NCBI RefSeq assembly: GCF_023213175.1
Contig: NZ_CP093312.1
Span: 930,001-994,000, forward strand
Length of the DNA stretch: 64,000 nt
Source of the DNA: Sulfurovum sp. XGS-02
Lineage (GTDB): Bacteria > Campylobacterota > Campylobacteria > Campylobacterales > Sulfurovaceae
Direction of reading: 5' to 3'
The first letter of the stretch is position 1. Each line of letters opens with the position of its first letter. Below are positions 1-64,000 of the stretch, in pieces. The notes below the pieces were generated by a model. It did no database searches and was not told the DNA's origin. It was given only the letters and a program-made list of their open reading frames with translations. The position numbers and the translations under genes were made by a program.

Positions 1-638
1 CACAGGATGACTTTATGTATGCACGGGACCGTATCATCATGGGGGTAGAGCAGGAGTTTGTTCTGGATGAGAAAGACAAACAGAGAGTCGCCATCCATGA
101 GAGCGGTCATGTGTTAGCTGCTCTACTGCTCGAACACGCAGATCCTATAGAAAAGGTAACGATCGTACCCAGAGGACAGGCATTGGGGATGACGGAACAA
201 CTGCCTCTTAAAGATCTAAAAAACTTTCCTCAAGCCTATCTGCTCGATAAGATCGGGGTGATGCTAGGCGGAAGGGCTGCGGAGCAGACCCTGTTAGGCG
301 ACCTCTCTTCAGGTGCGGCCAATGACCTCAAAGAGGCAACCAGTCTGGCAACTCATATGGTCAGCCAATGGGGTATGAGTGAACTGCTGGGTCCTGTCTA
401 CTATCAAAAAGGTGAAGATCATGTTTTCCTCGGTCGTGAAATGGCTATGCCAAAAGACTTCAGTGAAGCGACGGCCAAACTCATAGATGATGAAGTACGG
501 AAGATCATTACAGAAAAAGAGGAAGAGGTGTTGAAACTTTTTCAAACACATAAGAAAGAGATTACTGTACTTTCGGATAAACTGGCAGAAAAAGAGTTGT
601 TATATCTTGATGAGATCAAGGCTATCGTAGAAATATAG
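1..638 (+). CDS. ftsH: FtsH-type ATP-dependent zinc metalloprotease, C-terminal part (5' end outside window)
   Basis: The reading frame is open to the window edge, so only the M41 peptidase domain is present and the AAA module lies upstream. The zinc motif HESGH is visible (H28, E29, H32 counted from the ATG at 15), followed by ADPIEKVTIVPRG, which is characteristic of FtsH, and the third-ligand region GAANDLKEA (D104). FtsH is a membrane-bound hexameric protease that degrades damaged or regulatory membrane and cytosolic proteins. The C-terminus after the peptidase core is a short charged helix. Family assignment is certain; whether this is the only FtsH in the genome cannot be told from here. 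Confidence 0.93.
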   Translation, partial: QDDFMYARDRIIMGVEQEFVLDEKDKQRVAIHESGHVLAALLLEHADPIEKVTIVPRGQALGMTEQLPLKDLKNFPQAYLLDKIGVMLGGRAAEQTLLGDLSSGAANDLKEATSLATHMVSQWGMSELLGPVYYQKGEDHVFLGREMAMPKDFSEATAKLIDDEVRKIITEKEEEVLKLFQTHKKEITVLSDKLAEKELLYLDEIKAIVEI

Positions 639-649
639 TGTTTGATGAA

Positions 650-680
650 TACAGAACAAGAAAGTACTTCTTGTTCTGTA
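650..680. terminator. Perfect 13 bp inverted repeat between convergent ftsH and ccpA
   Basis: Arms of 13 bp (650-662 and 668-680) pair perfectly around a 5 nt loop, 12 bp after the ftsH stop and 14 bp before the ccpA stop on the other strand. There is no long T-run on either side, but the position between convergent genes fits a bidirectional transcription stop. Confidence 0.6.
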
Positions 681-693
681 ATGCACTATATGA

Positions 694-1713
694 TCAGTTA
701 AATTCAGGTTTAGGCGTAGTAGCCGTACTCTCCGGAAGCTGAGGATAAACGATCTCTGGTTTTTGACCTTTCAACGCTTTGAGGAACGTTACGATCTTTG
801 CTGCATCTTCATCAGAGATATTTTTTCCAAGCTGTGTGCGTCCCATCTCCTGAACCGCTTCAGCAAGGCTCCAGATCTGTCCATTATGGAAGTATGGTGC
901 AGTTTCAGTCACGTTTCTAAGTGTTGGTACCTTTACCATACCCTTTTGATCGCCTTTGAAGTCACCTACATCCGCAAATTTATATGGTTTGATCATCGGG
1001 AATGGCATCATTTTTCCACCCAGTGCAACACCGCTATGGCATGATGTACACCCTTGATCCATAAATACTTGCAGTCCCTCTTTTTCAGCATCGTTCAATG
1101 CATCTTCTTTACCATTGAGGAAGTCATCGTATCTTGATGGTGTGACAAGTGTTCTCTCAAAGATACCGATCGTTGATGTGATCGTTGGGAAATCAACTTT
1201 TACATCGTCACCATACGCTTTTTTGAACTCTTCTACATACTCAGGGATAGAGTTGATTCTCTCTACGACCAATGAAGCCGGTGAAGCCATCTCTGGTGCT
1301 GCCTGCATAGGTCCTTGTGCCTGATCTTCAAGGTGTGGACTTCTACCATCCCAGAACTGAGATTCAAAGAATACGGCATTGTAAACGGTAGGTGAGTTAA
1401 GATGGTGCGGATTTGCTACCCACATGTGACCTATGGCTGCAGGAGCACCGTCCGCTCCTCCAAGTGCGAGGTTATGACAGGTATTACAGGAGATCAGTCC
1501 ACTTTTTGAAAGTCTTGGTTCAAAGTAAAGTTTTTTCCCAAGTTCAACCCTCTCAGTTGTAACAGTACCATTTGGATCGGTCAGTTTAGCAAGCTCAGTT
1601 TTATCAGTAGGGATCGCTTGAAGCCCCATTGATTTGGCTTTTTCAGCCAATGATCCGGCAAATAATACAGATGATGCTACAATTGAAGCAGCAATGATTT
1701 TAGTTATTTTCAT
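694..1713 (-). CDS. ccpA: Di-haem cytochrome c peroxidase (MauG/CcpA family)
   Basis: A 339-residue periplasmic enzyme that reduces hydrogen peroxide to water with electrons from c-type cytochromes. A signal peptide ends near residue 20 (VLFAG). Two c-haem motifs are visible: SCNTCH (C76, C79, H80) and GCTSCH (C222, C225, H226). The family motif FWDGRSPHLEDQ (about 120-131) is present and the length matches bacterial CCPs. An RBS-like AAGGAG lies just upstream of the ATG. It is monocistronic, convergent with ftsH, and fits a micro-aerobic lifestyle together with the SodB and superoxide reductase encoded elsewhere in the window. Confidence 0.93.
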   Translation of the reverse strand: MKITKIIAASIVASSVLFAGSLAEKAKSMGLQAIPTDKTELAKLTDPNGTVTTERVELGKKLYFEPRLSKSGLISCNTCHNLALGGADGAPAAIGHMWVANPHHLNSPTVYNAVFFESQFWDGRSPHLEDQAQGPMQAAPEMASPASLVVERINSIPEYVEEFKKAYGDDVKVDFPTITSTIGIFERTLVTPSRYDDFLNGKEDALNDAEKEGLQVFMDQGCTSCHSGVALGGKMMPFPMIKPYKFADVGDFKGDQKGMVKVPTLRNVTETAPYFHNGQIWSLAEAVQEMGRTQLGKNISDEDAAKIVTFLKALKGQKPEIVYPQLPESTATTPKPEFN

Positions 1714-1839
1714 ATAGTCTCCTTATAAATTATATAAGTCATTATATAGTTGTTATACTTATATGTAAGTAATAAAAATTATCATTTAATAAAGGTTTGT
1801 CTATTTTTTCTCACCTGAAAAAAGGAAAAGGCTAAGGAG

Positions 1840-2214
1840 TTAATATTCATCAAAATGTAATAAAACCTTTGCAAGGATCCTGCAGTCCTCCCTTTTATAT
1901 ACCAAATGGGAATAATCAGGATTTATTGATACAAAAAACTCTTTCTTTTCTATGTACGATGCTTTTTTTATCCACATATTTTGATCTTTTTCAATTAGGA
2001 AAATAGCTCCATCTTCAAACTCTTTTTGAGATAGGTCAGCAATCACTAAAGATCTGTCTTTTATGAGAGGCTGCATAGATTCGCCCTCGACTGTTGAAAC
2101 AAAAAGTGACTTTCGGGAGTACGGAAGCTTTAATAGGTCTTCTTGAAACTCCAACTCTTTCCTTACTGCATTTTCATCTATTATTTGGTGATATTCCAGT
2201 TTAATTGTATCCAT
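1840..2214 (-). CDS. S24/LexA-like peptidase-domain protein without an HTH
   Basis: This 124-residue protein contains the C-terminal S24 domain of LexA/CI-type repressors: VEGESMQPLIKD with the candidate nucleophile S46, and MWIKKASY with the candidate general base K83. The usual N-terminal helix-turn-helix is missing; only about 40 residues precede the peptidase domain. An AAGGAAA RBS lies a few bases before the ATG, so this start looks genuine. No HTH-like sequence was seen in the 90 bp upstream. It could be a reduced phage-type repressor or a UmuD-like processing protein; UmuD pairs with UmuC, which is not adjacent. Its function is unknown. Confidence 0.6.
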   Translation of the reverse strand: MDTIKLEYHQIIDENAVRKELEFQEDLLKLPYSRKSLFVSTVEGESMQPLIKDRSLVIADLSQKEFEDGAIFLIEKDQNMWIKKASYIEKKEFFVSINPDYSHLVYKREDCRILAKVLLHFDEY

Positions 2215-2266
2215 GAACTTTCCTTGATATTGTTATTTTAGCTGAATTTACTCAATGCATTAAACT

Positions 2267-2383
2267 ATGTAAAAATTCCACCTTTATCATAAGATAAAAT
2301 AAATAGGAATCTTTGCTAGACAATCACTTGCCGGAGGTTTTTTAGATGAAGAACTAAAGTATTTCAATAAGGTTTTTGATGAT
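2267..2383 (+). repeat. Upstream copy of an imperfect ~117 bp direct repeat flanking the Topo VI-A-like gene
   Basis: This stretch matches 3460-3578, covering about 36 bp of leader plus the first 27 codons of the gene at 3498. The coding part is nearly identical, with long exact runs such as CAATCACTTGCCGGAGG; the leader part is more diverged (shared ATGT-AAAATTCC). The copies are about 1,195 bp apart and bracket the gene at 2466. Confidence 0.85.
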
Positions 2384-2401
2384 ATGATATATGGATGGTA
2401 A
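2303..2401 (+). pseudogene. Truncated copy of the 5' end of the gene at 3498
   Basis: Translation in the homologous frame gives I-G-I-F-A-R-Q-S-L-A-G-G-F-L-D-E-E-L-K and so on, against M-G-I-F-A-L-Q-S-L-A-G-G-F-L-D-E-D-L-K in the intact gene. The ATG has become ATA. The match ends after 27 codons, and a stop follows at 2399-2401. It is a dead 5' fragment left by duplication of the downstream neighbour, with the Topo VI-A-like gene between the two copies. Confidence 0.85.
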
Positions 2402-2405
2402 AGTA

Positions 2406-2433
2406 TTGGCCAATCATTAAAAAGTGCTATAAT
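2406..2433 (+). promoter_or_regulatory. Probable sigma-70 promoter for the Topo VI-A-like gene
   Basis: TTGGCC (2406-2411), a 16 bp spacer and TATAAT (2428-2433), the latter preceded by TG as an extended -10. It lies 32 bp upstream of the ATG at 2466, just after the end of the truncated gene copy. Confidence 0.5.
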
Positions 2434-2465
2434 AGTCCTAACTTTGTATGCGTAAAGGCTAAGCT

Positions 2466-3422
2466 ATGAAACACTACAGAGGTACCAGAAAAAAACTTAC
2501 CGCCTATATAGATCGGTTTCTTGAGACAGGAGAGACCGTGGAAAATATCAGAGATATCTGGTATAAGTTCAAGGGGGACATCGAACATCTTAAAAAGATG
2601 CCTGATGACAAGTGGGATATCTATGTGAACCACCTGATAGGAGAGTACCTCTATGAACTCTTTTTGGATGGTGATATAACGATCTACAGTCGACTCAACG
2701 TGATTACCAAGGGGCTTGGTAACGACAGCCATACCTACAATACCCCCATCGTACTCTTTACCGAAAAGCCGACGCGAAGTACAGAAGTGTTGTCAGAAGC
2801 TTTGCTCTGTGGTGTCTATAACAGTACTGGTCAGATCCCGTCTTTCGAATCAGTGAATATTGCCGAATATCTTAACCGTACCGCAAAACATAACAAAGCT
2901 TATCTCATAGCCATTACTGACTATGATCCATCAGGTGAGTCTATTTTTCACTCCCTTGCCGTGAAGGTCAAGAATGATTTAAAGCTCATCAACCCGGATA
3001 TCGAGTTCAGTGCTATCCCAGTGCTTTTTGGAAGCGGATATGAAGATATCATCTCCCATTATCCCACCTATACACTCAGCACCAACAAACAAAACAAGCT
3101 CAACCAAGCCTGGATCAACAATGGACAGACCCTTGGTGTCGAGCTCAACGTTGTAGAGAACAAAGCCGAACTACTCGAATCAGCCATACTGAAATCCGTC
3201 GCTCCGGAAGTCGTAGAAGCATTAAGCCGACACAGATGGAAAAAGCAAAAAGAAGAAGAGATGTTAGCAAGCGATGAACGCTATAAGCAACTGCATGAAC
3301 AGCTAAGAAAAAGGGTAGAGGATATTCGAGAGGAAGTAGAGTCCTTAGAAACGGTATTTGACGCGAAATGGTCTACACCAATCGATGTTGAGGGAGTAAA
3401 AGATATGACGCGGGAGAAATAA
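2466..3422 (+). CDS. Small stand-alone Topo VI subunit A / Spo11-like protein with Toprim fold
   Basis: A 318-residue protein with the two signatures of the Topo VI-A/Spo11 family. The N-terminal motif ENIRDIWYKF matches the catalytic-tyrosine helix (R-D/E-I/L-Y-Y in the family), making Y33 the candidate DNA-linking residue. A Toprim domain follows: FTEKPT (E100) and ITDYDPSGESI (D152, D154, G157), matching the DxDPxG metal-binding motif. A charged, probably coiled C-terminus (about 250-318) is unlike canonical Topo VI-A. No Topo VI-B (GHKL ATPase) gene is adjacent, and no Wadjet jetABC genes flank it. It resembles in outline the short 'Mini-A' proteins of mobile elements. Function is inferred from motifs only. 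Confidence 0.72.
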   Translation: MKHYRGTRKKLTAYIDRFLETGETVENIRDIWYKFKGDIEHLKKMPDDKWDIYVNHLIGEYLYELFLDGDITIYSRLNVITKGLGNDSHTYNTPIVLFTEKPTRSTEVLSEALLCGVYNSTGQIPSFESVNIAEYLNRTAKHNKAYLIAITDYDPSGESIFHSLAVKVKNDLKLINPDIEFSAIPVLFGSGYEDIISHYPTYTLSTNKQNKLNQAWINNGQTLGVELNVVENKAELLESAILKSVAPEVVEALSRHRWKKQKEEEMLASDERYKQLHEQLRKRVEDIREEVESLETVFDAKWSTPIDVEGVKDMTREK

Positions 3423-3459
3423 AAAAGGATACAAGATGAAAATAGATCTCCAGCAAATT

Positions 3460-3578
3460 ATGTTAAAATTCCGGTTTGATACAATAGGATAAAAACAATG
3501 GGTATTTTTGCTTTACAATCACTTGCCGGAGGTTTTTTAGATGAAGATCTAAAGCATTTCAATAAGGTTTTTGATGAC
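3460..3578 (+). repeat. Downstream copy of the direct repeat flanking the Topo VI-A-like gene
   Basis: This is the intact partner of 2267-2383 and contains the leader and first 27 codons of the gene at 3498. See the upstream copy for the alignment. Confidence 0.85.
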
Positions 3579-3893
3579 TGGTGTGTACAGTTTGAGAGCG
3601 TGGAAGATGCACAGCTTATCGTAGATACCCTTGAACAAGGCGATAATCTCAAGATCGTAGAGATCACCCCGTTGAGCTATCCAAAATACTTTTTCCCCAG
3701 CCTGAAGGGTATCATCCACGCCACACGCGAGCATGAAGGGAAGATCATCTGCATCGTTGAACCGCAAATGGGTATGAGTTTCCGTATAGCCATTTGCGAT
3801 TTGAAGACCAAAAAGGTAAGAATGCTCCAGAGCCGCTATAAAACGGCACAAAGTGTTGAAGGGGTATTTGCAAATCTATCTTTTGAGTTATGA
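3498..3893 (+). CDS. Conserved-looking hypothetical protein, 131 aa
   Basis: This is a soluble alpha/beta protein with no signal peptide and no motif I recognise. It begins MGIFALQSLAGGF and has predicted beta segments around KIICIVEP and FRIAICDLKT. It is probably expressed, given clean codon use and the lack of internal stops. Its first 27 codons and leader are duplicated, in broken form, at 2267-2401, on the far side of the Topo VI-A-like gene, so the locus has undergone a partial tandem duplication. No function is proposed. Confidence 0.7.
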   Translation: MGIFALQSLAGGFLDEDLKHFNKVFDDWCVQFESVEDAQLIVDTLEQGDNLKIVEITPLSYPKYFFPSLKGIIHATREHEGKIICIVEPQMGMSFRIAICDLKTKKVRMLQSRYKTAQSVEGVFANLSFEL

Positions 3894-3953
3894 TAGTTTT
3901 TTACGTTCATTCTTTCTCATTTTCATCGTCTCGATAGGAACGAGGTAACAATA

Positions 3954-4163
3954 CTAAGAGATCTGTTCTACTAAATCATTATCTGTAGGATAGCCCGGAA
4001 CTTCAAAACCATCCTCATCAAAAAAATGTTTTTTACCTGTATCCATACTAATGCATACCAGAGCGTACTTTTCGTCCTCGCGAACCTCTTTGATAATAAA
4101 TCTCTTGCCCATCCGGGTCTTCCATCTCTGACCAGCTTTGAATTCTAAAAACTCATATGCCAT
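3954..4163 (-). CDS. Small hypothetical protein, 69 aa
   Basis: This is a short basic and aromatic protein (FKAGQRWKTRMGKRFIIKEV...) with an alternating beta pattern that could form a small SH3-like barrel. It has no signal peptide. It starts 21 bp after the convergently unrelated P460 gene region. Coding potential is moderate and no family is recognised. Confidence 0.5.
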   Translation of the reverse strand: MAYEFLEFKAGQRWKTRMGKRFIIKEVREDEKYALVCISMDTGKKHFFDEDGFEVPGYPTDNDLVEQIS

Positions 4164-4179
4164 GTATAAGTTTTGTTAC

Positions 4180-4683
4180 CTATTTTAAAACAGGAAATAC
4201 TGCTGGATCTGTAAAGACCCAGTTTCGATCTTTAACCGGTGTATGACACTTTATACAGGACTCTCCTCCATCATTGAAAGGCTTTTGTGCTTGACCAAGC
4301 CAACGTGCCCAACCCCACCCAAAGGTATTATTGTATTTCTTTGAATCTCTAAACATAAACTCTGCATGGACAAATTCTCCTGGTGCAGTTGCTGCTTTCC
4401 AATCATTAAGTTGTTTATCTTTCCAAACAACCTTTCCCAATATAGCACCATCTGGCCATGGATTGACATTGCCTGTACGTGCAGCTTCGATCGCAATGGG
4501 ATTACCCAGTATTACACGAATTGTGTTGTTGTCGGTACGGTGTGAAACAGCTATCACAGACCAATCCTGCCATCCTACAGGATAATCAATAGTATTTGAT
4601 GGTTCTGGAGTATCCGCTGCTACAATGACAATGGACGACAAGCTCATAGCCAAAATAGTAAAAAATAATTTTATAAACTTCAT
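4180..4683 (-). CDS. Cytochrome P460-like periplasmic c-type haem protein
   Basis: The protein has 167 residues, a signal peptide ending near residue 23 (VAADT) and a single C-terminal c-haem motif CIKCH (C143, C146, H147). The upstream pattern YPVGWQDWSVIAVSHRTDNNTIRVILGN and the WPDGAILGKVVWK segment are typical of the cytochrome P460 fold, in which a lysine (one candidate is K84 or K88) may cross-link to the haem. P460 proteins oxidise hydroxylamine or bind nitric oxide, and related proteins detoxify NO. No hydroxylamine or nitrogen-oxide genes are adjacent, so the substrate is unknown. It has its own AAGGATT RBS. Confidence 0.8.
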   Translation of the reverse strand: MKFIKLFFTILAMSLSSIVIVAADTPEPSNTIDYPVGWQDWSVIAVSHRTDNNTIRVILGNPIAIEAARTGNVNPWPDGAILGKVVWKDKQLNDWKAATAPGEFVHAEFMFRDSKKYNNTFGWGWARWLGQAQKPFNDGGESCIKCHTPVKDRNWVFTDPAVFPVLK

Positions 4684-4731
4684 TTGAAATCCTTTCTATA
4701 AGTGTGAATGATAGTCTAACTACTTATCAGA

Positions 4732-4752
4732 TGGGTGAGGTTTCCTCATCCA
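4732..4752. other. Hairpin upstream of the P460-like gene
   Basis: Nine-base arms (4732-4740 and 4744-4752, one G-T pair) around a TTT loop lie between the P460 start and the helicase end. It could be an operator or a terminator for the helicase transcript; it lacks a convincing T-run. Confidence 0.35.
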
Positions 4753-4882
4753 CCATTATGGAACTATGAATAGTATACAAGAAATGTCTGTATATTTCAT
4801 GAAATATCATATATGCTTGTGTTATTGAGAGAAGGAAGGTTGGGAGTCTTGAATTGATGAATGAAATAATAAAGTGAGAGAG

Positions 4883-4900
4883 GAGGGTAGTTTTACCCTC
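4883..4900 (-). terminator. Hairpin overlapping the helicase stop codon
   Basis: GAGGGTA and TACCCTC arms around a 4 nt loop cover the DEAD-box helicase stop. The following minus-strand sequence is pyrimidine-rich (CTCTCTCACTTTA) but not a clean T-tract, so it is a weak terminator candidate. Confidence 0.35.
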
Positions 4901-6359
4901 TGTTGCTCCCACGTCCGCCGTTACGGCTGCTGCGGCTTCCGCTTGAACGTCCATTACGGCCATGTCTACTACGGCTTCTGTTTCCACGGTAACCACCACG
5001 ATTACGGCCACCACCACCTCCGCCTTTGCTTTTCATCGCTCTTTCTATTAGAAGTTCCACTTCTTCAAGGCCAAGACCGATGTGGTCTTTACCTTTGACA
5101 AAATTATCTTCCTGTACCAAAGAAGCAAGTAGGTGAGCTATGGTAACGATATCAAGATCATGCTGTAGTGTTTTGACTAGGTTGATCGCACTTTCAGTTA
5201 CTTTAGTCTCAGCGATCTTCGCGATCAGTGCATCAGCACGGTTGTTTTGTACCTCCATACGTGTAGGGATAACTTGTGTGGTCATCTTTGTACCTACATC
5301 TTTTTCGATGCGTTTGATGGTTCTAAGTTCATTAGGACTGACCAGAGTGATCGCTTCACCAGTCTTACCTCCACGTCCTGTACGACCGATACGGTGCACA
5401 TAAGACTCAGAATCAAAAGGGATATGGTAGTTAAACACGTGTGTCACATCATTGACATCCAGACCACGTGCCGCTACATCCGTCGCAACAAAGATATCGA
5501 TACCACCTTGCTTGAATGCACGGATCGTTACTTCTCTTTGTTTCTGCTCCATATCTCCATGAAGACCACTTACCTTGAAACCTTGAGCAGTCAGGTGTGC
5601 GACCAGTCTATCCACCTCTTTTTTCATACGACAGAAGATGATACATTTTGTCGGGTTCTTATAGTCGATGAGCCTTACAAGTGCATCATCTCTCTCTTTC
5701 TCCTGTACCACATAGTAGAGTTGAGTGATAGAAGTGTTTGTAGACTCTGACTTCGTGATAGAAACCGTTTTAGGGTTTTTAAGGATCTGCTCTGCAAGTT
5801 TTCTGATACTGTTTGGCATCGTTGCCGAGAACATCAATGTCTGGCGTGCTTCCGGAAGGAAAGTAAAGATATTTTTGATCTCATCGAGGAATCCCATATC
5901 AAGCATTTCATCTGCTTCATCAAGGACCACGAACTGAGGATTCATTTTGATCTTTCCGCTCTCAAGCAGGTCTTGAAGTCTACCCGGCGTTGCTACGACA
6001 ATAGAAGCCTGTTTGATACGGTCTATCTGTTTATTGTATGCTGTACCGCCATATACCGTAGCTGTTTTAAGTCCGCTCTTTTGACCGAAACGGTAAAGTT
6101 CATCACTGACCTGCATAGCAAGTTCACGTGTAGGAACGATTACAAGACCTTCAACAGAACCGTCACCTTTCATCATGCTCATGATAGGGAGACCAAATGC
6201 AGCAGTTTTACCTGTACCTGTCTGTGCCTGGGCGATCATATCATGACCTTCCAATACTAAAGGAATAGCGTCTCTTTGAACCGGACTCGGTTCTGTAAAT
6301 CCAGCTTCTGCTACAGCAGCCTGAATCGTCTCTTTTAAATTAAAATCTGTAAATTTCAT
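4893..6359 (-). CDS. deaD: DEAD-box ATP-dependent RNA helicase with RGG-rich tail
   Basis: The 488-residue protein carries the helicase motifs in order: Q-motif region PSPVQRDAIP, Walker A AQTGTGKT, PTRELA, DEAD (VLDEADEMLD), SAT, and HRIGRTGRGG. The last 40 or so residues are Gly/Arg/Ser-rich (GGGGGGRNRGGYRGNRS), a flexible RNA-binding tail common in cold-adaptation and ribosome-assembly helicases. It remodels structured RNA with ATP in the cytoplasm. It is preceded by a 345 bp intergenic region that likely forms a long leader, as is usual for deaD/csdA-type genes. Assignment to the DEAD-box family is firm; the deaD/csdA/rhlE subgroup is less sure. Confidence 0.9.
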   Translation of the reverse strand: MKFTDFNLKETIQAAVAEAGFTEPSPVQRDAIPLVLEGHDMIAQAQTGTGKTAAFGLPIMSMMKGDGSVEGLVIVPTRELAMQVSDELYRFGQKSGLKTATVYGGTAYNKQIDRIKQASIVVATPGRLQDLLESGKIKMNPQFVVLDEADEMLDMGFLDEIKNIFTFLPEARQTLMFSATMPNSIRKLAEQILKNPKTVSITKSESTNTSITQLYYVVQEKERDDALVRLIDYKNPTKCIIFCRMKKEVDRLVAHLTAQGFKVSGLHGDMEQKQREVTIRAFKQGGIDIFVATDVAARGLDVNDVTHVFNYHIPFDSESYVHRIGRTGRGGKTGEAITLVSPNELRTIKRIEKDVGTKMTTQVIPTRMEVQNNRADALIAKIAETKVTESAINLVKTLQHDLDIVTIAHLLASLVQEDNFVKGKDHIGLGLEEVELLIERAMKSKGGGGGGRNRGGYRGNRSRSRHGRNGRSSGSRSSRNGGRGSNRG

Positions 6360-6704
6360 GTAGTGTTTTCTTTATATTGATATTGTGTGGGGTGGTAAAG
6401 TCTTGGCGATAGAACGGTTCTAAAGTTACAAGCATGTTATCTGGCACTCATTGCCGATACCCCTGTCACTAAAGCAACTGGGTGCACCCTGTTTTATGCA
6501 ACTTGATACCAAACTATCACACGCCGATGCGTGGTAAAAAGGAGATACATGTGATGTATCTAAATAAGGAGTTTGATACTCTCTTGCAGTAAAAGTTCGG
6601 AATTATAGCGAAATAAACAGGAAAATGCTAGGTATATTTCTATTTCTTATGGTTTTTTAAACAATTTGTTATAGTTTTGCTACACTAATATGAACAAATC
6701 CACT
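6360..6704 (-). promoter_or_regulatory. Long structured leader region of the DEAD-box helicase gene
   Basis: This 345 bp gap holds no credible ORF. Read on the minus strand towards the helicase it has several potential hairpins: AGATACAT/ATGTATCT (6542-6560), CACGC/GCGTG (about 6521-6534), the palindrome GGGTGCACCC (6480-6489) and GGCA/TGCC (6451-6463). Such clustering suggests a structured 5' untranslated RNA. No known riboswitch class was recognised. Confidence 0.45.
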
Positions 6705-7802
6705 TTACATCGTTTCAAACTCTTTTGTTTCATTAACAATATCATTGATCTGTCGTTGTAAATATTTTGGTAGAGAGGGGATTTTCAGGTCCAAAAATCC
6801 CTCGATGATCAAAGATTTTGCCTTATCCTCTTCAATACCCGATGCCATCAGGTAGGCAAGCTCATCTTTTGAGATCATACCCACACTTGCTTCATGGGAG
6901 AGTTCAAGGTGAGGATCCTCTCCCAGCAGCTCCGGGATCGCGTGAATGTAGCCTTTCTCACTCAGAAGAAGCCCGTTACAGGCCATTGAACCCCTGCCAT
7001 TGGGGTGTTTACCGATGATCTCTCCTCTAGTTATAACTTCACCACCATTGGACACCACACGGCTGATGATCTCAGATGATGCCCCATCACCATTTAAGAT
7101 AACCGTCGATCCGACGTCAAACTGAGAATTTTCAGGTGCATATATGACAGTATAAAATTCCCCGAGTCCAGACTCTTCTATCACTGCAAGCGGATTCATC
7201 TGCAGTTTTTTTACACTGGTCATCGCTATATAGTTTGAGATAAATTTTGCATCTCTACCAACATGTGCAGCACTTCTCGGGTAGACTTCCACCTCTTTTC
7301 CCCAACTATGTATCATAGTGCTGGTGAGTGTGGCACCTTCTTTGACAAAATACTCCGTAACACCAAGATGGCGACCGGATGCAACATGTGCATTGGCAAC
7401 ACAGCCGTTGATAAGGTGAAGCTCAGAATCCTCCTCAGCGATCACAATGTTATGGGTACACTGCGTGAATTTTTCAGTATTGATCATATAGCAGGTATAG
7501 ACAGGCAGTGTAATTTTCACTCCCGCTTTGACACGGATGAAATAGCCAAGCAGTACATCACTGGAGGCTACCTGTTTGACATAATCGTCCTTCCCTTTAT
7601 CTACAAGTGTAAAGAACAGATCCTTGAGCCATTCATATTTTTGTAATGCTGTTTCGATGGGAAGGATCTCAAGGCCTTCAGCAGCGGAGTGTGTATCTAA
7701 GATATCCCAGTCTTTGGCAAAAAAATTTGCTGATCTCTCCTCTTTTTCATCATATGCAACCTTTTTCAGGGTTGTTTTCGTAGTTTCATCCAGTTGCTTC
7801 AT
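6705..7802 (-). CDS. SufB/SufD-family scaffold protein of a two-gene minimal SUF system
   Basis: This 365-residue SufBD-family protein is shorter than SufB (479 aa here) and overlaps its ATPase gene by 4 bp. The SufBD core pattern is present towards the C-terminus. A conserved cysteine (GSMACNG, C275) and a histidine followed by glutamate (LSHEASVG, H303) sit where SufB carries its cluster-assembly residues. It ends with the family-typical DELAYLMASGIEEDKAKSLIIEGF. With the SufC-like partner it matches the two-component SufBC (SmsCB-type) arrangement found in archaea and anaerobes. It probably builds Fe-S clusters in the cytosol. It was called SufB-like rather than SufD because it keeps the cysteine. 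Confidence 0.85.
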   Translation of the reverse strand: MKQLDETTKTTLKKVAYDEKEERSANFFAKDWDILDTHSAAEGLEILPIETALQKYEWLKDLFFTLVDKGKDDYVKQVASSDVLLGYFIRVKAGVKITLPVYTCYMINTEKFTQCTHNIVIAEEDSELHLINGCVANAHVASGRHLGVTEYFVKEGATLTSTMIHSWGKEVEVYPRSAAHVGRDAKFISNYIAMTSVKKLQMNPLAVIEESGLGEFYTVIYAPENSQFDVGSTVILNGDGASSEIISRVVSNGGEVITRGEIIGKHPNGRGSMACNGLLLSEKGYIHAIPELLGEDPHLELSHEASVGMISKDELAYLMASGIEEDKAKSLIIEGFLDLKIPSLPKYLQRQINDIVNETKEFETM

Positions 7803-8551
7803 GTGTGATCCTTTGGTTTCTTATAACACTCTGCACACCCTGTAAAACCTAGTCTCTTAATATCTTTCATAAGTGATATGGGATCGCCGGTGCAGACGAT
7901 CTTGCCGTCCATGAATACGTGCCCGATATCTGCATCAATATAGTTAAGGATATGTCCGGTATGGGTAATTATGATCGCAGAACGTTCACGCTGGGTTTTA
8001 GGCATCTCTTTTTGAAGGATCTTGTTGATCGCTTTGGAGATGACGGCGATATTTTCGATATCGACCCCGGATTCGGGTTCATCTATTAAAAGCAGGTCAG
8101 GGTTTTGTGCATAGAGTTTCAGTACTTCGGCCCTTTTGAGTTCACCACCTGAAAAACCGACATTGAGCTCTCTTTCCAGAAAGTTTTCCATACCAAGTGC
8201 TTTTATCTCATCTTCAAGGTCCTCCGCGCGGTTGATCGCATGGAGAAAGTTTCGTAGTGTCACCCCCTTGATCTTCGGGGGATGCTGAAAAGACATACCA
8301 ATACCCAGATTGGCGATCTCATCTGTGGTCAACGCTTCTATGTTATTGGATTTTACATGGATCTCTCCGCTGTCAATGCGGTAGCCGGGAAGTTTCAAGA
8401 TCGTATTGAGCAGGGTGGATTTTCCGGAACCGTTTGGACCGAAAATAACATGGATTTCACCTTTGCCTATGCTCAGGTTCATCCCTTTGATGATCTGTTT
8501 GTTTTCTACAGAGACATAGAGATCGGTAATTTTTAAGATGGGTCCATCCAT
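7799..8551 (-). CDS. SufC-like ABC ATPase of the minimal SUF system
   Basis: A 250-residue soluble ATPase with Walker A GPNGSGKST, signature FSGGELKRAE, Walker B LLIDEPESGVDIE and the switch histidine in IITHTGH. It has the SufC-type long Q-loop region SFQHPPKIKGVTLRNF. An extra C-terminal tail carries two cysteines (GCAECYKKP) not seen in the second SufC of this window. It powers the partner SufB-like scaffold with which it overlaps by 4 bp. Its leader (8552-8733) separates it from the larger suf operon, so it is probably its own transcription unit. Confidence 0.9.
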   Translation of the reverse strand: MDGPILKITDLYVSVENKQIIKGMNLSIGKGEIHVIFGPNGSGKSTLLNTILKLPGYRIDSGEIHVKSNNIEALTTDEIANLGIGMSFQHPPKIKGVTLRNFLHAINRAEDLEDEIKALGMENFLERELNVGFSGGELKRAEVLKLYAQNPDLLLIDEPESGVDIENIAVISKAINKILQKEMPKTQRERSAIIITHTGHILNYIDADIGHVFMDGKIVCTGDPISLMKDIKRLGFTGCAECYKKPKDHT

Positions 8552-8676
8552 TTTAAACCCTTTTCTTTCTCATAGGCTGGTTAATACACCAGAGTAGTGT
8601 ATAGCTCTAAAATTGATTATATCATAAAATATTTATCTTCGTTTGCATATAGATGTGGGAGAGGTAAGAGAAATGC

Positions 8677-8705
8677 CGTGTATTAAAAAAGGTATGTAAT
8701 ACACG
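8677..8705. terminator. Inverted repeat downstream of the suf operon
   Basis: Nine-base perfect arms (CGTGTATTA and TAATACACG) surround an 11 nt loop that is T-rich on the minus strand. It lies 29 bp after the sufT-like stop and may terminate the suf operon or act as an operator for the sufC-like gene. The TAATACAC half-site recurs at about 8583. Confidence 0.4.
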
Positions 8706-8733
8706 TTTGCAGTCAATGTTTTGATCAGTAGAG

Positions 8734-9129
8734 TTAGAGTAATCCCATAGCTAACTTTGCTTCATCGGTCATGCTGTCCTGGCTCCATGGCGGGTCAAAG
8801 ACTATTTCTACATCTACTTCTTCAAGACCCTCTTGGCGCGCAGCGATACTTTTGACCAGGTCGATGATCACTTGCGAGAATGAACAGGTTGCTGAAGTCA
8901 GTGTCATCGTGATTTTGGCTTTTTTCATCATAGAGACTTCATCTGTCCATGTATCGATATTGTAGATAAGTCCCAGATCATAAATATTTACCGGAAGCTC
9001 AGGGTCATAGATCTCTTTAAGGTGAGCGATGATCTTTTCTGTCATCTCTTCATCTGTTGGCTGAGAGTCGATAAATTTTTGTCTCTCATCTGCCATTTTC
9101 TCATTGATGTTTTTCTCTTCACTACTCAT
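8734..9129 (-). CDS. sufT: MIP18/DUF59 (SufT-like) Fe-S assembly or transfer protein
   Basis: This 131-residue protein has a charged N-terminal extension followed by the DUF59 domain: IAHLKEIYDPELPVNIYDLGLIY, then TLTSATCSFSQ with the conserved cysteine, and the C-terminal FDPPWSQDSMTDEAKLAMG. Such proteins help deliver Fe-S clusters to apo-proteins. The start at 9129 is preferred over an in-frame ATG at 9168 because AAGGA overlaps the sufE stop at the right spacing and the longer version would run into sufE. It is the last gene of the sufBCDE operon. Confidence 0.85.
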   Translation of the reverse strand: MSSEEKNINEKMADERQKFIDSQPTDEEMTEKIIAHLKEIYDPELPVNIYDLGLIYNIDTWTDEVSMMKKAKITMTLTSATCSFSQVIIDLVKSIAARQEGLEEVDVEIVFDPPWSQDSMTDEAKLAMGLL

Positions 9130-9133
9130 GATG

Positions 9134-9553
9134 TTATCCTTGTTCTTTACATTTTTGCGCGTAGCCATAGACCATATTTAAAAATGCTTCCAAACTTTGC
9201 TGACGTACAGGGGAGAGGAGCTCTACCACGCCCATGTCGTGGAGTTTGGCAGGGTCAAAGTTGAGTATCTCATCAGCCGGACGGTTGGAGAATATGTCTA
9301 AAAGAAGAGTCAGCATACCTTTGGCCATCTCAGAGGTACCTTCACCGCGGAGTTTGAGAATACCATTTTCACATTCACCGACAAGCCATGCGTCAGAAGC
9401 ACAACCCTTTACATAGGTATCATCATTTTTCTCTTCGTCAGAAAGTGTCGTATGGCGTTTTCCCAGATCAAAGATGTACTCTAACTTGTCATTGTCCGTA
9501 GGGAATAGTTCAAAATCTTCTTTATACCTTGCTACTGTCTCTTCCATATTCAT
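9134..9553 (-). CDS. sufE: SufE sulfur-acceptor protein
   Basis: The 139-residue SufE fold includes the active cysteine motif YVKGCASDAWL (C51), which accepts persulfide sulfur from a cysteine desulfurase and hands it to SufBCD. The C-terminal LSPVRQQSLEAFLNMV helix is also typical. It overlaps sufD by 1 bp. No cysteine desulfurase (SufS/NifS/IscS) is encoded in this operon or window, so SufE must be charged by an enzyme encoded elsewhere. Confidence 0.92.
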   Translation of the reverse strand: MNMEETVARYKEDFELFPTDNDKLEYIFDLGKRHTTLSDEEKNDDTYVKGCASDAWLVGECENGILKLRGEGTSEMAKGMLTLLLDIFSNRPADEILNFDPAKLHDMGVVELLSPVRQQSLEAFLNMVYGYAQKCKEQG

Positions 9554-10743
9554 TAGTTATCCTTTTTATGTACTAAGTAAAAGACCTCTTCAAAAGCTTT
9601 TTTGATGCGCTCTTGGTGTCTGCTGTCCTTAACCGTTTCGATCAGTGTATTGGCAAAAGCGATCACCAGCATTTTTCTCGCTTCAACACGTGTGATACCG
9701 CGGCTTTGTAGGTAGAAAAGCTGTTTTTCGCTAAGTTGTCCGGTAGTTGCACCATGGCTTGCTTCCAGTTCATCAATATAGATCTCAAGCTGCGGTTTTG
9801 CAGCCATATATGCTTTATCATGAAGTAAGATCGCTTTAGAGTTCTGTTCTGCCTTGGTATATTTACCGCTCTTCTCTACACGGATGAGTGCATCAAAGAT
9901 ACCTCTGGACTCACCGTCCAAGATGTTCTTCGCTTCTTGTTTAGAGGTTGAATGTTCACCACGATGCACGATCTGTGAGACGGTACCACGTTTTGCATCA
10001 CTATTGAGGTAGAGGAGGTGACCTGCATCTATATGTGCACGCTCATCTAACTCTACTTTGAGAAGCTGTAGTGCATTGTCTCCGCCAAGATCAAAGCTTT
10101 TAAAGACAGAATGCGCATTTTTGGCTACATTGATCTTATGTGAAGCCACCATGCTATAGCCACTGTTTTGCATACGCTGCATTTTTAGCAAACGTAGAGT
10201 AGAGTCTTGTGAAATATGTATATCATACCCATAAAGTACAAGTGAATTCTCTATATTTTCTTCTACAAAGCTCTCATAGACAGTTGCATGACGGTTCGCC
10301 TGTGTGTAGAGTACGATACGGTAATTGATCAGCGCATCGCTTTGTGTGAACTTATGCTCTATCTCTACCTCTGTATCTCCATCAAGTTCTATTTTGATCG
10401 CTTGGGGAGAGAGAAGGTGCCCAAGATAATAGAGCGGGTCAAAATGATCCATATCGATCTGTCCGCATGGTTCATTGTAGACACGTAGACCTTGTGGAGC
10501 AGCTACTACCACACCGTCAACAATCTCTATCTTATCAGAGACTCGAAGCGTTTTTGGAACGTATGTAAGTGTTTTGTACTCTTTTTCCAGGAGTTTTTCT
10601 ACATCAAAGTAACGATACTCTTCTGACTTTTTACTCGGAAGTCCCAGTGATACAAAACGCTCTACCAAGATATCTCTATCTTTTATATCCAACAAGCCAT
10701 TGACTTCTTGCAGGTTTTTGTTTTTAAGCGTTGAAAGGTTCAT
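9553..10743 (-). CDS. sufD: SufD Fe-S assembly scaffold subunit
   Basis: This 396-residue SufBD-family subunit has the C-terminal core EASHGATTGQLSEKQLFYLQSRGI, whose histidine corresponds to the essential SufD histidine at the SufB-SufD interface. There is no cysteine at the SufB cluster-ligand position. It pairs with SufB and two SufC in the SufBC2D complex. It overlaps sufC by 1 bp and sufE by 1 bp, showing translational coupling. Confidence 0.93.
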   Translation of the reverse strand: MNLSTLKNKNLQEVNGLLDIKDRDILVERFVSLGLPSKKSEEYRYFDVEKLLEKEYKTLTYVPKTLRVSDKIEIVDGVVVAAPQGLRVYNEPCGQIDMDHFDPLYYLGHLLSPQAIKIELDGDTEVEIEHKFTQSDALINYRIVLYTQANRHATVYESFVEENIENSLVLYGYDIHISQDSTLRLLKMQRMQNSGYSMVASHKINVAKNAHSVFKSFDLGGDNALQLLKVELDERAHIDAGHLLYLNSDAKRGTVSQIVHRGEHSTSKQEAKNILDGESRGIFDALIRVEKSGKYTKAEQNSKAILLHDKAYMAAKPQLEIYIDELEASHGATTGQLSEKQLFYLQSRGITRVEARKMLVIAFANTLIETVKDSRHQERIKKAFEEVFYLVHKKDN

Positions 10744-11492
10744 TATTCTTCCTCTATCGCATCATATCCGGTATCTTCAAGCTGTGCTACAAGCTCTGGT
10801 CCTGCTGTTTTGATCACTTTTCCATCTTTCAATACATGGATATAGTCTGGTTCAATATAGTCAAGAATACGACTATAGTGCGTGATAACCAAGAATGAAC
10901 GTTTACCGTCTTTCATCTTGTTGATCCCTTCAGATACGGCTCTTAGCGCATCGATATCCAGCCCGGAGTCGATCTCATCAAGAATGATGACATCTGGTTC
11001 AAGAAGAAGCATTTGAAGAATTTCATTACGTTTCTTTTCACCACCTGAGAAACCTTCATTGAGTGAACGGCTGATCATATCTGACTTCATACCAAGCATC
11101 TCTAAATGGTCTCTCATAAGACGTAAAAACTCAGCTGAATTCAATTCTTCTTTACCTTCGTGTTTACGCTTAGCATTGAGCGCTGTTCTTAGGAAATATG
11201 CATTGTTAACACCAGGGATCTCTACAGGGTGCTGGAATGAAAGGAAAATTCCCTCCAAGGCTCTCTCTTCAGGTTCCATCTCATTGATATTCTTACCTTT
11301 GTAGATGATGTTTCCACCAAGTAATTCAATATCATAGTGTCCTACAAGCGCTTTAGAAAGCGTAGATTTACCAGCACCGTTCGGTCCCATGATCGCATGG
11401 ACCTTTCCTGGTTCCAGTTCTAGGTTTAGACCTTTTAAGATCTGTTTGTCACCTATTTTTGCTTCTAAATTCTCAATTTTCAAAATACTCAT
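10743..11492 (-). CDS. sufC: SufC ABC ATPase
   Basis: A 249-residue soluble ABC ATPase: Walker [11 protein letters not shown]-loop [12 protein letters not shown], signature [11 protein letters not shown], Walker [15 protein letters not shown] and the switch histidine VITHYSR. It drives conformational change in the SufBC2D scaffold. It overlaps sufB by 4 bp and sufD by 1 bp. It differs clearly from the SufC-like protein at 7799-8551, so the two are old paralogues and not a recent duplication. Confidence 0.95.
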
Positions 11493-12928
11493 CCTACACT
11501 TCCTTCTAATGTTAATTCTAATAATGCTTTTGCTTCTACCGCGTACTCCATAGGGAGTTGGCTGAAGACTTGTTTACAGAAACCGTGAACGATCATACTC
11601 ACAGCATCTTCTTCATTGATACCTCTTTGACGGAGGTAAAAGAGTTGTTCGTCACTGATCTTTGAGGTAGTTGCCTCGTGCTCTACCTGTCCTTGTGTAT
11701 CTTTTGATTCAAGGTAAGGGAAAGTGTGTGCCCCACACTCAGAACCAATGAGCAGTGAATCACACTCAGAGTAGTTTCTTGAACCTGTGGCATTGGCACC
11801 TATCTTCACCAGTCCTCTATAGGTATTTTGACCCTTCATGGCAGAGATACCTTTAGAAATGATGGTTGAAGAGGTATTTTTACCGATATGTATCATCTTT
11901 GTACCTGTATCTGCCTGCTGAGCCAGGGTAGTAACTGCTACTGAGTAGAACTCACCCACAGAGTTATCCCCTTTTAGGATACATGACGGGTACTTCCATG
12001 TAATGGCGGAACCGGTCTCTACCTGTGTCCATGAGATCTTAGAGTTATCTCCTTCACAGATACCTCTTTTGGTAACGAAGTTATAGATACCGCCTTTCCC
12101 GTTTTCATCTCCCGGGAACCAGTTCTGGATGGTAGAGTACTTGATCTCTGCATCTTTCATCGCAACGAGTTCAACAACGGCTGCATGAAGTTGATGCTCA
12201 TCACGTGTCGGAGCAGAACATCCCTCATTGTAACTAACGTATGACCCTTCATCTGCTACGATCAGTGTACGTTCAAATTGCCCTGTGTTCATGGCATTGA
12301 TCCTAAAATAGGTACTGAGCTCCATCGGACAACGTACACCTTTAGGGATATATACAAAGGTTCCGTCGGTAAAGACCGCAGAGTTAAGTGCTGCAAAATA
12401 GTTATCTGCCATTGGTACAACAGAGAACATATATTTTTTAATGAGATCAGGGTGACGTTCTATCGCTTCTGAGATCGAGCAGAAGATCACACCATGTTCA
12501 GCAAGCTCTTCCGCATAGGTGGTTTTGACCGAAACGGAGTCAACGACAGCATCTACGGCTACTTTAACACCGGCGAGTTGCTTTTGCTCCTCCAAAGAGA
12601 TACCTAGTTTATTGTAGGCCTCTAGAATTTTGGGATCCACTTCATCCAGACTGTCAATACCCTCTTTTGGCGCTGCATAGTATGAGATAGACTGGTAGTC
12701 TATCGGTTCGTAGTCCAGTTTGGCCCAGTGTGGTTCAATCATGGTTTCCCATTTATGAAATGCTTTGAGACGCAGCTCTAACATCCACTCAGGTTCACCT
12801 TTCTTTTTCGAAATGAACGCAATAGTTTCTTCTGAAAGTCCCGGTGGTACAGTTTCGGTTTCGATATCTATCTCAAAGCCGAGTGCATACTCACCTGAGA
12901 CAGCTTTATCTAATCCTTCGTTTGCCAT
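11489..12928 (-). CDS. sufB: SufB Fe-S assembly scaffold subunit
   Basis: The 479-residue protein has full SufB length and motifs: [51 protein letters not shown] with the conserved cysteine, then [22 protein letters not shown] with conserved histidine and glutamate. It assembles Fe-S clusters on the SufBC2D complex. First gene of the operon, with a strong promoter upstream (12964-12992) and an AAGGATTTTAAA stretch before the ATG. Confidence 0.95.
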
Positions 12929-12963
12929 TTAAAATCCTTATATAGATCATTATTCTTTTACAA

Positions 12964-12992
12964 GTTATAGCACAATTAGAGTGTGCGGTCAA
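12964..12992 (-). promoter_or_regulatory. Sigma-70 promoter of the suf operon
   Basis: On the minus strand TTGACC (12987-12992), a 17 bp spacer and TATAAC (12964-12969), about 35 bp before the sufB ATG. This is a near-consensus promoter. Confidence 0.7.
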
Positions 12993-13005
12993 GTATTTTT
13001 ATAAT

Positions 13006-13026
13006 ATAGGAGTAATTTTATCCTAT
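13006..13026. promoter_or_regulatory. Inverted repeat upstream of the suf promoter
   Basis: ATAGGA and TCCTAT arms separated by 9 bp sit just upstream of the -35 box, a plausible activator or repressor site. No match to a known Fe-S regulator motif can be claimed. Confidence 0.3.
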
Positions 13027-13038
13027 TTACCTTATATT

Positions 13039-13884
13039 TCAATAGGAATCGAATAATTCCTGTAGTTTTATTATATCATGTGTAAGAGTAACAAGGGGTT
13101 TTTGTTCATCTCCTCTTAAATGTTCCTCAAATGTTGTATGCGTATTCTTGTAAAAAATGCCTATAGGAATAGGATCATTTTCAAGTGCTTTTTGCATGGC
13201 TGAGGAGAGATCGTTATTCTTATAGCTGCTGTCGAGTTCATAAGTATTTTCATTGAACCATTTATAGGTGTTGATCTTGTTAAAGACCACACAAGGCTGA
13301 AAGACATCTACCAAGGCATACCCTTTGTGTAAAAATGCTTCTTTGAGCACCGTTTTGGCATGGGCTTGATTTCCGATATTGACACGTGATACAAAACCGG
13401 CCTTTAGCGCCAATGCAACCGAGATAGGATTGAACGGTTCATTACTGACCCCCTTTACCTGTACAGGGGATTTAAACCCTATCTGACTTGTGGGCGAGGC
13501 CTGGCCTTTGGTAAGACCATAGACCATATTGTTGTGTACGATATGTACAATATCAGGATTCCGCCTGATGGTATGCATAAAATGGTTTCCCCCTTCACCA
13601 TACATATCTCCATCACCACCTTCTGCAATGACATTGAGTGCAGGGTTGGAAGCTTTGAGCGCTGTGGATACGGGAAGTGCCCGCCCATGAAGTCCACAAA
13701 ACATATGGGTATCAATATAGTAAGGTGTTTTAGCTGCCTGCCCGATACCAGAGACGATGACTGTTTGTTTAGGGTCACATTCCAGTTCTGTCAATACCTC
13801 TTCCAGTAGTTTCAGTATCCCGAAATTCCCGCATCCGGGACACCATGCATTGTCAATATCAGTTCTATCGAGAGGGTGCTTCAT
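13039..13884 (-). CDS. 2-oxoacid:ferredoxin oxidoreductase beta subunit (KorB/OorB-like)
   Basis: This 281-residue TPP-binding subunit has WCPGCGNFGIL near the N-terminus, HGRALPVSTALKASNP, and the TPP motif GDGDMYGEGGNHFMH followed by NNMVYGLTKGQASPTS. The cysteines in CPGCG and PCVVFNK match those that bind the [4Fe-4S] cluster in OFOR beta subunits. It oxidatively decarboxylates a 2-oxoacid (probably 2-oxoglutarate) to an acyl-CoA. Its start overlaps the stop of the fused gamma-alpha gene by 4 bp. No separate ferredoxin (delta) subunit is encoded nearby. Confidence 0.92.
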   Translation of the reverse strand: MKHPLDRTDIDNAWCPGCGNFGILKLLEEVLTELECDPKQTVIVSGIGQAAKTPYYIDTHMFCGLHGRALPVSTALKASNPALNVIAEGGDGDMYGEGGNHFMHTIRRNPDIVHIVHNNMVYGLTKGQASPTSQIGFKSPVQVKGVSNEPFNPISVALALKAGFVSRVNIGNQAHAKTVLKEAFLHKGYALVDVFQPCVVFNKINTYKWFNENTYELDSSYKNNDLSSAMQKALENDPIPIGIFYKNTHTTFEEHLRGDEQKPLVTLTHDIIKLQELFDSY

Positions 13885-16409
13885 CTTTTCTCCTTTAATA
13901 CGTTTTCTAATACTTCTTTCAGTTGGTCCGAGAAGAAACTAAAACCATTGGATTGTAAAATACGATGATCGATCCTGATATCATGGCTTTTCAATAACTC
14001 TGCAAACTCGCCGGTCACATTGTTTTCTATCACTATATTGAGTGAAGTTTGTTTGAGGAATGCAAGATCTTCAGGATTAATCGGATGTACCCAGAAAAAA
14101 TGGACATGAAAAAGTCTGGGATCATCTAGTGCATTCACTGCTTCCATGATGGCTCCTTTGGACGACCCCCATCCTATGAGAGCGATATCACCTTCTCCAA
14201 AGACCTTAGGGCCAAGTGCTTCAGAAATGCACAACTCGATCTTTTTTTGCCGCTTCTGAACCATCTTTTCACGCACCTGATAGCTCTCAGTGATCTGACC
14301 ACGCTCATCATGTTCATCACTGGTCGCAACGACTAAGCCATCTCCAAGACCCGGGACTCCCCGTACTGAAATACCTGTATCACTCAGTCTGTAGCGGTCA
14401 TAGGATGCATCTGTACTCTCTATATAGCGTCGTTGTTCATACGCCTCAAAATCAATACTTTTTAACAGACTGATAGAGTCCGCAAGGTACTGGTCACTCA
14501 GATAGATTACAGGCATCTGGAACCTGTCTGCGAGTTCAAAAGCAAGATAGCCGCAGTCGATACACCCCTGTAAATCACCCGGTGCCAGAACAATACGTCC
14601 AAAATATCCGTGTCCGCTGTATATGGCCAGGTTCAGGTCTCCCTGTTCTGTTCTTGTAGGCAAGCCTGTGGCAGGTCCCGGACGCTGTGCGAGGTAAACC
14701 ACGGCAGGTGTTTCACTCATCCCTGAAAGACTGAGTGCTTCACTCATGAGTGCAAATCCGCCGCCTGATGTGGAAGTCATGGCTCTTGCTCCACCATACC
14801 ATCCACCCAGTACCATATTTAATGATGCGATCTCATCTTCACTCTGTTCAACCAACACTGTAAACTCATTGGACATCGAAGCCATAAAATTCAGTACACC
14901 GGTAGAGGGGGACATCGGATAGGCTGTGATCATATTGCATCCTCCTGCCAAAAAGCCAAATCCAGATGCGGAAGACCCATCCATAAGATGCATGGAACCT
15001 GCAGACTCAAATAGCTTTTCAGGAAGTTTTAGAGATGGAGGGCTCTCCAGTTTATTGCCGTATGTCAACCCTGATTCCATTGCGCTTTCATTTCCCCGAC
15101 GATCCTTTTCATCAAATATCCTGGTGATACTTTGTGACAATGGTTGAGATTCAAGATTAAAGATTCCAAATAGTGCACCGGCGGCATAAGAATTCGCATA
15201 ATTTTTACTTCCAAGTTCCTTGGCTGTATGATTCATAGGTATGCTTGTGATATCTATCTGTTCGTGCTCAACCTTCTCATCTGCCAAAACGATAGTATCT
15301 TTTGTCAACCGTTCCTGTACATGCGTAAGAGCATGGGTATCCAGGGCTATAAAAAGGTCAACATACCAACATGGAGCAGTGACAGGACGGTCTGAGATAC
15401 GGAGCAGGGTGGTGTTGCTTCCGCCCCGTACTCTTGACATATACTCTTTGGTAGAGAAGACAAAATAACCGCTGCTTTTAAATGCATCAGATAATAGATT
15501 TTCCAGTGTTTTGATCCCTGTTCCTGCTGCTCCTCCGATGAGTATGGAGATACTATGACCCTGCCCATGTACGTTTACCTCTTCCTTTTTCGGTAGAGAT
15601 ACAGGTGGGTTGGAGATCGTTGAGTGAAACGGTATGGTAATCTCTTTCATAGTAACGCTCATAGTCTCTTTCTTCTTCTCTTCGTTAGTATCATCTATGG
15701 TATCTTTACTGCTCTCTTCTTTACTGTCTGGCCAAGTGAGTTTACCTCCATAATATCCCAACACGATCACAGTGATCCCTGTTAACAATATAGTGCCATG
15801 GTAGATGATACTTGGTAAAGTAGTGGTATAGACCACATCAGGATCATTCAAATAGATCACGATACCTATAACACCAAGAATGAGGGTGATGATAGAGAAT
15901 GTAAGTTTCTTAAGTAATATAGGGCTAAATGCGAGTTGGTAGTTGATCCACCAGCTTAATATTCCCGAAAGCATCGTAAATACACCCATCAGAGTGGAGG
16001 CAAAAAAAGTGTAAAACACTGCTGTAGCAAAAGAAGTACTAAGTTGAAAGAAAAAAATAAGGTCCAGTCCGGCGGCGAAGAGGTGCAGGGCGATAGGAAA
16101 ATGAACCAGCATGGGGTGAGGGTGGAATTTGCGATACCATTTCACCCAATCTGTTCTCTTCGGATCATTTTGAACCTTTTCAACATATCCATCAAGCGTA
16201 TCTACGATCTGAAACTTCTTAAAAACCTCTTCAGCATGTGGCGCATCGGCAAGTGCATCAGTGAGATCAACACCCGCTTCATGAACATTTTGATGTGTTC
16301 CATTTTCCCATAACGGACTCTCTGTTACATCATATATATTTCCCTTATAGGCAATATAGGCTTTTTGTTTGTTTTGTCCATTAAACTGCTTCAGTTTTTC
16401 CAAGGTCAT
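13881..16409 (-). CDS. Fusion: cytochrome b5-like domain + four-helix membrane module + OFOR gamma-alpha subunit
   Basis: An 842-residue single ORF. Residues 1-75 resemble bacterial short cytochrome b5-like domains (YKGNIYDVTESPLWENGTH, NVHEAGVDLT, DAPHAEEVFKKF), with candidate haem ligands H43 and H58. Residues 97-222 are a DUF2231-like block (HPHPMLVHFPIALHLF) with four predicted membrane helices. A charged linker (about 228-280) leads to the OFOR gamma domain (ISILIGGAAGTGIKT, from about 286) and then the alpha domain (ITAYPMSPSTGVLNFM, EQSEDEIASLNMVLG, AMTSTSGGGFALMSE). With four helices both soluble ends should face the cytoplasm, as the TPP subunit requires. It is followed by korB (4 bp overlap) and preceded by a HiPIP gene. 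The fusion would tether an OFOR to the membrane beside a haem. Confidence 0.85.
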   Translation of the reverse strand: MTLEKLKQFNGQNKQKAYIAYKGNIYDVTESPLWENGTHQNVHEAGVDLTDALADAPHAEEVFKKFQIVDTLDGYVEKVQNDPKRTDWVKWYRKFHPHPMLVHFPIALHLFAAGLDLIFFFQLSTSFATAVFYTFFASTLMGVFTMLSGILSWWINYQLAFSPILLKKLTFSIITLILGVIGIVIYLNDPDVVYTTTLPSIIYHGTILLTGITVIVLGYYGGKLTWPDSKEESSKDTIDDTNEEKKKETMSVTMKEITIPFHSTISNPPVSLPKKEEVNVHGQGHSISILIGGAAGTGIKTLENLLSDAFKSSGYFVFSTKEYMSRVRGGSNTTLLRISDRPVTAPCWYVDLFIALDTHALTHVQERLTKDTIVLADEKVEHEQIDITSIPMNHTAKELGSKNYANSYAAGALFGIFNLESQPLSQSITRIFDEKDRRGNESAMESGLTYGNKLESPPSLKLPEKLFESAGSMHLMDGSSASGFGFLAGGCNMITAYPMSPSTGVLNFMASMSNEFTVLVEQSEDEIASLNMVLGGWYGGARAMTSTSGGGFALMSEALSLSGMSETPAVVYLAQRPGPATGLPTRTEQGDLNLAIYSGHGYFGRIVLAPGDLQGCIDCGYLAFELADRFQMPVIYLSDQYLADSISLLKSIDFEAYEQRRYIESTDASYDRYRLSDTGISVRGVPGLGDGLVVATSDEHDERGQITESYQVREKMVQKRQKKIELCISEALGPKVFGEGDIALIGWGSSKGAIMEAVNALDDPRLFHVHFFWVHPINPEDLAFLKQTSLNIVIENNVTGEFAELLKSHDIRIDHRILQSNGFSFFSDQLKEVLENVLKEKR

Positions 16410-16459
16410 AATCTAAGCTCCTGATCAGAAGAGTAGTGACACTGCATATAACACCAAGA

Positions 16460-16759
16460 TCAAGTTGTATTATCGATATCATCGGTCTGATTATCGTCTG
16501 CCACTTTTACTTCTTTATAGTTAGGGTCTCTGAAGTAAATGATACACCAACCACTGGGATCAATACTTCCTTCAACTGTTTTACATTCATTGGTTTCAGG
16601 AATAAAGTGCATACATGTCTTACAGGAATTTCCATCTTTTGGTGTAGATTGATATTTTACGATATTTTTAGCTGTCTTGGCACTGAGCGTTGTAGTAAAA
16701 AAACTCACCATACCAAGTGCAGACATATATCTGAAAAAAAATCTTCTTGATGTTTTCAT
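16460..16759 (-). CDS. High-potential iron-sulfur protein (HiPIP) with Tat signal
   Basis: The 99-residue precursor carries a Tat-type signal (SRRFFFRYMSALG). The HiPIP pattern follows: YQSTPKDGNSCKTCMHF, NECKTVEGSIDPSGWC, giving four cluster cysteines (positions 46, 49, 59 and 72 from this start). HiPIPs carry single electrons in the periplasm between membrane complexes and terminal acceptors. The ATG at 16759 is preferred to a GTG two codons upstream because AAGGAG precedes it by 5 nt. It lies 50 bp upstream of the cytochrome b5-OFOR fusion and probably shares its transcript. Confidence 0.88.
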   Translation of the reverse strand: MKTSRRFFFRYMSALGMVSFFTTTLSAKTAKNIVKYQSTPKDGNSCKTCMHFIPETNECKTVEGSIDPSGWCIIYFRDPNYKEVKVADDNQTDDIDNTT

Positions 16760-16818
16760 GATCACTCCTTTACGTGTTAGAATGTTTGTTCGGTACTACA
16801 TTCTCATACCACAGAACA

Positions 16819-17406
16819 TCATTTTGTACATGCTTCCAGATTTTCTGATACAAAGTCCCAATTCACAAGCTCCCACCATTTTTCTAGATAATCCGCTCTA
16901 GCATTTCTATAGTCTATATAGTAAGCATGTTCCCAGACATCACAGGTAAGTAAAGGTGTATGATCTAAAAGCAGTGGATTACCGGCATTGGAAAATGATT
17001 CTATGACTAAACTATCTGAGTCCTTTATACTCAGCCACACCCAACCAGAACCAAACAAACCTGCGGCCATTTCTAAAAATTTCTTTTTAAATTCTTCCAT
17101 AGAGGTAAAATCACGTTCAATTAAGGCTAAGAGCTCTTTAGAAGGAGAAGTTTCCTTCGTACTCATACCACTAAAATAAAAATTATGGTTATACACTTGT
17201 GCACCATTGTTAAAGATACCGCCATCTGCTTTTTTGACAATCTCTTCAAGTTTCATGTCCGCATACACCGTACCCTCTATCAGTGTATTCAGTTTATTTA
17301 CATATCCGGCGTGATGTTTACCATGATGGTATTGAAGTGTTTCTTTTGAAATATACGGCTCGAGTGCATTCTCATCAAACGGTAAGTCCATTAATGTGTG
17401 TGTCAT
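16819..17406 (-). CDS. sodB: Fe-type superoxide dismutase
   Basis: This 195-residue Fe/Mn SOD family enzyme has the metal-ligand segments LQYHHGKHHAGYVNKLN, VYNHNFYFSGM, and TCDVWEHAYYIDYRNARADYLEKWW. It dismutates superoxide to oxygen and peroxide in the cytoplasm. The length and the C-terminal WELVNWDFVSENL fit bacterial SodB. It lies upstream of the HiPIP-OFOR genes in the same orientation with a 59 bp gap, possibly co-transcribed, which would place oxygen defence with an oxygen-sensitive OFOR. Confidence 0.95.
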   Translation of the reverse strand: MTHTLMDLPFDENALEPYISKETLQYHHGKHHAGYVNKLNTLIEGTVYADMKLEEIVKKADGGIFNNGAQVYNHNFYFSGMSTKETSPSKELLALIERDFTSMEEFKKKFLEMAAGLFGSGWVWLSIKDSDSLVIESFSNAGNPLLLDHTPLLTCDVWEHAYYIDYRNARADYLEKWWELVNWDFVSENLEACTK

Positions 17407-17515
17407 TCTTGATCCTTTTTAATACTCATGTAGTATGTAGTTTTATACTCTTATAGTAGTCTAGAGTCTGTGCAGTCTGCGTGTAGTTATTATTTTGGTC
17501 TACAAAATAGACTTT

Positions 17516-19831
17516 TCAGAGTTTTTTATTCTTTAATCTTAAGGCATTCATGATCACAGATACCGAAGAGAAACTCATGGCAGCAGCAGCGATCATAGGA
17601 GAGAGTAAAATACCAAAGAAAGGATAAAGCACACCTGCTGCGACTGGCACACCTAAACTGTTGTAAATAAAGGCAAAAAAGAGATTTTGTCTTATATTCT
17701 TCATGGTAGCCCGGCTAAGATGAACTGCCTTGACAATACCTCTTAGATCACCCTTAACAAGCGTGATACCCGCACTCTCCATCGCAACATCGGTACCTGT
17801 TCCCATGGCGATACCGACATGGGACTGGGCCAGGGCAGGAGCATCATTGATCCCGTCTCCTGCCATGGCGACGATCTCATTTTTATCTTGAAGTGTTTTG
17901 ATGATGTCTGCTTTTCCTTCAGGAAGTACATCGGCATGCACTTCATCGATACCGAGCTTTCTAGCCACAGCATTGGCTGTGGTCAGGTTGTCTCCTGTCA
18001 TCATAACCACTTTCACGCCATCTTTGTGCAGTGCATCGATGGCATCCTTTGTAGTCTCTTTTATAGGATCTGCCACGGCAATGAGACCTGAAATCTTATC
18101 ATCTATGGCGACCAGTACCACGGTAGCACCGTCTCCTCCCAGGGATTCGGCCCTCTCTTTCAGACTGCTTGTATCGATTTTTAAAGATTCAAAGAGATGT
18201 ATGTTACCTATCACCATATTATGTCCATTGACAATCCCCTTGATTCCCTGACCGGTGATGGAGTCAAACGCTTTCACATCAAGTAATGGTATCTTTTGAT
18301 CCTCTACTTCTTCCATGATAGAGAGGGCGATAGGGTGCTCACTTGCATGTTCAAGAGAAGCACTCAGTTGAAGCAGATCATTTTCTTCTATCTCTCCGAC
18401 TGTTTCTATAGCAACAAGTTTAGGCTTACCCTCTGTTAATGTACCTGTCTTATCGACGATCAGTGTATTTACTTTTTCCATGATCTCCAACGCTTCGGCA
18501 TTTTTGATCAATACCCCGTTAGCAGCGCCTTTTCCTGTACCCACCATGATGGAAATAGGTGTTGCTAAACCCAGGGCGCAAGGACATGCTATGATCAGAA
18601 CGGACACAGCAGATACCAGTGCATATGCCAATCTGGGCTCCGGTCCGATAAAATACCATGTGATAAAAGTAAGGATAGATACAAAGACCACTGTCGGTAC
18701 AAAATAAAAGGAGACAAGGTCTGCGAGTTTCTGTATGGGTGCACGTGAACGTTGTGCTTTGGCAACCATATCGATGATCTGTGACAGCAGGGTATCTGCA
18801 CCGATCTTCTCTGCCTGCATGACAAGTGTACCGTTGCCATTGATCGTTGCACCGATCAGTTTCATACCTGATGCTTTATTGACAGCGATAGGTTCACCCG
18901 TTACCATGGACTCATCCACATGGCTAGCTCCTTCCAGAACAACTCCGTCTACAGGTATCTTTTCTCCGGGACGGATACGCAGTTTGTCTCCTACTTTGAC
19001 CTCTTCAGTAGAGACCGTTGTTTCAGATCCATCAGGATGAATAAGCGTTGCAGTGTTGGGTGCAAGACTGAGCAGCATTTTGATCGCTTCATTGGTTCTT
19101 GAGCGAGCCCGAAGCTCCAATACCTGTCCCATCAGTACTAGCGCAGTGATCACAGCTGCCGCTTCAAAATAGACATGTACTGTACCCTCATTCCCTAACA
19201 TTTGGGGTGGGAAAATAGTGGGAAAGAGCAGTGCCACTACACTGTAGGTCCATGCAACAGATACACCTAAAGCAATAAGCGTGAACATATTGGGGTTCCA
19301 ACTTTTTACAGACTGCCAAGCCCTGACATAAAACGGCCATCCTGCCCAAAGTACTACAGGGGTCGCCAAAGCAAACTCTATCCAGTACAGGGTTTTGGTT
19401 GATAGATTCTCCGGTAACATTGCAGGCAACATATCCGCTACCATCGCTAAGAGAAAAAGAGGAAGTGCCAAGAATGCAGAGAACCAAAAACGTTGTGTCA
19501 TCTCTTTGAGTTCAACATTCTCTTCCTCTTCAGCAGCCATGACAGGCTCCAATGACATACCGCATATAGGACAGCTTCCCGGTTGATCCTTGATGATCTC
19601 TGGATGCATGGGGCAGGTATATTGGGTAAATTTTAACTCTATATCACAACTGCCGTCAGGGCACTCTTCTGTTTTTAACAGTTCTTCCGAATCTATATAG
19701 GTATTTGGTGACATATCAAACTTATGTTTACAGTTTTCACTGCAAAAATAGTAGGTTTGATGATGAAACTGACTTTTAAATTCAGAATCTTCGGAAACTT
19801 CCATGCTGCATACTGGATCCTTGATCATCAT
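17516..19831 (-). CDS. copA: Copper-translocating P1B-type ATPase
   Basis: The 771-residue heavy-metal pump has no HMA domain. Its N-terminus instead has a YHS-like cysteine motif (DPVCSMEV ... [12 protein letters not shown], 5-39) and a second metal-binding element (YTCPMHPEI ... [10 protein letters not shown], about 71-95). Core motifs are present: [22 protein letters not shown] (CPC membrane metal site), DKTGTLTEG phosphorylation site, SEHPIA, and [11 protein letters not shown]. It uses ATP to export copper (CopA/CopB-like) from the cytoplasm. It is immediately downstream of a multicopper oxidase gene (24 bp gap), forming a copper-resistance operon. Confidence 0.92.
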
Positions 19832-19855
19832 AGACTCCTTTTATCATTATCGTTG

Positions 19856-21940
19856 CTAGAAAAACCACCGTATTCCTGCACCCCATTTTGTATCACTGTG
19901 ATAACGTGCACCTATACTGAATTGTTTATTAATACGGTAATCCAAAGTGGCAGACCATTCACTTTTGAGTTCGGTATCGTATTGGTATTCAAGTTCCAAG
20001 CCTGTGTTGTTGGTCAGCATCACCTCTTTGATGAACCAGAGCCGTGCATCTCCCTGACTGTCCACCCAGAACTTTGCATCGATGAGTCCGGGAAGTAGAT
20101 AGTTATACCCGATGATCGCACGCGTCTTATCGTTTTCTCTGTCTGCAATGCTCACACCACCGAACCAGGAACTGTAGCGGTCAATGAACCTATTATAGAC
20201 GAAGTAGGTGTCATACTCTGTATCATAATCACTCTCCCAGTAAGCGATCAAACTGTTCTTACCACTAGCCGCTGCGAGCAATCCTTCATTCATGCTGTTA
20301 AGTGCCAGCATATTACCCCAGAAATACCACTGGTCAAACTTTTCGAGAAACTTGTCGTAACTGGCTTGTTCTTCTGCAGTTTTTGGTGTACCGTAGCTGA
20401 CTACACGTGTCATACCGGACATCATATGGTACAGGATGTGGCAGTGGAAGAGCCAGTCTTTCTCATAATCAGCTGCAAACTCTATGACACTATTTCCCAA
20501 AGGTGCGATGTCTACTGTGTGCTTCAGCGGTGAACGACTTCCATTTTCGTTCACCACACGGAAAAAATGTCCATGCAGATGCAGAGGATGGTGCATCATG
20601 GTCTTATTCTCAAAGATAAAACGTACATTCTCTCCTTTTTTGATAGCTATTTTGTCTTCCTCACTCAATGTTTTACCGTTAAAACTCCAGATATAGCTGC
20701 GCATATCACCATTGAGTGTGAGATGTACCTCTCTCCATGGACGTTTTTTATCCAGTGTGGTATCTTCAAGTGCTTCAAGTTTGGCATAAGGTGTAGGCGG
20801 TCTTTGTGCTGATGACATATCCATATTTTTCATATTCATAGAAGCGCCGCACTTCATACCAGCTGTAGACTTTCCTCCGCTGCATTTCATTGTTTTACTG
20901 CCACCGATCCCTTTACCTTTAGGTTTCATGGAAGAACTGCACTTCATCGCATAATAGTTTGGTTTGGGTACCCCTTTGACGGCTATCTTTTTGCCGCTGC
21001 CTATATAGATCGAAGCTTTTCCTGAGCCATCCTGTGCTGTGGCTCTGAGTTCAAAGGAACCATCTTTGGGAACAGTGATGATGGCGTCATAGGTCTCAGC
21101 AACAGATATGAGAAGTTTATCTTGATCGAAAGGCTTCACATCTACACCATCCGCAGAGACAATACGCAAAGGACCATCTGCATACTGCAGATAAAAGTAG
21201 GTGGAGGCAGAACCATTGATGATCCGTAGGCGTATCTTCTCTCCGGCTTTTGCTTTGTATCTACTGTTCTGTTTACCGTTGATAAGAAAAGCATCATAGT
21301 AGACATCAGAGAGATCCATAGGCGGCATTTGATTTTTCCACTGTGTCAACATATTGCCCACTGCATTGTGTTCAATGGCACCCCAGAGTGACTGTACAGT
21401 ACCTTTTTTGATGGAATAGTATTCGCTGCCGCGTTTCAGTGTACGCATGACTTCCTGCGGATCTTCATTGGTCCAATCTGACAACACTAGGACCAGTTCT
21501 CTATCGACTTTATACCGTTTCTTTTTTGGTTGGATCATAATGGAACCATACACGCCTCTTTGCTCTTGAAGCCCAGTATGAGAATGGTACCAGTATGTAC
21601 CAGACTGTATCAGTGGAAAACGGAATGTATGTGAAGTATGAGCTTTTATAGGGGGTGTAGTGAGGTTTGGGACACCGTCTTGATCATTACGGCCAGGAAA
21701 AAGAAGACCATGCCAGTGAATGGAAGTGTCCACATCCATCTTATTGGTCACCTTTATGGTGACCCAATCGCCTTCTTCTGCTTTAATGGTAGGACCGGGA
21801 ATGCCTCCATTGATGGTCATGGCTTCAACTTTTTTTCCCGTAAAGTTCACAGTTTGATACTCTATGACAAGATCGTAGTATACATTTTTGGCTGCAAGCA
21901 GGGTACTCAATAGATAGAATAATAGCAGTATCTGTTTCAT
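19856..21940 (-). CDS. Multicopper oxidase (CopA/PcoA type) with a beta-strand-rich C-terminal extension
   Basis: A 694-residue periplasmic protein with a signal peptide (MKQILLLFYLLSTLLAA). Copper sites are visible: SIHWHG (75-78), TYWYHSHTG (116-123), HHPLHLHGHFF and the C-terminal LFHCHILYHMMSGM. A Met/Cys/Gly-rich stretch (about 335-380) precedes the third cupredoxin domain. After the oxidase, about 150 residues of alternating aromatic beta-strands end in GAGIRWFF, like CopB-type outer-membrane barrels with their terminal aromatic signal. It would oxidise Cu(I) to Cu(II) in the periplasm and may be anchored in or near the outer membrane. It is upstream of the copper ATPase. Confidence 0.88.
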   Translation of the reverse strand: MKQILLLFYLLSTLLAAKNVYYDLVIEYQTVNFTGKKVEAMTINGGIPGPTIKAEEGDWVTIKVTNKMDVDTSIHWHGLLFPGRNDQDGVPNLTTPPIKAHTSHTFRFPLIQSGTYWYHSHTGLQEQRGVYGSIMIQPKKKRYKVDRELVLVLSDWTNEDPQEVMRTLKRGSEYYSIKKGTVQSLWGAIEHNAVGNMLTQWKNQMPPMDLSDVYYDAFLINGKQNSRYKAKAGEKIRLRIINGSASTYFYLQYADGPLRIVSADGVDVKPFDQDKLLISVAETYDAIITVPKDGSFELRATAQDGSGKASIYIGSGKKIAVKGVPKPNYYAMKCSSSMKPKGKGIGGSKTMKCSGGKSTAGMKCGASMNMKNMDMSSAQRPPTPYAKLEALEDTTLDKKRPWREVHLTLNGDMRSYIWSFNGKTLSEEDKIAIKKGENVRFIFENKTMMHHPLHLHGHFFRVVNENGSRSPLKHTVDIAPLGNSVIEFAADYEKDWLFHCHILYHMMSGMTRVVSYGTPKTAEEQASYDKFLEKFDQWYFWGNMLALNSMNEGLLAAASGKNSLIAYWESDYDTEYDTYFVYNRFIDRYSSWFGGVSIADRENDKTRAIIGYNYLLPGLIDAKFWVDSQGDARLWFIKEVMLTNNTGLELEYQYDTELKSEWSATLDYRINKQFSIGARYHSDTKWGAGIRWFF

Positions 21941-22013
21941 TACATCACCTTCTCACGTTCCTAAACAGAATAATAAAAAAGTGTGCAATCAGCGTGCAGC
22001 TTAGAAGAGAAAA

Positions 22014-22481
22014 TCAATATTTAATAATATCATTTTGTGTTAAAATACCGCTTTCCTCAATTACTGCTCTATATCCACCGATATGCTTTAAGCCACGCAT
22101 CATATCCTTGTCAAGTAATCTTGAGAGGTAGCGACAGGGAGGGCAGGTACGTACGATACGGAACTTTGCCGTGCCGATGGTAAATATTTTGTCTTCAAGA
22201 AGTGAAGCATCAAAATTTTTGATGATAAGATTTCTTCTTAAATCCAGAAAGTCCAGATCGCTTTCTAATCGACTGTTACACTCTGCAAGCGATTCATAGG
22301 GGAGTATGCTGACCTCTCTGACATCCTGAGAGAGTTGGGGTTTGTTAAAGGTACCTTGTCCGTAGAAATAACGGTCACCCTCCAAACCTTTTCCTTTGAT
22401 AGCCTGTACACTATCTACATAATGCAAAGCCTCTTTGGCCTTTTCTCCTATGATAATGGCATGCAGGGTCATCTTTTGCAT
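22014..22481 (-). CDS. MOSC-domain protein
   Basis: This 155-residue protein matches the MOSC core of molybdenum-cofactor sulfurases and YiiM-like proteins: KGKGLEGDRYFYGQGTF at the start and RTCPPCRYLSRLLDKDMMRGLKHIGGYRAVIEESGIL at the end, with the conserved cysteine in CPPC. MOSC proteins carry or transfer sulfur to Mo-cofactor enzymes. It is 3 bp downstream of thiI, another sulfur-transfer gene, which suggests coupled roles. The start at 22481 may alternatively be the ATG 9 bp later. Confidence 0.85.
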   Translation of the reverse strand: MQKMTLHAIIIGEKAKEALHYVDSVQAIKGKGLEGDRYFYGQGTFNKPQLSQDVREVSILPYESLAECNSRLESDLDFLDLRRNLIIKNFDASLLEDKIFTIGTAKFRIVRTCPPCRYLSRLLDKDMMRGLKHIGGYRAVIEESGILTQNDIIKY

Positions 22482-22484
22482 AGA

Positions 22485-23981
22485 TTATTGGGGTCTGTAA
22501 ACCCTTACATTTTTAGCATCCTCTGCATCGCGCAGATACTGGGCATGCAGCTGGCTCATAATACCCTTGTCACAGTAGAGGAGATACTCCTTGTCCTGTG
22601 GGAGTTTCTTGAACTCTGTTTTAAGTTTATGGAATGGTATTTTAATACTTTTGCACGGTGTTTCGATGCACTCCTCTTCCGAACGTATATCTATCACCAC
22701 ATACTTCTCATTATTGAGGTCATGTATCACCTCTACAGGCGCTGCATTGGTCACATCATCGATGATCTCATCCACATAGATCTTCTGTGCATCTTCTACA
22801 GCTTTGTCCAACACAGAGTAGTCAAAGCGTGCTGCCTCTTTTTCCATACGTTTGTATGAACCGTGTGTGATCGGGTTTTTGGAGATGACACCGCAGTACT
22901 CCGGCATATTCTCGGCAAAACGGCGTGTGCCTATCTCACTGGCTATCTTGATGATCTCTGGTTTGTTCATTGTAGCTAGTGGACGTAAAATGAGTTTATT
23001 GGTCACCTGGTCTATGAGTGCCAGGTTACGCAGGGTCTGACTGGAAACCTGTGCCACGCTCTCACCCGTTAGCAGTGCATCTATTTCCAGTTCATTGGCC
23101 ACTTTTTCAGAGGCAAGGAGCATAAGACGCTTAAGGGTGACTCCCATGTAACTCTCATGTGTCGAACGGAATATCTCTTCGATGACCGCATCAAAAGGTA
23201 CAGAGATGAAAGAGACACGATGCGATGCACCAAACTTGTTCCAGAGATAAAGCGCCACCTGCTTGACACCTATCTCATGGGCGATCCCACCAAGATTGAA
23301 GAATATAAAATGGGTCTTTATACCCCTTTTCATCGTGAGATAAGAGGCAACGGTAGAGTCAAAACCGCCGGACATCAGAGAGAGTATATCTCCCTGTGTA
23401 CCCAAAGGAAAACCGCTGAGTCCCACATGTCTGATGGTAATGATATTGAGTTGCTTATTGATCAGTTCCAGGCGGATGGTCACTTCGGGATGATGCAGGT
23501 CTACACCTTTAGTTTCATTGTGTGCCAACATATAGCCGCCTACGGTCTGGGCAATTTGTGTAGAATTAAAAGGATGGGTCCCTGAACGTTTGACACGTAC
23601 CACAAAGGTCTTTCCTATAATCTCTTTGGCCATCATTTCATTCACTTTGACTTTGATCTGTTCAAGTGTTTCCATACCGTCAAACTGTAAGGCTTCAAGT
23701 ACCTGTTCTATACCCGGAGTATCAAGGAGCGTTTGACGTACTTCAGTGAGAAATTCTATAGGTGTAACTACTTCGAGTTTATCAGAAAACTTTTTTACCG
23801 TGATCTCAGCACTGTATCTGCCTAAAAGTTTTACAAGATTATTATAGAGCTGTCCTACCATTTGTCGTTTGGCAGAAGCACCTTTGACCATGATCTCAGG
23901 AAAAAGTTTTAAAATGAATTTTTGTGTTTTGACTGATGGAGTTTCCACTGTTGTGCACCCTTGTTTTTGTATGAGTGGCAT
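22485..23981 (-). CDS. thiI: tRNA 4-thiouridine synthase ThiI with rhodanese domain
   Basis: A 498-residue protein: N-terminal ferredoxin-like and THUMP domains (about 20-190), PP-loop ATPase signature LSLMSGGFDSTVASY, the redox cysteine region NMPEYCGVISKNP, and a C-terminal rhodanese domain whose active cysteine is in YLLYCDKGIMS. It thiolates U8 of tRNA and supplies sulfur for the thiazole of thiamine. With thiL at 60.6 kb it fits thiamine biosynthesis. An in-frame start further downstream is possible, as the first 15 residues are not conserved-looking. Confidence 0.93.
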   Translation of the reverse strand: MPLIQKQGCTTVETPSVKTQKFILKLFPEIMVKGASAKRQMVGQLYNNLVKLLGRYSAEITVKKFSDKLEVVTPIEFLTEVRQTLLDTPGIEQVLEALQFDGMETLEQIKVKVNEMMAKEIIGKTFVVRVKRSGTHPFNSTQIAQTVGGYMLAHNETKGVDLHHPEVTIRLELINKQLNIITIRHVGLSGFPLGTQGDILSLMSGGFDSTVASYLTMKRGIKTHFIFFNLGGIAHEIGVKQVALYLWNKFGASHRVSFISVPFDAVIEEIFRSTHESYMGVTLKRLMLLASEKVANELEIDALLTGESVAQVSSQTLRNLALIDQVTNKLILRPLATMNKPEIIKIASEIGTRRFAENMPEYCGVISKNPITHGSYKRMEKEAARFDYSVLDKAVEDAQKIYVDEIIDDVTNAAPVEVIHDLNNEKYVVIDIRSEEECIETPCKSIKIPFHKLKTEFKKLPQDKEYLLYCDKGIMSQLHAQYLRDAEDAKNVRVYRPQ

Positions 23982-24010
23982 TATAGCACAAGAGGACTAA
24001 ATGGCTATGA

Positions 24011-25663
24011 CTAATCTTCAAGAGGGAAGTGCAATGATACAGATCTTGATGCCTCCAGAAGAGCCTGCGTTGCAATGAAAACACTGCGGTTTGTATTGAG
24101 CAAAGAGACAACTTTTTTCTCATTGATACCTTTATGACTGATAGAAAGAGATGCCTCTTTCATAATACGTTTGTTTTCCTCTTCTGATTTAGAAAACTTT
24201 TCTAAACATTTTTCTATACTCCACACCTCTTCCATATAATTGATATAGATCATGATCGCATAGAGAAGGTTCCTACGAATAGCATCATAAATACTATGAA
24301 TGGTGCTACTACTGCTTTCTGAGAATTCGTTCATGTCATTTTTGATATCTTTAAGCATCTTTGCTGCATAGACGGATTCACGTACAGAGGCTAAAAGTGT
24401 TTCGAGACTTTTTCTCTCATCCTCCAGTAGATCTTGTTGGTTCAGAGCTGACACAAACTCCATGATCTTGATCTCTATCTCTTTGATCGTGTTATAGGCT
24501 ATTTTATGATTAAACTCTATTTGTTCCTGATTCAATTCTACGGCCTCTTTCAGACCTAGCTTTTTTACAAAAACATCATTGGGTTTTATATTTGCGACCA
24601 AAAGAGCATATTTCATTGTTTTTACAAACAGATTGTTTACTTCATCACGTAATGCGACCAGTGCAGTTTCAGAAAATTGGGGGTCGACCAAATGTATGTA
24701 TCGCGTTGGTTCCGGTTCAACATGTACAAAGAGTTGACTCAGCTGCTTGGCCATCAACGATATAAAAGGAAGAAGCAGCACAACACCAAGAATATTGAAT
24801 ATCGTGTGGAAGAGTGCCAATGCTATGACCGGATCATGCTTTAATCCTTGAAAACCCATCATAAACTGTGTCAAAGGTGCCAGTATCAAGAAAGCAGCTA
24901 CTGCGGTAATAAGATTGAATATAAAATGTGCCAGTGCAACACGTTTTTTATCGGGTATGCCACCCATAGCACCAAGCATGGCTGTCACGGTTGTTCCGAT
25001 GTTCGTACCTATTACCATTGCCGCGGATTGTTCAAAGCTCAAGATATGTACATAGAGTGCACTTAGTACAATAGCCGTAGCAGCAGAACTGGACTGGATC
25101 AGTGCCGTAAGGAAAAAACCGATACCGATAAATGCGATCAGAGGTAAATGTGATAATTTCTCAAGATCAATGAGACTGGTCAAAGACTCTATAGCACTTT
25201 TCATAAATTCAAGACCGAGAAACAGAAGACCAAATCCCACAAATACCTTTGCAACGATGGTGATCTTTTTATGATCAGGCGCAAATAGTAGCAGTAGACC
25301 TCCTGCACCTATCATAGGCAGAGCAAAAGCTTCGATCTTGACCTTAAAACCAAGAGTGGCAACGATCCACGATGTCAGGGTAGTACCGACATTAGCACCA
25401 AATATAATGCCAATACCCGAATATAATGTGATCAGAGAAGCACTTACAAAAGATAGTGTCATAAGTGTGACAACGGAAGAGCTTTGGAGCAGGGCAGTGG
25501 CAAGCGTTCCAGTCATGAGGGATTTGATCGTAGAAGAGGTTGAGTTCTTAACCCAGGTTTTAAAACGACGTCCGGCTGCTTCTTTTAGTGCAAGTTCCAT
25601 ATACAACATACCAAATAAAAACATTCCCAGACCAGAAAGTGCTTGTATAAATTGCGTAATCAT
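24011..25663 (-). CDS. Na+/phosphate symporter (NptA/PhoU-like)
   Basis: The 550-residue protein has repeated Na/Pi-cotransporter blocks with the diagnostic ALLQSSSVVTLMTLSFV and ALIQSSSAATAIVLSALY (QSSS motifs), about eight to ten membrane helices, and a C-terminal cytoplasmic PhoU-like helical domain from about residue 350. It imports phosphate using the sodium gradient. The start at 25663 (MITQFIQALSG) is favoured over an ATG 24 bp upstream because an AAGAG RBS sits between them. It is divergent from the SQR/hydrogenase operon. Confidence 0.85.
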   Translation of the reverse strand: MITQFIQALSGLGMFLFGMLYMELALKEAAGRRFKTWVKNSTSSTIKSLMTGTLATALLQSSSVVTLMTLSFVSASLITLYSGIGIIFGANVGTTLTSWIVATLGFKVKIEAFALPMIGAGGLLLLFAPDHKKITIVAKVFVGFGLLFLGLEFMKSAIESLTSLIDLEKLSHLPLIAFIGIGFFLTALIQSSSAATAIVLSALYVHILSFEQSAAMVIGTNIGTTVTAMLGAMGGIPDKKRVALAHFIFNLITAVAAFLILAPLTQFMMGFQGLKHDPVIALALFHTIFNILGVVLLLPFISLMAKQLSQLFVHVEPEPTRYIHLVDPQFSETALVALRDEVNNLFVKTMKYALLVANIKPNDVFVKKLGLKEAVELNQEQIEFNHKIAYNTIKEIEIKIMEFVSALNQQDLLEDERKSLETLLASVRESVYAAKMLKDIKNDMNEFSESSSSTIHSIYDAIRRNLLYAIMIYINYMEEVWSIEKCLEKFSKSEEENKRIMKEASLSISHKGINEKKVVSLLNTNRSVFIATQALLEASRSVSLHFPLED

Positions 25664-25687
25664 ATATTTAACTCTTTTTAAAAGCAT

Positions 25688-25987
25688 TATATCAACATTA
25701 TTGATATAAAGACAGTTCCAGTGTTGTTATATTGATATTTAAACATTATATAAAATAATTTTGTGCTGATTTATAAAATTTACATTTTTTCCGTCATAGT
25801 ATCTTATTACATCATAAGTCCCTATATATAGGTTATACACACCATTTAGAGTCAAAAAAACCACATCATAACAGATGATTTAAATAACTTTTTAACATAA
25901 TAATTATAATATTGAATGAATATTCAGTTATATTTAATAAAAAATAATTTATTATTGTCATAAGTTTATTATATTAAAAGGAACAAC
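25688..25987. other. AT-rich 300 bp divergent intergenic region
   Basis: It separates the Na/Pi transporter from the SQR-like/hydrogenase operon. It contains TATAAT at 25905-25910, the inverted repeat described at 25911-25928 and an AAAAGGAA RBS at the end. No ORF or RNA gene is seen in it. Confidence 0.6.
25911..25928. promoter_or_regulatory. Candidate operator O1 (TGAAT-N4-ATTCA) before the SQR/hyd operon
   Basis: The sequence ATTGAAT-GAAT-ATTCAGT has the same geometry as sites at 34343-34370, 34393-34410 and 38443-38460 (consensus AATGAAT-N4-ATTCATT), with one mismatch per arm. It directly abuts a TATAAT box, so binding would block transcription of the SQR-like and hydrogenase genes. Confidence 0.6.
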
Positions 25988-27457
25988 ATGAAAAAGCAAA
26001 AGATTGAGCACAGCAAACCGCTTATAGATCATCTGTATGGTGAAGAACAAAGTGGGATGAGTAGAAGAACGGCACTAAAAGTGATGGGTATTGGAGGTGC
26101 AGCCGGTGTTATGGGTATGGCTCCTTCTTCTATAGCAGCTGCGGAAGCAGAAGCCGGAGTCAAGAGCGACAAGAATGCAAAGATACTGGTTGTAGGTGCA
26201 GGAGCGGGGGGAATCATGGCCCTTGCAAGACTGCGTAGTGCATTACCGAATGCAGATATAACCATTATCGCACCAAATGAGAAGCATCTTTACCAGCCGG
26301 GACAGGTCTTTATAGGTGCAGGGCTTTATACCTTCGATGACATCGTTAAAGATAATAAAGATTTTATTGCAGATGATGTCAATTGGATCAAAGATGAAGT
26401 CGCTTCTTTTGACCCGGATAATAATATGGTAACTACAAGAGCAGGTGAGGAGGTCTCTTATGATTATATGGTGGTGGCAACAGGTATAGTCTACCATTAT
26501 GATTGGATCAAAGGTTTGACTGAAGATGATATCGGTAAAAACGGTATTGCTAGTGTCTATTTGAACAATCTTGAAAAAGGTACAGCAGATGGTGGTGAAA
26601 TCACATGGAAATGGTTTAACGAACTGAAAAAATCAGCTGCTTCAGGAAAAAGACCAACAGCGATCTATACAAATCCAAATACACCTATTAAATGTGGGGG
26701 AGCACCGCAAAAAATGCTCTATCTTAGTGCAGACCATTTGAAAAAAGATGGTTTGAGTGCAAATTATATTTATGCGAACAGTGGTTCGAAGCTATTTAGT
26801 ATACCTGAGATTGCAGATGCTTTACAGAAAGTACAAACAAGATATGACACGATCACTAACAAGTTCAGACATAATCTTGTTGCCATAGATGTAAAGAACA
26901 AAATGGCAACTTTTGAAGAGACCTATGAAATTAAAGGTGAGTACGATGAAGATCTAGGTGAATATGACATCTCTGAAGAGACCAGAATGGTTGATATGTC
27001 TTATGACTTTATTCATATCGTACCGCCAATGGGACCTCCTCAGGCTCTGGTTGATTCACCATTGGGTTGGCAAAAAGGTAGTGCGAAAGGCTGGCTGGAA
27101 GTAGACCAGGTCACGCTGCAGCACAGAAGATACAAAAATGTATTCGGTATGGGTGATGTCTGCGGTATACCTCTAGGTAAGACAGGAGGATCAGCAAGAC
27201 ATCATGGACCGATCGTTGTAGGTAACCTCGTTGCAGAACTGGAGGGCAAAAAACTTGAAGAAAAATTCGATGGATATACAGTGTGTCCGATGAAAGTATC
27301 CTATGGTGAGATTATTATGCCGGAATTTGGTTACAAGGGGCTCATACCAACGATACCGTTCCTGGATCCTGCAAAACCAAGATACTTCTGGTGGGCATTT
27401 GACCTTTATCAATTAAAACCGATGTACTGGTATCTGATGCTAAGAGGGTGGTTTTAG
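25988..27457 (+). CDS. Tat-exported sulfide:quinone oxidoreductase-like FAD flavoprotein
   Basis: This 489-residue protein has a Tat signal (MSRRTALKVMGIGG, residues 24-37) after an unusual 23-residue N-extension. An FAD-binding Rossmann motif follows (ILVVGAGAGGIMALARL), then NEKHLYQPGQVFIGAGL, which is typical of SQR. Candidate catalytic cysteines are in IKCGGAPQKM, and another lies in YTVCPMKVSYGEIIMPEF. The second FAD motif NVFGMGDVCGIPLGKTGGSARHHG is also present. It would oxidise sulfide to sulfur and pass electrons to quinone or cytochrome at the periplasmic membrane face. It lies 58 bp upstream of the hydrogenase genes and probably heads the operon. The exact SQR type is uncertain. 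Confidence 0.85.
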   Translation: MKKQKIEHSKPLIDHLYGEEQSGMSRRTALKVMGIGGAAGVMGMAPSSIAAAEAEAGVKSDKNAKILVVGAGAGGIMALARLRSALPNADITIIAPNEKHLYQPGQVFIGAGLYTFDDIVKDNKDFIADDVNWIKDEVASFDPDNNMVTTRAGEEVSYDYMVVATGIVYHYDWIKGLTEDDIGKNGIASVYLNNLEKGTADGGEITWKWFNELKKSAASGKRPTAIYTNPNTPIKCGGAPQKMLYLSADHLKKDGLSANYIYANSGSKLFSIPEIADALQKVQTRYDTITNKFRHNLVAIDVKNKMATFEETYEIKGEYDEDLGEYDISEETRMVDMSYDFIHIVPPMGPPQALVDSPLGWQKGSAKGWLEVDQVTLQHRRYKNVFGMGDVCGIPLGKTGGSARHHGPIVVGNLVAELEGKKLEEKFDGYTVCPMKVSYGEIIMPEFGYKGLIPTIPFLDPAKPRYFWWAFDLYQLKPMYWYLMLRGWF

Positions 27458-27515
27458 GCCATAACATAATTAATGTATAATACTTAATAATAATAACTAA
27501 TAAAAGGAGTTAAAT

Positions 27516-28661
27516 ATGAATGGTTTTGATGCACTCTATGCGAAAGCAAAAGATCGTATTCGTTCACTGGCTGAGTTACCTTCTAGAAAAGAAGTGTCAA
27601 TAGAAGAGATGCTGGCAAGTAAAGGTATCCAGCGACGTGACTTTATGAAGTGGGCTGCAGGTGTCACAGCGATGCTTGCATTACCGTCCCAGTTCACGCC
27701 TTTGTTTGCAGAGGCCGCAAAACTAGCAGACCGTGTACCGCTGGTCTGGCTCCATTTTGCAGAGTGTACAGGATGTAGTGAGTCGTTTATACGCTCCGAT
27801 GCACCAACGATAGATTCACTGATCTTTGATTATGTCTCTGTTGAATATCATGAAACACTTATGGCTGCATCAGGGTGGCAGGCAGAGGCTAACCTTGAAC
27901 ATGCATTAGAAGAGTATAAAGGCCGTTATGTGTTACTTGCTGAAGGCGGTATACCAACAGCAAATCATGGTAAGTATTTGACACTGGGTGCCCATGGTAC
28001 GACAGGAGTTGAGCTTATTACAAAAGCGGCTAAAAGTGCTGCAGCGATCTTTTCCATAGGTACTTGTGCGAGTTTCGGAGGTATCCAGGCAGCTGCACCT
28101 AATCCAACTGGTGCGAAAGGTGTGGACAAAGTGGTTTCACAACCGGTCATCAATGTACCAGGTTGTCCACCAAGTGCTGAAAATATAGTTGGGACGCTGA
28201 TGCACTTCTTACTCTTTGGTACACTGCCGGCACTTGATCACTACCATCGTCCAAAATGGGCTTACGGTGCGCGTATTCATGATCTCTGTGAACGTCGTGG
28301 ACATTTTGATGCCGGGGAGTTCGTAGAGAGTTTTGGTGATGAAGGTGCAAAAGAGGGATGGTGCCTCTATAAACAAGGATGTAAAGGACCTTACACTTTC
28401 AATAACTGTTCAACCGAACGGTTCAACCAGCATGTAAGTTGGCCGGTACAGGCAGGTCATGGATGTATGGGATGTTCTGAACCCGACTTTTTTGACAGCA
28501 TGGGTCCACTGCTAAAACCGCTTAATTCGCATCTTATTATGGGTGTGAATACCACCGTTGACAAGCTTGGTACAGCACTATTAACAGCAACTGTTGTGGG
28601 AATTGGAGCACATGCTGTTGCAAGTATATTTATGAATAAAAACGATGAGAAGGAAGGATAG
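27516..28661 (+). CDS. hydA: [NiFe]-hydrogenase small subunit
   Basis: The 381-residue Fe-S subunit has a Tat motif QRRDFMKWAAG (39-49) for export with the large subunit, cluster ligands starting CTGCSE (C84, C87), and later C-rich motifs GTCASFGG, VPGCPPSAEN, CKGPYTFNNC, and HGCMGCSEPDFF. The C-terminal hydrophobic helix (ALLTATVVGIGAHAVASIF) anchors it to the membrane. It passes electrons from the Ni-Fe site to the cytochrome b subunit for periplasmic hydrogen oxidation. An AAAGGAG RBS precedes it; it is followed by hydB after a 3 bp gap. Confidence 0.96.
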   Translation: MNGFDALYAKAKDRIRSLAELPSRKEVSIEEMLASKGIQRRDFMKWAAGVTAMLALPSQFTPLFAEAAKLADRVPLVWLHFAECTGCSESFIRSDAPTIDSLIFDYVSVEYHETLMAASGWQAEANLEHALEEYKGRYVLLAEGGIPTANHGKYLTLGAHGTTGVELITKAAKSAAAIFSIGTCASFGGIQAAAPNPTGAKGVDKVVSQPVINVPGCPPSAENIVGTLMHFLLFGTLPALDHYHRPKWAYGARIHDLCERRGHFDAGEFVESFGDEGAKEGWCLYKQGCKGPYTFNNCSTERFNQHVSWPVQAGHGCMGCSEPDFFDSMGPLLKPLNSHLIMGVNTTVDKLGTALLTATVVGIGAHAVASIFMNKNDEKEG

Positions 28662-28664
28662 ATT

Positions 28665-30383
28665 ATGGCTAATAAACGTGTAGTTATTGATCCGATAACA
28701 AGAATTGAAGGACATCTGCGTGTTGAAGTAGAGGTTGATGAGAACAATGTAGTGCAAAAAGCCTATTCTTCATCCACCTTATGGAGAGGGATAGAGGTTA
28801 TCCTTAAAGGACGTGATCCTCGTGATGCAGGTCTTATGGCACAACGTATTTGTGGTGTTTGTACCTATTCTCACTATAGAGCCGGTATTGAGTCTGTAGA
28901 AAATGCATTAGGTATAGAGATACCCTATAATGCAAAGCTGGTAAGGTCTCTTTTAAATGCATCTCTTTATATGCATGACCATGTTGTACACTTTTACCAT
29001 TTACACGGACTTGACTGGGTGGATGTAGTATCGGCACTCAGTGCAGATCCTGCAAAAGCGTCCAAACTGGCATTCAAATACTCTGATATGCCAATTGCAA
29101 CCGGTACAGATGAACTTACTGCTGTCCAAAAAAGAGTGAAAGAATTTGTTGATAAAGGTCAACTTGGGCCGTTTGCCAATGCATATTGGGGGAATGGTAC
29201 CTATAAATTCTCTCCGGAGCAAAACCTTATTGCACTCTCACACTATCTTAAGGCACTTGAAGTACAGCGTGTAGCAGCACAGATGTTTGCTATTTTTGGT
29301 GCGAAGCAGCCACATCCTCAAAGTCTTGTGGTGGGCGGGGTTACCTGTGTCCGTGATATCTTGAGTCCGACACGCTTATCGCAGTGGAGAGAAAAATATA
29401 AGATCGTAAAGGATTTTATCGACCGTGCCTATCAGGCAGATATCGTGATGGCTGCAGATGCATACGGAAGTGAAGAGACCGTATTGGGTGGTCTGGGAGT
29501 TAAAAACTTCCTGGCGGCTGATGAATTTGTACTTAACCGTACAGAGTATCTTTTCCAAGGCGGGTACATTAAAGACGGTGATCTCAGTCAAGTATTTGAT
29601 ATCGATGAAACGAAGATCGAGGAAGATGTGACACACGCATGGTATAAAGGGAATAATCCTCTTCATCCATATGATGGCGTTACGGATCCTGATTATACCG
29701 GTTTCATAGATGGTGATACGGTAAACGGTGAAGCAAAGATCATCAATGAAAATGAAAAATATACTTGGGTCAAAGCCCCAAGATACGGCACTGATGCGGT
29801 GGAAGTAGGTCCTCTGTCTTGTCTCCTTGTAAATTATGCCAGAGGCAATGAAAAGGTCCAGGCTGAAGTCAATGCATTTTTAAAGCACACCGGATTGCCG
29901 TTAGAAGCTCTTTTCACGACATTGGGACGTACTGCGGCGCGTATGCTGCAGACCAAACTGATCTCAGATAATGCCATTACCATATTTGATTCTTTGGTTG
30001 AAAATGTCAAAACAGATGAGAGCACCTACACTAAATTTGAGATCAACCCATCCATAGAGTATACGGGGCGTTTTATCGGTGAAGTACCTCGCGGTGTGCT
30101 CAGTCACTGGGTACGGATAAAAGACGGTGTGATCGAAAATTATCAAGCAGTAGTGCCTACCACATGGAATGCGGGACCAATGGATGCCAATGGAACGATA
30201 GGGCCGTATGAAGCATCTCTTGTAGGATTGAAACTTGAAGATCCTACTAAACCGCTTGAAGTAATCAGAGTGATTCACTCTTTTGATCCGTGTATGTCAT
30301 GTGCTGTACATGTAATAGATATGAAAGGTACAGAGATCAGTGAATTTAAAGTAAATCCTATAAGCAGCGGAGCAACTTGTTAG
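28665..30383 (+). CDS. hydB: [NiFe]-hydrogenase large subunit
   Basis: The 572-residue catalytic subunit has L1 motif RICGVCTYSH (C63, C66) and L2 motif DPCMSCAVH, the four Ni/Fe cysteines. After the L2 histidine a C-terminal peptide (VIDMKGTEISEF...) remains, to be removed by the maturation protease HydD. It oxidises H2 in the periplasm and forms the membrane-bound uptake enzyme with HydA and HydC. Length and motifs fit group 1 respiratory hydrogenases. The presence of an uncleaved tail and intact cysteines argues for a functional gene even though the nearby hyp genes are ruined. Confidence 0.97.
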   Translation: MANKRVVIDPITRIEGHLRVEVEVDENNVVQKAYSSSTLWRGIEVILKGRDPRDAGLMAQRICGVCTYSHYRAGIESVENALGIEIPYNAKLVRSLLNASLYMHDHVVHFYHLHGLDWVDVVSALSADPAKASKLAFKYSDMPIATGTDELTAVQKRVKEFVDKGQLGPFANAYWGNGTYKFSPEQNLIALSHYLKALEVQRVAAQMFAIFGAKQPHPQSLVVGGVTCVRDILSPTRLSQWREKYKIVKDFIDRAYQADIVMAADAYGSEETVLGGLGVKNFLAADEFVLNRTEYLFQGGYIKDGDLSQVFDIDETKIEEDVTHAWYKGNNPLHPYDGVTDPDYTGFIDGDTVNGEAKIINENEKYTWVKAPRYGTDAVEVGPLSCLLVNYARGNEKVQAEVNAFLKHTGLPLEALFTTLGRTAARMLQTKLISDNAITIFDSLVENVKTDESTYTKFEINPSIEYTGRFIGEVPRGVLSHWVRIKDGVIENYQAVVPTTWNAGPMDANGTIGPYEASLVGLKLEDPTKPLEVIRVIHSFDPCMSCAVHVIDMKGTEISEFKVNPISSGATC

Positions 30384-30431
30384 AATGCAAAGCAGACTTA
30401 TATTAAAAATGAATGAAAAGGAGTATGCATT

Positions 30432-31154
30432 ATGGGAAAACCGGAAGAAGAAATTGTAGAGCATCCCAGTTTTGTCTACAGCAGCATCAATAGAATTTTA
30501 CATTGGATACGGGCCATAGTTATCATAGGATTGATTGTAACAGGTTTTTATATCGCTGAGCCATTTCTGACATCTCAAGGCTCAACGGATAAACTTCTTT
30601 ATGCAGAGTGGACCAAATGGCATTTAATCTTAGGGTTTATCCTTATAGCTTCAGGAATACTCCGAATCTATCTTTTCTTTTTTGGAAAAGATACGAAAGG
30701 TGAATTGGGTTCACTTAAAGATCTATTTAGTCTAAAATCCTGGATCACTCAGTTAAAAGCTTACTTCTTTATCGGTGAATTAAAGAAAAAAGGGTTTTAC
30801 GGGCCGTTACAGTTTCTAACCTATACTGCCATAATGGTCTTGGTGGTCTTAGCTTCCCTTACGGGGTTGATACTCTATGTACATGTGTATCACTTAGGTA
30901 TAGGTGGTTGGTTATATGAACCTATGCGTGTTTTAGAAGTATGGATGGGAGGACTTGCCAATGTACGTTATATCCATCATATCACTGTGTGGGGCTATTT
31001 GATCTTCTTACCTATTCATATTTATCTGGTCATTTGGTCTGCCATACGCTTTAAACATGGTGCGATGGATGTGATGTTTACAGGATATGATTATCATTTA
31101 AGAAAAGAGAAACTGGAAAAAGAAAAAGAAAAAGTTGAAAAAGAGAAAAAGTGA
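30432..31154 (+). CDS. hydC: Hydrogenase cytochrome b subunit
   Basis: A 240-residue di-haem cytochrome b with four to five membrane helices and conserved haem histidines in HWIRAIVIIG, EWTKWHLILGF, YVHVYHLGIGG and IHHITVWGYLIFLPIHIYLV. It anchors HydAB and delivers electrons to the quinone pool. The C-terminus is a highly charged lysine/glutamate tail. It overlaps hydD by 4 bp. Confidence 0.93.
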   Translation: MGKPEEEIVEHPSFVYSSINRILHWIRAIVIIGLIVTGFYIAEPFLTSQGSTDKLLYAEWTKWHLILGFILIASGILRIYLFFFGKDTKGELGSLKDLFSLKSWITQLKAYFFIGELKKKGFYGPLQFLTYTAIMVLVVLASLTGLILYVHVYHLGIGGWLYEPMRVLEVWMGGLANVRYIHHITVWGYLIFLPIHIYLVIWSAIRFKHGAMDVMFTGYDYHLRKEKLEKEKEKVEKEKK

Positions 31155-31699
31155 AAATATTAATATTGGGTATTGGTAACCTGCTGTTCGGTGATGAAGG
31201 CATAGGTGTCCATTTTATAAAATATATAGAAGAAAAATATCAATTTGATGGAGAACATCAGATTGATACTATAGACGGCGGGACACTTGCCCAGAGGCTT
31301 ATCCCTATCATTGTAGAGTATGACCATCTGATCATTATTGATACGATCAATGCACCAGGCGTTCAAGCAGGTGAAGTCTATTTCTTTAATTTTGATGCAG
31401 TACCTGATAATGTAGATTGGCAAGGCAGTGCGCATGAAGTTGAGATGCTTCAGACACTAAATATGATGGATATGACCGGAGATCGTCCGCCGACAATGAT
31501 CATGGGTGTGGTACCGACCATTATAGAGATAACAGAGTTCTCTCTTTCTGAAGGTGTTGCTGAGGCTGTACCTTTAATGGAAAAAACGCTCTTGGAGTAT
31601 CTAAAAAAAATGAATGTGAATGCAATCAAAAAAGCTGACGTCAATATACAGTCCATACTTCCAAACTCTTTTAGGAGCCATGATGCATATAGCGTTTAA
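31151..31699 (+). CDS. hydD: Hydrogenase maturation endopeptidase
   Basis: The 182-residue HyaD/HybD-family protease has nickel-sensing ligands in their usual places: GNLLFGDEGIG (E), LIIIDTINAPG (D) and SAHEVEML (H). It clips the C-terminal peptide of HydB after nickel insertion. The 4 bp overlap with hydC and the overlap of its 3' end with the next gene show tight coupling. Compare the paralogue at 34759, which has lost two of these ligands. Confidence 0.93.
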   Translation: MKILILGIGNLLFGDEGIGVHFIKYIEEKYQFDGEHQIDTIDGGTLAQRLIPIIVEYDHLIIIDTINAPGVQAGEVYFFNFDAVPDNVDWQGSAHEVEMLQTLNMMDMTGDRPPTMIMGVVPTIIEITEFSLSEGVAEAVPLMEKTLLEYLKKMNVNAIKKADVNIQSILPNSFRSHDAYSV

Positions 31700-33491
31700 A
31701 TTTGACTATATCCATGATAATGGATTATTTACACGGTTGTTAAATCGCATACATGAACTCTCAAATATGCCGCTTTCACTTTCTGTAGAAGGTACAAGCT
31801 ACACAATAGAGGCTTCAGGTGATCAACGCACCCTGGAAACTTTGGCAGAACAGATATCTGCACTGGTTCCCCAATCTCTTTTCTTAGGCAACTACACCAT
31901 AGAAGAGGTTCATAAAGAGGAAGAAAAACAACAGAGTCCCAATAGATCATTACCAGATAACCATGTACCATTTAAAGTGCCTTACTGTCCTGAATGTCAG
32001 GAGAATGTCTCCAAGACACTCGATCCGTTTAACGCATGTTCTGTTTGCGGATTCAATGAAACATCGCTTGGCATGGGGGATCTCTTTGCATTTACGGGTA
32101 TCGAGACGCCTACAGAAGAAGCATTTTTCACACGGATGGCAGATGTTTTGATAAACACGGGCGAGCTGCGGCTGCCTACTTACAATGGTATCCGACGTTT
32201 TTCACTCTTACATGCGAACAGAGAAGAGGATGAAGGTCTACTCTTTTGTACCCCCAGCGATATTTCAGAGAAGTTTCTCATCAATCAGCTGGAATTGAAC
32301 TCACTGATGATGGTTGAGAAACCTTCTGTAAGACTGAAGCCAAAATTGATGTTCCGCAGTGAATATGAACTCAGTGAGCCTTTTTACCCTGTTTTCTTTG
32401 CGGATGACAAAATCACATTGGCACTTGCCACAGCATTAAAAAACAGAGGTATCGATGTTGTTTTTTCTGATCATGTACCGACACTTCGTGTTGCTACAGG
32501 ATTAGATGAACATTTGATTATCACAAGCGGGAGAGATATGCTACCGTGGAGTGTTCCTATGCATTTAAAACATGCTTCATTTTGCGAGTATAAAGGTTTT
32601 CAGGCTTATGGAGATGCAAACGGATTGCAGGTTGGAACAGATCTAAAGATCGATCAGCAACCCTATATACACTATGTCTCCAATGAGGAGGTCCGAGAAG
32701 TGAGTCATGCTATTCGTTTTGAACCTGCCCATGCTGCACAGCGTTCTATCGTCATAGAGCATCAGCTTCAAGATCAAGCACTTTGTGGTATACATCTTAG
32801 CCGTGAACACAGGTCCCATATCTTCTCTTTTTCCAACAAGATCGGATATACTCCTATGGTTCTCTTCAAAGATGATGCATGGACCCAACCTAGAGATATA
32901 CTTGAAGCAATAGCCTCAATGGATGAGGGAGGAATGCGTCTTGTTAATAACTATAAAAAAACGTTCCCTGGACTCTATGAGAAGATAGAAAAGTTAGAAT
33001 TCATATCACATATGGAGACTAATGGTATTATGAGGATCTGGGCATTAGCAGCTGTATTCATCGGCTTATATGAAGGTGATGATATGCGAAGGTCATGTGA
33101 AACACTTGAAGCAACCGCTATTGAATTCAGCGGTAAATCCGGCCCTCGTATCGATTATAAAGTTATTGGTACAGAAGAGGGGTATCAACTTGATCCGAGA
33201 CTTGCTATCCGGTCAGCCATGAGCTTTAAGCTTGCCGGACTTGATGATTACCTTCTTAGTTTCGGATTTATTGATTCTTTGGTTGATTTCCTTGCGAAAC
33301 ATGCAGAGGATTCTGATGCCAATGTCGGTATTAACGGGGTCACACTCAGTGGTGGACTGTTTGAAAATCGTCAATTATTGATGCGTACCTGTAAAGCTAT
33401 CGGTGTTAACTATCCTATTTACAGAAATGAACGCTTAAGCATGGATCATGCCAATATCGCCTTTGGAGCAATAACACTGGGGAATGAGTAA
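31683..33491 (+). CDS. hydE: HypF-related protein of the hyd operon (HydE-like)
   Basis: This protein of about 602 residues has the C-terminal Kae1-like region of HypF (GVTLSGGLFENRQLLMRTCKAI) and a small zinc-finger-like pair (CPECQ ... CSVCGF), but lacks the acylphosphatase domain of HypF. Its place as fifth gene after hydABCD matches the hydABCDE order of Wolinella succinogenes, where HydE is HypF-like. The start at 31683 is chosen because AGGAG lies 5 nt upstream, although ATG codons occur at 31680 and 31620; it overlaps hydD by 17 bp. Its precise role in maturation is not known to me. Confidence 0.8.
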   Translation: MHIAFKFDYIHDNGLFTRLLNRIHELSNMPLSLSVEGTSYTIEASGDQRTLETLAEQISALVPQSLFLGNYTIEEVHKEEEKQQSPNRSLPDNHVPFKVPYCPECQENVSKTLDPFNACSVCGFNETSLGMGDLFAFTGIETPTEEAFFTRMADVLINTGELRLPTYNGIRRFSLLHANREEDEGLLFCTPSDISEKFLINQLELNSLMMVEKPSVRLKPKLMFRSEYELSEPFYPVFFADDKITLALATALKNRGIDVVFSDHVPTLRVATGLDEHLIITSGRDMLPWSVPMHLKHASFCEYKGFQAYGDANGLQVGTDLKIDQQPYIHYVSNEEVREVSHAIRFEPAHAAQRSIVIEHQLQDQALCGIHLSREHRSHIFSFSNKIGYTPMVLFKDDAWTQPRDILEAIASMDEGGMRLVNNYKKTFPGLYEKIEKLEFISHMETNGIMRIWALAAVFIGLYEGDDMRRSCETLEATAIEFSGKSGPRIDYKVIGTEEGYQLDPRLAIRSAMSFKLAGLDDYLLSFGFIDSLVDFLAKHAEDSDANVGINGVTLSGGLFENRQLLMRTCKAIGVNYPIYRNERLSMDHANIAFGAITLGNE

Positions 33492-33571
33492 AAAGTAAGA
33501 TATACCTGGAAGTTACAATCCCTATTTGTTATTTTTTACTAAAATGATTGTATCAATTAGAAAGGCTTTCT

Positions 33572-34165
33572 TTGAAAATAACAGATAAAAAAGCGAAAAA
33601 ACGAGAATCTATTATACAAACGGCACTACAATTGTTCTCTGCAAACGGCTTTCATAAAACAACCATACCCGACATTGCAAAAAAGATGCATATGAGTGTA
33701 GGAAACATCTATAACTATTTTTCATCAAAAGATATTTTGGCAGGGGAGATCATTAAATACACTTCTAATGTCTTAGGAGGAGAGATACGCAAGGTTAATA
33801 TGCTTGATATCTCCTCCAAAGCCAAAATCAAAAAGATCGTAGAAGTCTATTTTGGTATGGCACAGGAACGTCCTGAAATGATCGAGTATTTTTTACGTGT
33901 TTATCTCTCTCATAGAGAAGTCTTTAAAAATGAATGTGAAGAGATGGTATGTGTCTCTGGATTTATCACTGAAATCATGATCTTCTTCAATGATGGTGTA
34001 GAATCAGGAGAGTTTAGAAATCAAGACTTTTTTTCTGCCTTTGGCCTTTTTCTAGGCTACTTGGGTGGGATGGTGTTTCTCAAAGGTGAAGGAATTCTAC
34101 CTAAAGAGATCAATGAGTATATTGATGATATTTCCTTCAATATCTATCATGCATTGAAAGTTTAG
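33572..34165 (+). CDS. TetR-family transcriptional regulator
   Basis: The 197-residue regulator carries a classical N-terminal TetR HTH: KKRESIIQTALQLFSANGFHKTTIPDIAKKMHMSVGNIYNYFSSKDIL. The C-terminal ligand domain is diverged, as usual. No ATG is available; TTG at 33572 follows AGAAAGG at 6 nt, and another TTG lies at 33548. It sits between the hyd operon and the second hydrogenase cluster. The four AATGAAT-N4-ATTCATT sites around these genes are its likely targets, though none lies before its own start. The effector is unknown. Confidence 0.88.
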   Translation: MKITDKKAKKRESIIQTALQLFSANGFHKTTIPDIAKKMHMSVGNIYNYFSSKDILAGEIIKYTSNVLGGEIRKVNMLDISSKAKIKKIVEVYFGMAQERPEMIEYFLRVYLSHREVFKNECEEMVCVSGFITEIMIFFNDGVESGEFRNQDFFSAFGLFLGYLGGMVFLKGEGILPKEINEYIDDISFNIYHALKV

Positions 34166-34342
34166 ATTGCCAAATGATACCTACACTTCTTTGGCTCTAA
34201 TCAATTATCTGCAATGGCAATGCGCGGTTCAAACTCTATAGAGGAGGCCACATTTATTTTCCGTACGTTTGACGTTTGTTCCGTTTGCACTAAAAAATAA
34301 TATAATCTTATATCAACCAATCAGATAAATATTCCAGATATC

Positions 34343-34370
34343 ATAATAATGAATGACTATTCATTATTAT
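34343..34370. promoter_or_regulatory. Candidate operator O2: perfect 12 bp-arm inverted repeat
   Basis: Two 12 bp arms (34343-34354 and 34359-34370) pair perfectly around the 4 bp centre GACT; the inner halves are AATGAAT and ATTCATT. It is the best-formed copy of the repeat family and lies 60 bp upstream of the small gene at 34430. Confidence 0.7.
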
Positions 34371-34392
34371 TTAAGTTTTCTTTTCCTATTAT

Positions 34393-34410
34393 AATGAATA
34401 GATATTCATT
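34393..34410. promoter_or_regulatory. Candidate operator O3 overlapping a -10 box
   Basis: AATGAAT-AGAT-ATTCATT, overlapping TATAAT at 34390-34395 and ending 19 bp before the ATG at 34430. The -10, operator and RBS arrangement is almost the same as at 38440-38478. Confidence 0.7.
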
Positions 34411-34429
34411 TACTATAGAAGGAGATGTT

Positions 34430-34657
34430 ATGAATACAGATAACCAAGAAGTTACAAAGGAATTATTTGAATCAGTGGATACAAAAGTAGATTCACGACA
34501 CGGTAATGAATATTATGACGATATATATGAAAGATGCAGAAAAAGCTTAGATGACTTAAACGTGCTCGAAACTTCAAAAAGAAGAGAGCATTTTCTGCAG
34601 TGCACTGAAGATGATGGGCTAATATCGTCATTGATCAATTTGGATGATGTTAACTGA
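34430..34657 (+). CDS. Small acidic hypothetical protein, 75 aa
   Basis: This is a hydrophilic, acidic protein (MNTDNQEVTKELFESVDTK ... YYDDIYERCRKSLDDL) with two cysteines and no recognised domain. The ATG at 34430 follows GAAGGAGATGTT; longer in-frame starts upstream run through the operators and are rejected. Two copies of the putative operator precede it, and it heads a cluster with a protease-like gene and hypF. A role in hydrogenase expression or maturation is only inferred from this context. Confidence 0.65.
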   Translation: MNTDNQEVTKELFESVDTKVDSRHGNEYYDDIYERCRKSLDDLNVLETSKRREHFLQCTEDDGLISSLINLDDVN

Positions 34658-34683
34658 ACTTAGGTTGCATTTAGTGAGTTTTG

Positions 34684-34703
34684 TGACGATATCGATATTG
34701 TCA
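34684..34703. other. Near-perfect 20 bp inverted repeat
   Basis: TGACGATATC and GATATTGTCA pair with a single G-T mismatch, 55 bp before the protease-like gene at 34759. It is followed by an A/T-rich stretch, not directly by a T-run, so it could be an operator or a weak terminator. Confidence 0.35.
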
Positions 34704-34758
34704 TAATAGATTAAATAAATACAAAAAAGATAACACTTTTTTTGTAAAGGAGCAAAAT

Positions 34759-35316
34759 ATGGCATATAATAAAATTGCACTCATAGGTATAGGAAATATC
34801 ATGTTTCATGATGAAGGACTTGGTGACTATCTTGTAAAATATATAGAGAATAATTATAATATTCCTGATAATTTAACGCTGGTAGAAGGTGGAACGTTGG
34901 ATTTTAGCCTCATCTCCAACTATCGTGACTTTGATCAGTTGATCGTTGTAGGTGCATCATCCCAAGAAGGTGAAACTGGAACTATATATGCTCAATCAGG
35001 GAAAGAGATGGAGATGGCACAATATGCCGTAGATCTAACAGCGAAAGAATTTGATATCTCTTTTATAGATGAAGAGGTGGATAAAATACGACATATTTCC
35101 ATGATACCGGAAAATATTATAGAAGTACGTAACGCGCTGACTGAATCTGTCTTGAGACATATGCCAAAACTTTTAGAGGTTACCCTAAAAGAGTTAAAGC
35201 ATTTTGGTATAACGCTTAACAGAACTTTTTGTAGAAAGAGATCTTTTGAAAAGATCATAGATGACTGTGCTAACAATGGAAAATTAAAACAACTTGTTTT
35301 TGCCGGTGTGAATTAG
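34759..35316 (+). CDS. Hydrogenase maturation protease paralogue lacking metal ligands
   Basis: A 185-residue HyaD-family protein by its start (ALIGIGNIMFHDEGLGDYLVKYIE) and fold pattern (NLTLVEGGTLDFSLI). The glutamate is kept, but the ligand aspartate position reads LIVVGASSQEG where HydD has LIIIDTINAPG, and the histidine region reads KEMEMAQYA where HydD has SAHEVEML. The C-terminus is extended with basic residues (NRTFCRKRSFEK). It may be an inactive paralogue acting as a chaperone or simply a decaying copy. It has a good RBS (AAAGGAG). Confidence 0.8.
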   Translation: MAYNKIALIGIGNIMFHDEGLGDYLVKYIENNYNIPDNLTLVEGGTLDFSLISNYRDFDQLIVVGASSQEGETGTIYAQSGKEMEMAQYAVDLTAKEFDISFIDEEVDKIRHISMIPENIIEVRNALTESVLRHMPKLLEVTLKELKHFGITLNRTFCRKRSFEKIIDDCANNGKLKQLVFAGVN

Positions 35317-35519
35317 GATGATACGGTACACAGCACTGGAATAGGTACTGTTTTACAGATAATAAATGTGTCCTTACCTCTGTAATCTGCCATCTTCTTC
35401 CAGCTGTCAAGTATAGATATTGATGTAGGCAGTCACTCTGTGGTAGAATACAGAAACGTTGTGTAATCAAAAAACTCTAATTAATAATAACGTTTCGATG
35501 GGAAAGGAGAATACTGTAC

Positions 35520-37739
35520 ATGTCTCATTGTACTTATAAGATCCAAATAGAAGGAACCGTACAAGGGGTTGGATTTCGACCTTTTGTCTATACGCTTGCA
35601 CATCGTTTGGGGCTTCATGGAACTGTCAGTAATAGTACGGGAGGTGTAGAGATATATGTCAATACAACGCCTTCAGAACTAGAAACGCTGCTCTCAACTA
35701 TCTATGCGGAACTGCCTCCATTGGCTGCTATTGATAAACTTATAAGTACTGAGATCGCATACAGGGATTTTCAGGATTTCAGGATCGTTACAACACAGGA
35801 AAAAGGTAGGAGGACGGTACGTATCCCCCCGGATGTCAGTATTTGCAAAGCGTGTGAATCAGAACTGTTCGATCCCGATAATCGCCGTTACGGTTATCCG
35901 TTTATTACTTGTACACATTGCGGTGTGCGTTACTCTATCATCAAGCAGCTCCCTTATGACAGAGCACAAACTTCCATGGCAGATTTTAAAATGTGTAAAG
36001 CGTGTGAAGAGGAGTATAACGATCCATTGGACAGACGATACCATGCACAGCCTATAGGGTGTTATGATTGCGGTCCTACATTAAAACTCTATAAAGGCAA
36101 AGAACTCTTAAATATCCCTCAAGATGAAATGATAGACAATACGGTTCGTTTTTTAGAAGATGGTAACATCATAGCTGTAAAAGGGGTAGGGGGCTATCAT
36201 CTTGTTTGTGATGCAACCAACGATGAAGCCGTACAGCATTTAAGAGAGCGAAAAAAAAGACCATCTAAACCGTATGCCGTCATGGTTTCAGATATAAAAT
36301 CTGCTCAATTCCTTGCTGACATGAATACTAAAGAAGAGGTTTTACTTACATCAAAGGAGAGACCTATTGTCTTGCTTAAGAGTAAAGAGAATACACAGAT
36401 ATCATCTTATGTGGCTCCTAATATTTCCCATATCGGACTTTTCCTTCCTTATACTCCCCTGCATCTGCTCTTGCTTCAGAAATTTCAACGACCTTTGGTC
36501 GCGACAAGTGCAAATGTGACCGATGAACCTATCTGCACGGATCTGGAAAGTCTGGAAAAGCTAGAGGGTATATATGACTATGTATTGGATCATAACAGGA
36601 GTATCGTTAACGGCTGTGATGATTCTGTGTTGATGGTAGTGAAAGATCAAGAGGTGATATTAAGACGTGCAAGGGGGTATGCCCCTGCTGCGCTTAAATT
36701 GCCTTTTAGATTGGAACATGATGTATTGGCTTTAGGCGCAAATCAAAAATCAACCATTGCCATAGGCTTTAACAATGAAGCAATACTCTCCCCGCATATA
36801 GGCGATCTCAATACTATAGATTCAGTGGAGTATTTTGAAAAGAACATTCAAATTTTTGAGCGTATTTATGATTTTCATCCCTCTCTTGTCATGCACGACA
36901 AACATCCCGGTTATGAGTCAACCAAATATGCATTAGCTCATTATGACAATACCCGGAGTGTGCAACATCACTATGCGCATATACTAGGGGTAATGGCAGA
37001 AAAGAAAATGGCAGAGAAAGTGCTTGGTGTAGCTTTTGACGGTACTGGATACGGTGATGACGGTACACTTTGGGGCGGAGAATTTTTGATTTGTGATCCA
37101 AAGTGCTATGAGCGTGTGGCACACATTAATCAGTTCAAACTCCTAGGGGGTGCAAAAGCAATCAAAGAGCCAAAAAGAGTGGCATTGAGCCTACTTTTTG
37201 ATCTCTATGGCCAAGAGGCTTTAACCCTAGACACTCCAGCTGTTAGAGCATTCTCATCATCAGAACTACAAACATACTATATCGCATGGGAAAAAGGTTT
37301 GAATGCACCTCTGAGTTCCTCCATAGGCAGGCTCTTTGATGCAGTGGCATCACTCACGGATGTTTGTCATGTCATGAGTTTTGAGGGAGAGAGCGGTATG
37401 CTGCTTGAAGAGCTGTATGATGAACATGTTCAAGGATACTATACTTTTACCTGCGATCAGGGTATCATAGATATTTTACCTATGGTTCAAGAGATACTCC
37501 GGGAAGAAGACAGGTCTGTGGCAGTCTCCAAATTTTTCAATACCCTTGTAGAGATGATAAAACATTTTCATACACTCTCTAAGCTTCCATTAGTACTGAG
37601 TGGCGGCGTATTTCAGAACAGGATACTTTTAGGTTTGGTGCTTGAAGCCATCCCGGAAGCGATCATTGCCAGCACTATTCCTCCCAATGACGGAGGCATA
37701 GCATTGGGGCAGATCATGGCTTCAATGAATCAAATGTAG
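35520..37739 (+). CDS. hypF: Carbamoyltransferase HypF, [NiFe]-hydrogenase maturation
   Basis: The 739-residue HypF has its full domain order: acylphosphatase (1-90, EGTVQGVGFRPFVYTLA), two zinc fingers (CKACESELF, CTHCGVRYS, CKACEEEYND, GCYDCGPTLK), YrdC-like domain (GYHLVCDATNDEAV...RPSKPYAVMV), and the Kae1-like domain (HHYAHILGVMAEKK, GVAFDGTGYGDDGT, LVLSGGVFQNRILL). It converts carbamoyl phosphate into the thiocyanate on HypE that supplies the CN ligands of the Ni-Fe site. It appears intact, while its usual partners hypA-E in this locus are degraded. Confidence 0.95.
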   Translation: MSHCTYKIQIEGTVQGVGFRPFVYTLAHRLGLHGTVSNSTGGVEIYVNTTPSELETLLSTIYAELPPLAAIDKLISTEIAYRDFQDFRIVTTQEKGRRTVRIPPDVSICKACESELFDPDNRRYGYPFITCTHCGVRYSIIKQLPYDRAQTSMADFKMCKACEEEYNDPLDRRYHAQPIGCYDCGPTLKLYKGKELLNIPQDEMIDNTVRFLEDGNIIAVKGVGGYHLVCDATNDEAVQHLRERKKRPSKPYAVMVSDIKSAQFLADMNTKEEVLLTSKERPIVLLKSKENTQISSYVAPNISHIGLFLPYTPLHLLLLQKFQRPLVATSANVTDEPICTDLESLEKLEGIYDYVLDHNRSIVNGCDDSVLMVVKDQEVILRRARGYAPAALKLPFRLEHDVLALGANQKSTIAIGFNNEAILSPHIGDLNTIDSVEYFEKNIQIFERIYDFHPSLVMHDKHPGYESTKYALAHYDNTRSVQHHYAHILGVMAEKKMAEKVLGVAFDGTGYGDDGTLWGGEFLICDPKCYERVAHINQFKLLGGAKAIKEPKRVALSLLFDLYGQEALTLDTPAVRAFSSSELQTYYIAWEKGLNAPLSSSIGRLFDAVASLTDVCHVMSFEGESGMLLEELYDEHVQGYYTFTCDQGIIDILPMVQEILREEDRSVAVSKFFNTLVEMIKHFHTLSKLPLVLSGGVFQNRILLGLVLEAIPEAIIASTIPPNDGGIALGQIMASMNQM

Positions 37740-38320
37740 CTCTCTGTTCCTCTTTCGTACTGTTAAACCTCCATTCTGCCTCTTTTAAATAGTAGATGAA
37801 CTGTTCATCGCTTACGCCTTTATATTGTAAAATAAATGTTTCGAAAAAAGTCCAGAACTTTGTGATTGTATTGTCAAATTTTTTTAGTTTTGCTACTTTG
37901 TGAAAACGCTGGTATTTTAAAAGAAGTTTATTCCCTTGATCATTTGTATCATAGTCAAAATACTGAATTGTCGGCATCATCAGATTATAGACCTTCCCTT
38001 CATACGAAAGTGTCAAAAAGTGTTGCAGTTTATCTATATTTTTATCATTCTTTTTCAGGCTCTTGGGAAGGTATAGGTATTCATCATACTCATCAATTTT
38101 ATCTGTATTTTGTCTGTATTTCCTGTCACAATACAAAGTGATTATTTTCCTGAATTTTTGATAATATTTCTGTATGGTGTAAATATGCATACCTGTCAGT
38201 TTGGAAGCTTCTCTCGCATTTGCCCCTCCTGAATAAAAATAGATAAGACCTTTTGTTCCTTTTCAATTTTTCCGGGACTGAATTTCCGCAGGCATTTGGT
38301 TCATTTACGCAGCCTGTCTC
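37714..38320 (-). pseudogene. Degraded IS1595-like transposase
   Basis: The frame of 37714-38190 gives 158 residues resembling the C-terminal part of ISXO2/IS1595 transposases: KIDEYDEYLYLP for the catalytic acidic motif, FDNTITKFWTFFETFIL, and the signature end QFIYYLKEAEWRFNST. Upstream the frame continues in the HTH-like ANAREASKLTGMHIYTIQKYY, but is closed by a TGA, and the zinc-finger-like start (ACGNSVPEK...) lies in another frame. So it is frameshifted and 5'-degraded. It sits at the end of hypF, overlapping its last 26 bp. Confidence 0.6.
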
Positions 38321-38442
38321 CAAGTAGATAGGTTTGTGAATGATGACAGTAAATACATTTAATGATATATTATATATTTTAGTCCTTAAAATAGATTAGA
38401 AATCACTTTTTTAATACTGAATTAATAATTATAGACTATTAT

Positions 38443-38460
38443 AATGAATATATATTCACT
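38443..38460. promoter_or_regulatory. Candidate operator O4 before the nickel transporter
   Basis: AATGAAT-ATAT-ATTCACT, one mismatch from the consensus, overlapping TATAAT at 38440-38445 and 17 bp before the ATG at 38478. The arrangement mirrors O3. Confidence 0.65.
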
Positions 38461-38477
38461 TTTATGAAGGAGATGAA

Positions 38478-39116
38478 ATGGAACTGTCATTACTGGTGAT
38501 ATTTTGGTATGGAATTCTACATGCGTTCGGACCGGATCATCTTACCGCTATCGCTGATTTCTCCATAGGGAAAAACAGACAAAAGACCTTGTTGATCACA
38601 ACACTCTTTGCCATAGGGCACGGGCTTAGTCTTTTTATATTTGCAAAGTTACTTCAACATACTGATATCTCTTCAGAGATATTGGCTTACGGTGATGTGA
38701 TCTCTGCCACTGTGATCATTACTATAGGGGTCTACCTTCTTTTTATGGTGATAACCAATCGTATTCACTTACATAAACATATGCATGAAAATAAAGAACA
38801 TATACATATTTGGTTTGGAAAATCTCATGAACATGATGCGATAGAAAACTCCTCTTCCTTTTCATTGGGCCTCTTGATGGGAGCGGGAGGAGTCAGAGGA
38901 ATGCTGATCACACTGGGTGCAGTACAGGGTGGTACAGTAGATTTGAGTATGGTAGCTCTCTTTACATTGGGCGTGATGCTTGTATTTATAGCATTTGGGG
39001 TCCTTATGCTCTATGTGAACAAGAGCTTTTTGGGGAATCTTACAAATGTCAGAAGGGCATTTATAACGGCAGGAACAGTTTCACTGCTTGTCGGAACAAA
39101 TATATTATTTGGATAA
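38478..39116 (+). CDS. NiCoT-type nickel/cobalt transporter
   Basis: This 212-residue membrane protein has about six helices. The hallmark HAFGPDHLTAI (H15, D20, H21; HX4DH motif of nickel/cobalt transporters) is in helix 1. A histidine-rich loop (HLHKHMHENKEHIHIWFGKSHEHD) lies mid-protein, and GLLMGAGGVRGMLITLGA follows. It probably supplies nickel for hydrogenase maturation. The RBS AAGGAGATGAA precedes it, and operator O4 suggests co-regulation with the hydrogenase genes. It is followed after 9 bp by the remains of hypB, so it likely headed a nicoT-hypBCDEA operon. Confidence 0.88.
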   Translation: MELSLLVIFWYGILHAFGPDHLTAIADFSIGKNRQKTLLITTLFAIGHGLSLFIFAKLLQHTDISSEILAYGDVISATVIITIGVYLLFMVITNRIHLHKHMHENKEHIHIWFGKSHEHDAIENSSSFSLGLLMGAGGVRGMLITLGAVQGGTVDLSMVALFTLGVMLVFIAFGVLMLYVNKSFLGNLTNVRRAFITAGTVSLLVGTNILFG

Positions 39117-39125
39117 AGAAGAAAA

Positions 39126-39341
39126 ATGTGTACAGATTGCGGATGCACGATTACAGAGAGTGCAGTGACCGTAGGAGATTATGTTTTAATTCATATCGGT
39201 TTTGTGATGAACAAGATAGATGAAAAAGAGGCATTGGCTTCAATAGAGAACTACAGGGAGATACTCGAACTCATGGATGATAATGAGAGGGAACGGGCAA
39301 TCCTGGATGATGATGAATGTCCCGACAGGGGTCTCCTATGA
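39126..39341 (+). pseudogene. hypB-hypC deletion chimera
   Basis: The 71-residue ORF begins MCTDCGCTIT, the nickel-binding-type start of HypB (MCxxCGC), and continues TVGDYVLIHIGFVMNKIDEKEALASIEN with the C-terminal half of HypC and its acidic tail ending DDDECPDR. The whole HypB GTPase and the HypC N-terminus (MCLxxP) are absent. The simplest explanation is one in-frame deletion of roughly a kilobase joining hypB codon ~10 to the middle of hypC. The product cannot do either job. Confidence 0.8.
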
Positions 39342-39674
39342 CATTAAAGAGAAATAACCTTTATCAAAATAAGGTAAACACCAGTGATTAAATAAAATTG
39401 GAATTGAAACATTTATATGAGAATTTCAGGAATGCCAAACAATAAAAACTTATGCTAAGATCTTCGTAGACGATTCAGTGGGCATACTCATACGATCATG
39501 AAATTCGGTCTTCCTCAGCTTATGCCTGAAAATATCAATTTCATACATGAACCCGGCAGTAGGTCAGAATTTGAAATAGACGATATACACTATACCTGTA
39601 AAGAGTGTGAGAGCTTGGATGTAAAGGTGATCGACGGTGAAGAGATGTATCTCATGAGCTTGGAAATGGAATAG
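39338..39674 (+). pseudogene. hypD-hypA deletion and frameshift remnant
   Basis: Starting at an ATG overlapping the previous stop (the usual hypC-hypD coupling), fragments of HypD occur in three frames: LELKHLYENFRNAK (from 39398), TIKTYAKIFVDD (from about 39439) and GHTHTIMKFGLPQLMPENI (39480 on), which is the HypD CGGHTHxI region. That last frame runs straight into SEFEIDDIHYTCKECESLDV...MYLMSLEME with a stop at 39672, which is the C-terminus of HypA. HypD's remainder, all of HypE and most of HypA are missing. Confidence 0.8.
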
Positions 39675-39719
39675 ATCAAAAATCGGTATTATTTCCGTTT
39701 CAGACCTATCTCAACATAT

Positions 39720-41072
39720 CTACACTATATGACTCCAAAATGATCGTGCTACCGCTACGATAAGTAAAATACCCAAAATATTAAAGATGATACCGTACGA
39801 TGCCATGGTTTTGACCGAAACTGCACCTGAGCTCATCGCTATCGCATTAGGCGGGGTGGCGATAGGAAGCATAAACGCATACGAAGCGCAGACCGTCGCG
39901 ACCATCATGATCAGTGTTGCATCCATACTTGTTTGTTCAGCTACCTTATAGAGAATAGGGAGCATGATAGATATAAGTGCTGTATTGCTTGTGATCTCTG
40001 TCGTAAAGGTTATCATTGTAGCAACGATAAGTAAGAACAGGATCATAGGCATATTCGCGAAGCCCATGAGATGTGAAGCAATCTCTTCGGCCATACCTGT
40101 CTTGGTGACTGCTGCAGCTATTGCAAACCCTGCACCAAAAAGAAACATGATACGGTAGGGAATACTCCCTTTGTCTGTCATCCACTCCAAAATCGAAAAA
40201 GGCGGGGAAAAAAGGAGCAATCCTGCTGCAAGCAGTATACCTGGTTCACTCAACCCCAATCCATTATAATAGGGTTTAATAGGAGCATTGACCAAAAGCA
40301 GCATGATCAACCCGGAGAGAAGGTAGACTACTTTCTTTTGATCGGGATTAAGCGTTTTGTTGCTGAGATCTGCTTCTATATACAGATTTTTAACACCCAC
40401 TCCCAGTATATACCCCACTGCTATAAACATCATTAGAACCAATGGTGCGACCATATACATCCACTGTACAAAAGGGATAGCCTCCATTCCCATCTCTTCC
40501 ATGATACCCAAAAGTATCAGGTTAGGCGGCGTACCGATAGGTGTCAATATACCTCCGATGCTTGCCCCATAGGCTATACTTAAAGCAAAACGCATTTTAA
40601 GTTTGGGATCTTCTGTCAAAAAGAGTGCAATAGGAAGCAGGAGAAGGGTGGTAGTGGTATTGGAAAGTATAGAGCTTAAAAGGCCGGATGTGATGATCAA
40701 TGCGAAAATAATACCTCTAACAGAGTTTGGAAAAAGATACAACATTCTACTTGCTATCACTTTGTGGAGCCCTGTTTTCTCTACAGCAATCGCGATAAGA
40801 AAACCACCTAGAAAAAGATAGATGATAGGATTGGCATAATTGACAGCCGTCTCTTTCGTCGACAAGACACCGGTAGCAGGGAAAAGGACGATTGGAAGCA
40901 ATGAAACCACAGCCAAAGGTAATCCTTCATTCGTCCACAGTGTCACCATCAGTACTATCACAGTAACCATAAGAGACTGTTCGAGTGTAAAAAATGCGAT
41001 CATCATCCCAAATGCTATCACCCCCAATAAAAGTGCTATGAATATTTTATTTGTATCTTTAGCCTTTGGCAT
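39720..41072 (-). CDS. DASS/SLC13-family anion or dicarboxylate transporter
   Basis: This 450-residue membrane protein has about eleven helices and two substrate/sodium-site signatures: LSNTTTTLLLLPIA ... GASIGGILTPIGTPPNLI in the first half and TSNTALISIMLPI ... CASYAFMLPIATPPNAIAMSSG in the second. These proteins import dicarboxylates or sulfate with sodium. The substrate cannot be read from sequence. It is alone, and convergent with the hyp remnants. Confidence 0.9.
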   Translation of the reverse strand: MPKAKDTNKIFIALLLGVIAFGMMIAFFTLEQSLMVTVIVLMVTLWTNEGLPLAVVSLLPIVLFPATGVLSTKETAVNYANPIIYLFLGGFLIAIAVEKTGLHKVIASRMLYLFPNSVRGIIFALIITSGLLSSILSNTTTTLLLLPIALFLTEDPKLKMRFALSIAYGASIGGILTPIGTPPNLILLGIMEEMGMEAIPFVQWMYMVAPLVLMMFIAVGYILGVGVKNLYIEADLSNKTLNPDQKKVVYLLSGLIMLLLVNAPIKPYYNGLGLSEPGILLAAGLLLFSPPFSILEWMTDKGSIPYRIMFLFGAGFAIAAAVTKTGMAEEIASHLMGFANMPMILFLLIVATMITFTTEITSNTALISIMLPILYKVAEQTSMDATLIMMVATVCASYAFMLPIATPPNAIAMSSGAVSVKTMASYGIIFNILGILLIVAVARSFWSHIV

Positions 41073-41271
41073 CGAATCTCCCCTGATAGGTAAATTTTAT
41101 AGTTTTATTGTGCCTCAAAAAACTTAAGGGTAGTGCTTCAACATATTATAGTGATGGACAAAAATATCAATTCTGTCTAATACCTACTAGATATTAGTAT
41201 ATGAGGACTTGAGTTAAATATATAAAGTCGTTATAATAAAATATAATAAAAAATAAGGAGGTAATGTAGTC

Positions 41272-41739
41272 ATGAATTTAGATAGAAATATTATTGTTAT
41301 CGCGAACTTAGGTGGGTTTGAAGCATATCAGGTTGATACGGTCACAGGTATTGATCCTCAAGAGACAAGAAATGTGAGTGCCGGCACGCAAAAAGTAAGA
41401 AGAAATCTAACCTCAATGAAACAATTTGAATATATAGAACCGCATACGCATACATCTGATGATATGAGCGACCAGTTGGGAAACCAGGGACATAATAACG
41501 GAGAGCAGCATAACCGTTCATTAGAAGCAGAACGTCGTGGACTACAACAGATCGCTGATGATATCACTGCATTGATCTCTGATACAAACCCTCCAAAATG
41601 GCACCTTGCTTTTCCACAGGAAAATTTAAATAAATTGACCGAAATGCTTGATACTAAGACAAAAGACAAACTCGGACAGAGTATAGGAAAAGATCTTACA
41701 AATGCACATGTAAAAGATCTGTTATCCTTTTTTGAATAG
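41272..41739 (+). CDS. Host-attachment-like protein
   Basis: The 155-residue soluble protein has the outline of the family annotated as 'host attachment protein': an N-terminal strand (IIVIANLGGFEAYQV), a variable acidic middle (HTHTSDDMSDQLGNQG), then the core LQQIADDITALIS...WHLAFPQENLNKLTEML and a C-terminal KDLTNAHVKDLLSFF. The family has an unrelated-to-virulence distribution and an unclear role. A strong AAGGAGG RBS precedes it. Confidence 0.65.
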   Translation: MNLDRNIIVIANLGGFEAYQVDTVTGIDPQETRNVSAGTQKVRRNLTSMKQFEYIEPHTHTSDDMSDQLGNQGHNNGEQHNRSLEAERRGLQQIADDITALISDTNPPKWHLAFPQENLNKLTEMLDTKTKDKLGQSIGKDLTNAHVKDLLSFFE

Positions 41740-41806
41740 CTTTTTACTCCTAATTCCTGGGTCATGAAATAAGAGGGTAACATCATGACATGATCCAGTG
41801 AAACTC

Positions 41807-42103
41807 CTATAATCCCAATACTACATTCAGTGCATCATAAAGACCACGTTTATACTCTGTATCATCAAGACAATCATAAAGCTTTAACTGTTTTGATATC
41901 TGCTGTTTAAACTCTTCATTTATCTTCTTCTCTTCTTGTAGATAATAATAAGTAAGCTCAGTAAGGTATTCCAGAGCGGTTAACCTGCCTTCCCTGTACT
42001 TATCACTTACATTCAATGTAGTATTGTTGAACCTGTAGAGTGTTAATTCATTGTAACAATGCTTACTGACCGCTTCAAGCAGTTCTTTGGATGTAGGTTT
42101 CAT
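41807..42103 (-). CDS. Hypothetical protein, 98 aa
   Basis: This is a soluble, helix-rich protein (KELLEAVSKHCYNELTLYRFN..., GRLTALEYLTELTYYYLQEEKKINEEFKQQI). It has two cysteines, no signal peptide and no recognised domain. Length and composition suggest a small regulatory or structural helical bundle. No function is proposed. Confidence 0.6.
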   Translation of the reverse strand: MKPTSKELLEAVSKHCYNELTLYRFNNTTLNVSDKYREGRLTALEYLTELTYYYLQEEKKINEEFKQQISKQLKLYDCLDDTEYKRGLYDALNVVLGL

Positions 42104-42299
42104 AGGTGTATTCTGACAGAAAAAAATAGGAGAAGGTAAAAGTATGTCAAATTGTCATAGAAAATGATATACATAGCCAAGACATTGTATTTTTGAAAAG
42201 TAATATACAAAAAAAGTGCTACAATAGAGTAGATATAATACTGAGTTTCAGCCTCTAAAGTACCTATTCAAGGGCTTCTATCAAAAACAGGGGAGAAAG

Positions 42300-42689
42300 A
42301 TGGACAGAAAATTCATATTAACCAGTTTAATTTATGCTATCGTCGGATTAGCACTCGGGATCTACATGGCAGCATCCAAAGATCATGGTCATTTGGTCAC
42401 GCATACGCATATCCTGCTTATTGGGTTTGTTGTCTCTTTTATATACGGATTGTGTCACAAACTGTGGCTCAATAATCTGATCTCAAAACTCTCTATTGCA
42501 CAATTCTATATACATCAGGTTGGAACACTTGGTGCAGTCATTGGTTTATTTTTATATTATGGAAATTTTGTTTCACTTGAAACCATTGATCCCTATTTGG
42601 CATTCTTTTCCATTACCATATTTACGGGAATGATCCTCATGACCATTCTTTTTATTGGATCATCCAAAAATGCATCACAAAATGCCTAA
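42300..42689 (+). CDS. Four-helix membrane protein
   Basis: The 129-residue protein has four predicted membrane helices: FILTSLIYAIVGLALGIYMA, HILLIGFVVSFIYGLCHKLW, IHQVGTLGAVIGLFLYYG and AFFSITIFTGMILMTILFIG. Histidines in KDHGHLVTHTHILLIG, GLCHKLW and YIHQVGT sit at the membrane ends, a pattern seen in small haem-copper-oxidase-like or haem-binding membrane proteins. No family can be named with confidence. It has a GGAGAAAG-type RBS. Confidence 0.65.
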   Translation: MDRKFILTSLIYAIVGLALGIYMAASKDHGHLVTHTHILLIGFVVSFIYGLCHKLWLNNLISKLSIAQFYIHQVGTLGAVIGLFLYYGNFVSLETIDPYLAFFSITIFTGMILMTILFIGSSKNASQNA

Positions 42690-42819
42690 GTGAAATAGAT
42701 ATCTATTCCATTATAAGTATTCCTTTATAGAAATATAATTAAAATTTAAACTGAAACATATCAAACATAAATTATTATTCCAATAAAATAGATCATATCA
42801 TCTAAAAAAAGGAAAACAA

Positions 42820-43122
42820 ATGAAAAAAATACTACTTGCGAGTATACTTGTATTAGCAATGGGTGCCTTTGCACATGCAGAGTCCGATGAGTTCGATGAT
42901 GATTTGGGTGAAGATCTGACAGATAGAGAGATCGTTCAAGATTTTATAGATGATTGTGACCATCATGGTGACTATTACGGATGTTTTGCCGCAGCAATGA
43001 AATATGAAAAGGGTGAGGTATTGGAAAAAGATATCTCAAAAGCGATTGAATACTACGAAAAAGCCTGTAAACATGGTTCTAACGAAGGCTGTAAAATGGC
43101 TGAGAAACTGAAGACAAAATAA
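42820..43122 (+). CDS. Secreted Sel1-like repeat protein
   Basis: The 100-residue precursor has a signal peptide (MKKILLASILVLAMGAFAHA) followed by one to two Sel1-like repeats: YYGCFAAAMKYEKGEVLEKDISKAIEYYEKACKHGSNEGCKMAEKL. Four cysteines are spaced as in Helicobacter-type cysteine-rich Hcp proteins, where pairs form disulfides within each helix hairpin. It is probably a periplasmic protein-interaction module. It is short for the family (Hcp proteins usually have four or more repeats). Confidence 0.8.
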   Translation: MKKILLASILVLAMGAFAHAESDEFDDDLGEDLTDREIVQDFIDDCDHHGDYYGCFAAAMKYEKGEVLEKDISKAIEYYEKACKHGSNEGCKMAEKLKTK

Positions 43123-43234
43123 GAGATCGAAATAGCAAGATAAAAATTCAACGCTAAAGAGTATAAGATTAGTTTTTATACAATAACTCCACATTTTTAT
43201 TTTATAATATGATACATTAAAACCAGGAGGAAGT

Positions 43235-43816
43235 ATGAAAAAAATGATTATGAGTAGTTTGGTGTGTATAAGTGTATGCATGCCTTTACAAGTATCTGCA
43301 CAGTCTTTACTCGAAAGAGTCGTGGTAGATGTGATTTTAGGTGCATATGATAAACCGCAGTACCGTGATGACAGACCTTACTATTTTTACAATAACCAAT
43401 ACTATTATGGCGGTGAGTGGAGAAATGGAAACTACTACTATGATGGTCGAAGACTAAGTGGCGGTCACTACTATGAAAGAGGCTACTACGACCAGTATAA
43501 CAGAGCGTATGATAAACCACAGTACCGTGATGAGAGACCTTACTACTTTTACAATAACAGATACTACTATGGCGGTGACTGGAGAAACGGTGACTACTAC
43601 TATAAGGGTGAAAGACTAAGGGGCGGTCACTATTATGAAAGAGGCTACCAGGAACACCATAGAAAAAAGTATAAAAAAGAGAAGCACCCAAACCATAAGA
43701 ACGGCTACTACAAGCACAATAAGCACTATCTAGGTGATGACGGTCATAGATACAGAGAGTATGATGATCATAAAAAATATAAAAAGAACGGCAAGCCAAA
43801 GAAACATGAGAGATGA
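43235..43816 (+). CDS. Secreted Tyr/Arg-rich tandem-repeat protein
   Basis: The 193-residue precursor has a signal peptide (to about residue 22, VSAQS). Two nearly identical 54-residue repeats follow (37-90 and 91-138+), each starting AYDKPQYRD and containing RPYYFYNN-YYYGG-WRNG-YYY-G-RL-GGHYYERGY. The tail is very basic (HHRKKYKKEKHPNHKNGYYKHNKHY). The aromatic and charge pattern suggests a surface or envelope beta-structure, or phase-separating or matrix-binding material. No known family is claimed. Confidence 0.7.
   Translation: MKKMIMSSLVCISVCMPLQVSAQSLLERVVVDVILGAYDKPQYRDDRPYYFYNNQYYYGGEWRNGNYYYDGRRLSGGHYYERGYYDQYNRAYDKPQYRDERPYYFYNNRYYYGGDWRNGDYYYKGERLRGGHYYERGYQEHHRKKYKKEKHPNHKNGYYKHNKHYLGDDGHRYREYDDHKKYKKNGKPKKHER
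43343..43648 (+). repeat. Tandem 162 bp repeat within the Tyr-rich gene
   Basis: Two copies begin at 43343 and 43505 (GCATATGATAAACC and GCGTATGATAAACC). The second copy is about 144 bp before the similarity fades. They are highly similar in DNA as well as protein, pointing to a recent duplication. Confidence 0.75.
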
Positions 43817-44045
43817 TCTCTCTTGTTTCAAATAGAATATGAAGACCTCTACTAAATAAGTTAACATAACTATCTCCTTCGCAAAGGGGCAAAGAGTCAA
43901 CTTGAAAAACAAACTTTCCTTTTCTCTTAAATCATCCGTTAGGCATTTATTTTTTCTATCCAAAAGTATGAAAACCTTTTCTACACACAAATTACACCTA
44001 TTTTGACTATACTTTTCAAATAAAGATATTCCTAAAGGATATAAA

Positions 44046-44261
44046 ATGGATTTTATAGGACATGGCTGGGGTATGGGTTTTGGTATGTGGTTTATACCGG
44101 TATTGTTGGTTGTCCTTCTCATATATTTTTTAAAAGAGACGGCTAAAGGTGAAGCAAAAAACTCCTCTGCACAGGATATACTCGATAAACGTTATGCCAG
44201 TGGAGAGATAGATACAAAGGAGTATAAAGAAAAGTCTGATGCCCTCAAAAAAAATAAATAA
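44046..44261 (+). CDS. Small membrane protein with SHOCT domain
   Basis: The 71-residue protein has a Gly/Trp/Met-rich N-terminus (GHGWGMGFGMWFIP), one membrane helix (VLLVVLLIYFL) and a C-terminal SHOCT motif (AQDILDKRYASGEIDTKEYKEKSDAL), a short oligomerisation element common in small membrane proteins. It has an AAAGGATAT RBS. Its role is unknown. Confidence 0.8.
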   Translation: MDFIGHGWGMGFGMWFIPVLLVVLLIYFLKETAKGEAKNSSAQDILDKRYASGEIDTKEYKEKSDALKKNK

Positions 44262-44288
44262 TTGATTGCTTGTTTCAAGGAGAACGGG

Positions 44289-45356
44289 ATGAATCTATTT
44301 TCAGAACTCACCATAGGGAAGAAGACTTTAAAAAATAGGATCATCATGGCACCGATGACACGGTGCAGGGCAGTAGAGGGTAACTGTGCCAATGATCTGA
44401 TGGCTGTATATTATGCCCAGAGGGCAAGTGCAGGGCTTATCATCACGGAGGCCACACAGATATCTCCTTTGGGTATAGGCTATCTGGCTACACCTGGTAT
44501 CTATACTGATGCACAGATAGATGGGTGGAGAAAAGTCACTACAGCAGTACATAAAAAAGGTGGACTTATCTATCTGCAATTGTGGCATGTGGGCAGGGTC
44601 TCCCACTCTTCTTTCTTGCAAGGTAAACTTCCTGTAGCTCCATCAGCCGTAAAAATTGATGGTAAACACTATACCCCTGAAGGCATGCAGCCATATGAGA
44701 TACCAAGGGCACTTCAGGTTCATGAAATCCACGAAATTGTCACAGAGTATGCACAGGCAGCTACAAATGCGATAGAAGCAGGTTTTGATGGTGTAGAGAT
44801 ACATGGAGCCAATGGCTACCTGATTGATCAGTTCATTAAAGATGGCAGCAACAAAAGAACCGATGCGTATGGCGGAAGCATAGAAAATAGAAGTAGATTC
44901 TTATTTGATGTACTATCAGCCGTCTGTGATGCGATAGGGTGTGAGAGAACAGCTCTAAGGCTTTCACCCAGCGGTACCTTTAACAGTATGACAGATATCG
45001 ATCCCACGGAGGACTTCAAGTATATTTGCAAAAAACTGAATGATTATGATCTGGCATATCTACATATTATTGATGCATTGGAAGAAGATATCAAGCATGG
45101 TGCCAATGTGGTAGAGTTACAAGTACTTCGTGATGCTTACAAAGGTGTATTGATCACCAATGGAGAATACGATAAAGCAAGAGGCAACGAAGCTATAGAA
45201 AACGATCTTGCAGATGCAGTGTCCTATGGTACATTATATATTTCCAATCCTGATCTGCCTAAACGATTTGAAACCGATGCACCGTTAGCTCCAGCTGATC
45301 CCCATACATTCTATACACACGATGAAAAGGGGTATATAGACTATAAAACCATATAA
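44289..45356 (+). CDS. Old yellow enzyme family NADH:flavin oxidoreductase
   Basis: This FMN-binding TIM-barrel enzyme of 355 residues has NRIIMAPMTRCRA near the start, LQLWHVGRVSH, GFDGVEIHGANGYLIDQF and the family hallmark YGGSIENRSRF. It reduces activated alkenes, quinones or nitro compounds using NAD(P)H, often as an electrophile-detoxifying enzyme (NemA-like). The ATG at 44289 follows AAGGAG at 6 nt; a longer start at 44262 is disfavoured. Confidence 0.92.
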   Translation: MNLFSELTIGKKTLKNRIIMAPMTRCRAVEGNCANDLMAVYYAQRASAGLIITEATQISPLGIGYLATPGIYTDAQIDGWRKVTTAVHKKGGLIYLQLWHVGRVSHSSFLQGKLPVAPSAVKIDGKHYTPEGMQPYEIPRALQVHEIHEIVTEYAQAATNAIEAGFDGVEIHGANGYLIDQFIKDGSNKRTDAYGGSIENRSRFLFDVLSAVCDAIGCERTALRLSPSGTFNSMTDIDPTEDFKYICKKLNDYDLAYLHIIDALEEDIKHGANVVELQVLRDAYKGVLITNGEYDKARGNEAIENDLADAVSYGTLYISNPDLPKRFETDAPLAPADPHTFYTHDEKGYIDYKTI

Positions 45357-45417
45357 GGTTATATATTAGTCAGTATAGCTACAATAATAGATAGTATACA
45401 ACTTTAAAGGTACCCTC

Positions 45418-45729
45418 ATGAAAACCATTGGCATCCTGATGTTCGTCATTTTAGCGATCCTTCTTCTTTTCACCGGTGGTGAGGATACAGAAGTGGAACA
45501 AACAACTCCTACTCCTGTTCAAAGCAACGAAAAACCCTACATTGATACTCCTGCACATACCTACAAAAGGCAAGTGGAAGCACTTAGTATCTCCAATACC
45601 CTGAAAACCCCCGTAAATACCTATCTGGACAGTCGAGTCGATGCAGTCGGCAATTCAAGAAAGTCGGTTGATGTGGGTAATAAGAGAATGGAAGAGCAAA
45701 ACAAGGCTATGGAAGATTTTTTAAAGTAA
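45418..45729 (+). CDS. Hypothetical single-pass envelope protein, 103 aa
   Basis: A hydrophobic N-terminal segment (TIGILMFVILAILLLFTG) is followed by a soluble, Ser/Thr/Pro-containing region and a polar helix. It looks like an uncleaved anchor or signal peptide with a periplasmic tail. Its stop abuts the next ATG, suggesting co-transcription with the FAH-family gene. No family is recognised. Confidence 0.6.
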   Translation: MKTIGILMFVILAILLLFTGGEDTEVEQTTPTPVQSNEKPYIDTPAHTYKRQVEALSISNTLKTPVNTYLDSRVDAVGNSRKSVDVGNKRMEEQNKAMEDFLK

Positions 45730-46356
45730 ATGAAAACAATTATATATAATAACCAAGATTTAGAAGTATCCAAAGTTGTTTGTATTGGTCGAAATTATGT
45801 CGAACATATAGAAGAGTTAGGGAATGAGATCCCTTCGAGTATGGTCGTTTTCAATAAACCAAACTCAGCCATAAGTGATACTCTTTACTATTTTTCAGAA
45901 CATTGCCGTTATGAAGGTGAGATCTGTTTTTTAATACATGATGAGAAGATAGATGCAATAGGTTTTGGACTTGATCTGACACATGCTGATATTCAAAACC
46001 ATTTAAAATCCAAAGGTTTACCATGGGAAAGAGCCAAAGCATTTGATCACTCTGCCGTACTTAGTGAATTTATACCACTGAGTGAAGATATCTGTACGTT
46101 AGGGATGAAACTCTATATCAATGACACACTGGTACAGTTTGCTACGTATGATCTGATGATGTATAAACCAGACACCATGCTTTCAGAGATACAAAGTTTT
46201 ATGACTTTGGAAGATAATGATATTATCATGAGTGGTACGCCTAAAGGTGTAGGTACCTATAGCGTTGGAGATAAATTTGTAGGGCAGATATTTTCAGGAG
46301 AATTACTTTTACTTGAGAAAGAATGGATAGTGAAGCGTTTAAAAGATGAAATTTAA
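45730..46356 (+). CDS. Fumarylacetoacetate hydrolase-family protein
   Basis: This 208-residue FAH-family enzyme has KVVCIGRNYVEHIEELGNEIP at the start, the metal ligands in YEGEICFLIH, and the catalytic end DIIMSGTPKGVGTYSVGD. Members cleave carbon-carbon bonds or decarboxylate/hydrate 2-oxo acids and acylpyruvates with Mg2+. It is short and standard for the YcgM-like subgroup. The substrate is unknown. Confidence 0.88.
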   Translation: MKTIIYNNQDLEVSKVVCIGRNYVEHIEELGNEIPSSMVVFNKPNSAISDTLYYFSEHCRYEGEICFLIHDEKIDAIGFGLDLTHADIQNHLKSKGLPWERAKAFDHSAVLSEFIPLSEDICTLGMKLYINDTLVQFATYDLMMYKPDTMLSEIQSFMTLEDNDIIMSGTPKGVGTYSVGDKFVGQIFSGELLLLEKEWIVKRLKDEI

Positions 46357-46400
46357 ACCAATAACTTTCGATACTAAGACTAAATGGACGGAGGCGTAGC

Positions 46401-47012
46401 ATGTTTGACTTTGAACTAGACCCTAAAATATTAAAAGAGCACTATGCCAATAAAGAAAAAGAACTTGAATACATAGAGTGGACAGCCAAGAGAGGTTCTG
46501 GTGAGAAATCCGAATCACTTGAGCTCTATAATACATACATAAAGGGAAAGTCCAGAGGAGAGCCTAAAACAGGTAGAGAATACTTAAATGACCCTTTATT
46601 AAGAGAAGAGGTTGCAATACTAGAAGAGGATATGCAAGATACTAAGTATACTGTAGAGAATATTTTTGATGTACTGCTGAACGATACACAGACGGCCAAA
46701 ATGACATCACCTTTATTCTATGCACCTGAGCTAGAAGATGAACTTAGTTTGAGGGTTTTACATTATTTCATGGTTCTAAATACCATAAAGACTGCGCACA
46801 GTATCACAGATGCCAATATAAGAGCGACTAAAGAGACACTTGAGACTTTGGGAGCAGATCTACCAAAAGAACTTAAAATAGCCATATATGTCAAAGAGAA
46901 GTACAAGAAAGATCAACTTAAAAAAGCTGTAATGGATGCAGTAAAAATAATATTTCCACAAATTACAGATAAATCTACATTAGACTTGATAGCAACTGAA
47001 GCCCTAAGATAG
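46401..47012 (+). CDS. Hypothetical protein, 203 aa
   Basis: This is a soluble, helix-rich and strongly charged protein (KEHYANKEKELEYIEWTAKRGSG...). A central stretch is rich in Glu/Asp (LREEVAILEEDMQDTKYTVENIFDVLL). No signal peptide or recognised motif is present. It has good coding composition and a GGAGG RBS. It lies next to the tRNA cluster and its duplicated tRNA fragment, so it could be a cargo gene, but there is no evidence for that. Confidence 0.6.
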   Translation: MFDFELDPKILKEHYANKEKELEYIEWTAKRGSGEKSESLELYNTYIKGKSRGEPKTGREYLNDPLLREEVAILEEDMQDTKYTVENIFDVLLNDTQTAKMTSPLFYAPELEDELSLRVLHYFMVLNTIKTAHSITDANIRATKETLETLGADLPKELKIAIYVKEKYKKDQLKKAVMDAVKIIFPQITDKSTLDLIATEALR

Positions 47013-47168
47013 GGCTACACTACTTCAAACATATAAAACTACTAATAGATACCTTATTTTTAACTCTTGCAACGGATCACGAGGTACACCAACTTGTAAC
47101 CTATGAAATATTAAAGAAAATTATTATTATTATTATTATGTTTTAATGTGATATTTGAAATTTATGAT

Positions 47169-47213
47169 TGGTTGCGGGAGCCGGATTTGAACCAACGACC
47201 TTCGGGTTATGAG
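47169..47213 (-). repeat. 45 bp copy of the 3' part of tRNA-fMet
   Basis: Identical to 47464-47508, covering the encoded CCA, acceptor 3' strand, T-arm, variable loop and anticodon-stem side, and ending at the anticodon. It lies 250 bp beyond the 3' end of the intact gene in the same orientation, as expected of an att duplication left by integration into a tRNA 3' end. Confidence 0.8.
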
Positions 47214-47245
47214 GAGTAGGTTTTAACTTTAGGTATAATTCTTTT

Positions 47246-47437
47246 ATGAAAGCAAATAAATTTTTTGGAATATTTTTGATATTTATTGGGATAACCACTT
47301 TATTCACTGGTGAAATAAATTTTGGTAGTATTGGGCTAAAAAATATAACCGGTTTGAATTTATATATGTTGAGTATTCCTTTTATATTACTTGGACTATA
47401 CAGTCTGTACAATAGTATTAAAAGTAAAAAAGAATAA
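47246..47437 (+). CDS. Small two-helix membrane protein inside the tRNA-flanked segment
   Basis: The 63-residue ORF encodes MKANKFFGIFLIFIGITTLFTG ... LYMLSIPFILLGLYSLYNS with two membrane helices and a basic tail. TATAAT at 47236-47241 is only a few bases before the ATG and no clear RBS is seen, so it may be leaderless or not expressed. It is the only ORF between the intact tRNA-fMet and its 45 bp copy. Confidence 0.5.
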   Translation: MKANKFFGIFLIFIGITTLFTGEINFGSIGLKNITGLNLYMLSIPFILLGLYSLYNSIKSKKE

Positions 47438-47463
47438 TCAAAAGTTGAAAATTAAAAGTGAAT

Positions 47464-47540
<77 letters not shown>

Positions 47541-47614
47541 ACAGAAGTTTAAATCTTTCGATTTAAATGAAGTGAGATTGTATCTTGATTTAATAAAACC
47601 AAGATTAAATCTTA

Positions 47615-47689
47615 TGGATGGGGTAGAGGGATTCGAACCCCCGAATAACGGTACCAAAAACCGTTGCCTTACCGCTTGGCGATACCCCA
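47615..47689 (-). tRNA. tRNA-Gln (TTG)
   Basis: This 75 nt cloverleaf with encoded CCA has a 7 bp acceptor stem (TGGGGTA/TACCCCA), the T-loop GTTCGAATC and anticodon TTG in the loop. It is upstream of tRNA-fMet in the same orientation, so the two are probably one transcript. Confidence 0.93.
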
Positions 47690-47721
47690 ATCTTTATAAG
47701 CTAACTGCTTATGTGGACGGC

Positions 47722-47750
47722 ATTATAGCACCATATGCTTCACATGTCAA
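47722..47750 (-). promoter_or_regulatory. Consensus sigma-70 promoter of the tRNA pair
   Basis: On the minus strand TTGACA (47745-47750), a 17 bp spacer and TATAAT (47722-47727), 32 bp before tRNA-Gln. This is a perfect -35/-10 pair, as expected for a stable RNA. Confidence 0.85.
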
Positions 47751-47852
47751 GGGGTTTTAAAGAAAAGTTTAAAAAAGTTTCTAAAGTGAAGTAGCAGATA
47801 GGTATAATACGATTAATACTATATACTGTATAAAAGTTTTTGGAGAATTTGC

Positions 47853-48887
47853 ATGTCAATTGAAGCGATTAAAAGAGTAGAAAAAGCGATAGAAGATATT
47901 AAACATGGAAAAATGGTCATCATGATGGATGATGAAGATCGTGAAAACGAAGGTGACCTTGTTTATGCAGCGACTTTCTCTACACCGGATATGGTGAACT
48001 TCATGGCAAAAGAAGCAAGAGGATTGATCTGTACACCTATCACCAATGAGATCGCTTCTAAGCTGGATCTTGTACCCATGGTAAGTAATAATGTATCTGC
48101 CCATGAAACAGCGTTTACTGTATCCATAGATTCAGCTAATGCTGAAACAGGTATCTCTGCAGCTGAGAGAGATGACTGTATCTCAAAGTTGGCAAATCCT
48201 CAAACAGTAAGTGAAGACTTTGTACGTCCGGGGCACATCTTTCCACTGATCGCCAAAGACGGTGGTGTTTTGGTCAGAACAGGGCATACTGAAGGTTCTG
48301 TAGACCTTTGTAAGCTGGCGGGACTGGCTCCTGCTGCTGTGATCTGTGAGATCATCAAAGACGATGGTAAGATGGCACGTATGGATGACCTTCAAATCTT
48401 TTCAAAAGAGCATGATCTCTCCATCGTTTACATTTCAGATATCGTTGAGTACCGTTTGGCCCATGAAAAACTTATCAAACGTATTAAAGAAGAAGATTGT
48501 GAACTCAGAGGCATTAAAGTAGAGAAGATCACATACTGTGACCACCTCGAGAGAACACATACGGTCATACAGTTTTACAAACCGCATGAAACTGCCAATG
48601 TGAAGTTTCACAATATAGGTTCAGACATTGGACTCGTACTTGACGATAAACGTTTTAATGCACTCAACAATTCTATAGAATACTTAAAACTCAATGGAGG
48701 AACACTTATCTTCCTTGATACTAAGATCATTTCTCACGAACAAGCCAAAGAGTTTGGTGTGGGTGCACAGATACTCAAAGACCTTGGCATCAAGAACATC
48801 AATCTTCTTACCACGAATAAAGATACGGAATTTGTCGGACTGGCAGGTTTTGGCCTGGATGTCATAGAAAAAATTGAGATCATATAA
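47853..48887 (+). CDS. ribB: RibBA: DHBP synthase with degenerate GTP cyclohydrolase II domain
   Basis: A 344-residue protein. Residues 1-205 are 3,4-dihydroxy-2-butanone-4-phosphate synthase of riboflavin synthesis: VIMMDDEDRENEGDLVYAA, RPGHIFPLIAKDGGVLVRTGHTEGSVDLCKLAG. Residues 206-344 align with GTP cyclohydrolase II but lack its zinc cysteines and GRGGPG/GPRRG-type catalytic stretches, so only the ribB activity is likely. Such degenerate RibBA proteins are also known in Helicobacter. TATAAT at 47803-47808 lies upstream, with the start preceded by GGAG. Confidence 0.9.
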   Translation: MSIEAIKRVEKAIEDIKHGKMVIMMDDEDRENEGDLVYAATFSTPDMVNFMAKEARGLICTPITNEIASKLDLVPMVSNNVSAHETAFTVSIDSANAETGISAAERDDCISKLANPQTVSEDFVRPGHIFPLIAKDGGVLVRTGHTEGSVDLCKLAGLAPAAVICEIIKDDGKMARMDDLQIFSKEHDLSIVYISDIVEYRLAHEKLIKRIKEEDCELRGIKVEKITYCDHLERTHTVIQFYKPHETANVKFHNIGSDIGLVLDDKRFNALNNSIEYLKLNGGTLIFLDTKIISHEQAKEFGVGAQILKDLGIKNINLLTTNKDTEFVGLAGFGLDVIEKIEII

Positions 48888-48998
48888 TACAAATTGACCA
48901 CCACATCCAACAAATAGGAGTAAATACTCCTATTTAAACTTTCTTTCTTAATTCTATGTTAAAATGATTTTACTACTACACATACCAAAGGATTGTTA

Positions 48999-50942
48999 AT
49001 GACAAAAGAGACTTTTAACCCAAATCCGGAACTTGCTGCAAATGCTGCTATTAAAAATATGGATGAGTATTGGGCGTTACAAAACAAGGCTTTAGAAGAC
49101 TATGAAGGTTTTTGGAAAGAGTATGCTGACGAAAAGATCGATTGGTTAGCACCTTATGACCAGGTACTTGATGAGAGTAATGCACCGTTTTACAAATGGT
49201 TTATCAACGGTAAACTCAATGTTTCCAACCAGTGTATCGACAGACACCTTGCAGACAAAGCAGATAAAACCGCTATCTTGTTCGAGGGTGACAGAGGTGA
49301 TGTAGAACACATTACTTATGCGCAGCTCTCACTCCGTGTGAACAAAATGGCAAATTTACTTAGAAATGAATTTGGTATAAACAAAGGGGACAGAGTCGTA
49401 CTCTATATGCCAATGATCCCTGAAGCTGCCTATGCAATGCTTGCATGTACCCGTATCGGTGCGATACACTCCATCGTATTTGGCGGTTTCTCAGCAGAAG
49501 CACTAAAAGACCGTATCGAAGATGCAGAGGCGAAGCTTGTTATCACTGCAGATGGTGCCTACAGAAAAGGGAAGCCTTATATGCTCAAACAAGTGGTTGA
49601 TGATGCTCTCTCACAAGGTGGTAAAAGTGTTGAAGCTGTACTTGTCGTAAAAAGAAACAATGAAGAGATCAACTGGGTAGAGGGTAGAGACCATGACTAC
49701 AACACACTGATCACCTCTCAACATGCAGAGTGTCCTTTTGAACTGATGGACAGCGAAGACCCGCTCTTCTTACTTTATACGTCAGGAAGTACGGGTAAAC
49801 CAAAAGGTGTACAGCATGCAACTGCAGGGTACATCCTTTGGGCACAAATGACCATGGAGTGGGTATTTGATGTCAAAGAGGATGATGTCTACTGGTGTAC
49901 CGCAGATATTGGTTGGATCACAGGGCATACGTATATTATTTACGGGCCTTTGGCAGCTGGGACAACGACAGTAATGTTTGAAGGTGTACCGACATACCCT
50001 GATGCAGGACGTGCATGGAAAATGGTGCAAGATCATAAGATCAACCAGTTCTATACTGCACCGACTGCTATTCGTGTACTTCATAAGATGGGGGAACATG
50101 AGCCTGAGAAGTATGACCTGTCAAGTTTAAGAGTACTCGGAACCGTGGGGGAACCTATAGATCCACCGGCATGGAAATGGTACTATGAAACCGTAGGTAA
50201 TTCAAAATGTGCCATCGTCGATACTTGGTGGCAGACAGAAACAGGTGGGCATATGATCTCACCACTGCCTGGTGCGACACCTATCAAACCGGCATGTGCG
50301 ACATTTGCACTGCCGGGGATCATAGCAGAGATCATCGATCCAGACGGAACACCTAAAGCAGTAGGTGAGACAGGCCTCCTTTGTATTACAAAACCTTGGC
50401 CGAGTATGATCAGAAATATCTGGGGTGATCCTAAACGTTATGAAAAAGCATACTTTGGTGACGCGGTCAAAGACGGAAAACCGGTGTATTTCTCAGGGGA
50501 TGGTGCAGTAATTGATGAAGAGGGCTACATTACGATCACAGGTCGTGTAGATGATGTGATCAATGTTTCTGGTCACCGTATGGGAACAGCTGAGATAGAA
50601 GCAGCAGTAAAAAAAGACGATTCTGTGGCAGAAGTGGCTGTAGTAGGGCGTCCGCACGATATTAAAGGTGAATCTATTTTCATCTATATCGTACTCAAAG
50701 AGGGGCACATCAACAAAGATATCAAGAACCATATCAATGCATTGCTTGCAGCTGAGATCGGTAATATTGCCATCGCAGACCATATCATTGAAGTACCTGG
50801 ATTGCCTAAAACTCGTTCAGGTAAGATCATGAGAAGAATCTTGCGTTCTATTGCAAAACATGAAGAGATCACGCAGGATATCTCTACACTTGAAGATCCA
50901 TCTATCGTTGAACAGTTAGTCACAAAGGCAAGAGAAGCGTAA
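48999..50942 (+). CDS. acs: AMP-forming acetyl-CoA synthetase
   Basis: The 647-residue enzyme activates acetate to acetyl-CoA using ATP. Adenylate-forming signatures include [66 protein letters not shown] and the C-terminal lysine motif [17 protein letters not shown] at 48999 follows AAAGGA at 8 nt; TTG at 48993 is less likely. It is monocistronic and ends in a hairpin at 50959-50980. Confidence 0.97.
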
Positions 50943-50958
50943 CTTCTTCTCTTTGTCA

Positions 50959-50980
50959 TTCCCCATATTCCTGGGGAATT
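50959..50980. terminator. Hairpin between convergent acs and udg
   Basis: ATTCCCC and GGGGAAT arms around an 8 nt loop, 16 bp after the acs stop and 7 bp before the udg stop. It is a likely bidirectional terminator. Confidence 0.6.
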
Positions 50981-50987
50981 CCTATCC

Positions 50988-51653
50988 TTACTTTCCCATC
51001 AACTCTTTGACTTTCAACAGGTCATCAAATACTTCTTTTTTTGCACTTGGGTTTCTCAGTAAATAACTTGGATGATAGGTAGGGATGACTGTATAGTCAT
51101 TTTGTTTGTACAGGGTACCTCTGACCTTACTGATATCTGTATCATCGCCTGTAAGATAATGATACGCTGTTGCCCCCAGCGTTACTATGAGCTTTGGCTG
51201 TATCAGTTCGATCTGCTTCATTAAGTAGGGCTGACAGGTATGTGCCTGGGTTGGCGTAGGTATTGCATTATTGGGGGGGCGACACTTCACGATATTGGTG
51301 ATGTAGACGTCAGATCTGGAGATGAGTAAGACATTTTCTATCATCTTGGTGAGCAGTTCACCCGACCTACCGACAAAAGGCTTACCTGAACTGTCCTCCA
51401 TCGCACCGGGGCCTTCACCGATAAAAAGAATATCTGCCTGTGGATCACCCTCCCCAAAGACCACTTTCTGGCGACTTTTACTAAGCTCACACAGATGACA
51501 CTCCATGGCTTGTTTTTTCAGTGACTCGAGTGTATTTGGAAGTCTGAGATTCTGTTCATCTTCTTTGTATGGTGTGACTGATGTATATTTGTATCCCAGC
51601 TGTTTGAGCTGATAAAGCTGTTTAAGTAAAAGTGCATTTCGGAGGTTTTTCAT
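50988..51653 (-). CDS. udg: Family 4 uracil-DNA glycosylase ([4Fe-4S])
   Basis: This 221-residue DNA-repair enzyme removes uracil from DNA. The UDG motifs are FIGEGPGAMEDSSGKPFVG and TYHPSYLLR. The four Fe-S cysteines are in ECHLCELSKS (C52, C55), VKCRPPNN and HTCQPYL. The N-terminal 45 residues are an extension often annotated as the DNA-polymerase-related region. Length is typical for type 4. Confidence 0.92.
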   Translation of the reverse strand: MKNLRNALLLKQLYQLKQLGYKYTSVTPYKEDEQNLRLPNTLESLKKQAMECHLCELSKSRQKVVFGEGDPQADILFIGEGPGAMEDSSGKPFVGRSGELLTKMIENVLLISRSDVYITNIVKCRPPNNAIPTPTQAHTCQPYLMKQIELIQPKLIVTLGATAYHYLTGDDTDISKVRGTLYKQNDYTVIPTYHPSYLLRNPSAKKEVFDDLLKVKELMGK

Positions 51654-51686
51654 GGAAATATTATACTCCCAAACATCTTAATATGT

Positions 51687-51950
51687 TCACTGAATATTGT
51701 TTGGTGAAGAGGGAGTCAAAAGAGTGTTAGTCTGGATCTGAGCAGTATCAAGTATCTTTATCATTTGAGTAAGCACTTGCCTATATTGGGGAATATCTTC
51801 ACAATAGACTATCGTCATCATAAGTAATCCGTCAGAGATCGGTTTTTTCTGTTGGACCGACTTGTCAAACAAGGTAAGTGAAGACTCACACTCCATCGTA
51901 TTTGACCATAGTGTTATAGGTATCAATATCCATAAGAATAATGTTTTCAT
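51687..51950 (-). CDS. Small secreted hypothetical protein, 87 aa
   Basis: A signal peptide (MKTLFLWILIPITLWSNT) precedes about 70 residues with two cysteines (MECESSLTLF, VYCEDIPQY) that may form a disulfide. No family is recognised. It has the same orientation as udg, 33 bp upstream of it. Confidence 0.6.
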   Translation of the reverse strand: MKTLFLWILIPITLWSNTMECESSLTLFDKSVQQKKPISDGLLMMTIVYCEDIPQYRQVLTQMIKILDTAQIQTNTLLTPSSPNNIQ

Positions 51951-52155
51951 TTGTTATCCATTTCTGCCATATATTGAGTGAATAGTGTCATAAACGTTAT
52001 AGTTTTCTTCAATCTAACTCCTTCTGTATGCGAATAATCATAGCATATTAAACGTAATAGAGAGAAATTAAAAAATTAAAAATATTTTAGAGAATATTTT
52101 AGCCTATTTTTAGGTTAGCTTGCTAAAGTGCAGATTATCTCCTAAAGGAAACAAT

Positions 52156-53076
52156 ATGGATCAAGTAACAAACGATGAGTATGGTATCAAGGTTGCAATG
52201 TTTATAAACGAACCTAAATACTTAGGTACTATCTCTGAAGAAGAGGCCAAAGAACTGGGTGCCTCACTTTTTAGCTACACATATGGCGATGAAGCACTCG
52301 GGTACAAACTTACAATACATTGGGCGGTAAACACACATGAAGACAGAATTGTACTGGCACGATATACGTATGACGGGATAGCGTCTGGTATCGCAGTCAA
52401 TCATATGCTGGCACTCGTGTGTACGAATAAAAGTATACCGCAGATCAATGACATCACTTACAAAGGCTTAGAACGCTTGCTGCGTGACAACCCAACGATA
52501 GAAGCACTCCCATCTTCTGAACGCTATACGATCACTTTTGCGCTTGATACTGTGAAACTGGCTGTAAAAGAGTATATTCATGCACCACTGAACCATGAGG
52601 AGAAAACCGTTCCTTGCAAAGATAGCCCAATGAGCATTGCCTCCATCAAAGAGTCTATCGAGTTACATAACATTGATACATTAGAATGCCTTGTAGAGTA
52701 CACAAAAGCAGGGTCCATGGACACTGATTGTAAAGAGAACCTTTTAGCCTACATAGAGGAGCACCAAAAATTATTGGAAGAGGAAGAAGAGGCAGAGAAG
52801 GCTCTGGCTGCTATACCTTTTAGAGAGTTAAATCCAGAGTATAGGATCATGGCTGTTGAGACTGCGATTGATAACACGGTAAGACAGTTTCTAATTATGG
52901 ATGGTGGAGACATAGATGTACTTAATGTCAAAGAGAATGGTGAGATATTTGAGGTGTATATCAGTTATCTTGGTGCATGCAGCGACTGTTCCAGTTCAGG
53001 TACCGGTACACTCCAGGCCATACAAAATGCACTGAGAGATAAACTCGATCCAAATATCTATGTCATTGCAATTTAA
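52156..53076 (+). CDS. NifU-like protein with degenerate scaffold and ferredoxin domains
   Basis: This 306-residue protein has the NifU three-part layout. Residues 1-125 align with IscU, but the segment ARYTYDGIASGIAVNHMLALVCTNKSI has lost the cysteines of ARFKTYGCGSAIASSS. The middle (VPCKDSPMSIASIKESIELHNIDTLECLVEYTKAG) resembles the [2Fe-2S] domain of NifU with most cysteines gone. The C-terminal Nfu domain keeps CSDC (GACSDCSSSGTGTLQAIQNAL). It is probably a cluster carrier or delivery protein, not a scaffold. ATG at 52156 follows AAAGGA. It is solitary, with no nifS nearby. Confidence 0.82.
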   Translation: MDQVTNDEYGIKVAMFINEPKYLGTISEEEAKELGASLFSYTYGDEALGYKLTIHWAVNTHEDRIVLARYTYDGIASGIAVNHMLALVCTNKSIPQINDITYKGLERLLRDNPTIEALPSSERYTITFALDTVKLAVKEYIHAPLNHEEKTVPCKDSPMSIASIKESIELHNIDTLECLVEYTKAGSMDTDCKENLLAYIEEHQKLLEEEEEAEKALAAIPFRELNPEYRIMAVETAIDNTVRQFLIMDGGDIDVLNVKENGEIFEVYISYLGACSDCSSSGTGTLQAIQNALRDKLDPNIYVIAI

Positions 53077-53102
53077 TGATATAAGAATGATCCATATCTT
53101 TT

Positions 53103-53130
53103 AAAGGCCATGCATGATCGCATGGTCTTT
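53103..53130 (+). terminator. Intrinsic terminator of the NifU-like gene
   Basis: An 11 bp stem (AAAGGCCATGC with GCATGGTCTTT, one G-U pair) and a 6 nt loop is followed by GTTTATTATTT, 27 bp after the stop. Confidence 0.75.
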
Positions 53131-53154
53131 GTTTATTATTTAGACCCGTTTCTA

Positions 53155-53409
53155 TTAATCTTCAGGACATTGATTGCATTCATCGAAGATTTCATCCATT
53201 CCCTCTACTGATTTAATCTCTTCAATACATTTTTCCATGGATTTTATAAAGCTTTCAGTTACTTTACCTTCTGAATCACAATAGATCGTGAGCATACGAC
53301 AGTATCTTTTGATCACCGGTAAAGGTACGATCGAACTGTCACCCATTTTCTCTTCTATTTTTTCCAAAAACTTTTTTTCACACTTGTCTGCTATCTCTTG
53401 CATGTTCAT
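53155..53409 (-). CDS. Small cysteine-containing hypothetical protein, 84 aa
   Basis: The start at 53409 follows AAGGG; longer in-frame extensions lack an RBS. The product is helical and acidic (ADKCEKKFLEKIEEKMGD ... YCRMLTIYCDSEGKV ... DECNQCPED) with six cysteines, two in a terminal CNQC motif. No family is recognised; it could be a metal-binding or redox-sensing small protein. Confidence 0.6.
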   Translation of the reverse strand: MNMQEIADKCEKKFLEKIEEKMGDSSIVPLPVIKRYCRMLTIYCDSEGKVTESFIKSMEKCIEEIKSVEGMDEIFDECNQCPED

Positions 53410-53535
53410 TTGTAACCCTTCTTCTTTTATGAACGTAGTGTAGCAAAAGATAGTTAAAGGTGTGAAAATAAAAATGTTTTCTCCATTTTCAAACGTAGAG
53501 AAGAGGATATGCAAGAGTATATCAAGGGATCAATA

Positions 53536-53564
53536 TTGACATAATGACTTAAGTATGCTAATAT
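53536..53564 (+). promoter_or_regulatory. Sigma-70 promoter close to the ATG at 53572
   Basis: TTGACA (53536-53541), 17 bp spacer, TAATAT (53559-53564). The -10 ends 7 bp before the ATG, so transcription may begin at or next to the start codon. Confidence 0.6.
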
Positions 53565-53571
53565 CTGACCA

Positions 53572-53856
53572 ATGAAGTCACATAAAGTATATTTTTTAGC
53601 GATCATCCTTGTTATGTTGAATGTAATGTTCTTTGATGGTTCTTCCTCTACATTTATTGAAAATACTTCAGAAACCAAAATAGAAGTTTCACTTGAAGAG
53701 CAGGGTTCAGAAGAGAAGTTAGATGAGAAGCTACTTGTGAATACTACAGAACTGTCTTTAAAAGAGCCAAGATTTTATACACTTTATGATTTTACTGCAC
53801 CTATTGTAGATCAACTCTATCTCAACAACATCTTTAAACCCCCTAAATTCTCCTAA
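53572..53856 (+). CDS. Hypothetical membrane-anchored protein, 94 aa
   Basis: An N-terminal hydrophobic anchor (VYFLAIILVMLNVMFF) precedes an acidic soluble tail (EVSLEEQGSEEKLDEKLL) and a short aromatic C-terminus. There is no Shine-Dalgarno, and the promoter lies only 7 bp upstream, so translation may be leaderless, or the true start may be further in. No family is recognised. Confidence 0.55.
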   Translation: MKSHKVYFLAIILVMLNVMFFDGSSSTFIENTSETKIEVSLEEQGSEEKLDEKLLVNTTELSLKEPRFYTLYDFTAPIVDQLYLNNIFKPPKFS

Positions 53857-53970
53857 AGCACGATCACACTATCTACATTCATTGGTATGTACTCGTGTGA
53901 TTGTTCGTATATAAATAGTTTACCAATACAAAATAATTAAAAACATATACATATTTAGGAGAATAGACTC

Positions 53971-54381
53971 ATGAAAAAATTATTAACACTTACAACTATC
54001 GCAAGCTTTTTACTGGTTTCTAACGGATTTGCAGCGTCCAAAATGACAACAAAAGAAGAAAAAATGGCCAGTACCATTCAAAATGCTGCTACCGAAAATG
54101 GGTGGACACAATATAAACCAGCTATGCATAATGCTTCACAATCACTTTATTTCAAAAAAAGTATCAAAAATAAAGACTACTACACATATAGATATCAGAA
54201 CAGACATCAGAATAAACGTATGACTGTGTATGCAAAAGTAGATTATACGGCAGATACTATTCAAGTAGAATTTGTAGATAAAATAGCTATGAACCCTGGA
54301 AGACTAGGAATTGATAATAGGGTAGACAGAAGCTTGGATGAACTCAAAGAAGCAATTTCTATGAAGCTGGCTGCAGATTAA
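53971..54381 (+). CDS. Small periplasmic hypothetical protein, 136 aa
   Basis: A signal peptide (MKKLLTLTTIASFLLVSNGFA) is followed by a basic and aromatic domain (NGWTQYKPAMHNASQSLYF, YYTYRYQNRHQNKRMTVYAKVDYTADTIQVEF) with a beta pattern. It has an AGGAG RBS and a terminator hairpin at 54403-54423, so it is an independent gene. Its function is unknown. Confidence 0.7.
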   Translation: MKKLLTLTTIASFLLVSNGFAASKMTTKEEKMASTIQNAATENGWTQYKPAMHNASQSLYFKKSIKNKDYYTYRYQNRHQNKRMTVYAKVDYTADTIQVEFVDKIAMNPGRLGIDNRVDRSLDELKEAISMKLAAD

Positions 54382-54402
54382 GAGCAGTAGTTTGATCTTA
54401 TG

Positions 54403-54423
54403 TTCCCATCATTTTGATGGGAA
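54403..54423 (+). terminator. Terminator after the gene at 53971
   Basis: TTCCCATC and GATGGGAA arms around ATTTT, followed by TAAATTTT. Confidence 0.7.
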
Positions 54424-54473
54424 TAAATTTTACAGGTGTATAAAACGCCAGAACATACCTATAAGGCTTCGTC

Positions 54474-54728
54474 CTATTTAAGACCCTCTGCGACAGTGAT
54501 CGTCACTTGATTTGAAATAAATGTAATAGCAATTGTTGCATCATCATTTTTCCATTCACAGTTACTTATTCCCAGTGTTTCTGAACACCCCTCAGGTTTA
54601 CCCAGAACCTTTACAGTCTCCTCGTATGTCATACCGCTCTTAATTTTATCGTAATTCTCTTTTGTAACTTTGCTGCATCCATTGAATAATAGGATGATCC
54701 CAATGATGATTAAAAATCTTTTTTTCAA
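54474..54728 (-). CDS. Small lipoprotein of the SmpA/BamE-like fold
   Basis: The 84-residue precursor has a lipobox (LLFNGCSK, C18). Its domain (YDKIKSGMTYEETVKVLGKPEGCSE ... CEWKNDDATIAITFISNQV) matches the alpha-beta BamE/SmpA-like pattern (the KIKxGMTyeeV motif). It is probably an outer-membrane or periplasmic lipoprotein. It is too short to call BamE itself. Confidence 0.75.
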   Translation of the reverse strand: MKKRFLIIIGIILLFNGCSKVTKENYDKIKSGMTYEETVKVLGKPEGCSETLGISNCEWKNDDATIAITFISNQVTITVAEGLK

Positions 54729-54931
54729 GTTTTTCCTTTGATATATAATGTGTTTAGCAGATTCATACGTGTATGATTCATATTTTTCGTATAGGGATTA
54801 TAACAAAAGTTAAGAAAGAGAACTCATAAATAAGTGATTCAAAAAAAGATTTTCCAACAGTACTCACTGTTTAATAATTGATCGTAATGATATTTGGTTT
54901 TTAAAAGAGGTTAGAAGTGATGAAGAATAAT

Positions 54932-54957
54932 CTAAAGCCCTAAAATAGGGGCTTTAG
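54932..54957 (-). terminator. Terminator after superoxide reductase
   Basis: Perfect 9 bp arms (CTAAAGCCC and GGGCTTTAG) around 8 nt, followed on the minus strand by ATTATTCTT. It lies 19 bp after the stop. Confidence 0.7.
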
Positions 54958-54976
54958 TATAAAAAGCAATAGCTGC

Positions 54977-55363
54977 TTACGCTTCTACTGTTACTTCTTT
55001 TTCAGTACCTTCCCAGATACCGTGTTTAGTACAGTACCCGTGTGCATTAAGCTTAAGCTTTTTACCAGTTGGGATGATAGTGAATGTTGTTGTGTTGTGC
55101 GCTTTAGTATTACCAAGAGTTCCTGGTACATATGTAGCTTTTGCTAATTGAGTATCACCATCGAAAAGTGTTACAGACTCGATAAAGTGATCAAAATCAT
55201 CTGGGTGAGTATACTCGTTACCCATTTTTACAGTTACTTCAAACGGCTCACCAGCTTTTGCAGTATCTGCACAGTGAATGAATGGAGAGTGTCTGTCGAT
55301 AAGGTCTTTTTTCGCTTCTCTATCGATCTCTGAAATGTCTTGGTATTTGTTGATTTTTGGCAT
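54977..55363 (-). CDS. sor: Superoxide reductase (class II, neelaredoxin-type)
   Basis: The 128-residue enzyme reduces superoxide to peroxide at a His4-Cys iron centre, without releasing oxygen. Ligand motifs are RHSPFIHC (H25 area), HPDDFDHFIES, and the C-terminal NAHGYCTKHGIWEG. There is no N-terminal desulforedoxin CxxC domain, so it is class II. It complements the Fe-SOD at 16819 and the cytochrome c peroxidase at 694. Confidence 0.93.
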   Translation of the reverse strand: MPKINKYQDISEIDREAKKDLIDRHSPFIHCADTAKAGEPFEVTVKMGNEYTHPDDFDHFIESVTLFDGDTQLAKATYVPGTLGNTKAHNTTTFTIIPTGKKLKLNAHGYCTKHGIWEGTEKEVTVEA

Positions 55364-55574
55364 ATTTTTTCCTTTTTTATTTTTTTGTGAGATTATTATA
55401 GCACAAATAAAATTAATTAGGATAAAAATTGTCTTATTTATTTAATTTTTATCTTTATGTCCCAAATAGAGTCTAAAAAAGTCAAATTGAGTCACGTGGT
55501 TCATCGTCATATGTTAATAGTATCGGTGAAAAGAGGGCAGTGATATATGGGAAGATTAAGAAACGTATAGGGTC

Positions 55575-55607
55575 AGACCATTCTGAACGTGAGTGTCTGA
55601 ATGGTCT
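55575..55607 (-). terminator. Hairpin after the sdh operon
   Basis: AGACCATTC and GAATGGTCT arms around 15 nt, 16 bp after the sdhE stop. Confidence 0.5.
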
Positions 55608-55622
55608 AAAAGGCAGCGATAA

Positions 55623-56513
55623 TTATGCTGTATAAAGATGTTTTGCTTTTTGAACGTGGAAGTTAAGTCCGATCTCTTTTTCTGTACATCCAAGTGCTAG
55701 TGCAACCATTTGCGGCATATGAAGTACTGGAAGTTCTACATCACGGCCCATCACTTTACCTATACTGTCCTGGTATGTATCCATTTTCAAGTGACAGAGT
55801 GGACATGGTGTGACCATCATATCAGCATTGTTATCCATAGCATCTAACAGGGCATTACCCGCAAGTACTTCAGATGTGTGGTTCGCTTGAAGCTCTACGT
55901 GGAAACCACAACATTTGTTTTTGCTTTCATAGTTTACCGGGTTCCCTTCAAGTGCATCGATTAGACTGTCAAGTGAAGTAGGGTTGTACGGGTTTTCATG
56001 ACCGTTCGCCTCTTCATGCAATTCAGAAGGACGGATATTATGACAACCATAGAATGGTGCTATGTTAAAGTGACTCAGTGGTACTTCTACCTTATTTTTA
56101 ACATTCTCCAAACCATACTCGTCGATAAGCGTGTAGAGGAAGTGTTTGATCTCGGATGTCCCTTTGTACTCAAGTCCGACTTCTGCAAGTTTTTCATTCA
56201 CTCTTGCTTTAAGCTCAGGATCAGTGTCAAGGGCATGTTTTGTCATCGCAGAGTTCAGCTGACATGTATTACAAATAGTGATCATCGTAAGACCCAGTTT
56301 TTCTGCATAACAGATGTTTCTGGCATTCAGTACGTGTGCTAAAAACTCATCAAAGTCCTGTAGGTGACTCGCACCACAACAACTCGCTTCTTCGAGTATA
56401 GTGATCTTGATACCCAACTTATCAGCTACTGCAAGTGTAGATGATAGTAACTCAGGTGTAGACTGCTTAGCAGTACATCCTGTAAATAATGCATAGTGTA
56501 ATTGTTCGCTCAT
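55623..56513 (-). CDS. sdhE: HdrB-like subunit of succinate:quinone oxidoreductase (SdhE)
   Basis: The 296-residue protein has two cysteine-rich CCG domains: FTGCTAKQS ... EEASCCGASHLQ ... TICNTCQL, and APFYGCHN ... KNKCCGFHVE ... TPCPLCHLKMD. It replaces the usual membrane cytochrome b in type E enzymes, carrying an extra Fe-S centre and binding the membrane through amphipathic helices. It is third in the sdhA-sdhB-sdhE operon (9 bp gap). Similar to the MfrE/SdhE of Campylobacter and Wolinella. Confidence 0.9.
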   Translation of the reverse strand: MSEQLHYALFTGCTAKQSTPELLSSTLAVADKLGIKITILEEASCCGASHLQDFDEFLAHVLNARNICYAEKLGLTMITICNTCQLNSAMTKHALDTDPELKARVNEKLAEVGLEYKGTSEIKHFLYTLIDEYGLENVKNKVEVPLSHFNIAPFYGCHNIRPSELHEEANGHENPYNPTSLDSLIDALEGNPVNYESKNKCCGFHVELQANHTSEVLAGNALLDAMDNNADMMVTPCPLCHLKMDTYQDSIGKVMGRDVELPVLHMPQMVALALGCTEKEIGLNFHVQKAKHLYTA

Positions 56514-56522
56514 CTTTTCTCC

Positions 56523-57512
56523 TTACAGTTTATTTGTTTGTGAAATTTCAATCAATTTTTGAACTTCATCCAAGTTTTTGATCTTTGGAATACTGTCAAT
56601 GAACGGTACGCCTGAATGCCAGTGAATTTTACCGCTCTTCATCATTTTCATCGCAGTACCTATGTGTTTAGCTGCACCTAGTAAACCTTCAGAATAGGTA
56701 ACGATATCTGCTTCATCAAGATAACCGTACTTTTTCATACCTCTAAGGAAGCCTTCTGCGTGACGTGTTGCCACATTACTCTCAGCAATACCTTGTTCAA
56801 ACTGCATATTGTGAAGTTTTCCGATCTTCTCTATAGGGTTGATCTCTTTTGGACATGCTTCTGCACATTCATAACATTTCACACAGTCCCAAACACCTTG
56901 ACTAGGTTGAGCAGTCAATTCTAGACGTTCTGCACCTGCACTGTCTCTGGTGTCTACAGTAAATCTATAAGCAGCAGCAAAGGCAGCCGGTCCGAAGAAC
57001 TCAGGGTTCACTTCAAGTGCAGGACAAGAGTAGTGACACGCACCACACTGGATACAAAGATCAGAATCCAGGAAGTTATTAAACTCTGCAATAGACTGCT
57101 TTGTCTCCTCTGTTGGGTGAGGATCAACATCTGCAACTACATAAGGCTTGATCGCTGCATGTTTTTCCCAGAAATCTGATTTATCAATGATCATATCTTT
57201 GATAGCACGTTTTTTAGAACTTGGCTCAAGTGTAATATCATTATCAAAAAGGTCTAAGAGTTCAATGGCATTTTGCTTACAGGCAAGAACCGCTTTACCA
57301 TTGACTTTAATCGCACATGCACCACAGATACCGTGACGACAAGAACGTCTATAAGAGAAACTTCCATCATGTTCCCATTTAATTCTGTTCATAAGGTCAA
57401 GGATCAAATCATCTTTTCCTACTTCCATTTCATACTGTTTTGTGTATGGAAGATAGTCTGTTTCAGCATTAAATCTGAATGCTTTTATTGTTACTTTTCT
57501 AGTTTCACTCAT
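56523..57512 (-). CDS. sdhB: Succinate dehydrogenase/fumarate reductase iron-sulfur subunit
   Basis: This 329-residue subunit has an N-terminal [2Fe-2S] domain (CRHGICGAC, C58, C63, C66, then C78), then CIQCGACHYSC and CVKCYECAEACPKEINP for the [4Fe-4S] and third cluster. The C-terminal 90 residues are an extension beyond the usual SdhB length. The ATG at 57512 is preferred because GGAGG lies 5 nt upstream. It passes electrons between SdhA and SdhE. Its N-terminus has a cysteine-less paralogue at 59391. Confidence 0.95.
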   Translation of the reverse strand: MSETRKVTIKAFRFNAETDYLPYTKQYEMEVGKDDLILDLMNRIKWEHDGSFSYRRSCRHGICGACAIKVNGKAVLACKQNAIELLDLFDNDITLEPSSKKRAIKDMIIDKSDFWEKHAAIKPYVVADVDPHPTEETKQSIAEFNNFLDSDLCIQCGACHYSCPALEVNPEFFGPAAFAAAYRFTVDTRDSAGAERLELTAQPSQGVWDCVKCYECAEACPKEINPIEKIGKLHNMQFEQGIAESNVATRHAEGFLRGMKKYGYLDEADIVTYSEGLLGAAKHIGTAMKMMKSGKIHWHSGVPFIDSIPKIKNLDEVQKLIEISQTNKL

Positions 57513-57522
57513 CATGACCTCC

Positions 57523-59250
57523 TTAATATGATCTTTCTTTAGGCTCAAATTTACCAAGCACTACATCACCCCATTCTTGAGTAATGTTGAAATCTTTATC
57601 CATATATGCATAGGTATGCTTCAAGAACTTCTCATCATTTCTTGTAGGGAAGTCTTCACGGTAGTGTCCACCACGACTCTCTTCTCTGTTCAGTGCTCCA
57701 ACAACAATGAATTTAGAGAACTCTAACATATGTCCAAGCTCTAAAGCTTCTTGAAGGTCTGTATTATAGGTGTCTGACTTATCATCAATACGAATATTGT
57801 TAAATCTCTCCAAAAGATCATCGATAAGTGCCATCTGTCTCTCTAACGATTCTTTACTTCTAAATACACCTGCATCAGCAGTCATCCCGTTTTGAAGTTC
57901 AGTTCTGAGTCCCGGAACCGTTTCAATACCGTTTGACGTTTTGATCTTCTGCATCTCTTCGATCATTCTGTCTGCATCTGAAGCAGAGGCTTTACGCAAT
58001 TCTATACCTTCATCCAGTGCCTTGATCATGTTTTCACCGGCATGACGACCAAAGAGGAGGGCTTCAAGCACAGAGTTTGCACCCAGACGATTTGCTCCAT
58101 GTACAGATACACATGAACACTCACCTGCCGCGTAGAAACCTTCTACCAATTCTCTTGGGTTTTGACGAACCTGACAGTTGATATTAACAGGAATACCACC
58201 CATAGAGTAGTGTGCTGTTGCCGAAATATGAATAGGCTCTTTAAGCATATCTTGTCCTTGGAACGCTATAGCAAGTTCACGAAGCTCCGGAAGACGTGTC
58301 AAAATGATCTCTGGATCAAGGTGTGTAAGATCGATGTTGACAGACTGACCATCTTTACCTACACCTCTACCTTGACGTACCTCTTCCATGATCGCTCTAG
58401 ATACAACGTCACGTGAAGCAAGCTCCATGGCATTTGGTGCATACTTGCTCATAAATCTTTCACCCTCTGAGTTAAAAAGACGTCCACCTTCACCACGTGC
58501 AGCTTCTGAGATAAGTACACCTGAACCACCAAGTCCACTTGGGTGGAACTGAACAAACTCCATATCTTCAAGAGGGAGACCATGACGTGCTACGATAGAG
58601 AGTGAATCACCCGTATTCGCATGTGCATTTGAGTTAAATCTATAGGCTCTAGCATGACCACCTGTAGCAAACATTGTCACTTTTGCATTGAATATAGCCG
58701 GTTCTGAATTACGGATATTATAGGCTGCAACACCAGATACTTTCCCATCTTCATAAAGAAGATCAGCAGCATACCACTCATCAAATATTTCTACACCTGC
58801 ACGGAATGCCTGCTCATAAATAGTCTGAAGCAGTGTAAGTCCTGTTCTGTCTTTTGCATAACATGCTCTAGGTTGAGACTGTCCACCAAAAGGTCTGATA
58901 GCGATATTACCTTCTTCATTTCTTGAGAATACAGCTCCCATTCGCTCTGCCCATCTGATAGTCTCAGGCGCTTTTGAACACATCAATTCAACACAATCCT
59001 GGTCTGCAAGATAGTCAGAACCTTTAACCGTATCGAACTCATGTAGTTCTGTAGAGTCATCTTTACCAAGAGCGGCGTTAATTCCACCTTGTGCTGCACC
59101 TGAGTGAGATCTTAATGGGTGAAGTTTTGTAATGACCGCTGTCTTTTTCCCTGCTTCTGTCAACTCTTTAGCTGCTGCCAGTCCAGCCAGTCCAGAACCA
59201 ACGATGACTGCGTCATATTCGTAGATTTTAATATCTGAGTTTTTGCTCAT
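57523..59250 (-). CDS. sdhA: Succinate dehydrogenase/fumarate reductase flavoprotein subunit
   Basis: The 575-residue flavoprotein has FAD Rossmann motif [20 protein letters not shown], the covalent-FAD region [29 protein letters not shown], and [17 protein letters not shown]. No Tat signal, so unlike periplasmic MfrA it is cytoplasmic. It interconverts succinate and fumarate; direction cannot be read from sequence. The start at 59250 (MSKNSD) follows AAAGGATA. Confidence 0.95.
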
Positions 59251-59390
59251 AGTATCTATATCCTTTTGTAACAATTTGGCTTTATTATATCTTCTTAGCA
59301 TTAATTTTCGTTAGAAATTGGTATAAGTGATGAAAATTGGGGAGGTGTACTGTTTCGTAGCGTGGCAATTCAGCCAACGCTACTTCTGGA

Positions 59391-60449
59391 TCAGGCTGCG
59401 ATAGAATTCAGTTGTGAAACAAAATCATTTGTGGAGATGAGTTCTAAACCTCTTATCTTTCTACCTATCGTTTTTTCTATAGCAGTAAAATTTTTCTTGA
59501 ACATATCAAGGACATCAACATCTTCAACCACAAGCACTTCAGCGCCACGGTCATAGGCATCTAAAAGTATAGCACCGGCTTTTTTTAACGCAAGTGCTTT
59601 ATTCTCTTCGAGTATCTCAAGTCCGGCAAGTTTTCCCGATCTTGAAAAGTGCACACCTTTCATACCTTTTTGAGCAACTAACTCATGTATTACGTCATGG
59701 GAAGCTGGACCATGATAATGTGCAACCTGTTTCTCTTCAAGGTTTTCTATCGTCTCTCCGGCTCTTGTTGCTGCAACTGCCTCAACCTCTTTTTTAGAAA
59801 AACGTGCCATAAGTGTTTCACAGAGCGAAGGCCCTTCGTCTGGTTTAACCATAGCTTTGAGCTCAGCTATCGCAGTACTGTGGTCCTGCGCATTAAAAAG
59901 GTTGTTTTCATACTCACAGTCAAAGAGTCCGGAGTTCACTGAAGTGATCGCTTCAAGTATGGCTTCTTTATGCTCAGAGCCTTCTGTGATCATTTTATGT
60001 GCCAGCACCAGTACTGCATCACCTATGTACTCACGGTCAAAGTTTTCTGTTTCAGATGCATAATGAAGTGCATACAATGTTTTATAGTATTTTAGATCTG
60101 ATTCTGAAGTATACGGAGCCAAAAGTTCAAAACTTTCCATAAAGTCACTGTCATTGATCTTTAATCCATCATTGGAACGGTAGCTGTTTACCGGGTCAAT
60201 CTGTAAAGAGGTTCCAAGTCTTTCCACCAGTGCTGAAACAGGTTGTTTGGCCTCTACAACAAGACCGTTGATCTTCATGACAAGTTTCTGTTTCGGGAAA
60301 CTGAAGTTCTCGTTCTCTTCTTTTATCTTTACAAGCAGGTCTTTGGCTGTAGCATCATCGTTCAGATCGATAGTGAAGTTTTTGTAGTAAGGCAGATAGT
60401 CTGTTTTCGCATTAAAAAAGAATGCTCTTATTTCAAGTTTATATGACAT
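59391..60449 (-). CDS. Cysteine-less paralogue of the SdhB N-terminus with a novel C-terminal half
   Basis: The 352-residue protein begins EIRAFFFNAKTDYLPYYKNFTIDL, closely paralleling SdhB (TIKAFRFNAETDYLPYTKQYEMEV). Where SdhB has SYRRSCRHGICGACAIKV it has SFPKQKLVMKINGLVV, with the [2Fe-2S] loop deleted. The remaining ~240 residues contain no cysteine clusters; one region (KKAGAILLDAYDRGAEVLVVEDVDVLDMF) resembles the helix-strand of an HdrB-type domain without its cysteines. It lies 140 bp upstream of sdhA in the same direction. It may be an assembly or regulatory partner of SdhABE. Function is unknown. Confidence 0.7.
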   Translation of the reverse strand: MSYKLEIRAFFFNAKTDYLPYYKNFTIDLNDDATAKDLLVKIKEENENFSFPKQKLVMKINGLVVEAKQPVSALVERLGTSLQIDPVNSYRSNDGLKINDSDFMESFELLAPYTSESDLKYYKTLYALHYASETENFDREYIGDAVLVLAHKMITEGSEHKEAILEAITSVNSGLFDCEYENNLFNAQDHSTAIAELKAMVKPDEGPSLCETLMARFSKKEVEAVAATRAGETIENLEEKQVAHYHGPASHDVIHELVAQKGMKGVHFSRSGKLAGLEILEENKALALKKAGAILLDAYDRGAEVLVVEDVDVLDMFKKNFTAIEKTIGRKIRGLELISTNDFVSQLNSIAA

Positions 60450-60591
60450 AGGTATTTCCTTAATAAAGATTGTTTAGTATAACTTATACAACTATGAATG
60501 AGACTATTTGACTCTTACTAAAGCTAAAACACTTGAACTATGTTACAATTCTACCAATTCTAAAGATTTAAGCGCTCAAAGGACGGAAACT

Positions 60592-61419
60592 ATGCCTAAA
60601 CAAGATAGGGAACAATACCTTATAAACAAACTAGATTCAAAGTATGTAGGTGATGATGCCGCTGTTGTCGGAGATACACTTTACAGCATGGATGCTTTCT
60701 TTGAAGATACACATTTTAAACGTGAATGGATGAGTATCGCACAGATAGGACGTAAGGCGATGCTTATCAACATTTCTGATGCCATAGCTATGAATGCTCA
60801 GCCGAAATTTGCTCTTATTACCGTCTCTCTGCCTCACAGTGTCACTGAAGATGAGATCGATGAACTTATGACAAGTATGGACCATACAGCAAAAGAGTAC
60901 GGTTGCGAGATCATCGGTGGCGATACGATAGGAGGAGACAAGCTTCATCTCTCCATTACCATCATTTCTAAAAGTGATGCTCCTCTCTTACGTACTGGAT
61001 TAAAGGAGGGTGATCTCTTAGCCTATACAGGGACAATAGGTGAGAGCAAACGAGACCTTGATGCGCTTTCCAAGGGTGAAAAAATAGCTGCTGATTCTCG
61101 CTTTTTTGAGCCTATATTAAGGTCTGCATTTGTCACAAAAGCAAGACCTTTGTTACACACAGGTATGGACATATCAGATGGACTCTTTTGTGATACGAAC
61201 AAGATGTTAGATATTAATAAATATGGATTTCATGAGTTCGAAAAGATCGACGATGATATAGGGCTTAGCGGAGAGGAGTATGAAATGTTGGTAAGTTTTG
61301 CACCAGAGCATTACAGTGAAGTCATGCAGATCGCCGAAGAGACGAAAACACCCTTAACTGTGTTTGCCAAAGTGGCTAAGAACAATGACAGGTATAAGTG
61401 TAAAAGTCACCACTTTTAG
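60592..61419 (+). CDS. thiL: Thiamine-monophosphate kinase
   Basis: The 275-residue ThiL phosphorylates thiamine monophosphate to the active diphosphate. Visible motifs: VGDDAAVVGDTLYSMDAFFEDTHF, INISDAIAMNAQPKFALITVSLP, GGDTIGGDKLHLSITI and MDISDGLFCDTNKML. It is shorter than typical (about 310-330), with a compact C-terminus. ATG at 60592 follows AAAGGACGG; an earlier ATG-less extension to 60508 is rejected. Divergent from the SdhB-like gene. Confidence 0.93.
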   Translation: MPKQDREQYLINKLDSKYVGDDAAVVGDTLYSMDAFFEDTHFKREWMSIAQIGRKAMLINISDAIAMNAQPKFALITVSLPHSVTEDEIDELMTSMDHTAKEYGCEIIGGDTIGGDKLHLSITIISKSDAPLLRTGLKEGDLLAYTGTIGESKRDLDALSKGEKIAADSRFFEPILRSAFVTKARPLLHTGMDISDGLFCDTNKMLDINKYGFHEFEKIDDDIGLSGEEYEMLVSFAPEHYSEVMQIAEETKTPLTVFAKVAKNNDRYKCKSHHF

Positions 61420-61432
61420 TCAATCAAAAAAC

Positions 61433-62044
61433 TCATTGGCTTTGCCATTGAGCCTTCATCTGTCTCCTAAATGCCTCGTGCACTCCATCTAGAAGTATCT
61501 TTGCTTCCTCACCGAACACAAAGACGCCTTTATATACCTTTTCTACAGACTTGACATAGCCTTGGAGTGCCTCTTTTTCTAATGCTGTTTTTGGTGGAGT
61601 AAAAAGATACTTCATCCCACTCTCCGGGTCATAGCTTTTTCTTGCTGTTTCTATATAGATTTTACTTGATCTTAAAACGACCGTATGATCCGGGAGCACT
61701 TCATACTGCTGTATCCTTGCCCCGTAAGGCGTGTCATACACTTTACCTTTCCTGTCCCAAAAACTGTAAAGCGTGATAGTCGTACCGTTGATCTCATAGG
61801 CGCCTTCCTGCATACTTTTATCTGCACAGGTACCCGTTTTATCTTTTAAGATCAAACTCAATACAAATGTAAGGTCATTGTTGCGTTCTTCTTTATAAAA
61901 CTTCATCACTTCACCCTTAGAGTCATAAATATCATAAGACTCCGTGACTATGGAAAAGTCTTGATTTCCCAGTGTGACATGTTCAAGTTCTGCAGAAGCA
62001 AAGAGGATGTTTATCGTAAAAAGTATAAGGAAAAAGAGTTTCAT
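61433..62044 (-). CDS. Periplasmic hypothetical protein, 203 aa
   Basis: A signal peptide (MKLFFLILFTINILFASA) is followed by a mixed beta domain with no recognised motif (YDIYDSKGEVMKFYKEERNNDLTFVLSLIL, YEINGTTITLYSFWDRKGKVYDTPYGARIQ). It has one internal cysteine. It overlaps the FAD oxidoreductase gene by 4 bp and so is co-transcribed with it and gph. No function is proposed. Confidence 0.75.
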   Translation of the reverse strand: MKLFFLILFTINILFASAELEHVTLGNQDFSIVTESYDIYDSKGEVMKFYKEERNNDLTFVLSLILKDKTGTCADKSMQEGAYEINGTTITLYSFWDRKGKVYDTPYGARIQQYEVLPDHTVVLRSSKIYIETARKSYDPESGMKYLFTPPKTALEKEALQGYVKSVEKVYKGVFVFGEEAKILLDGVHEAFRRQMKAQWQSQ

Positions 62045-63498
62045 GAAACCTGCTTTGAAATATTTCTGTTGGCTAATGCACGTGGATAGTCACGATTTAC
62101 TGCGATGGATTCTGCTTTCTGTTTTAACGAAGTTTCATCCAACTCTGTAGCATGTGTAAAGTCACGCTTACCTAGAATATTGGCTTCCAGGTATCCTAAT
62201 GCAATGAATTGTTCTGTAATAGCATCTACCATATCCAAGACTGAAGAGACTTTGACGATCTCGCATCTGGCATAACGTTCTCGGGGGAAAGAGACTTCTG
62301 CAACACGTAAAGTCGGGTCATCTCCAGGGATCTGCTGTGCTCCAAAAAGTGGTTTGCTTCCTACCGTTGCCGTATGAAAAGAGGGCATGTACTGAGAAAG
62401 ATGTTCGATAGCCGCTTTTGTACGTTTTTCTGTCTCTTCTTGGGTCCAGGATTTTTCAATCTTGTCGATAAAATCCTGCCCCAGTCTGGGTTGGCAGCTT
62501 ACTAGAGAGTTTGCAACCAGGCCATCTTCATAAAGTGTGATCTCTTTAGTCATGCCATGCAGCTGAAAATAACCCCCTGGATAGGGAGTGAACTGTCCCA
62601 TACCTCGTGGCGTACCTCGTTCTCCATGAAAAACAACTTCGGGAAATTGTGTACCTTCACACCCATCCCAGTGACTCACATAGGCTGCTTTGAACTCTAC
62701 CATCGATTTGCATGGTGCTCCGAGGAGATCATCGATCTTTCCTGTTCTAAAGCCTGCAGCATTGATGAGATAATCAAAAGAATCTGTATGGCTGACATCT
62801 TCTTTGACATAACTTATATTCCACCCTTCCGTTTCAACATTTTGCTGTACATTATAGACGACGGTATTTGTATTCAGTGTAACGCACTCCAGTGCATTAA
62901 GGGTCATTTCAGCAGCTGCGGAAAGCCTAAAGAGATTGAGCCCATACTCTTGAACCATGATAAGAGGAAACTGTACTTTATCTAGATCTATGTTTTTGGC
63001 TACTGGTATCATCCACTCATCAGAGGTTTCTGGTCTTTGGACCACTGTTTTTTCTCTGAGTCGTTCTATCTCCTCTTTGCTGTAAACCTGATAATAGTTT
63101 TCCGGTTTTCCCAAAACTTCATTTTTTGGGTCTTTGGCGATATGGGCTTTATATTCATCTGTCAGTAATTTCAGGCGGGGCAGAAGTGCCTCCGGGGTAG
63201 AACTGTCCGTTGTGGGTAACACGATGACCGTAGGTCTGTAATCAACAACAAAAGGGTAGAAGCGTAAAAAGTCTATGGATTGTTTCAGTAAAGTAATGCA
63301 CTGTGTATCAGAGATTTCACGATAGAGATTACCTCCTGCATGCAAATGACACCAAGGTGGACCGCTCACTAGACTTTCATCCTTTTCAAAGAGTGTCACA
63401 TTGAGTCCAAGCTGACCAAAATAGAGTGCTGCACTTGATCCTGCAGCACCTCCCCCAATAATGGCAATTTTTACTTTACTCTTTTCTATCATACTCAT
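62041..63498 (-). CDS. FAD-dependent oxidoreductase (DAO/GR2 fold)
   Basis: The 485-residue enzyme has an N-terminal FAD-binding motif KIAIIGGGAAGSSAALYFGQLGLNVTLFEKD and, mid-protein, YLINAAGFRTGKIDDLLG as in D-amino-acid-oxidase-type flavoproteins. The C-terminal segment contains GYLEANILGKRDFTHATELDE. The substrate is unknown. It overlaps gph by 4 bp and the periplasmic gene by 4 bp. Confidence 0.8.
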   Translation of the reverse strand: MSMIEKSKVKIAIIGGGAAGSSAALYFGQLGLNVTLFEKDESLVSGPPWCHLHAGGNLYREISDTQCITLLKQSIDFLRFYPFVVDYRPTVIVLPTTDSSTPEALLPRLKLLTDEYKAHIAKDPKNEVLGKPENYYQVYSKEEIERLREKTVVQRPETSDEWMIPVAKNIDLDKVQFPLIMVQEYGLNLFRLSAAAEMTLNALECVTLNTNTVVYNVQQNVETEGWNISYVKEDVSHTDSFDYLINAAGFRTGKIDDLLGAPCKSMVEFKAAYVSHWDGCEGTQFPEVVFHGERGTPRGMGQFTPYPGGYFQLHGMTKEITLYEDGLVANSLVSCQPRLGQDFIDKIEKSWTQEETEKRTKAAIEHLSQYMPSFHTATVGSKPLFGAQQIPGDDPTLRVAEVSFPRERYARCEIVKVSSVLDMVDAITEQFIALGYLEANILGKRDFTHATELDETSLKQKAESIAVNRDYPRALANRNISKQVS

Positions 63499-64000
63499 AG
63501 CAGTGCATTTAACTCCGAAAAATCATTTATGATACATGTCGGGTCATATACCCCGATCTCTTCACCATAATTATACCCATATGTCACACCGACACTTTGC
63601 ATACCGCAGGTATTGGCAGCCAATAGGTCATTTTTAGAGTCACCGACCATTACACACTGATCTACACTGACATGCATATGCTCGCAAGCATGCAGTAAGG
63701 GCAGGGGATCTGGTTTCTTTTTCTCCAAACTGTCTCCACCCAACCAAAAGTCAAATACGCCGTCAAGCCCCAGTGCTTTGAGGATAGGTCCGACAAAATC
63801 AAAGGGTTTATTGGTGACGATCACCAAACGGTACCCTTTCTCTTTTAAGGTATGTAGCGTATCGGATACATTGGGGTAGGCAGCCGTATCGATACATAGA
63901 TTTTGTCCGTAGAATGTTAAAAAGATCTCTAAAGCTTTTTCAAACAGGACCGGATCGAGATTTTCATCTATCTCTGTCTGTCCTGATAAGGCACGTTTTA
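63495..64000 (-). CDS. gph: Phosphoglycolate phosphatase-like HAD hydrolase (5' end outside window)
   Basis: The frame is open to the window edge, encoding ~168 residues of the C-terminal part. HAD motifs II and III/IV are visible: LVIVTNKPFDFVGPIL (T in motif II), KKKPDPLPLLHAC (K) and MVGDSKNDLLAANTCGM (DxxxD). The nucleophile motif DxDGT lies beyond the window. Gph hydrolyses 2-phosphoglycolate formed in DNA repair or carbon fixation. First visible gene of the operon with the FAD oxidoreductase. Confidence 0.88.
   Translation of the reverse strand, partial: KRALSGQTEIDENLDPVLFEKALEIFLTFYGQNLCIDTAAYPNVSDTLHTLKEKGYRLVIVTNKPFDFVGPILKALGLDGVFDFWLGGDSLEKKKPDPLPLLHACEHMHVSVDQCVMVGDSKNDLLAANTCGMQSVGVTYGYNYGEEIGVYDPTCIINDFSELNALL

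Follow-up and report, generated by a model that had tools for sequence, protein, structure and literature searches.

Ralstonia eutropha (Cupriavidus necator) H16 carries two sets of hydrogenase maturation genes, hyp1 and hyp2 (PMC5350229, citing Wolf et al. 1998). HypF1 of this organism is truncated and was found to be inactive, and the soluble hydrogenase reportedly needs hypA2, hypB2 and hypF2, with roles also for hypC1, hypD1 and hypE1. Duplication-degeneration-complementation, or reciprocal gene loss, has been described for split Hodgkinia lineages (PMC10287537). We found no specific literature on hyp duplication in Sulfurovum. Here we describe a locus of Sulfurovum sp. XGS-02 at which fragments of a hyp operon, on the comparisons set out below, close off the 3' side of an eroded type 1 hydrogenase cluster that is redundant in this genome, being its second. 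It is very likely, in our judgement, that deletions wore this cluster down and that hypF and hypBCDEXA were lost reciprocally at two loci of the same genome.

Fragments of a hyp operon and the intact operon of locus 1

The stretch analysed, referred to as the window, covers 64,000 nucleotides (C1:930001-994000) of a genome that consists of one contig of 2,193,079 bases and is estimated to be 99.8% complete; features lie on the plus strand unless stated otherwise. Profile and homology searches found fragments of hypB, hypC, hypD and hypA at 39126-39674, in operon order and on one strand, with no fragment of hypE or hypX left in this remnant. An ORF of 71 aa (39126-39341) passes from about 13 HypB codons (codons 1-13, 39126-39164, starting MCTDCGC and recognised by homology) in the same frame into HypC codons 40-96 (39165-39341), which were recognised by homology and by the profiles PF01455 (E=2e-9) and TIGR00074 (E=3e-11). 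Contiguous with the hypC piece is a first hypD 5' end (MTLKRNNLYQN, 39338-39370; blastn to L003:10066-10098), and homology further identifies a second, frameshifted hypD 5' end (codons 2-27, 39398-39477) and a fragment with hypD codons 43-69 (39480-39560). The HypD pieces at 39398-39477 and 39480-39557 are in different frames, and hypD has a 42-bp gap relative to the intact operon of locus 1 described below. A second ORF, of 58 aa (39498-39674), joins a HypD piece (positions 48-68 of the TIGR00075 profile) to the last 35 HypA codons; the hypA 3' fragment (codons 78-113, 39564-39674) has 85% nucleotide identity to the type 1 hypA of the related genome G077, and the HypA part of the ORF matches PF01155 (E=5e-5). 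The hypD 5' end is thus represented twice, at 39338-39370 and 39398-39477, about 60 bp apart and with differing sequences, as would be left by a short duplication or by a recombination event.

Absent from the remnant are the HypB GTPase, the N-terminal cysteine of HypC, most of HypD, all of HypE and the N-terminus of HypA, and conserved HypD residues are altered (GPGC to EPGS). None of hypA, hypB, hypC, hypD and hypE is present at full length at 39126-39674, and what is left, homology to hypB, hypC, hypD and hypA in operon order with the catalytic and metal-binding parts gone, is a pseudogene remnant. The hypB-hypC and hypD-hypA ORFs would be deletion chimeras without function. Might the HypB-HypC chimera nevertheless be a working small protein, with a CxxCGC metal-binding head and a HypC tail? 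It is in frame with an intact start, comes after the nicO-like gene in the same operon, and its HypC part retains 82% amino acid identity with a dN/dS of about 0.18, so that selection on the chimera is possible. However, this dN/dS comes from a short fragment and is above the 0.07-0.13 of intact pairs, the protein has neither the HypC N-terminal cysteine nor the HypB GTPase, and the adjoining hypD pieces are frameshifted. Moreover, with a 641-bp stretch as query, neither the B-C nor the D-A junction was found in any other of 78 genomes of the genus, and those genomes that match both junction pieces have them at ordinary operon spacing. We therefore regard a working chimera as extremely improbable and continue to treat both ORFs as presumptive products of deletion.

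The whole genome was searched family by family for hyp genes. Intact single copies were found of hypB (C1:361135), hypC (361775), hypD (362113), hypE (363219) and hypA (365850), and the further matches for hypD, hypA and hypC were the window remnants. The intact genes share one operon (C1:360.9-366.2 kb; locus 1), 0.6 Mb from the window, in the order HTH gene, nicO, hypB, hypC, hypD, hypE, hypX, hypA, and all five of the products HypA to HypE score above the curated NCBIfam cut-offs. The window pieces share order and strand with this operon and have nucleotide identities to it of 82% for hypC (206 bp, E 1e-53), 81% for hypD (81 bp, E 8e-17) and 72% for hypA (102 bp, E 3e-9), a likeness that far exceeds chance. 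At locus 1 a block of cys (sulfate-assimilation) genes separates the hypF site from the nicO-hyp operon (L003:10-7126, corresponding to C1:352-359 kb); the same block is present in G077 (L147:8810-14731), and several other relatives keep hypF near nicO.

The divergence of the two copies also bears on the possibility that the assembler dropped parts of a normal hypBCDEXA operon. Genome quality is judged here from completeness and contamination estimates alone, which leaves some room for a misassembly. Yet the pieces differ by 18-28% from the one other hyp operon of the genome and so cannot be a merger of the two copies, they have frameshifts of their own and have lost conserved residues such as those of the HypD GPGC motif, similar deletions occur further upstream, and the genome is a single, nearly complete contig. 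An assembly collapse is thus most unlikely, and we take the fragments as a genuine remnant.

A candidate origin of the fragments from the resident type 2 genes was rejected, the hypC, hypA and hypD pieces sharing 58-73% amino acid identity with type 2 and 70-96% with type 1 proteins; by this measure the fragments are of the type 1 lineage. Because this is the lineage of locus 1, the parental operon was most likely hypB-C-D-E-X-A, with hypX lost together with hypE. Much of the first-pass annotation of this stretch is borne out by these results: an ORF starting like HypB and ending like HypC, HypD pieces in several frames running into the end of HypA, and a deletion in place that kept the gene order and removed every catalytic part. 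Its order B-C-D-(E)-A is correct for the fragments, and needs to be extended by hypX for the parental operon. The parent that it proposed to seek in related Sulfurovum loci is found in the type 1 cluster, that of locus 1 and of G077, which matches every fragment.

The type 1 cluster at 33548-39683 and its surroundings

Comparison of 33300-39800 with locus 1 and with G077 by tblastx and blastn gave roughly twelve anchors, whose order and strand are the same throughout against both references, and 33548-39683 is colinear with the type 1 hydrogenase cluster of about 27 kb that is found at locus 1 and in related Sulfurovum. The damage had previously been described as the collapse of a hyp operon; this is true of its 3' end, but the erosion reaches upstream to 33.5 kb and comprises about six large deletions, some 13 kb in all, which removed not only hypBCDEXA but also sensor and structural hydrogenase genes. 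Relative to locus 1 about 2.05, 0.9, 3.6, 2.1, 0.87 and 3.8 kb are missing, a count that depends on the reference, since insertions present in locus 1 and in G077 (cys genes, a PAS gene) are absent from other relatives. Kept in the window are tetR, hypF, the NicO-like transporter gene and two promoters.

The cluster begins with an intact tetR gene (33548-34165; 77% amino acid identity to the locus 1 tetR, PF00440), followed by a 5' fragment of about 14-20 codons of a sensor-type hydrogenase small subunit (34169-34221; tblastx and blastn to L011:3735-3791) and the last 28 or so codons of the sensor-type large subunit (34217-34300; aligned with L011:5839-5922). The deletion junction between them lies at about 34217, inside GCAATGGCAATG, and a GCAATG microhomology at this first junction is suggestive; the remaining junctions were compared at 70-80% identity. 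Sequence comparison then identifies the promoter region that precedes type 1 hydA, with two palindromes (34350-34408), and a 5' fragment of this small-subunit gene (34418-34621, within an ORF at 34349-34657) that keeps the first 56 or so codons and matches the hydA start of L011 and G077 (tblastx, 34-44% over 68 codons). The second gap, of 0.9 kb, could have arisen by recombination between two similar promoters. Next come a divergent hydrogenase maturation protease gene, prot2, with a short internal deletion (34759-35316; 57% amino acid identity to locus 1, PF01750, TIGR00072) and the last 29-36 or so codons of type 1 hydE (35430-35539; aligned with locus 1 13538-13646), which encodes a HypF-like protein of 641 aa. 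Downstream of hypF (35520-37739), a zinc-ribbon/HTH gene, which in type 1 clusters is divergent from nicO, lies on the minus strand (37714-38363); it is frameshifted, its two frames matching one 211-aa protein, and has a long end branch in the tree. The nicO-like transporter gene (38478-39116) is intact, with 84% amino acid identity to the locus 1 copy and a dN/dS of about 0.1. Its product scores 19.4 bits against a PF03824 (NicO) gathering score of 27.7; it has an HX4DH-like motif (HAFGPDH) and fitting neighbours, so nickel transport is putative and the protein may form a subfamily of its own. A nicO-like gene directly before hypB is seen in many Campylobacterota.

The cluster lies behind hydABCDE (27516-33491), an intact, resident type 2 uptake hydrogenase whose large subunit shares 76-90% amino acid identity with those of 10 further loci in the genus. 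Both hydE products are HypF-like, with 623 aa in the window (31620-33491) and 641 aa at locus 1 (L011:11723-13648); in the window hydE only a carbamoyltransferase-like C-terminal part was recognised. In relatives hydABCDE is directly followed by hypF-nicO-hypBCDEA: G077, G066, G027 (Sulfurovum sp. AR), G003 and G010 have the same hydABCDE and then an intact type 2 hyp block, which includes nicO in four of the five and is followed within the stretch retrieved, again in four of five, by the same transporter gene. Synteny with these relatives is lost at the hydE stop (33491-33496) and is restored directly behind the end of hypA, at an anion transporter gene (39717-41072, minus strand; 89-93% amino acid and 83-85% nucleotide identity to relatives). 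The type 1 cluster thus stands exactly at the place of the relatives' type 2 hypF-nicO-hypBCDEA.

How it came to be there can be outlined tentatively. Tests of a recent duplication of the genome's own locus 1 spoke against it, since tetR and nicO are nearly as distant from their locus 1 copies as type 1 genes are between species; an old duplication or a transfer, either of them, is the more likely source. The original cluster would have comprised tetR, the sensor hydrogenase, hydABC, the protease gene, hydE, hypF, the HTH gene, nicO and hypBCDEXA; it would have replaced the resident hypF-nicO-hypBCDEA behind hydABCDE and then suffered about six large deletions and small indels, an order of events that we infer from the comparisons. 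The nicO trees place the window copy near type 2 locus copies, and parts of the segment may therefore have been exchanged by recombination. Two further loci, L159 (G061:C43) and L060 (G039:C36), mix maturation blocks of both types, with either type 1 hypC/hypD behind type 2 hydABCDE-hypF or type 2 hypCDEA behind a type 1-like hypF; such hybrids suggest that maturation blocks were exchanged between cluster types more than once.

Complementary losses and shared palindromes

The hypF gene of the window is intact and is the only full-length copy of the genome (TIGR00143, 809.6 bits against a cut-off of 466.1). At locus 1, hypF is reduced to a remnant of 120 codons (L011:14480-14836) that has no start, contains one stop and has a changed zinc-finger cysteine; in G077, whose genes are arranged alike, the hypF at the corresponding place is intact. 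Each locus therefore lacks a gene that the other keeps, remnants are present at both, and the genome has no second intact copy of any of the six core hyp genes. Did locus 1 lose its own hypF, or was the gene transferred from there into the window by ectopic recombination? A move of this kind is conceivable, given related clusters at both loci and the signs of exchange between types in nicO and hypB. However, the locus 1 remnant is closer to the locus 1-type hypF of G077 (73% amino acid identity, dS 0.65) than to the window copy (61%, dS 2.08), and we consider a move unlikely. Being nearest to the intact hypF of G077, the remnant points to locus 1 having lost its own hypF. In the hypF tree the window copy groups with the type 1 copy of G077 (support 96/97).

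On gene content, a complete maturation set is obtained only from both loci combined. NiFe hydrogenase maturation would thus use HypA, HypB, HypC, HypD and HypE of locus 1 together with HypF of the window, which presumably serves maturation because the hypF of locus 1 is gone; Hyp proteins from both loci would then cooperate. The first-pass annotation had rightly seen hydABCDE, hypF and the transporter as intact, and had left a choice between a second hyp set elsewhere, which the genome search has found, and a newly dead hydrogenase. That the whole system is dead through broken maturation would fit the destruction of the hyp genes that adjoin the window hydrogenase. Against this, hypABCDE is complete at locus 1, hypF is intact in the window and hydABCDE reads as full-length ORFs, so that this reading is very unlikely and the window hydrogenase system need not be dead.

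Copies of a palindrome, TGAAT-N4-ATTCA, lie at window positions 34350, 34395 and 38445 and at C1:341991, 342925 and 360302. With an upstream TAT, as TATNNTGAATNNNNATTCA, it has five matches in the genome, each of them ahead of a gene in one of the two clusters; the reversed control gave no match. The operator-like site at 38445-38458 starts 38 bp before the nicO start codon, and in many other species the palindrome is kept 34-39 bp before nicO. The confinement of the motif to the clusters at a fixed distance from starts, together with the adjacent tetR, suggests a shared regulon: the palindrome is likely a TetR operator, for which it is a candidate, one TetR regulon likely spans both loci, and TetR would bind the palindromes. 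A further exact palindrome core (25913-25926) is found some 60 bp ahead of an ORF for an oxidoreductase of the FAD/sulfide-quinone type (25988-27457), which directly precedes hydABCDE.

In the window the former hydA promoter, with its leader, now immediately precedes the protease gene and hypF. We infer that this promoter reads through into hypF, a possible reason for its retention. What survives, namely tetR, the promoters with their operators, hypF and nicO, probably makes up a slimmed helper locus. That selection shaped the deletions themselves towards a TetR-controlled helper, keeping operators, hydA leader, hypF and nicO and making a metal-binding chimera, is a much stronger claim, to which we give very little credence.

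Comparison with known systems

Sulfurovum sp. AR and its kin (L066/L046, L051, L149/L150, L151) share with the window the position, hydABCDE and the flanking transporter gene, with an intact hypF and hypBCDEA of the other lineage (about 50-65% amino acid identity for hypF, hypC, hypD, hypE and hypA), whereas the window has a collapsed type 1 set instead. The type 1 clusters of G077 (L154, L147, L148) and of locus 1 (L011, L003) have the gene order, and the sequence, of every window fragment; they are intact except for the locus 1 hypF, whereas the window misses about 13 kb.

Neither hydrogenase cluster is self-sufficient in its gene content, and the two are tied together in that one keeps hypF and the other hypABCDE. 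The neighbourhood alone is therefore insufficient for calling a hydrogenase dead. Can Hyp proteins of different lineages cooperate? This genome offers a natural test. R. eutropha (PMC5350229) is alike in having two clusters, one truncated hypF and a working set that combines genes of both, the cooperation being presumptive in our case. It differs in that its second set is a partial duplicate with most genes intact, whereas here one locus has only hypBCDA fragments and the other a hypF fragment. As in Hodgkinia (PMC10287537), redundant copies have shed different genes, so that completeness is reached only by combining them; unlike there, the copies share a single genome and the unit affected is a maturation operon. 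Taken together, the locus is a well-preserved new example of operon-level complementary decay, with remnants at both loci, of a known process rather than of a new type of system.
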